From Alviniconcha marisindica (Eukaryota; Mollusca; Gastropoda; Provannidae), in NCBI GenBank assembly GCA_018857735.1, contig JABMCL010002254.1, positions 1,398,001 through 1,462,000 on the forward strand: a stretch of DNA of 64,000 bases, given 5' to 3'. Shown in pieces: positions 1-64,000 of this stretch. How positions within the stretch are numbered: position 1 is the stretch's first letter; each line of letters starts with the position of its first letter. The notes beneath the pieces are model-generated. The model ran no database searches. It was not told the DNA's origin and saw only the letters and a program-made list of their open reading frames with translations. The translations under genes were made by a program, and so were the position numbers.

Positions 1-118
<118 letters not shown>

Positions 119-229
119 ATATAGAAACACGCACGCGCACATAAAAACACATAATACATATGCATAATCAAAATGTGAAACATACCTAAAGAAATGTCAT
201 CGAGGGTATTAAGTGATCAAGGGACCGCA

Positions 230-1078
230 GACGATCTCATTTTGAATCTCATTTTGAATGCCTTAGAGATAAAGATAGCAAGTGGTAAGGTCTGCCTTGT
301 ATCTGCTAGTAAAATTGCCATTTTAAACGCAGATGGACGGAGATAGAACTTTTCAAGCAAGTAGGTTTCCCTGTGCGTTTTATATTTTGGACATACAAAG
401 AAGAAATGACTTTCTGATTCGTCAGTGTCTTTACAAAATGGGCATGCATGATTTCCTTGATCTATGATCTATCTGTGTATCGCAGACGGTGGGCCATAAG
501 AGGAGATACTCCACGTAACTCTAACTCTAACTCTAACCACATTCCTTCGTAGAACAGCTTTCTTTATGACACAAATAATCGGCTAGGGAATGACTTTGTT
601 CGAATGAGTAGAAAGCAAGGCGATGCCTTGAAACCATACCACTAGGCCATTCGTGAAGAAAACAATGAATCAACCTCTGTCTAAATTCACGTATAAAGTT
701 ACTCGCATCACACACACCTTGGTTTTACAAAACAAACCCAAACCCGTATCGGTACTATGTAAAGCACACGTGTGACACCCAGTTATTCTTATTCTTAGCA
801 TGCAAAGCGTAAAACATTTTATATGCCTTTATAGGAAGGCGGTTCTCTGGCATTCTCAAAAGGGTTTTAAACCCAAAGTATCTAATGCATTTTACGTCAG
901 TTATTATATAAAGAGGGTATCTCCAACTTTCTCCATAAACCAGTGCACTAGATGTTCTTGTACTAACATTAAGCAATCGTTTAATTGCAAATAAATGCAC
1001 TCTTTCAATTGTGCAGTGGTCAGCCATAATACCCCAAACTTCAGCACTGTATATGTTAGCACGGGCTGAATCTGACAA
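230..1078 (-). pseudogene. degenerate non-LTR retrotransposon (LINE) ORF2 3' end
   Basis: Reading the - strand gives broken blocks of a LINE polyprotein C-terminus. The first block (1078-755) contains ANIYSAEVWGIMADHCTIER and ends at a TAG. The second (about 755-533) contains FIREFRQRL. The third (about 460-230) contains a Cys-Cys-His-Cys pattern, CPFCKD...ESHFFFVCPKY, typical of the C-terminal zinc-binding motif of these elements. At least two in-frame stops and a frame change separate the blocks, so it is dead. The assignment rests on recognising this common molluscan LINE tail. The reverse transcriptase core and 5' end are not visible here. Confidence 0.75.
516..539. repeat. short CTAACT hexamer repeat
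   Basis: Four imperfect copies of ctaact sit inside the LINE remnant, at the point where its reading frame breaks. They resemble telomere-variant hexamers but are too few to mean a telomeric origin. Confidence 0.5.
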
Positions 1079-1138
1079 TCAGACTTTAAGAATAATGAAG
1101 GTGACTGCTCGGCTAGAGTCCACGAAAGCTTCAGAATA

Positions 1139-1157
1139 CAGAGAGAGAGAGAGAGGA

Positions 1158-1230
<73 letters not shown>

Positions 1231-1345
1231 TGCGTGTGTGTGTGTGTGTGTGTCTGTGCGTGCGCGCGCTTTTGTTTGTGTGTATGTTTCTGTGTGTATG
1301 CGTGCGCTTCACGCGCATGTGTGTGTGTCTGTCGTGGTGGTTGTG
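1139..1345. repeat. (GA)n-(GT)n compound microsatellite
   Basis: A GA tract of about 90 bp passes directly into a TG-rich tract interrupted by c and a bases. Arg-Glu and Val-Cys open frames across it are artefacts of the dinucleotide repeat. Confidence 0.97.
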
Positions 1346-1382
1346 AATACTGTACATAGATACAAAATCAATATTAGACGTT

Positions 1383-1545
1383 GAGGTATGCATTTATTCT
1401 TATGTGGGATGGAGTAATGAAATCGCCATTGGTTACAAAAAAACTTAGACGTAGAGGTACGCATTTATTCTTACGTGGCATGAAGTAATGAAATCAGAAT
1501 TTATTCTTACGAGACATGGAGCAATGAAATCACCATTCGCCATGC
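1383..1545. repeat. three diverged copies of a ~60-70 bp unit
   Basis: The string catttattcttatgtgggat followed by gtaatgaaatc recurs at about 1390, 1460 and 1500 with substitutions and shortening. It is a small old tandem repeat with no coding signal. Confidence 0.7.
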
Positions 1546-3120
1546 CATCACTTCATGGCTGTTTCTGTACTGAATGTCGGTCAACAGATAATTGATGTTT
1601 GCCTCCCACACCTGTTCGCTTTTGTGCTCTTGTGAATAGTTTGCGTGTGGGTGGATATATATCAGCGTTTTTTTTCTTTTTGTTTTGGTGCCAGATAATA
1701 CATGTCTGGCCGAACACAAGAGAGAGGCTTTCCTCGCTTTTTCGCTGTCCTTGCGCGGTGTTTGACCTGTTAATTGTGTAATGGTGTGGAGTGGTAGAAG
1801 GACAGGACACAGGCAGCGGAGTCTGTCGAAATGGAGACCACAGCAGGCGGACGGCAGCAATCAGGCTTTATTCTACAGCAGCAGACAACTTTTCAGCACA
1901 CACAAAATCCTCACGCGCACGCATAGATAAGAGAACTGCGCGGGCCGCAAGGAACACACGCTATCGCTACAATGAAATCGGCCCTCTGGACCACAAAATG
2001 GCTGACAATTGTGTTTCCTTGGCCCGCACAAATACAGTTTCCTCTACAATAACTAAACTAATTAAAACATGAAAAAAATCAAATGAAAGCTACAATTACA
2101 ACCTTTTAAACCGTGTAAACAAAATGTACACACATGACTTATTTTATTTACAACAAGAGTGGGAAGCGTAGCTTGCACCTGTCTGTAAGCAGATTCGTAC
2201 AACTAAATCACAACTAACACAATGTACAAAATATAACTGTCAATAAAACTTACATCAGAATAAAGTGCACGCTTCCCACGGTTAAAATGGTACATAACAA
2301 TTACAATACAACGCTCTGTAAGAGAAGCAAAACACACTCAAAGACTAGCACTAAAACAATCGGTGCGAACTTTCGCCTGGGGCGCGTTATCTTAGTCGCA
2401 GCAGCGCTGATAGTGATATCAAGTAGTCTATGAATACAACTTAGCTTCTACAGTACACAATACTTAATAAGTTAATTTCAATCCAAAATAAACACTAAAC
2501 ATGAAGTCATCTAAGCAAAATACTATACGACAAAGCATTGATCGACACAGAATTACTTTAATCGAGTCAAAACAACGATTCACTACTATTCACTAGTACT
2601 AAACAGAGAACGCGCCATGCAGACGACGGCTATAAAAAGAATGGACCAGAGAGGCATCGGCTACTGATTAAGCTCGATCCTGCGTCTAAATAAGATCTAA
2701 ATAAACATTTTAAGATGCCAAATTATATTACACATGGCTTAGTGCATAAAAAGGACTAGGTAAACAAAGAGTAGGTAAACAAACAAGCGGTCAAAATATT
2801 AAGGGAGTAAACAGATTTGAAAATGGCGCGCACCAGCGGCTATCGCCGGTCGGCTGTGTGAAGGCCAGGTGGCGTTACGCAACACGCAGCGCTTCAAAAC
2901 AAAAGCGTCGTCTGCTCCGCAACGCAGCGCTTCAAAACAAAAGCGTCGTCTGCTCCGGTTCCCGGGTTACTAACAGTACAGTAATGAAATTGCGTGGATC
3001 TGATAACCGGGGCGGGATTACTGTAAAAACGTACAAAGAGCACTTGCTCACAATTGCAAATGGCAAAAAGACTTCAGCGGTTATCGTGTTACTGTGTAAT
3101 CTCCTGTCCTCCTTTCCTCC
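1546..3120. other. intergenic, mostly single-copy AT-rich DNA, no gene seen
   Basis: No spliced coding signal or conserved peptide is seen on either strand. At 2876-2956 a 38-bp segment containing cagcgcttcaaaacaaaagc is directly duplicated. The rest looks like decayed intergenic DNA. Confidence 0.6.
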
Positions 3121-3212
3121 TCTTCCTCGCTCTCTGTCTGTCTGTCTGTCTGTCTGTGTCTTTCTCTGTCTGTCTGTCTGTCTGTCTGTCTCTGTCTCTG
3201 TCTCTCTCTCTG

Positions 3213-3262
<50 letters not shown>

Positions 3263-3443
3263 CTCTCTGTGTGTGTCTCTCTCTCCGTGTCAGTCTCTCT
3301 CTGTGTCTCTGTCTCTGCCCCTCTCTCTCTCTCTCCCTCTCTCTCTTTCTCCCCCCCCCCCCCACTCTGTCTGTCTGTCTGTCTCTCTCTGTGTCTGTCT
3401 GTCACTCTCTCTCTCTCTCTCCCCCCCCCTCTCTCTTTGTGTC

Positions 3444-3480
<37 letters not shown>

Positions 3481-3495
3481 GTGTGTGTGTCTGTC
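3120..3495. repeat. CT / CTGT simple-sequence tract with C runs
   Basis: About 375 bp of mixed tctg and tctc repeats with two runs of C (about 3351-3363 and 3420-3428). The + strand is almost pure pyrimidine. Long Ser-Leu-Val-Cys frames here are repeat artefacts. Confidence 0.95.
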
Positions 3496-3499
3496 TCTG

Positions 3500-4130
3500 G
3501 TGCTCCTACCGCGTCCTCTCACCACAAATCGGTGACCGCTGCCTGTCCCCCCGAGCTGTCTTTGACACACACGGCTGTGCGGTTTGTCCCACAGTCCCAC
3601 GAGGGCCCTCGTCTCGTCCTCTCAACACAAATCGGTGACCGCTGCCCGTCGTCTCCAGTTGATGGATGGCTGTGGTGTCGTTGCTGCAGCGAGTAGCACC
3701 GCCATCAGACTCCCGTGCCGTAGTTCGCATCCTCCGAGACGCAAAGCCACTTGTAATGTTTGCCTTGGCTGCCAGTCTGTCCGCTGGGTTATTTCCCTTG
3801 TCGCCAGCGCGCCCGGCAAGAAGCACGGACAATATGAAGGGGGGGTTAAAAACAGGCCTTCCTTCCTTCTTTTCCAAGCACAACAAAACAAAGGGAAACA
3901 GAGGCCTTGTTCCCTGACAAAATAAAGGGAAGAAAGAGGCCGTATTGTATTCCCTTACAAAATAAAGGGGAAACAAAAGCCTTATTCCTTGACAAAATAA
4001 CGGGGAAAAGGGCCTTCTTCTTTTCTTTTCCCAGCACTGACAAAGTGAAAGGGGGAAAAAAGGAAGTCTTCCATTCTTTCCCCCCTTCTTATGTGGTTCC
4101 ATTATAGAAAAGAACCAGAATTTTTTAAAG
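3500..4130. repeat. two small duplications and a ~40-bp purine-rich array
   Basis: The string acaaatcggtgaccgctgcc occurs at about 3521 and 3629. From about 3880 to 4060 four degenerate copies of a unit around acaaaataaagggaaacaaa and ggccttattcc follow. There is no coding signal. Confidence 0.65.
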
Positions 4131-4219
4131 CCGGATCTGGGTCCAGTGTTGCTGTCAAGAAGCTGCAGCTGCCGCCTGTCTGTCTGGGAGCACTGAGAGC
4201 AGGTGATGCTGATGACGCT

Positions 4220-4812
4220 GCTGCAGTCCCAGGGTTGGTGGACGTGACCAAGACGTGACAAAGTCCCAGGGTTGGTGGACGTGACAAAGACGTGACAAAG
4301 TCCCAGGGTTGATGGGGGTGACAAAGACGTGACAAAGTCACAGGGTTGGTGGACGTGACAAAGACGTGACAAAGTCCCAGGGTTGGTGGACGTGACAAAG
4401 ACGTGACAAAGTCCCAGGGCTGGTGGACGTGACAAAGTCCCAGGGTTGGTGGACGTGACAAAAACGTTGCAGTCCCAGGGTTGGTGGACGTGACAAACAC
4501 GTGACAAAGTCCGAGGGTTAGTGGACGTGACAGAGACGTGACAAAGTCCCAGGGTTGGTGGACGTGACAAAGACGTGACAAAGTCCCAGGGTTGGTGGAC
4601 GTGACAAAGACGTGACAAAGTCCCAGGGTTGGTGGACGTGACAAAGTCCCAGGGTTGGTGGACGTGAAAAAGACGTTGCAGTCCCAGGGTTGGTGGACGT
4701 GACAAAGACGTGACAAAGTCCGAGAGTTGGTGGACGTGACAAACTGACGTGACAAAGTCCGAGGGTTGGTGGAGGTAACAAAGACACTGTAGTCCGAGGG
4801 TTGGTGGACGCT
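4220..4812. repeat. minisatellite, ~37-bp unit, about 15 copies
   Basis: The unit is gggttggtggacgtgacaaa followed by gacgtgacaaagtccca, with shortened copies lacking the second half. Every unit carries GACGTGAC twice. The long His-Gln-Pro-Trp frames on the - strand are only a reading of the repeat. Confidence 0.95.
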
Positions 4813-5093
4813 AGGCTTTCTTGACGGCAACGGGCAGCTTACTCTTGGTCTCTTTCTGTCAGCTCTACGCTGACATTGCTTTCCACGGCTCTTATTCCGG
4901 ACTTCTGTCGCTGCGGATGCGTATGCAGATTCCGCAGACTTGGTACGCATAGAAAGACGTGTGGGTCCCTCATTCCATAAGGGCGGATGTCCTTTGATAT
5001 ATTATAGATGCGGACAGGGTGTTTTCCATCGTGCCAAGTAGCGAGGCTTTCCGCCCACTCCCACACCCACCGCCAGAAGAGGAGAGCAGGCTT
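4813..5093. other. no gene seen
   Basis: Single-copy-like sequence between two arrays. I see no exon or RNA signal. Confidence 0.5.
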
Positions 5094-5147
5094 GCTGGGG
5101 GTCGGGGTGGCGGTGGTTGGGGGTAGGGGGTGGGGGTGGGGGATTAA
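5094..5147 (+). other. G-quadruplex-prone G-rich stretch
   Basis: At least six runs of four or five G separated by one to four bases (gggtaggggg, tgggggtggg) give a textbook G4-forming pattern on the + strand. Confidence 0.6.
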
Positions 5148-5307
5148 AACCGGAATGGAGACAAGCAGGCTGGAAAAGGGGATTGTGTGTCCGATCAGGA
5201 AGCGACTTAGGAGGGTTTGTGCAGCAGCTGCCTGTCTCCTGTGTTTGCTGTAATCTGGACTGGAGCCGTGTTCTTTGGAAAGCCTTTTTACCCCGGGCCC
5301 CACCCCC

Positions 5308-5525
<218 letters not shown>

Positions 5526-5689
5526 GCGTTAAGAGAAGGAGACAGGCAGATAGATAGCCATACGCGGAGACGAGAGACTTAGAGAAAAAGAGAACTGCGT
5601 TTTTTGGAGTTGGCCAAATAACGGCAGCTTTATTTTTAAATCTGGAAGTATAGCCACATACTGGAAAAATACAACAGTGTGTGTGAGTG

Positions 5690-5815
5690 CTGAATACCCA
5701 GTTGGTGCTGTTTCGTACATGTTTCGCTATCATGTTGATGCTGTTTCGAACGTGTTTCGCTATCATGTTGATGCTGTTTCGTACGTGTTTCACGATCATG
5801 TTGATGCTACTGTAA
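5690..5815. repeat. 33-bp repeat, about 3.5 copies
   Basis: The string catgttgatgctgtttcg followed by tacgtgtttcgctat recurs three times with few changes. Confidence 0.85.
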
Positions 5816-6187
5816 TTGATGCATGTCGTTAATGTAGTCGAGTTTAACGCAAATGATGATACCTCTCGAGAATAGTTAAGTGTTTTTCCTACTCGCTCTC
5901 TCTCTCTCCCCCCCTGTCATTATCCCCCCCCCCTTCCCTCGCCAGTCAGTCTGCACAAACCGTCCACTTTGGGAACAGGGTCATTTTGACTAGAGGTTAA
6001 GCTAGCACTGTACTCGCTCCACCCAGAGATCGATGCTGAAGGAAAGGTTATACGGGTGGGCGAAACGTGAAGAAAAATCGGTAACGAGCAAGCAGGCTTT
6101 GCACGGGTAAATGCCCAGCTTTGCACTCCATGCCTGTCCAATGGTCTCCATCTTAAGGCGGAAGCTGACTGGCGGAGTGGGGTGGTG

Positions 6188-6189
<2 letters not shown>

Positions 6190-6239
<50 letters not shown>
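6190..6239. repeat. poly(G) run of about 50
   Basis: An unbroken G homopolymer. Its exact length is not reliable in any sequencing technology, so part of it may be an assembly artefact. Confidence 0.9.
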
Positions 6240-6240
<1 letters not shown>

Positions 6241-6363
6241 CCAGGTACACGCAGGTGTACGTAGCATAGTGAGACCTGAGCCCGTGGTGTATACCAGAAA
6301 TGCAGACATTTCTAAATAAAAGGCTGTGCCAAGAACCCACAGCTACCAGTTGTTCCTCGATGG

Positions 6364-7500
6364 TGTCTGTCCTGTCCACGTGAACTCACACCACATTGGT
6401 GTCTGTCCTGTCCGCGTGAACTCACACCACATTGGTGTCTGTCCTGTCCACGTGAACTCACACCACATTGGTGTCTGACCTGTTTACGTCAGCTCACACC
6501 ACATTGGTGTCTGTCCTGTCCACGTGAACGCACACCACATTGGTGTCTGACCAGTCCGCGTGAACGCACACCACATTGGTGTCTGTCCTGTCCGCGTGAA
6601 CGCACACCACATTGGTGTCTGTCCTGTCCGCGTGAACGCACACCACATTGGTGTCTGTCCTGTCCACGTGAACTCACACCACATTGGTGTCTGTCCTGTC
6701 CACGTGAACTCACGCCACATTGGTGTCTGTCCTGTCCACGTGAACTCACGCCACATTGGTGTCTGTCCTGTCCACGTGAACTCACACCACATTGGTGTCT
6801 GTCCTGTCCACGTGAACTCAGACCACATTGGTGTCTTAGACGTCCTGTCCACGTGAACTCAGGCCACATTGGTGTCTGTCCTGTTTACGTCAGTTCACAC
6901 AACATTGGTGTCTGTCCTGTCCACGTGAACTCACACCACATTTGTGTCTGTCCTGTCCACGGGAACTCACACCACATTGGTGTCTGTCCTGTCCACGTGA
7001 ACTCACACCACATTGGTGTCTGTCCTGTCCACGTGAACTCACACCACATTGTGTCTGTCCTGTCCACGGGAACTCAGACCACATTGGTGTCTGTCCTGTC
7101 CACGTGAACTCACACCACATTTGTGTCTGTCCTGTCCACGGGAACTCACACCACATTGGTGTCTGTCCTGTCCACGTGAACTCACACCACATTGGTGTCT
7201 GTCCTGTCCACGTGAACTCACACCACATTTGTGTCTGTCCTGTCCACGGGAACTCAGACCACATTGGTGTCTGTCCTGTCCACGTGAACTCACACCACAT
7301 TGGTGTCTGTCCTGTCCACGTGAACTCACACCACATTGGTGTCTGTCCTGTCCACGTCAACACAACCCACCTTGTCTGTCCTGTGTGTCCATGTGAACGC
7401 ACACCTACTGTGATGTCTGTTCTGTCCAAGTGAACGATGATATCTGTTCTGTCCACGTGAACTCACACCCACAGTGGTGTCTGTCCTGTCCATGTGAACT
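6364..7500. repeat. minisatellite, 36-bp unit, about 28-30 copies
   Basis: The unit is gtgtctgtcctgtccacgtg followed by aactcacaccacattg. Each copy carries CACGTG, an E-box hexamer, or its variants CACGGG and CGCGTG. Because 36 is divisible by three, all frames stay open and produce false 12-residue repeat proteins on both strands. Copies decay toward the right end. Confidence 0.97.
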
Positions 7501-7504
7501 CGCA

Positions 7505-7738
7505 TCCTCACTGATAATGTCTGTTCTGTCTATAATGGTCACCGGATGTTGTCTTTCTTGTCCATAATAACGACGTAACGCTGTCTGTCCTGTCGATAAT
7601 GCTGATGTGATGCTGTCTGTTCATACTGATGACGTGACGCTGTCTGTCCATGCTGATGACGTGACGCTGTCTGTCTATGCTGATGACGTGACGCTGTCTG
7701 TCCATGCTGATGACGTTGTGCTGTCTGTCCCGCTGCAG
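7505..7738 (+). repeat. 27-bp intronic minisatellite abutting a splice acceptor
   Basis: The unit gctgatgacgtgacgctgtc tgtccat repeats about six times. The last copy is modified to gctgatgacgttgtgctgtc, then a pyrimidine stretch and CAG, which is the acceptor of the exon at 7739. The unit contains CTGATGAC, which fits a branch-point consensus, so each copy is acceptor-like. Confidence 0.85.
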
Positions 7739-38898
<31,160 letters not shown>

Positions 38899-38954
38899 TC
38901 CACGCCTGCAGCCCCGTGATCAGCCTCCTTGTCTGCTTGTTCATCGCCAGCGCC

Positions 38955-39625
38955 GGTCTGCAGGGGGCAGCTCCTCTCTCCAGCCCACTGACATCAGGGG
39001 GCAGCTCCTCTCTCCAGCCCACTGACATCAGTCTGCAGGGGGCAGCTCCTCTCTCCAGCCCACTGACATCAGTCTGCATGGGGCAGCTCCTCTCTCCAGC
39101 CCACTGACATCAGTCTGCAGGGGGCAGCTGCTCTCTCCAGCCCACTGACATCAGTCTACAGAGGGCAGCTCCTCTCTCCAGCCCACTGACATCAGGGGGC
39201 AGCTCCTCTCTCCAGCCCACTGACATCAGGGGGCAGCACCTCTCTCCAGCCCACTGACATCAGGGGGCAGCACCTCTCTCCAGCCCACTGACATCAGTCT
39301 GCAGGGGGCAGCTCCTCTCTCCAGCCCACTGACATCCTCTCAGGGGGCAGCTCCTCTCTCCAGCCCACTGACATCAGTCTGCAGGGGCAGCACCTCTCTC
39401 CAGCCCCTGACATCAGTCTGCAGGGGGCAGCACCTCTCTCCAGCCCACTGACATCAGTCTGCAGGGGGCAGCACCTCTCTCCAGCCCCCTGACATCAGTC
39501 TGCAGGGGGCAGCACCTCTCTCCAGCCCCCTGACATCAGTCTGCAGGGGGCAGCACCTCTCTCCAGCCCACTGACATCAGTCTGCAGGGGGCAGCACCTC
39601 TCCCCAGCCCACTGGCACCGGTCAA
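38955..39625. repeat. 42-bp minisatellite in the 3' UTR
   Basis: About 16 copies of gggggcagctcctctctcca, gcccactgacatcagtctgc, ag. Some copies lack tctgcag. It starts about 55 bp after the stop codon, so it is transcribed if the mRNA continues. Each full unit contains CTGAC and CTGCAG, again acceptor-like. Confidence 0.93.
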
Positions 39626-40008
39626 AACGGACCTTAGTTGACGTTGCTGAGACACCCCATGACGAAGCTGAACCAGAGGGAGGGAGGGTTCACTGCTGAG
39701 GGAACGATTCGGCAGCTTCCTCGTGAGAAGCAGAGGACTTCCAGGGGGCAGAGAAGGCTGAGGGTTCGGACTGCAGAGCTTCGTACAACAACGACTTTTT
39801 TTCTCTCCTTGCTCAAACCCATTACTCCCTAGAACAGCTTTAGGTACAAGGCCTAGAGCTTTATGTGTATGTATATTTGACTTAGTCCTTTGCCCACACT
39901 GAACACCGGAGCACAACCAGCGGGGACGGTTTGAACAGAAAATCACCACTGTTTTTGGGTCACCAAGGAGACCGAGACTGTGTTGTGTGATCCTCAGCAG
40001 ACTGGAGG
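39626..40008 (+). other. probable 3' UTR or flank, no other feature
   Basis: Single-copy DNA downstream of the stop codon, with no coding signal. Confidence 0.4.
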
Positions 40009-40009
40009 A

Positions 40010-40107
40010 CAGATGGTGTCACTGGCTCGTTGGTGGATGTGGCTGTCAGTGTCTGGATAATGGATGGTGTCACTGACTGGATGATGGATGTTGTCGCTGA
40101 CTGGATG
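40010..40107. repeat. left half of a ~27-bp array interrupted by a SINE
   Basis: ggatggtgtcactgactgga tgat-type units, continuing at 40585-40680. Confidence 0.75.
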
Positions 40108-40583
40108 ATTGATTGATTGATTGATTGATGATCGCTTATATAGCGTTATTCTCCGCTCTCTTGAGCAGACTCACTGCGTTCGCATATGAGTGACTAGCTT
40201 TTTATAGCGCGTTTTTTTTTTAAAGATCCACCGAAGTGGTGTACTTAAGCGATGGCATGGCTGGTGCCACATGAAACTGCTGCCGTCTCGGCGCAAGTTC
40301 TGTGTACACTATACAGCCATGCATTATGTCACTTCGTGCAAAGCCACATACGTCAGGTGTATGCGTGTTCAGCTGTAACTTGCCACCTGCACTTTCGGTA
40401 GAATGACCAGAATCTTTTATGTGTTACTGCGGTAACACGGGGGTGGAACGGATACCGAAATAAGAGTCGGCACAGAAAGTTGACCCTGGAGAAGAAAATC
40501 TCCCGCCGCTCCTGCAGGGATTCGAACTCGCAACCTTTCAATCACGAGTCTGGCGCTCTAGCCACTGAGCTATCCCCACTCCC
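40108..40583 (-). mobile_element. tRNA-derived SINE, copy B
   Basis: The - strand head (40583-40500) reads gggagtggggatagctcagt and gttgcgagttcgaatccctg, A- and B-box-like. It is followed by a body sharing gtcaactttc and gtgtgcgat-region sequence with copy A. The 3' end is aacgctatataagcgatcat followed by an atca tetramer tail (five units). It sits inside a minisatellite, which marks it as an insertion. Confidence 0.8.
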
Positions 40584-40584
40584 T

Positions 40585-40680
40585 GATGATGGATGGTGTC
40601 AAAGAGTAGATGATGGATGGTGTCAGTGACTGGATAATGGATGGTGTCAATGACTGGATGGTGGATGGTGTCAGAGAGCG
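40585..40680. repeat. right half of the SINE-interrupted array
   Basis: gatgatggatggtgtcaaag and gatggtgtcagtgactggat units; same family as 40010-40107. Confidence 0.75.
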
Positions 40681-41654
40681 ATGACAGCCAAGGTGATTCA
40701 GTTCAAACTGTGCACCCAGCAGTTAAAGAGCATGCCGCCTCCCAAGGCAGCACTGTAGTCACCGTTGTTCCTTTCCATGATGGTGTGGGGCTTAATGTCC
40801 TCGGATGTTGGGCTGACATATTAGGGACATTGTTCCTCTCCCTGTCAGCTGGCGACTTGTACACCAGTGACTCAGTCCTGTCTGTGTGCACATCCAAACT
40901 CAGGCTGGGAAGACGTGAAGCAGGCTGCGAACATTCTTCAGCCTGATGCTGCACGCTTTTTCCTAGGCTTTAAGGAATAGACACTGCGCTGGACCAATGG
41001 CACTGTGCAATATTTGAGTTGAAAACTACAGCAGACTAAATGGAGGGAGATTTAAATGTCTGTATATATCAACTTCTCACAGTTCTCGTCATGCTTTCTA
41101 TGAAGACTTCCAGGTCATGAAGTCTGGTGGATGTCCCAACAGTTCACACAACCTTTTACTTCACCATGTATGTATTCACAGTCAGCTGACACTTCACTTC
41201 TTTCTTCTTCTTCTTTGTTTGCGCTCTTTTGTTGTTGTTTTAATAAACATTTGCCAAGAGAAAACTGACCAAAGATGACAAAAAATGAGAGAAGCATGAT
41301 AGAAAAGTGACGATTCAAAACTGGAAGCAGCATTAGTATGTCGAGACATGCACCCCTGAATGAATAGTATTCTAAATCTGTTTTTAATGTTTGAGAGGAA
41401 GGAAGGATGGTGCTTAACAAAACACGCCTCACTGATGTGTATTACATATTCATGAAACTAACACTGTACCGTAGAGAGAGTGCACTGGCTATTTCTAACT
41501 GGACACACATCATTTACAGAACTGCGATACAGAAAATGGTTTGTGTAAGATGACCAGTGCTTGGACATGGTGATTTGTAGATGCAAAGGAGGACAGCCGT
41601 GTCCTGTTTGGTACACTGAGATGTTCAGCTGGCCGTCAGGATGCTATAGTCGTC
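40681..41654. other. 3' flank, no gene seen
   Basis: Mostly single-copy, AT-rich DNA. It contains the AATAAA at 41242. Confidence 0.5.
41242..41247 (+). terminator. candidate polyadenylation signal for the SYT14/16-like gene
   Basis: The first AATAAA I find on the + strand after the stop codon. It would give a 3' UTR of about 2.3 kb. Later AATAAA copies (about 45427, 46825) are alternatives. Confidence 0.3.
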
Positions 41655-41659
41655 CTGAT

Positions 41660-42170
41660 GATCTACACATCCACATGGCCCACTTTCAGAGCCAGGATCT
41701 ACACATCCACATGGCCCACTTTCAGAGCCAGGATCTACACATCCACATGGCCCACTTTCAGAGCCAGGATCTACACATCCACATGGCCCACTTTCAGAGC
41801 CAGGATCTACACATCCACATGGCCCACTTTCAGAGCCAGGATCTACACATCCACATGGCCCACTTTCAGAGCCAGGATCTACACATCCACATGGCCCACT
41901 TTCAGAGCCAGGATCTACACATCCACATGGCCCACTTTCAGAGCCAGGATCTACACATCCACATGGCCCACTTTCAGAGCCAGGATCTACACATCCACAT
42001 GGCCCACTTTCAGAGCCAGGATCTACACATCCACATGGCCCACTTTCAAAGCCAGGATCTACACATCCACATGGCCCACTTTCAAAGCCAGGATCTACAC
42101 ATCCACATGGCCCACTTTCAGAGCCAGGATCTACACATCGTCTTGGCCGAGTTTCAGAGCCTGGATCACT
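41660..42170. repeat. minisatellite, 36-bp unit, about 14 near-identical copies
   Basis: ccacatggcccactttcaga followed by gccaggatctacacat. There is almost no divergence except two copies with caaagcc and a decayed last copy, so the expansion is recent. The 203-codon frame of 12-residue repeats (QSQDLHIHMAHF) is open only because 36 is a multiple of three. Confidence 0.97.
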
Positions 42171-42539
42171 GATTTAGTCTTGAGTTTGATAGCACAAGAA
42201 AATCGCAGACAAAACTCCAGTTAGTCATGTCTGCCATACGCTATAGCTTGTTAACAGGTCCATATTGCTGATTACCATCTCTGGAGCCAGTTCAACAAAC
42301 AACGCCTAGCATACATCTTTATGGGTCGCATGATTGGCAAACAGCAAAAACTTAGCGTTGGCACATGAATTTCGTTTTTGGCTCTTACAGGCACTCTTTG
42401 TTCACTTGAGAGGAACAGGCCGAAGCTGTTTTTGTTCTCGGGTACGGGGATTTGTAGTTCACTCCAGTGCCAGTGAAAATCAGCACTGCAAGTGGGAATG
42501 ACAGACATTGTAGCCCCCTCCTTTTCTTCCAGCTAACAA
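42171..42539. other. no feature seen
   Basis: Single-copy DNA between arrays. Confidence 0.5.
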
Positions 42540-42990
42540 CTGTCGGCGTTTGCTGGATGCCTTTCCCTTATCCCTCACCAAAGTACAGTGAACCGACAAC
42601 TCACAGCTGTCAGTTTTGTGGATGCCTTTCCCTTATCCCTCACCAAAGTACAGTGAACCGACAACTCACAGCTGTCAGTTTTGTGGATGCCTTTCCCTTA
42701 TCCCTCACCAAAGTACAGTGAACCGACAACTCACAGCTGTCAGTTTTGTGGATGCCTTTCCCTTATCCCTCACCAAAGTACAGTGAACCGACAACTCACA
42801 GCTGTCAGTTTTGTGGATGCCTTTCCCTTACCCCTCACCAAAGTACAGTGAACCCACAACTCACAGCTGTCAGTTTTGTGGATGCCTTTCCCTTATCCCT
42901 CACCAAAGTACAGTGAACCCACAACTCACAGCTGTCAGTTTTGTGGATACCTTTTTCTTACCCCTCACCAAAGTACAGTGCACTAACAAA
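42540..42990. repeat. minisatellite, 65-bp unit, about 6.5 copies
   Basis: gatgcctttcccttatccct, caccaaagtacagtgaaccg, acaactcacagctgtcagtt, ttgtg. Confidence 0.96.
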
Positions 42991-43365
42991 ATTCTGAGGT
43001 TACTTTTGGTCATGCATATTTTTGGTGATGATTCATTCCCCCCCCCCCCCCAACTGCTCACTGGAAAACATGTTAACATGTAAAATTAATGTTGGTAACT
43101 GCCTTGAATGTAAATTTGAATGGTTTTAATCATCATGAAGCTTGATTTTAAAATACCTTTTAACACTTCACCGATTTGTTCTTCATCATTAGTCTCATGA
43201 TAAATATTGTACATATGTATAAGTGAACATTTGTACATAATTTTCATTTACTGTGTTCATAATTATCCACCCAAATGTTTCCACGCAGAAATAGTAATAA
43301 TTGCTTTTGAAAAGCGCTTTAAACTAGGGTTACTGGACTCAATGCACCATGCAAACCATGCTGAT
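42991..43365. other. AT-rich, C run at 43040, no gene
   Basis: No supported feature apart from a run of about 13 C. Confidence 0.5.
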
Positions 43366-43369
43366 GCTT

Positions 43370-44355
43370 TAACCCAAGGGCTGTACCAGCATGTTATGTT
43401 ACAGCTTTACCCCAAAGCTTGTATCATCATGCTGATGTTACAGCTTTACCCCAAGGGTTGTATCATGCTGATGTTACAGTTTTACCCCAAGGGTTGTATC
43501 ATGCTGATGTTACAGTTTTACCCCAAAGGTTGTATCATCATGCTGATGTTACAGTTTTACCGCAAGGGTTGTATCATCATGCTGATGTTACAGTTTTACC
43601 CCAAGGGTTGTATCATCATGCTGATGTTACAGCTTTACCCCAAAGGTTGTATCATCATGCTGATGTTACAGCTTTACCCCAAGGGTTGTATCATGCTGAT
43701 GTTACAGCTTTACCCCAAAGGTTGTATCATCATGCTGATGTTACAGTTTTACCCCAAGGGTTGTATCATCATGCTGATGTTACAGCTTTACCCCAAGGGT
43801 TGTATCATCATGCTGATGTTACAGTTTTACCCCAAGGGTTGTATCATCATGCTGATGTTACAGCTTTACCCCAAAGGTTGTATTCCATGCTGATGTTACA
43901 GTTTTACCCCAAGGGTTGTATCATCATGCTGATGTTACAGTTTTACCCCAAGGGTTGTATCATCATGCTGATGTTACAGCTTTACCCCAAAGGTTGTATC
44001 ATCATGCTGATGTTACAGCTTTACCCCAAGGGTTGTTATCATGCTGATGTTACAGCTTTACCCCAAAGGTTGTATCATCATGCTGATGTTACAGTTTACC
44101 CCAAGGTTGTATCATCATGCTGATGTTACAGCTTTACCCCAAGGGTTGTATCATCATGCTGATGTTACAGTTTTACCCCAGGTTGTTATCATGCTGATGT
44201 TACAGCTTTACCCCAAGGGTTGTATCATCATGCTGATGTTACAGCTTTACCCCAAAGGTTGTATCATCATGCTGATGTTACAGTTTTACCCCAAAGGTTG
44301 TATCATCATGCTGATGTTACAGCTTTACCCCAAAGGTTGTATCATCATGCTGAAA
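43370..44355. repeat. minisatellite, 39-bp unit, about 25 copies
   Basis: gctttaccccaaaggttgta followed by tcatcatgctgatgttaca. Variants lack one atc or change gctttacc to gttttacc. Confidence 0.97.
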
Positions 44356-44575
44356 ACAAGCAACATTTTACAGCACACAATTACATGACTCCCCAAGAGG
44401 TTTATTTCTCTGTTGTTACAGCTACATGTTGTATGTCAGCGTATGTCCTATACGCACTCTTTTGTTCTTCAACCTAGTGCTCTTGCTCTCTCTGTCTTGT
44501 CTTTTTTCTGCTATGGGCCCTTCTCCTGACCTTTTGCAAGAACATTCCGCAATATTTATTTCTCTTGTTGAGCAG
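44356..44575. other. no feature seen
   Basis: Single-copy DNA. Confidence 0.5.
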
Positions 44576-44577
44576 CT

Positions 44578-44865
44578 ACATGATAGTTGGTAGACGGTAT
44601 GCCATACGGCACTGGTATGAACTAGTTGGTAGACGGTATGCCATACGGCACTGGTATTAAGTAGTTGGTTAGATGGTATGCCATACAGCACTGGTATTAA
44701 CTAGTTGGTATATGGTATGCCATACAGCACTGGTATGAACTAGTTGGTAGATGGTGTGCTATACAGCATTGGTATTAACTAGTTGGTGAATGGTATGCCA
44801 TAGAGCACTGGTATTAATTAGTTGGTAGATGGTATGCCATATGGCACTGGTATTAACTTTGCCAT
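44578..44865. repeat. minisatellite, 39-bp unit, about 7 copies
   Basis: aactagttggtagacggtat followed by gccatacggcactggtatt. It contains the inverted repeat GTATG-C-CATAC. Confidence 0.94.
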
Positions 44866-45485
44866 TTTACATTTATATAATATTTTTTTATTTTGTTGTT
44901 GTTGTTTCTGTCCGTTGCGTTTTTCTTTCTCATCTTATACTTTCATCTGAAACTGACAAATCCGATAGAATGGTCACCAATACCAGTGTGTCCTAGCTTC
45001 TGGTTTTTTAAATTTTGAACAAGGGCAGTATTTAAGAGACTATAACTCTTTGGTGCAAGTATGCTATGTTTTGTATTTGTGTATGGACTGATTTTGCAGA
45101 TCTGGCTTTGGAGGGAGTTATGAGAGTTTAGTTGTCCTGGGGTAATCCTGCGGGATTAGCAGGACATTAAAATCCAGTGACTAAACCTTGAATGATGACA
45201 TACACACACCATTCAGAGCTTATTCCTTTGCACCTTACCACATCAGCCACTGACAACTTTATCATGATGCTTATTAGGGGGAGAGTGCTCAGCACCCTCC
45301 ACACTACCTTGCATCTGAAATGTGTCAGTTGAGCTGCCTTGGAATGGCTGTGCTCAAGTTAAACCAAGCTGCAGCAGTGGGTTTCCTTTCAGAGGTACTG
45401 CTGTGAAAAATTCAACTCTGTCAGTGAAATAAAAATGAGGTTGTCAGTTAATCTTCAGTGGTTATGCTTAGTCCAAACCATACCC
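44866..45485. other. no gene seen
   Basis: AT-rich single-copy DNA. Confidence 0.5.
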
Positions 45486-45489
45486 TCTT

Positions 45490-45795
45490 TGTTTCCTTAC
45501 AACACTGGGTCTTGTCGGAGGTCATGTGTCTGTCTGTTTTCCTACAACACTGGGTCTTGTCGGAGGTCATGTGTTTGTTTCTCTACAACACTGGGTCTTG
45601 TCGGAGGTCATGTGTCTGTTTCCCTACAACACTGGGTCTTGTCGGAGGTCATGTGTCTGTCTGTTTTCCTACAACACTGGGTCTTGTCGGAGGTCATGTG
45701 TCTGTTTTCCTACAACACTGGGTCTTGTCGGAGGTCATGTGTCTGTTTTCCTACAACACTGGGTCTTGTCGGAGGTGCTGTAGTTTGGTGTTTCT
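45490..45795. repeat. minisatellite, ~42-bp unit, about 7 copies
   Basis: tttcctacaacactgggtct followed by tgtcggaggtcatgtgtctg, with length variation in the tctgt part. Confidence 0.95.
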
Positions 45796-45807
45796 CTACA
45801 ACACTGA

Positions 45808-46050
45808 AGAAGAGCAGGGAAGGGGCAGATAACAGGGAAGGGTTGGTGAACAGTGAAGGGGCTGAGAACAGTGATGGGGTGGAGAACAGGGAAGGGGCTG
45901 AGAACAGGGGAGGGGTTGGGAACAAGGAATGGGCTGTCAAGGGGTTGAGAACAGGGAAGGGGTTGTGAAGGGGTTGAGAACAGGGAAGAGGTTGAGAACA
46001 GGGAAGAGGTTGAGAACAGGGAAAGGGTGGAAAACAAGGAAGGGGTCCAG
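45808..46050. repeat. purine-rich degenerate repeat
   Basis: Variants of gagaacagggaaggggttg repeat about 12 times with 15-18-bp spacing. Confidence 0.88.
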
Positions 46051-46384
46051 AATAAACTTGAACATCCAGAACATGGTGTTTTGCATCTTGATTTCATATC
46101 TTCTTGAGAGCAGTGATTCAGATGGAAAACTCTGATAGAAGTTAAACACAGATTGTCTAACACTGGGTGTCACAATAGCGAGTATCGTTTGCATTTAACT
46201 TTGTGCTCAATGCAAACTCAGTGGTGCTCTACTTGTATTGTGTCAGTGGTTATGAATTGTGTAGTATTTGAGTCATGTCTGCTTGAAAAAAGAGAATATC
46301 AATGTTATTGAAAATATTTATGTCAAATTGTTGTTTTCTTGATATGATTGAAATAATTGTACAGATTGCTGAACATTTCCTCTG
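46051..46384. other. no gene seen
   Basis: Single-copy DNA. Confidence 0.5.
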
Positions 46385-46747
46385 CTTACAGTTTGCATTG
46401 AACCAAACTCCATGCCAGTTTGTGTTGAACCAAACTCCATGCCAGTTTGATTTGAACCAAACTCCATACCACTTTGCACTGAACCAAACTCCATGCCAGT
46501 TTGTATTGAACCAAACTCCATGCCAGTTTGATTTGAACCAAACTCCATACCACTTTGCACTGAATCAAACTCCATGCCAGTTTACGTGAACCAAACTCCA
46601 TGCCACTTTGCATTGAACCAAACTCCATGCCAGTTTTCGCTGAACCAGACCCCATGCCAGTTTGTGTTGAAGCAAACTCCATGCCGGTTTGTGTTGAACC
46701 AAACTCCATACCAGTTTGTGTTGAACCAAACTCCATGCCAGTTTGAG
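46385..46747. repeat. minisatellite, 27-bp unit, about 13 copies
   Basis: aaccaaactccatgccagtt tgtgttg, with ttgcactg, tgattttg and ttacgtg variants. Confidence 0.96.
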
Positions 46748-46989
46748 CGTTTTTCCTGTCACCTGCACTTTCTCACTTACTTCTGAAAATGACTGGACGT
46801 TCTTGCTCATCATCAAAGCTGTGAAATAAAGCAAAGAAATCATTGTTTATGAATTGTGGGTAACTGGTGTGTTTTCTGTTGTTGCTGGACTGTAGATCCT
46901 TTTTCCAATGTCTTTTGCATCCATTATCTCATAAATAGTCCAGCTGAAATTATTTCCATATATATATGAAAACAGCACCTCCAACAACT

Positions 46990-47240
46990 GCACTGTCTCC
47001 CTTCAGTAGAAGGCTGAATGGAGGAGTGTACTTTGTGACCTGGTTCATTCCCTATGCAGTACAATGGAGGGGTGTACTTTGTGACCTGTCCATTCCCTAT
47101 GCAGTACAATGGAGGGGTGTACTTTGTGACCTGGTTCATTCCCTATGCAGTACAATGGAGGAGTGTACTTTGTGACCTGGTCCATTCCCTGTGCAGTACA
47201 ATGGAGGAGTGTACTTTGTGACCTGCCCCATTCCCTGTGT
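46990..47240. repeat. minisatellite, ~43-bp unit, about 6 copies
   Basis: ttccctatgcagtacaatgg followed by aggggtgtactttgtgacct g. Confidence 0.95.
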
Positions 47241-47775
47241 CGTACATCTGCCACTTGGCAGCAAATCTGTGTCGTGTTAGCACAGGGACTGTGCTCCAAA
47301 GAGACTCACCTCCATCATGGTTCACTCTAAAACATGCTGAAAAGGCAAAAACCATAAGATCTGAAAATGTTGGAAACAGTTATGTTGTTAAAGCGACTGG
47401 TAGGAAGTCAAGGTTCTCAGAGCTTCAAACCCCAGCCCTCAGTCCCAGTCACTGCTGGCAATCCAGCATTTCCAGTGATTATGACAAAGTAGATGCACAT
47501 GTCATCTATTTTGTTTTTTTCTTCTCTGTGATAATGTAATTACCCTGATCATCAAGGAAAATTGCCCTGATCATGGAGGAACTGACTACAGTCAAGTTGT
47601 GTGTACAGCCAAATCAAAGACAATTAAACTAATTTAAAAGCTGGTTAGGTCTACATTGTGATTTGTTCCATTGGTGGCTGGGTTCAAAACCGTTTCAAAA
47701 GACCGCCAAGTCTGATAGCAATGACTGATGGCTGATGAAGGCCGGTTGGACAAACTGCCCAGACTGAATTTCCGA
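47241..47775. other. no gene seen
   Basis: Single-copy DNA. Confidence 0.5.
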
Positions 47776-47784
47776 GAAGAGTGC

Positions 47785-48185
47785 AGGTATATGTTAGTTT
47801 TGTCCTTGTTCTCATGCAGGTATATGTTAGTTCTGTCCTTGTTCTCATGCAGGTATATGTTAGTTCTGTCCTTGTTCTCATGGAGGTGTATGTTAGTTCT
47901 GTCCTTGTTCTCATGCAGGTATATGCTAGTTCTGTCCTTGTTCTCATGCAGGTATATGCTAGTTCTGTCCTTGTTCTCATGGAGGTGTATGTTAGTTCTG
48001 TCCTTGTTCTCATGGAGGTGTATGTTAGTTCTGTCCTTGTTCTCATGGAGGTGTATGTTAGTTCTGTCCTTGTTCTCATGCAGGTATATGCTAGTTCTGT
48101 CCTTGTTCTCGTGCAGGTATATGCTAGTTCTGTCCTTGTTCTCATGCAGGTATAGGTTAGTTCTGTCCTTGTTCTCGTGCGGCCT
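47785..48185. repeat. minisatellite, 33-bp unit, about 12 copies
   Basis: ggtatatgttagttctgtcc followed by ttgttctcatgca; gca/gga and tatatg/tgtatg variants alternate in blocks. Confidence 0.96.
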
Positions 48186-48296
48186 GCAAGCCTCATTCAG
48201 GTGGCATGTCCGTTTGCAGAGAGGGTGGGTACACTGCTGAAGGTCAGTTACTGTGGCTGCCTTCCTCCTCATGAGCATCTCTCAAGTGGGCGTTAC

Positions 48297-48395
48297 AACG
48301 CTCCTCCGCTACAATGCTCCTCCGCTACAATGCTCCTCAGCTACAATGCTACAATGCTCCTCCGCTACAATGCTCCTCCGCTACAATGCTCCTCA
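48297..48395. repeat. 16-bp repeat, about 6 copies
   Basis: gctacaatgctcctcc with cag variants. Confidence 0.9.
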
Positions 48396-48507
48396 GCTGA
48401 CAGCTGCCCCTGCTGTCACAGTCTTTCCACTTTATCAATTTGGGCCACAAATTTCAAACTGGCAAGCAAGGTCAACTTTGTCCTCTACTACCCAGACTTT
48501 GACAGCA

Positions 48508-48592
48508 GTGTGTGTGTGTGTGTGTGTGTGTGCGTGTGCATGCGTGTGTGCATGCGTGTGTGCGTGTTACTCATAAAGTAGTACACTGCAGT

Positions 48593-48636
<44 letters not shown>

Positions 48637-48702
48637 ATGTGCATGTTACTCATAAAGTAGTACATTGCAGTCTGTGTGAGTGTGTGTGTGTGTGTGTGTA
48701 AT
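48508..48702. repeat. (TG)n microsatellite cluster
   Basis: Three TG tracts separated by a repeated actcataaagtagtacaytg cagtct block, so the TG tract and its flank were duplicated together. Confidence 0.93.
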
Positions 48703-48765
48703 GCACATTTAGAAGGGGAAAAAACAATTCACACAAAAGAAATATCCAATGTTTACAAAAAAGAC

Positions 48766-48771
48766 TTTATT
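48766..48771 (-). terminator. candidate polyadenylation signal for the - strand gene
   Basis: AATAAA on the - strand, followed by a T-rich stretch (gtcttttttgt) and then G/T-rich repeat. It would give the - strand gene a 3' UTR of about 4.5 kb. Confidence 0.35.
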
Positions 48772-50849
48772 ACACACTTTGACCAAAAAGTGCCTATACT
48801 TTGTTTCAAATCTTTAAATAAGAGTAAGAAGAATTCAGCACTAACTCTAACCCTGTCAAGTGACAGGCCACCTGCAAGTAGTTTCCCCAAAAGTATTCAC
48901 CTGTCTCTCAAAACACTTCATTCTCAGACACTCAAATAAATAACAGCTACAAATATACAAAGTTCTGGTTATGAATGTAGGAAACTTGCTAACTGCACTC
49001 AACATGAAATGAGTCATAAGGAACTAGCCTTGACAGGCTTGGCAAGAAAAAGATTTTTTGTATAAAGTTTTGTTATTTAGTCACTATTTGTCTGTTGCAT
49101 TATTTTTTCATCTGCTGGTTAAGTATTACCAAAATATTACCAGTCATCATGAGTTTAAAACAGATTGAGGTCAACCCCCAATAACCACCTAATGAAACAA
49201 GAGTTAGTTATGGTTACCAATTATTTTTTTTAAATGCCACCTAGCTGATAAAACTGATATAAAACCAACAGCATGTTCAGTTACAAAACATTTACAGCAG
49301 ATCATGTTCATTTAACCTGCTCCAAGCACATGAGAAGTTTAGCCTGTGAAGAAGAGTTCCTTTAACCACTTAAAAAAAATAATCTAGGAATTGTACAGCT
49401 TTGAAGATTTTGTCATGACTTTAAGTGGAGGAGTTGATTTCAATGGTAACTTTATATGCAAAAGCATAACAATTCACTGGTATCTACATCTGCAAATTAA
49501 AAATGTATGAACTCTATCTGTTGCTTATTTACTATGGTGGGGACCTTGAAGTCTGAAAAAACAAACAAAATACAAATATCCACATTTGTGATCATAACAT
49601 CAGTGCCAAATGTATACTTATCAAGTCACAGGTAACATCAACCAAGAAAGAAATAATTAAGGCCATGATTGTTATTTTATATGCAAGTTAACAGCTGATG
49701 GATTCTGACAGTAGTGTACAACAAAATTTGGATGAACATATCAAAACAAGGATTAATACGGCTAAAGATGTAAGATATGAAAAGAACTATACAGAAACTT
49801 TGCAAAACAAAGCAATATACAAAGCAGATAGTCAGCAGCAGGGCTTTGTCAGAACTGGCTTTAGAAAAGTAGAGGTACCACTAAATCTAGTAGTTGTCAT
49901 TTACTAGGGAAGAGAATGTTACAAACTCTTCATCTAAGTTACTGCAACAAAAAGATGCTTTGAGGGATTCATACAAATTGCAAAAGCTGCTGATCTTCAA
50001 TGAGGTTTCAAAACAAATAAATATAACCAAAAAAAAACTTTAAAAAATTGAGTATAAAGAAAATGGTACTTTCTACTGTTTTACTGTATTTTCATACATA
50101 TTTATCACATTAAAGCTTCAGACTACGTGAAGTACACCTGTAATACTGTTTTAATAAATGTAATTTCAACACTAACAAAAAAGAAACAAATGCAAAATAT
50201 AAAAGTGCAACTTGAGACACAATAAATCTGGAGTGCACATTTTTGTCTTTTTATTCCCTACACAATAAATATCACATTCAGAACAAACATAAAATAAATC
50301 TTGCCATTGTTACTAAAATATCATAACATTAAAATAAGATGAACAATCTTGCAGCAATAAAAAACAAACATAATCAACAAACATCTCCATTATTTCAACA
50401 GCAGCCTGATGAAATGTTTTTACATATGTGCACATGCAAAACATGCGGTAAACTCCTGGAAATCAACGTCAGAATGGAAAATGGCCGAAAAAAACGCCTC
50501 CTCTGTAACTGAAGTGACAAATATTTCATGCACCACGATATCCACAAAGCCAAACTGGAGAGGACTTGGTCAGCACAATATCGATGTCCAGGCAGACGGT
50601 GGTACACAACAAGAAAGCTGTGTGGAAAACCACCACGGACGGAGAGAGAAACATGCGCCTCAACACTCAGCACCAAGATGAAACCTGAAACAACACAGAA
50701 AAGAGAAAAAAATCTTCACATTTCAATACGCCTTGTGCAAGAACTCATACACATTATGCAAAGACCTCATACAACTTGTGCAAAGAACCGGTTCAGCTTG
50801 TATAAAGAACTTGTACACCTTGTGCAAATAACTTTACACTTTGTTCAAA

Positions 50850-50945
50850 GATTGTAATAATAATAATAATAACTCTTGTATAGCGCTATACCCTGTAAAA
50901 ATTTACAAGCTCGCGGTGCTGTACATTATCAACATCAAAATCCAT
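50850..50945 (-). mobile_element. dispersed-repeat 3' tail with ATT repeats
   Basis: On the - strand it reads tacagcaccgcgagcttgta, ggtatagcgctatacaagag, then att repeats. The ATAGCGCTATA core resembles the tail of the SINE at 40108-40583, so a shared 3' tail family is likely. Confidence 0.55.
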
Positions 50946-51594
50946 TTGACAGCCAAAAAGCACAAGTACTTATAAATGCATACATTAATATCAAAATGAC
51001 AAAAAAGCCAGGATGAAACCAAAACATATAAAAAAAATGTCCACACTTTGTGCAAAGACTGTAACAGCAGATTCCCTCATGACTAACCCCGTTTTAAAAA
51101 CCTACCCTTCTTGGAACAATGTAAATGAACCTTTCACCACCCCTATTCTGAGACCACCTGAATTTTCAGGGTGACCGTTTCTCTAGGGCTGTACTGTATA
51201 CATTTGTAACCGGTCCCTGGAAATGGCAGGACTGCAGGACTAACAGCTTCTATTCTTCGAAGATGGGGGGGGGGCAAAAGGGAAGGAGTGCATCATCAAA
51301 CAAGATGATGAAACGTGCCGCCATCATGAGCAAAAACACACACCAGGAATGCATCACGATGGCTGGAGTGAACCCCAGGTAAACAGAATGGCCAGAGCTC
51401 ACTATGACCGTGTGACAGCAGGACTTGTTTACTTAGAATTGGCTGGTATGTACAGGGCACCCACTGCATAAAGCTAGTGAAGCATTACATCCTCTCAGAG
51501 GACACCTGCACTGAGTGAAGACAACCGAAAACACACAGATACCCCACAGCTGGATGGTATAAAAGAGTGTCCCACACACAAGTCAGGCTCATGT

Positions 51595-51915
51595 GAGCCG
51601 GTTTGGCCTAGCGGTAAGGCGTTAGGCTGGTAAGTGGAAGGACCTCGGTTCAATACCGCTTCGGCTCTCCCTTCTCTTCAGAAAGGTTGTGGTTTGTGGA
51701 CACTGTCTTGTGATTCTGTCCATCACTTCCTACTGAAACATTAAAATGGCTCTCATCGCCGCCCATCTTAATGCAGGTCATTCTGGTGGTGACAGTGTAG
51801 CGATAGGTATATAATCTCCCTCGCCCACCACCTCCATACCCCCTCCCCCTCCCCCCCCCTTCTTCCCGTCCCTAATAAGCCGTACGGTTTCTGTGGACGT
51901 TAAGCATCACGTTTA
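51595..51915 (+). mobile_element. tRNA-derived SINE with an intact 7-bp acceptor stem
   Basis: The first 73 nt (51595-51667) begin gagccgg and end tcggctc, a full seven-pair acceptor stem. The A-box-like tggcctagcggtaaggcg and B-box-like ggttcaatacc are well placed. No good anticodon or D stem forms and no variable arm fits, so it is not a functional tRNA. The body ends in gtccctaataagcc, gtttctgtggacgttaagca, shared with 10075-10180 and 26985-27085. Confidence 0.75.
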
Positions 51916-52414
51916 CTAAGTCAGTCTCTCAGAAGGCAATCAAAGTGTTTCACTGCATGTACAAGTAAGAGCCGTAGGTGAGTCCCATCGGCCTGTCTGT
52001 GTGTTTGCTTCTTAGGGAGAAGATTCAAACCACTGATCACTCACCTGAGGTAAATGCGTTCAGTCTGCAACATCTGCGAAGCTTCTTTGTAGCTGAAAGA
52101 AAGCGATGGACGGACATACCGTGCAAAAACAACAAAAAGCCAAAAATATCCATGCAAAAACTGGACTCGTCATTCTACAGTGACACCACAGGCATATCTA
52201 TATATGGCTGCCACTGTCTAGCGTGCAAACACACACTAGACACCCCAACTTGTCCTGCAGAGGAAAGTCACAGTGCAGGTTTGGCACATAGTGTAGGACA
52301 TGAACAGCGCAGAGCTGAATAAAATGAAAACATTATCACAGACAGCAGCTCCAGGAGATTGTACATACAGATTAGAAAACATGACTGAAGGCCCACTGCA
52401 GCTTGGGGACTGAC

Positions 52415-52434
52415 CCCCCCCCCCCCCCCCCCCA
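52415..52434. repeat. poly(C) run
   Basis: About 17 consecutive C. Confidence 0.9.
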
Positions 52435-52494
52435 CCGCACTCTGATGTACAACAGCATCGCAATTGATTTATGGTCAGCATCAATCAGCCCTCC

Positions 52495-52670
52495 ACCTGG
52501 CATACAGCACAGTCCATGCTTACAACATACGGCATACAGCACAGTACATGCTTACAACACACAGCATACAGCACAGTACATGTTTACAACACATGGCACA
52601 CAGCACACTACATGCTTACAACACACAGCATACAGCACAGTACGTACTTACAATACACGGCATACATTTT
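52495..52670. repeat. ~31-bp repeat, about 5 copies
   Basis: ggcatacagcacagtacatg cttacaacaca, with small changes. Confidence 0.93.
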
Positions 52671-53306
52671 ATGACAAACAAAACAACTTGCATTCACCTT
52701 CCACATCCAACATTCAAAAGTTCTCAGAAAAATTCAGTGGCACTTTTCCTGATAATGTTGAAATTGGTCATGTACCTCTATGACACGTTTCAACGCTCGC
52801 TTTTGAGAGACTTTGTTCCATGACCGATGCTGCCCTTCGTAATCACAGACTTCAAAATCCCACAAAATCAAACAAAAGCAAGTAATTCCGACCAATCAAA
52901 AACCTGGTAAAAAATTACAGGATGCAATAATTTAGACTTAATTCAATAATCATAATGGTATCACGCACAGGAAGGATTGATAATTTTGCAAGTATTTCTA
53001 CAATTGTGCATGTATTAGATGTCGCAAGAAAAAACAGGCAATTAAGACACAAAGTGGAAACAGTTCATCTGAAACTAAACAATGGATCAGGACAACCTTA
53101 GGGTCTGCTCACACAACTGTGGAAATGCTCAAAAGTTTCTGGTCAGGTCCGTGAACATCCATTGCTAAAAGACGGACTTCAACCCCACAGACTTCTGGTC
53201 AGTGCTGCCAAGCTCACCAGCTTTCCCACAACCATCACAACTGGACTTTCGAATCTTTAACAAAAAGTCTCATTCAGGTCGATCTCCAGAAAAAGTCTCA
53301 TTTGGT

Positions 53307-53695
53307 TCATTTCTGAGAAGTTTTCATCTTAGACTTCTCCAACATTCGACGAGCGATTCTGGCCTTGATGTCCTGCGAGCTGATTGGTCGAGAGCTGGCG
53401 AATGTGTGTGTGGACCTGGCCAGCGAGGAGGTAGAAGAGTTGAGGAAAGAGTCGAGGTCAGTGGACTGAAGAGACGATGGTGTCTCCGACAGCGACCACT
53501 CGCTGGGGTCAAAGCTGGGATCTTGGTCACGCAGATCATCGGAGGTGGTATTCGATCGGGCAATGATAGTCTGGATGTGTCGCTCGTTGCGAGCAAGGAT
53601 GTCTCGCGCATAGGCAGCGAAAGAATCGCTAGACCTGGGGGTGGAGGTTGAGTCTGGCGGGACGTTGCTGCCAACACTGAAAGTAGACACACAAG
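53307..53695 (-). CDS. last exon of the large - strand gene
   Basis: It encodes about 128 residues ending RMLEKSKMKTSQK and TGA. It contains SFAAYARDILARNERHIQTI, an amphipathic helix, and QDIKARIARRMLEKSK, a basic helix. Two acceptors are possible: gtctaatcttgtag at 53696 (fits a one-base carry-over from the exon donor at 54236) and the stronger ctactttcag at 53677 (needs a two-base carry-over, available at AAAG/GTCTGT within the adjoining repeat). Confidence 0.75.
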
Positions 53696-55091
53696 CTACA
53701 AGATTAGACGTTGCAGACAAGAGGGAAGGCAGAATTAAATCACAATGACCTGAAATACTATCAATACTCAAAATGCAACCAATAAGACTGCTTTTTTGTA
53801 TCTGGCAGTGGGGTGGGGGGGGGGGGGGGGGGGATTTTATGTTAATTCCTCAAACTGCTGTATCTGAAAAGATTTAACCCCTTACTATGGCCCTAATAAG
53901 TCCCTTACTATGAACAACTGAAACAAAGACGAGAACACTGCCAGAGTCAACAGACCTTTCCCGTAGTGACATGGACATCACACCATAGTCAACAGACCTT
54001 TCCCGTAGTGACACGGACATCACACCGTAGTCAACAGACCTTTCCCGTAGTGACATGGACATCACACCATAGTCAACAGACCTTTCCCGTAGTGACATGG
54101 ACATCACACCATAGTCAACAGACCTTTCCCGTAGTGACATGGACATAACACCATAGTCAACAGACCTTTCCTGTAGTGACATGGACATAACACCATAGTC
54201 AACAGACCTTTCTTGTAGTGACATGGACATCACACCAGAGTCAAGGCCAGTGCTGCCCCCTGGTGACTGGAGTCGTTGCTGTTGAAGGTTGTCAATTTCG
54301 CGCTGTATTGCCTGAAAACAATAATGAAATCATCACACATTTCACAATTACTCCAGCACACCTTTCACAATTACTCCAGCACACCTTTCACAATTACTCC
54401 AGCACACCTTTCACAATTACTCCAGCACATATTTCACAATTACTCCAGCACACATTTCACATAAACTCCACCAGAGATATATCTGTGAGGATGCTATTAT
54501 TAAAGACATCATATAAACACAACAGAGAACTGACTTGCCTTCAGTAAACCCCCACCTGGCATGCAAGTAAATACAAGCTATAGAAACTCCACCAAAGGTA
54601 CCTCTTCCAGAGTTTAGAGGCTGGAGCTCTGGTGGAGTTTCTGTGCCTTGTACCTACTCACAGGCCAGTGAGAGTCACCACTGGGGATTCAGGTCTCTTG
54701 TTGTGACCTCTTTCAATGCTGCCATCTCCCTCTCTTTGTCGATTCTATTATTAGCAGTTTGTCAGGCCAGCCATAAGTCTGTCACTTCAGACATGCCATA
54801 AGTCTGTAACTCCTGACAAGCCATAAAACAGTAACTCCAGACAAGCCATAAGATAGTAACTGCAATAGTTTGTACTGCTTTACTAGCAATCATTTGTACA
54901 CACTCTCTTTTTTTCCTTTATTTTTTTTGGCCAAAAGACAACAGTAAGAACACCCAACCTTAATAAACCCATTGTTCAAACTGAAACGTTCACAGGAAAA
55001 ACTTTGAAGAAGGTGCCAATGGGCAGCATGTTCGAAAATCCAGTTTGGGTTTTACATCAGTCACTGAGGACATCTCTCTCTTTCTCCCCCC

Positions 55092-55126
<35 letters not shown>

Positions 55127-58100
55127 TGCCCCCCGACCTCCCGCTTCAAACTTTGTTGAAGGGAAAACCTTTTATTCAACTTTTTCAAAGTGAAAATTTT
55201 CCTGGTTTCGACACAAACACCAATGAGTTTTATGCCTGTAAATGACAACTACACAAGCTAGCCAGCAGAGCGCACAGCTGAAGACCTACCTGTTCACTGA
55301 AGGCAGCACTAGGCTCTGTGTGGGAAGGCACCGGGAGTCTTGGACCTGGTCTCTGAGCTCTGCTAGCCTGGCTCCTGTCAGTGAAACGCAGTTCATTAGA
55401 TCTTGGATCACAATGTGTTTTATATGCAGTTCGTTAGATTTTGGATCACAATGTGTTTAAACGCAGTTCATTAGATCTTGGATCACAAGTGTTTTAAATG
55501 CAGTTCATTAGATCTTGGATTACAATGTGTTTTATACGCAGTTCATTAGATCTTGGATCACAATGTGTTTTACAATTACAGCCCACGGTCACCATGGGAC
55601 AAAGCAAAATGTACACAGATTGTGATACAGAACTCGGTACACAGCACCACTTCATCCTTCACCTGGAATGCAGTGCTCATAGTAATACTAGTAGCTGGAC
55701 CTCAATAAGTGAAGATATACTTCTGTGGGGAGACACACATACATTCATCACGTCACCAATTCCACACACACACGCACACACGCCCACACACACACACACA
55801 CGCACGCACACACACACACACACACACAGCACACACACACACACGCACACACGCACACCCACACACACACACACCCACGCACACACACACACACACACCC
55901 ACACCCCCCCCCCCCCCACACACACACCACACTCCATACCTCATGTGTGAGTGAAATCCATGGCGATGCTCTTCCAGCAGTCTGAGGGCCTCCTGCGCCT
56001 TGCTGATCTGTTGCCTGTTCAGCTGACGCGCCGCGTAGCTCTCCCGCAGCAGCTGCTCGGGGTCCAGGCCGCCGTCCGCGCACGGCGCCGACAGGTCCCG
56101 GGGAGGGGCGAGGTGGCTGTGGGGCGGGGTCAGGCGGTGGGGGTCAAGGACGGGGGGGCCGCAGCTGCTGGAGCGGGGGGCCGGGTCAAAGCGGCGGTCC
56201 CTGGGGAAGGAGTGACCGCGGCGGGGGCTGGGGGCGGAGGGGGGCAGCACCACCCGGGGTATCCGCTGCGGGCCGGCGTTGGAATGCAGGTCCGGGGTGG
56301 AGTAGGCGGCGGTGACGGAGCCTCGCTCTGGGGACAGGGAGGAGTTGAGGCTGGAGTCCCGGGAGAGGCGCACGCTGGGGAGGGAGGAGGCCGGGGAGAC
56401 GGAGCGGTCGGGGGACGGGGAGACGCTGCTGGACCGCGACCGCTCGCGCAGTTTGTTCAGCTCCTCCGTGGACGCCGCCACGAGGGAACGACGCAGTCTG
56501 ACCAGGTGGTCCTTGTGCTGGCGGGGCGTCATGAAGCGAGGGGCGAACACGGGAGCCAGGTCCCCGGAATCGTGGGACGTTCCGCTGCTGAGGTCGGACA
56601 GGCCGGGGGAGACGTTCCTGTGGCGGTCAAACAACGCCTGCTCTCGTCTGCGCTCCTGCTTGAAGGCCTCGATCTCGGCACGCCGCTGCATGGCGATCAC
56701 ATCGCGAGTCCGGGCCATGCGGCGGCCTCTCGCGCCGTTCTGCACGCGCCGGGCCTCCTCCATGCACACCCGCAGATCCCGGCGGCTCTGCTCGAACTGC
56801 TGCCGGTACCAAGCGAGGTACTCCTCGTGGTGCCGGGACTGTTGCCGTCTTGGCGCTGTGTGGAGGGTGTCGTCCGCGGACCAGGCCTTCTCCAGCGAGG
56901 CCAGCAGCATGTCCGTCTGGCCCAGGCAGTAGTTCAGCTTGGCCTCCAGCAGTTCCACGGTCAGCGAGGACGGCAGGTACTGCAGGGACAGCAGCTCGAT
57001 GATCTCCACGCGTTCCCGGTGCAGGCGATCCAGCTCGGCGCGGATCTGGCGAGTTTGGCTGTTGCCCGAGGAGCCGAGAGAGCCCCTGCTGACGTCCAGC
57101 TGGCTCAGGTGCAGGCTGCCCTCGTCCTCAGCGTCCGTCTGCGTGAAGTCGTCGGAGCTGTCCACGGTGGCCTCCACCCCCGTGCTGATGTGCGAGGGGG
57201 GCAGGAGGTGGTCCAGCGGAGGGACGCCGTCTCCGCCCAACGACCTGGGAGTCTTCACCAGGACGTCCAGCGCCGAGTCCTCCATGTGACGCAGGAAGCT
57301 GTCCACCACGTCCTTCACCCCTCTGCCGTTCAGCAGCTGGTGGTCGAGAGGAGGAACGTTGTCGCCACCCAGAGACCTCGGCGTTCTGACCAAGATGTCC
57401 GGTGCCATGTCGTCGTCACCAAACGATTCGCGCGGTGTCGGTGGAGCCTCAATGTCGTCCGGGAAGTCCGAGACAATCCGGATGGTGACCCTGTCCTGGT
57501 TGTGCAGCCTCTGGCGAAGGTCTCTGGGGCTGTCCACCGTGACGGCCACGCCCCGCTGCCTTCCGGACGCCGTGCTGTAGGAAGGCAGGGAGCCGGTGGT
57601 GGAGCTGACGTGGCGGGTGTCCAGCGGCGGCTGCCCCACCTCCAGACCCTCGGTCCTGCTCAGCGGACTGCTGGCCCAGCGAGGACTCACTGCAGCGCTG
57701 CTCTCCGCGGTCTGCTTGCCCGTGCTCACCGCCGAGGACCGCGGGTGTTGTCGCGGCGTGAGATGGTTCAGCGACAGGGCTGGGACAGAGCGCGGCGAGT
57801 CAGTCGCGTACCGTGTCCAACCTGGAGGCTCCGGCCGCTGAGCCGTGGAGGCTGTAAGCAGCTGCAGTGACTGGCTGGTGGCTGAAGCCTCTGCCGACGT
57901 CGCCAGCACCTGGCCAGTCTCACCTGCCGAGCTGCCGCCTCTGGTCTGCGAGCCGCCGTACACGGCCTGGGGTCTCGGCATGCTTTCCGTGCCGCTGCCT
58001 CTGCTGTACGGCGTGTCCACGGCTCTGTCCAGGGACCGGGTCCGCCCGGTGGTGGGGGCCGGGCCGACGGGCAGGGAGGTGGACGTGGCCAACTGTCTCC

Positions 58101-61100
58101 CTGACCCGGCGGAAGGAGAAGAAGCAGGAAGCCCGGTGTCCCCTGTCAGGCCCCTCAGTGTGCCGTCCTCCGCACTGCTGGCGATGCCGTGTCTCTTCAA
58201 GGCGGCGTCAGAAACGGCGCCCTGCGCCCATCTAGGACTAGTCACAGACTCCTCCCTCAGTCCTGAAGCAGCACCGCTGTGGGGAACGGGCGAGCTGTGG
58301 GTGGCGGTGAAAGTGACGGGCGACCCCCTCACGGACCCCTTGCCGGCGATGACGGTGACGGGCGACCCGCTGCTGGAGGAGCCGGACCCGGCGCGCGTCA
58401 TGGTGGGCGAGGCGGAGCGGGCACGCTGCAGCTGACTCAGGAACGGGGACGAGCGGTGCCGAGACCTCTCCAGCAGCTGCATCATGCGGTTGTGCTCCTG
58501 CCGCAGCTTCTCAATCTCATTCATGATGTCGGCGGACTGCGGGGAGGCCGGCGCTCCAAAGTCCTCCCGCAAGCCGTCGCCTCGCCGTCTCCCCGTTTCT
58601 GCGGCGAACAAGGCGGGGCTGAGTCTGTCGCTGCCGTCAGAAGGGGCGGGGCTGGGGGTCAGGCCGTAGTCACCCGCTCTCGCGCGCCAAGCCGCTCTGT
58701 GGTGGGCTTCAGAAGAAAAGAGGTCATCGTCAGAGAAGGAGGAGTCGTGATGAACGTTGCCCCACTGGCCGGGCACGGTGAGTCGAGAGCGAGACAATCC
58801 CTCCACACTCTCGTCCAGGCGGTAGCTCAGCTCTCCTCCGTGACATCGGCGTCTTTCGCTGGGGCTGCTCTCCAACCCTGCATCGGCACCATCAGGGCCA
58901 GCGCCGACGTTGAGAGGTGATGCCATCAGGGCCAGCGCCGACTTGATAGGTGATGCCATCAGGGCCAGCGCCGACGTGAGAGGTGGTGCCATCAGGGCCA
59001 ATGCCGACGTGAGAGGTGGTGCCATCAGGGCCAATGCCGACGTGAGAGGTGATACCATCAGGGCCAGCGCCGACTTGAGAGGTGATGCCATCAGGGCCAA
59101 TGCCGACGTGAGAGGTGATGCCATCAGGGCCAGCGCCGACGTGAGACGTGTCCTCACGGCGCGGTGACCTGGGAGGGACGACGACGGTGGGCCCACTCTC
59201 CAAATGCATCACGCGGTCTGATCGCAGGACTTCCGCTGACTCCTTCACGGTCTCGCTGCGTCTGAAGCTCAGCTCGCCTCCCGCTTCCGGCTCTTCCTCT
59301 TCTGACTGTCGACGTGCTCTTCTCTCTGCACCACGTCCTGCTGTAGCCCGGAGGGCACGGACAGAATCTGTAAGGCCTTCACCTTCACCCGACCTGGAAC
59401 CTTGACTTACATCAGACCCCCGCTGACCTGCTGACCTGGGAGAGTAGGCGGCGTCATCCTGACCTCTCAACAGCTGACTGACGGCTGTGACCTTAGCAAG
59501 CAGGCGGTCGGTGTCCTCGCCGCCTCTCAGAGCCGAAGGTTGTGTGGGCAGAGCCTGGACAGCAGAGGACTCCTCACGTCCTGGCAGGCGGGGTGCTGTT
59601 GCACGGTCTCGTGACGAGGAATCAAGCGCAGAAACTGGTTCTGTAGACTCGTACTGCGAACTGCGGTCAGCTCCTGGTGGCACAGCACGACTGCACGGGT
59701 CGGGAGAAGGCGCAAAGTCCGGCTGGTCAAGCCTGCTGGAGGCGGAAGCGCCTGACCAACGGGCGGAGTCTCGTTCCGCAGCAGCTGATGCCGTGAGAGC
59801 TGATGCAGCAGAGCCTCCAGAAGGGTCTGCTCTTCCCTTCCGTCCTTTGGACCTCCGGCTGCTGCACCAGGAGTCTTCTCCACGAGACGACAAGGCCGAC
59901 ATGAGGCCGTCTTCAGGGAGTTCCGGTTCTGCGCTTCTGACGGAAGCAGGTCCGGGCGCATCAGACTCCTGTGCTTCAGTGAACGACGGAACAGGTTTCT
60001 CACCAAGTGCAGTGTGCTCTTCAGACTGCCCGGGGCGTGGAGAACGTGGATTTTCACCGCCAGGAAGCGTCTCAGTGTTGGTTAACACTGGTTTCCGTTT
60101 TTCAGGCAGCCTCGGAGAACCTTCCGGCACCTTCCTGCTGGCCGGTGTCTGCTGACCGAGGGCCGCCTGTTTTGACTCCCCACCGGACACCGGTCGTCTC
60201 ACTTTCACCGCAAACCGCTGGACGTTGTCCACAAAGACCCCGGGTCCCGACACGGCCCAGCGGGAGACGGTGGAGTCCGGCGGCCCGCGCGGGGACTGCC
60301 AGTGGGACGGGGCAGCGTCAGCTGAACGGCCCGTGCCGGTCCTCGCCGTACGGTCCTGCTCGTCCTGCAGTCCTGCCGGCTCGCCTCGCCCTTCTGACGG
60401 ACTGAGCGGCTCGTCCGGCGACAGGCCCCGCCGGCTCGGTGGCGTCTGGGGCGTGTCGTCGGACAGCCTCTGGACTCTCTGACCGCTGCAAGCACACGAC
60501 AAACCGTTCTCAACAGTCCGTGTTTTGTGCATCCCTTTGCATGTTTAATTGTGGCTGTGCTTTTCATTCTTTCATCCGCTCATTAGCAAGCAACGGGGTT
60601 GGTTGTTACACAAGTTGCATTTTGATACCACTCCCTTCCAATCATCCCAATGTGTCGCTGTAAGTGTCAGCAGTAAACAATTCTGCTCAAACGTAGAATC
60701 ATTTTCATAACAACAAACCATGCCAACCAGCCAAATGGTTTGTTAAAAACATTCATAGTAAGCAGTTGACAACTAAAGTGAGAAACAACACACCTAACCA
60801 CTGAGAAAACTACCATTCATCTTCCCTCCAAGCAGACAGACAGTCACTAGATAGACAGGTAACACCCACTGTAAAACCTCTACCATCCAAGTAGACAGAC
60901 AGTCACTTGATAGAGATCAGGTAACACCCACTGTAAAACCTCTACCATCCAAGCAGACAGACAGTCACTTGATAGAGATCAGGTAACACCCCCTGTAAAA
61001 CCTCTACCATCCAAGCAGACAGACAGTCGCTTCATACAGATCAGGTAACACCCCCTGTAAAACCAAGCGGATTTCACCACAAGAAAAAAAATAATTCATA

Positions 61101-64000
61101 ACTAAAACAATAACTAAAATAACATTACCCTCCCACATTCCCAAAACACGGCACGCTTTCTATTTTCACTTGCACAGAAACAGTCGCGCTGTGTGTATTC
61201 AATCTCTTACCCGTCATTCAGCTCGCCAGCCACGTCGTCCTCACCGGAGCCGCTGTCCACAGACTCACGCAGACTGCCTCGGTCCTGAGACGACTCACTG
61301 CCGCTTCCCGCCCTCACGCTGGTTACCTCCCCTGCCTCGCGCACTGCGATGTAGCGCGGGTGGACGTCAACCGACATCTGCGTGCACACCGACACCTGTC
61401 TGCGCTGAGGGGCTGCTGCTGCAGTGTCCACGTCATCATCATCGACCTCATCAGCGGCGGCTGAGGAATCACCAGATGCTCTCAGATGCACAGCAGATGC
61501 ATCGGCAAGTGTGTAGTTGTCTGTCAGGAATTGTTGTGTTGGAAGTCTGAAGGCAGCATCACGTGCCTCAGGCCTTGGACTCCCAGCTCCTTCTCCTCCG
61601 GGAGTCCTCAGTGCGGCCAGAGTCTGTGGATAGGCTTCGGTCTGTCTGCTGGCACTGGTCACGTGCTTGGTCTCCAAACCAGAGTGGGACTCCTGTGAGC
61701 CGGCGTACGGGAATGCATCTGTCTGGCAAACACTTTCAGCCATCTCGCCTCTTCCACGACCTCTTCCGGAGTCTTCTCTGGCATCCTGGGTTGCATCAGG
61801 AGAGGCGATGTCTGTGTGGCGTATTGCTGTGGTCGTCTGAGGTGTTTTCTGGGGCCGCTGTCCGTTCGCCGTCCTGCCAACGGCACTGCCGTCTCGCAAG
61901 GCTGGTTCCTCGTCAGTCTGACACAACGAGTCAGCCAAGAACTTGTTCTGCGCGTTAGTGGCAGGAGCCCTCAGCTCTTTATCACTCAACCCGTTGTCCT
62001 CCGTCTGACATGACATGTCCACGACCTGTTCGTTCGCCGCCCCGTTCAAAGTCTCCCTTCCCAGGAGTGAGTTCATCAGTCTGCCTCCAACACCATTTGT
62101 TTCAGCCGTCTTCTGTTCTCCTTCTTCTGCGGTTACAGCTTTTCTTGCTTTTGGATGTGACCGAGCACTCAGTGTATCCAGATCAGTCTGACTGCGTGAT
62201 TCAGAAAGGTCAGTGTCTGCACCATTGCTCCTACTTCTGGTCCGTCTCCTGGCTGGCAGATCTGCTTCCGTCTGGCTGGTCCTGTCCGACGTCAGCACAC
62301 CCTCTGCACTGCTTGCTGGCACATCATCTTCCGTCTGGCTCGTCCTGTCCGATGTCAGCACACTTTCCACACTGCTGCTTGCACTTCTCGTGTCTTTGAG
62401 AAGCGCCTTCTTTTCTGGAAACAGTTCTGTCTGACACGTGATTTCTGACAGCTCTAAACGTTCTAAGCGACTTCTGGGAGTGTCCCTGGCCTCCTGCACA
62501 GCGGACTCTCCACGGATTTGCTCCGTTTGACTTGTGGTGTCCGACATTTGAAGGCTTTCCACGCTACTGCTGGCGTCTCTCATCTTCTTCACCTCCGGAG
62601 CGCGGTCGGTCTGGCTGGTGGTTTCCGAGGTCTGGAGGCTTTCCACGCTGCTGCTGGCGTCCTTCATGCCCTGCAAGCGCTGTCCGGCACCGTACTCAGC
62701 GTCCGTCTGGCTGGTGCTGTCACTCATGTCCAGTTTATCGTAGCTACTGCTGGCATCCTTCGTTTCCTTCTGGATCAAAGCGCCTCCCGGAAGTGCATCT
62801 GTCTGGTTCACCGAATCCTGAGGCTTCACACTCTCCACGCTGCTGCTGGCATCTCTGGTCAGTCTGCGGACTGGAGCCTCTGCCAGCGACTGGTCAGTCT
62901 GAGACGTGGTGTCGGCCAGGTCCATTCCCTCCACGCTGCTGCTGGCGTCCTTCATGCTGGGCCGCGGGCTGCCTTCAACACCGCCCGCCACCTGCCAGTC
63001 CATCAAAGCGACGTCCGTTTGCGCCTCAGCGGACGACAGGTCTCCCAGAGAGGAGGTGGTCTGGGTCAGCGCGTCCTTCACTTTGATCACGATGGTGTGC
63101 GGCTCCAGGGGCACGCCGAAAGAAGGATACCCGCTGACAAAGGCTTGCGGAGGGTACTGCTCACTGGGCAGCGTTGGCGTTTGCGTGCCCGTGTCCAGTC
63201 TCTGTCCAAGGTCTTTCCCGGGTGGCCCTGCTGCCGACCAGCTTCCGGCCCCGGCCACGGGCTCCGTCTGCGTGGCTGCCGACTCGCGCACGGTGCGGGG
63301 TGAGAGGAAGGCGGCCCTGGGACTGGACACGCTGACCCGGGACCCGGCCGAAGACCTGGGCGAGGCGGTGAGAGGGAAGGTCTGCTGGAGGTTGTGGAGG
63401 ATGTGGGTGGTCTCCAGCATCAGGTGGGACAGCTCCATCCAGCGCTCGCTGCTGGGCGACAGGGGAAGTCTCCGTGTCCGCTCGCCGGACTCCCAACCTC
63501 CACCTGGAGACGGGGACACCAGAGTCAACGTCTCCAGACTCCCCGTGCTCTGAGACCGTCTCAGAGGGCCGGGGCCGCGTGCTGGGTGGGGCTCGGTGCC
63601 GGTGGCAGCGTGCAGAGCGCCGAGAAAGCCGCCAGCCTGAGAGGGACCGGCGTCCGTCTGCGCCCCGCTGTCCGCCCGCTGGGGCCTGGCGCCCGGAGAC
63701 CGGAACTTGAAGTACGGCTGGCCAGACTCCACTTCCGCGATGGCTGCGGCTCTCTGCTGCGCCGCTCCACCCTCCCCGATCTGATACAGCCTGCCGGCCT
63801 CATCGGCACGCTGCCTCGCGTGGTTCTCAACGCACGCCGTGGATCCGCTAGTGTACAGCTGCGTCGGGGAAGACATGTAGAGGTGCTGCTCGGAGCTGGG
63901 CTCCACCAGGCTGGCGCGGTGGACGAAGGCTGGGTTGGTGATGGTGCTCGCATCCACAGACACGCCTGTCCTTGCCGAGTTGGGTTCTGAGGCGGTCCCG
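53307..64000 (-). CDS. large coiled-coil/Ser-rich protein with QT-motif repeats; 5' end outside window
   Basis: Six exons on the - strand (64000-61211, 60485-59158, 58877-55940, 55374-55290, 54311-about 54236, about 53695-53307) join in phase to give about 2,500 residues ending at a TGA. The first part has 18 QT motifs, many as TSQT(D/E), in a 32-residue repeat. The middle is disordered and rich in Ser, Pro, Arg and Gly. Later come coiled coils (NEIEKLRQEHNRMMQLLERS; ELDRLHRERVEIIELLSLQY; RRAEIEAFKQERRREQALFD) and LPSSLTVELLEAKLNY. No catalytic domain is visible. My best but weak guess is a cytoskeletal or centrosomal scaffold related to STARD9/KIF16A; no motor or START domain lies in the window. 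It converges on the synaptotagmin-like gene. Confidence 0.8.
53808..53834. repeat. poly(G) run
   Basis: About 22 G in the last intron of the - strand gene. Confidence 0.85.
53945..54235 (-). repeat. 42-bp array of duplicated exon tail plus donor
   Basis: On the - strand seven units of ggtgtgatgtccatgtcact, acgggaaaggtctgttgact, at follow the exon ending cttgactctg. Every unit repeats gttgactatg/gtgtgatg, a copy of the exon end with its GT. In the exon frame the array stays open and would encode VMSMSLRERSVDYG seven times, so it is either intronic decoy donors or a coding repeat. Confidence 0.88.
54236..54311 (-). CDS. short exon of the large - strand gene
   Basis: The acceptor gttttcag is followed by AIQREIDNLQQQRLQSPGGS and TGLDS. 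The first half is a coiled-coil heptad stretch. It starts in phase 0, matching the exon at 55290. The donor is ctctg/gtgtga, with identical alternatives in each following 42-bp unit. Confidence 0.7.
54340..54462. repeat. 21-bp repeat, about 6 copies, beside the splice acceptor
   Basis: cacctttcacaattactcca g, near-perfect, 25-30 bp from the acceptor of the 54311 exon. Read on the - strand it is ctggagtaattgtgaaaggt. Confidence 0.93.
54463..55085. other. intron, no exon seen
   Basis: A degenerate cataagtctgtaactcc repeat occurs at 54770-54860. Otherwise single copy. Confidence 0.5.
55088..55127. repeat. poly(C) run of about 38
   Basis: A C homopolymer with one A near its left end. On the gene's sense strand it is a G run. 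Confidence 0.9.
55290..55374 (-). CDS. 85-bp exon of the large - strand gene
   Basis: The acceptor is tttcactgacag and the donor gaacag/gtaggt, a strong consensus. One base completes the codon from 55940 and the exon ends in phase 0. It encodes RSQASRAQRPGPRLPVPSHT and EPSAAFSEQ. It fits the frame on both sides. Confidence 0.75.
55380..55572 (-). repeat. ~39-bp repeat, about 5 copies, beside a splice acceptor
   Basis: agttcattagatcttggatc followed by acaatgtgttttatacgc on the + strand. It begins within 10-15 bp of the acceptor at 55375. Confidence 0.9.
55765..55925. repeat. (CA)n microsatellite and short C run
   Basis: CA with CG and CC interruptions, next to the donor at 55939. Confidence 0.96.
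55940..58877 (-). CDS. 2.9-kb exon of the large - strand gene: coiled coils and disordered region
   Basis: The - strand acceptor is gccgatgcag and the donor cacatgag/gtatgg. The start takes two bases to finish a codon and the end leaves two. About 979 residues. Near the start is an acidic-Ser stretch (SSFSDDDLFSSEAHH) and the first coiled coil, ADIMNEIEKLRQEHNRMMQL. The middle has a duplicated SALDVLVKTPRSLGGDGVPP and PDILVRTPRSLGGDNVPP motif. The last third has the coiled-coil block with LPSSLTVELLEAKLNYCLGQ, a basic helix, MTPRQHKDHLVRLRRSLVAA, and a C-terminal helix, AARQLNRQQISKAQEALRLL. Open frames on the + strand across it are shadows. Confidence 0.88.
58878..59157 (-). repeat. 280-bp intron made almost wholly of a 33-bp repeat
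   Basis: Eight copies of gatggcatcacctctcacgt followed by cggcgctggccct (- strand). Read through, the frame breaks at about 58911 because one copy has an extra C. A splice from gcc/gtgagg (59158) to gatgcag (58878) restores the frame exactly, so an intron is the simpler reading. In-frame 11-residue repeats with a real frameshift are the alternative. Confidence 0.65.
59158..60485 (-). CDS. 1.3-kb exon of the large - strand gene
   Basis: The acceptor is gtgtgcttgcag and the donor gcgcc/gtgagg. It takes one base and leaves one. About 442 residues, rich in Ser, Arg, Pro and Glu, low complexity and probably disordered. Features are SDDTPQTPPSRRGLSPDEPL, with several Ser/Thr-Pro sites, and an Arg/Glu block, GAERRARRQSEEEEPEAGGE. 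No known domain is recognised. Phase agreement with both neighbours supports it. Confidence 0.82.
60820..61065. repeat. ~64-bp repeat, four copies, in an intron
   Basis: ccaagcagacagacagtcac, ttgatagagatcaggtaaca, cccactgtaaaacctctacc at. It starts about 145 bp downstream of the exon donor at 61210 on the - strand. Confidence 0.92.
61211..64000 (-). CDS. 2.8-kb exon with QT-motif (possible LC8-binding) repeats, runs off the window
   Basis: Open from the right edge to the donor aatgacgg/gtaaga, leaving two bases. About 930 residues. An early segment has YFKFRSPG and a helix, RWMELSHLMLETTHILHNLQ. Then come 18 QT motifs. Between 62960 and 62180 they sit in degenerate 32-residue repeats of the form DASSSVESLQMSDTTSQTE. 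Later copies read CQTE or CQTD. The end has an acidic run (EVDDDDVD). Q-T-D/E after S or T fits the LC8 dynein-light-chain recognition pattern, with T at +1 and an acid at +2; binding itself is inference. Confidence 0.88.

Follow-up and report, generated by a model that had tools for sequence, protein, structure and literature searches.

Tandem copies of splice junctions in a synaptotagmin gene and other genes of a snail probably belong to the class known as mirages

The window analysed here (64,000 nt; C210:1398001-1462000, from an assembly of 817.6 Mb in 2806 contigs) carries on its + strand an ortholog of the SYT14/16 synaptotagmins (SYT in the following). Among the best 120 of 753 hits, its C2 region was 95% identical to a protein of Batillaria attramentaria, the top match, and 86% identical to one of Pomacea. 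The exons E1 to E6 and the alternative exon E0 join into a single open frame with GT-AG introns, and the product contains two C2 domains and matched synaptotagmins of known structure. The tail of E0 aligned with ortholog P0001 (35.5% identity across 76 residues); a comparison of E0 with solved structures gave no match. A membrane isoform has two additional exons, a and b. Spliced at the exon-proximal sites, the protein is collinear over E1 to E6 with six snail orthologs (predicted proteins), and the exon-nearest sites are therefore the conserved ones. The exception is Haliotis P0008, which has five additional residues precisely at the E3/E4 junction, so that site choice can vary there. The collinearity supports the exon-proximal site as the real one in SYT, where the initial annotation had taken the outermost or innermost sites to be those still spliced; the other copies may be used at some level.

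On the - strand a kinesin/StARD9-like gene starts within the window, the name being our judgement from its kinesin motor exon. The arrangement seen in SYT had been claimed for this gene too, at 53945-54236. One frame of its 42-nt unit is free of stops, and in Batillaria the annotation treats the matching start as coding sequence (P0121 ends ...LDSGVMSLTFQE), so the repeat may be a coding one. Another tandem repeat of this gene (58880-59150, - strand) lies within a long open frame and may be coding. Elsewhere in the window we noted a 36-nt array at 41660-42160 with two relatives on contig C1120 (70-71% identity) and, by eye, tRNA-like SINE ends at 30300-30600 and 40200-40580, at which neither ARAGORN (bacterial code) nor Rfam at gathering scores found anything; Rfam at gathering scores returned nothing in the window as a whole. 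The features are collected in Table 1.

Table 1. Exons, arrays and junction ladders (positions in the window; those of k4 are window-based and lie outside it)
Feature	Positions	Strand	Basis
27-nt array ending 8 nt before exon a acceptor	7518..7730	+	array finding
Exon a (membrane isoform)	7739..7935	+	tblastn of ortholog P0002, boundary analysis
TG-rich array in which intron-end copies (CTGACC...CTTGCTGTGTGTG) recur as far as exon b acceptor	10550..11731	+	copy test
Exon b	11732..12081	+	tblastn of orthologs, boundary analysis
E0, probable alternative first exon; 5' end not fixed by homology	24444..25527	+	ortholog P0001
Exon E1, first C2 domain	32097..32267	+	spliced frame, ortholog alignment, tblastn
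E2 acceptor ladder, copies of CCTTATGTTACAG + GTACGAGTCAT (intron end + exon head)	32541..32770	+	array finding, copy tests
Exon E2	32763..32871	+	spliced frame, ortholog alignment, tblastn
E3 intron-end copies, 45-nt array	33105..34283	+	array finding, copy tests
Exon E3	34284..34441	+	spliced frame, ortholog alignment, tblastn
Two-copy repeat resembling E4 exon head	34565..34644	+	inverted copy at 35815-35870, 89% over 56 nt
E4 acceptor ladder, 54-nt, TTTTCAG + CATGACGATACTGGGTTTGGACATGTC	35877..36563	+	array finding, copy tests
Exon E4	36564..36753	+	spliced frame, ortholog alignment, tblastn
Exon E5, second C2 domain	37725..37937	+	spliced frame, ortholog alignment, tblastn
E5 donor ladder, exon tail GATTGGATGGTTCTCACTGG + GTAAGG repeated	37911..38485	+	array finding, copy tests
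Exon E6 with stop codon	38798..38898	+	spliced frame, ortholog alignment, tblastn
42-nt repeat at exon edge in kinesin/StARD9-like gene; candidate for a donor ladder or for a coding repeat	53945..54236	-	open frame, Batillaria annotation
Kinesin exon k4	145606-145494	-	copy tests

Tandem arrays were located in SYT at 32541-32770, 33185-34279, 35877-36456 and 37911-38418. For 12 SYT junctions, 50-nt junction queries were aligned to the adjoining intron, with the 99% level of shuffled queries as cut-off; these junction-centred tests were added because a shuffle test with 40 nt of exon only misses short exon parts (the score was reached by 8/300 shuffles for E2 and by 129/300 for E3). The procedure recovered copies of the acceptor with the exon head at E2, E3 and E4, and of the exon tail with the donor at E5; at the remaining eight junctions no spanning copies were found at the shuffle level. 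The E5 donor has four spanning copies (scores 29 to 73, shuffled maximum 28), one of them identical at 27/27 exon bases, and its exon-only 40-nt score was reached by 0/300 shuffles; read-through past this donor meets a stop after 23 nt. At the E2 acceptor there are five spanning copies, each with 8 to 11 nt of exon and with scores of 22 to 43 (25 at most for shuffled queries), and at the E4 acceptor six copies, four of them spanning, the best of which (30) scores barely above the shuffled maximum of 28. The E3 acceptor is accompanied by 17 intron-end copies (best score 42, shuffled maximum 26), two of which reach exon bases; an outlying one at 33112-33142 carries 10/11 exon bases. The number of SYT junctions counted as copied depends on the threshold: 2/14 at score 30, 3/15 and 3/14 at score 28, and 4/12 at the shuffle level, the only test in which E3 scores as a junction copy.

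The initial annotation had thus rightly read the units at 32530-32762 and 35878-36563 as intron end plus exon head, the latter just above shuffles, and those at 37938-38485 as exon tail plus GT donor. Two other junction copies that it named held for the intron end: exon bases are reached by only two of the copies at 33120-34283, and the array at 10550-11731 repeats the end of the intron before exon b (score 36, positions -21 to -3) without exon sequence. A third, at 24090-24443, lies before E0, the 5' end of which homology does not fix, and is therefore a candidate. For the array before exon a the likeness of the unit to the intron end is visual only (copy-test score 22, weak). At 32380-32403 the E1 tail is repeated over 24 nt, in a copy that ends short of the junction. 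In the E3-E4 intron, inverted segments resembling the E4 exon head (34565-34644 and 35815-35870) flank a 31-nt array.

Beyond SYT we mapped exons in the flanking genes of contig C210, i.e. the kinesin/StARD9-like gene (- strand) and AKT, both from typed vertebrate proteins, and a third gene, mapped from P0123-P0125, whose orthologs bear PF15324, which we take to be TALPID3. Two unlinked genes, on contigs C630 and C1170, were chosen for exon density among the 124 kinesin matches listed and mapped by family matches; codon-based exon finding served for leads only. The most extensive ladder was that of kinesin exon k4, the acceptor of which is preceded by 15 copies of acceptor plus exon head, spaced by 52 to 58 nt in 13/15. 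In their exon part 29 to 33 bases are identical of 31 to 33 aligned, and the copies starting at 146267, 145996 and 145944 are identical to the true junction at 51/51 positions. Use of the AG-bearing decoys would introduce a stop in 12/13 cases and an in-frame insert in one (-54 nt), and misuse should therefore be costly. A single extra copy was found in several cases: the k4 donor (40/40 identical), the k3 acceptor (34/35 identical) and AKT q2. Besides the q2 acceptor, those of TALPID3 t2 and t7 and of C1170 y4 are copied; in this unlinked kinesin gene the copy comprises the entire 50-nt junction (score 74). None of the ten C630 junctions is copied (0/10), and the matches at exon b, k1, t9 and t16 are intron-only tracts. 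Two candidate C-terminal AKT exons, at C210 ~234050 and 248204 (window-based, outside the window), both match the AKT tail. On a separate contig (G000:C2278:142786-148463) there are four same-strand matches to a myosin-head stretch (HMM 119-154, presumably the P-loop region), three of them with stops; they would be alternative exons, mirages or duplicated fragments of exons.

Pooled over the six genes, four of which lie on one contig stretch (C210), a spanning copy was present at 10/90 internal junctions, in 10/47 introns, 5/6 genes and 2/3 contigs: SYT 3/14, kinesin 3/16, AKT 1/18, TALPID3 2/26, C630 0/10 and C1170 1/6. Decoy ladders from tandem duplication across exon-intron borders, as initially proposed for SYT, are thus supported in four of the five other genes as well. 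The copies extend ~10 to 33 bases into the exon (the queries hold at most 33), and many units, though not every one, retain AG or GT (k4 13/15, E5 5/5 and, among aligned copies, E4 3/4, E3 0/2 and 2 of the 3 above threshold at E2). Control queries from exon interiors found copies in 20/1880 trials and those from intron interiors in 286/902. Junction copies are commoner than exon-interior ones (Fisher one-sided 3.4e-7; 7/76 vs 18/1600 without SYT, 7.4e-5; trials from the same exon depend on one another) and rarer than intron-interior ones, in a comparison where half of each junction query is constrained exon. AKT contributed 13 of the 20 exon-interior copies (13/360 trials), a larger share than in any of the other five genes. 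Earlier control runs gave, for introns and exons respectively: SYT (score 30) 144/210 and 3/320; another run 64/105, 62/116, 29/135 and 2/240, 7/270, 11/300; TALPID3 108/225 and 6/480; C630 and C1170 9/100, 20/60 and 0/240, 0/160.

The pooled count omits four TALPID3 junctions with poorly scoring predicted sites (t11 donor, t12 acceptor, t14 donor, t15 acceptor), two of which had spanning hits; with all included TALPID3 stands at 4/30. Omitted too were kinesin k8 (half masked), an unmapped exon before k3, and the outer boundaries of the terminal exons; two kinesin 'introns' may therefore contain an exon. With queries of exon sequence only, exon heads were copied upstream at 7/45 and downstream at 1/45 exons, exon tails downstream at 2/45 and upstream at 1/45 (direction alone is no evidence), and mid-exon segments upstream at 1/34 and downstream at 0/37.

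The junction rate lies between those of introns and exons, as a spill-over from the introns predicts. We give a probability of roughly 80% to the explanation that the ladders are mirages, as they are called in amphioxus, made by a general turnover of minisatellites that spills over junctions, with intron-side copies surviving as the exon-proximal site stays in use. In a genome as rich in local tandem duplications as the part sampled, introns would fill with minisatellites and some duplications would by chance cover a splice junction, the spanning segment being duplicated by slippage or unequal exchange. If the spliceosome still chose the exon-proximal site (the last acceptor or first donor), and with it the shortest exon, as a rule of exon definition would have it, the intron-side copies would be tolerated for that reason: they would become silent intron, longer by a unit, and the protein would stay unchanged. 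Sites that are closest across the exon are described to pair preferentially in large introns, and those closest across the intron in short ones (PMC9225289). Pairing across the exon in large introns fits acceptor and donor ladders alike; three ladders lie in introns below 500 nt (E1-E2, 495 nt; k4-k5, ~473 nt from the coordinates; C1170 y3-y4, 402 nt), where pairing across the intron would favour the wrong copy. For the three k4 decoys that equal the true site at all 51 positions, nearby sequence alone cannot explain the choice.

Of 316.5 kb of sequence, with N positions excluded, 32.5% consists of minisatellites (period 10 or more). For the four genes on C210 (SYT, kinesin, AKT and TALPID3; C630 and C1170 were left out) an array came within 20 nt of 15/74 junctions vs 31.8 (sd 4.8) expected after rotating the arrays within the introns, with P values for as few or fewer of 0.036, 0.046, 0.058 and 0.173, respectively. 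For the main SYT isoform, where nearly every intron end had been said to touch an array, the figures were 4/14 vs 8.9 (sd 2.3) for arrays of any period. Minisatellite coverage in SYT falls from 0.82 at 101-200 nt to 0.28 at 1-15 nt on the acceptor side and from 0.44 to 0.14 on the donor side; between the same distances array coverage drops on both sides in each of the four genes, the drop being strong for SYT and AKT and weak at the acceptors of kinesin and TALPID3. Enrichment of arrays at junctions was accordingly rejected in favour of depletion, and the special tie of arrays to splice sites that the initial annotation had proposed is not supported; the ladders at junctions thus form the margin of a general process. 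This makes it improbable that splice junctions are themselves hot spots of tandem duplication, in an undescribed mode of intron growth. The excess of copied acceptors over donors (8/45 vs 2/45, one-sided p 0.045; 6/38 vs 1/38 without SYT, p 0.054) may hint at something in the 3' end of the intron, but intron interiors are copied more often than junctions, with the reservation on the junction queries made above, and intron gain from mirages has been proposed before.

A regulatory role, in which selection would keep repeated acceptors or donors near junctions for alternative splicing or efficiency, seems slightly less probable again. Many decoys keep AG or GT, above all at k4 and E5, and a C. 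elegans minisatellite is reported to be over-represented near alternatively spliced regions (PMC4039745); young duplicates would, however, retain AG/GT without selection, arrays are depleted at junctions, and 12/13 of the k4 decoys would truncate the protein. Still harder to sustain are mobile elements or introners that inserted with their own splice sites and expanded: some units are dispersed, judging by the C1120 relatives of the array at 41660-42160, but the copies contain the gene's own exon sequence, and in the one ladder searched (query 35877-36640, E4) the array matched only itself in 817.6 Mb, in a search that skips very common words, with no dispersed near-identical copies carrying splice sites. 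Chance likeness of splice consensus or pyrimidine tracts to minisatellite units, suggested by the intron-only matches and the borderline E4 score, is the least credible of all and already excluded for the strong cases by the E5 shuffles and by exon-side identities of 27/27 (E5), 33/33 (k4), 22/22 (k4 donor) and 18/18 (k3).

Tentatively, and at odds slightly short of even, the spill-over of minisatellites may be extended to the genome and probably to relatives of this snail: junction-spanning minisatellites would touch about one in ten junctions and one in five introns, as a routine lengthening of introns under the exon-proximal rule, and the 51-nt-identical decoys of k4 would mean choice by position alone. 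Identical tandem splice sites provide a direct natural test of exon definition, since they share their local sequence and are told apart by position only. Should mirages prove widespread in snails, they would be a by-product of minisatellite-rich genomes and not a lancelet curiosity, feeding intron growth, cryptic splicing and errors of gene prediction.

Related systems are known. Intron gain by tandem duplication of AGGT (PMC3443670) likewise shapes gene structure by tandem duplication near splice-like sequence, but it makes a new intron from exon, whereas the snail copies sit in existing introns and leave the SYT protein unchanged. Minisatellite expansion also alters gene structure through the internal tandem repeats in human segmental-duplication genes (De Grassi and Ciccarelli 2009; PMC2812944), the outline and abstract of which do not mention junction copying. 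A polymorphic intronic minisatellite of a gastropod, the 27-bp unit in intron 3 of the abalone TSSK1-like gene (PMC6905558), is presented in passages without a description of junction copying. Among the open-access papers listed, judged mostly by titles and abstract openings, no report of junction copying in a mollusc was found. The initial annotation knew of no named repeat class of this kind and suspected an undescribed mode of intron growth; both points are answered by amphioxus, where mirages have been named and a link to intron gain has been proposed (PMC3087553, PMC3902484). They were described in Adh3, the globins BflGb6 and BflGb9 (PMC3087553, PMC3902484) and TnC, with a similar case in PGBD5 (PMC3902484), as minisatellite-like tandem duplications that take in an exon-intron boundary at the 5' or the 3' end, their units measuring 10-72 bp (Adh3) to 150-160 bp (PMC3087553, PMC3902484). 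Many of these units, though not all, contain AG/GT, and splicing there is apparently undisturbed. The snail junction arrays probably belong to this class: the unit spans the exon-intron boundary at 10/90 junctions, both boundary types are duplicated (8 acceptors and 2 donors), and AG/GT is retained by many units but missing from others. They differ in that they occur in a caenogastropod mollusc and in several unrelated genes, where about one third of the sampled sequence is minisatellite. Lancelet mirages were known before; new here is that a snail has them too, in some cases with decoys that are exact.
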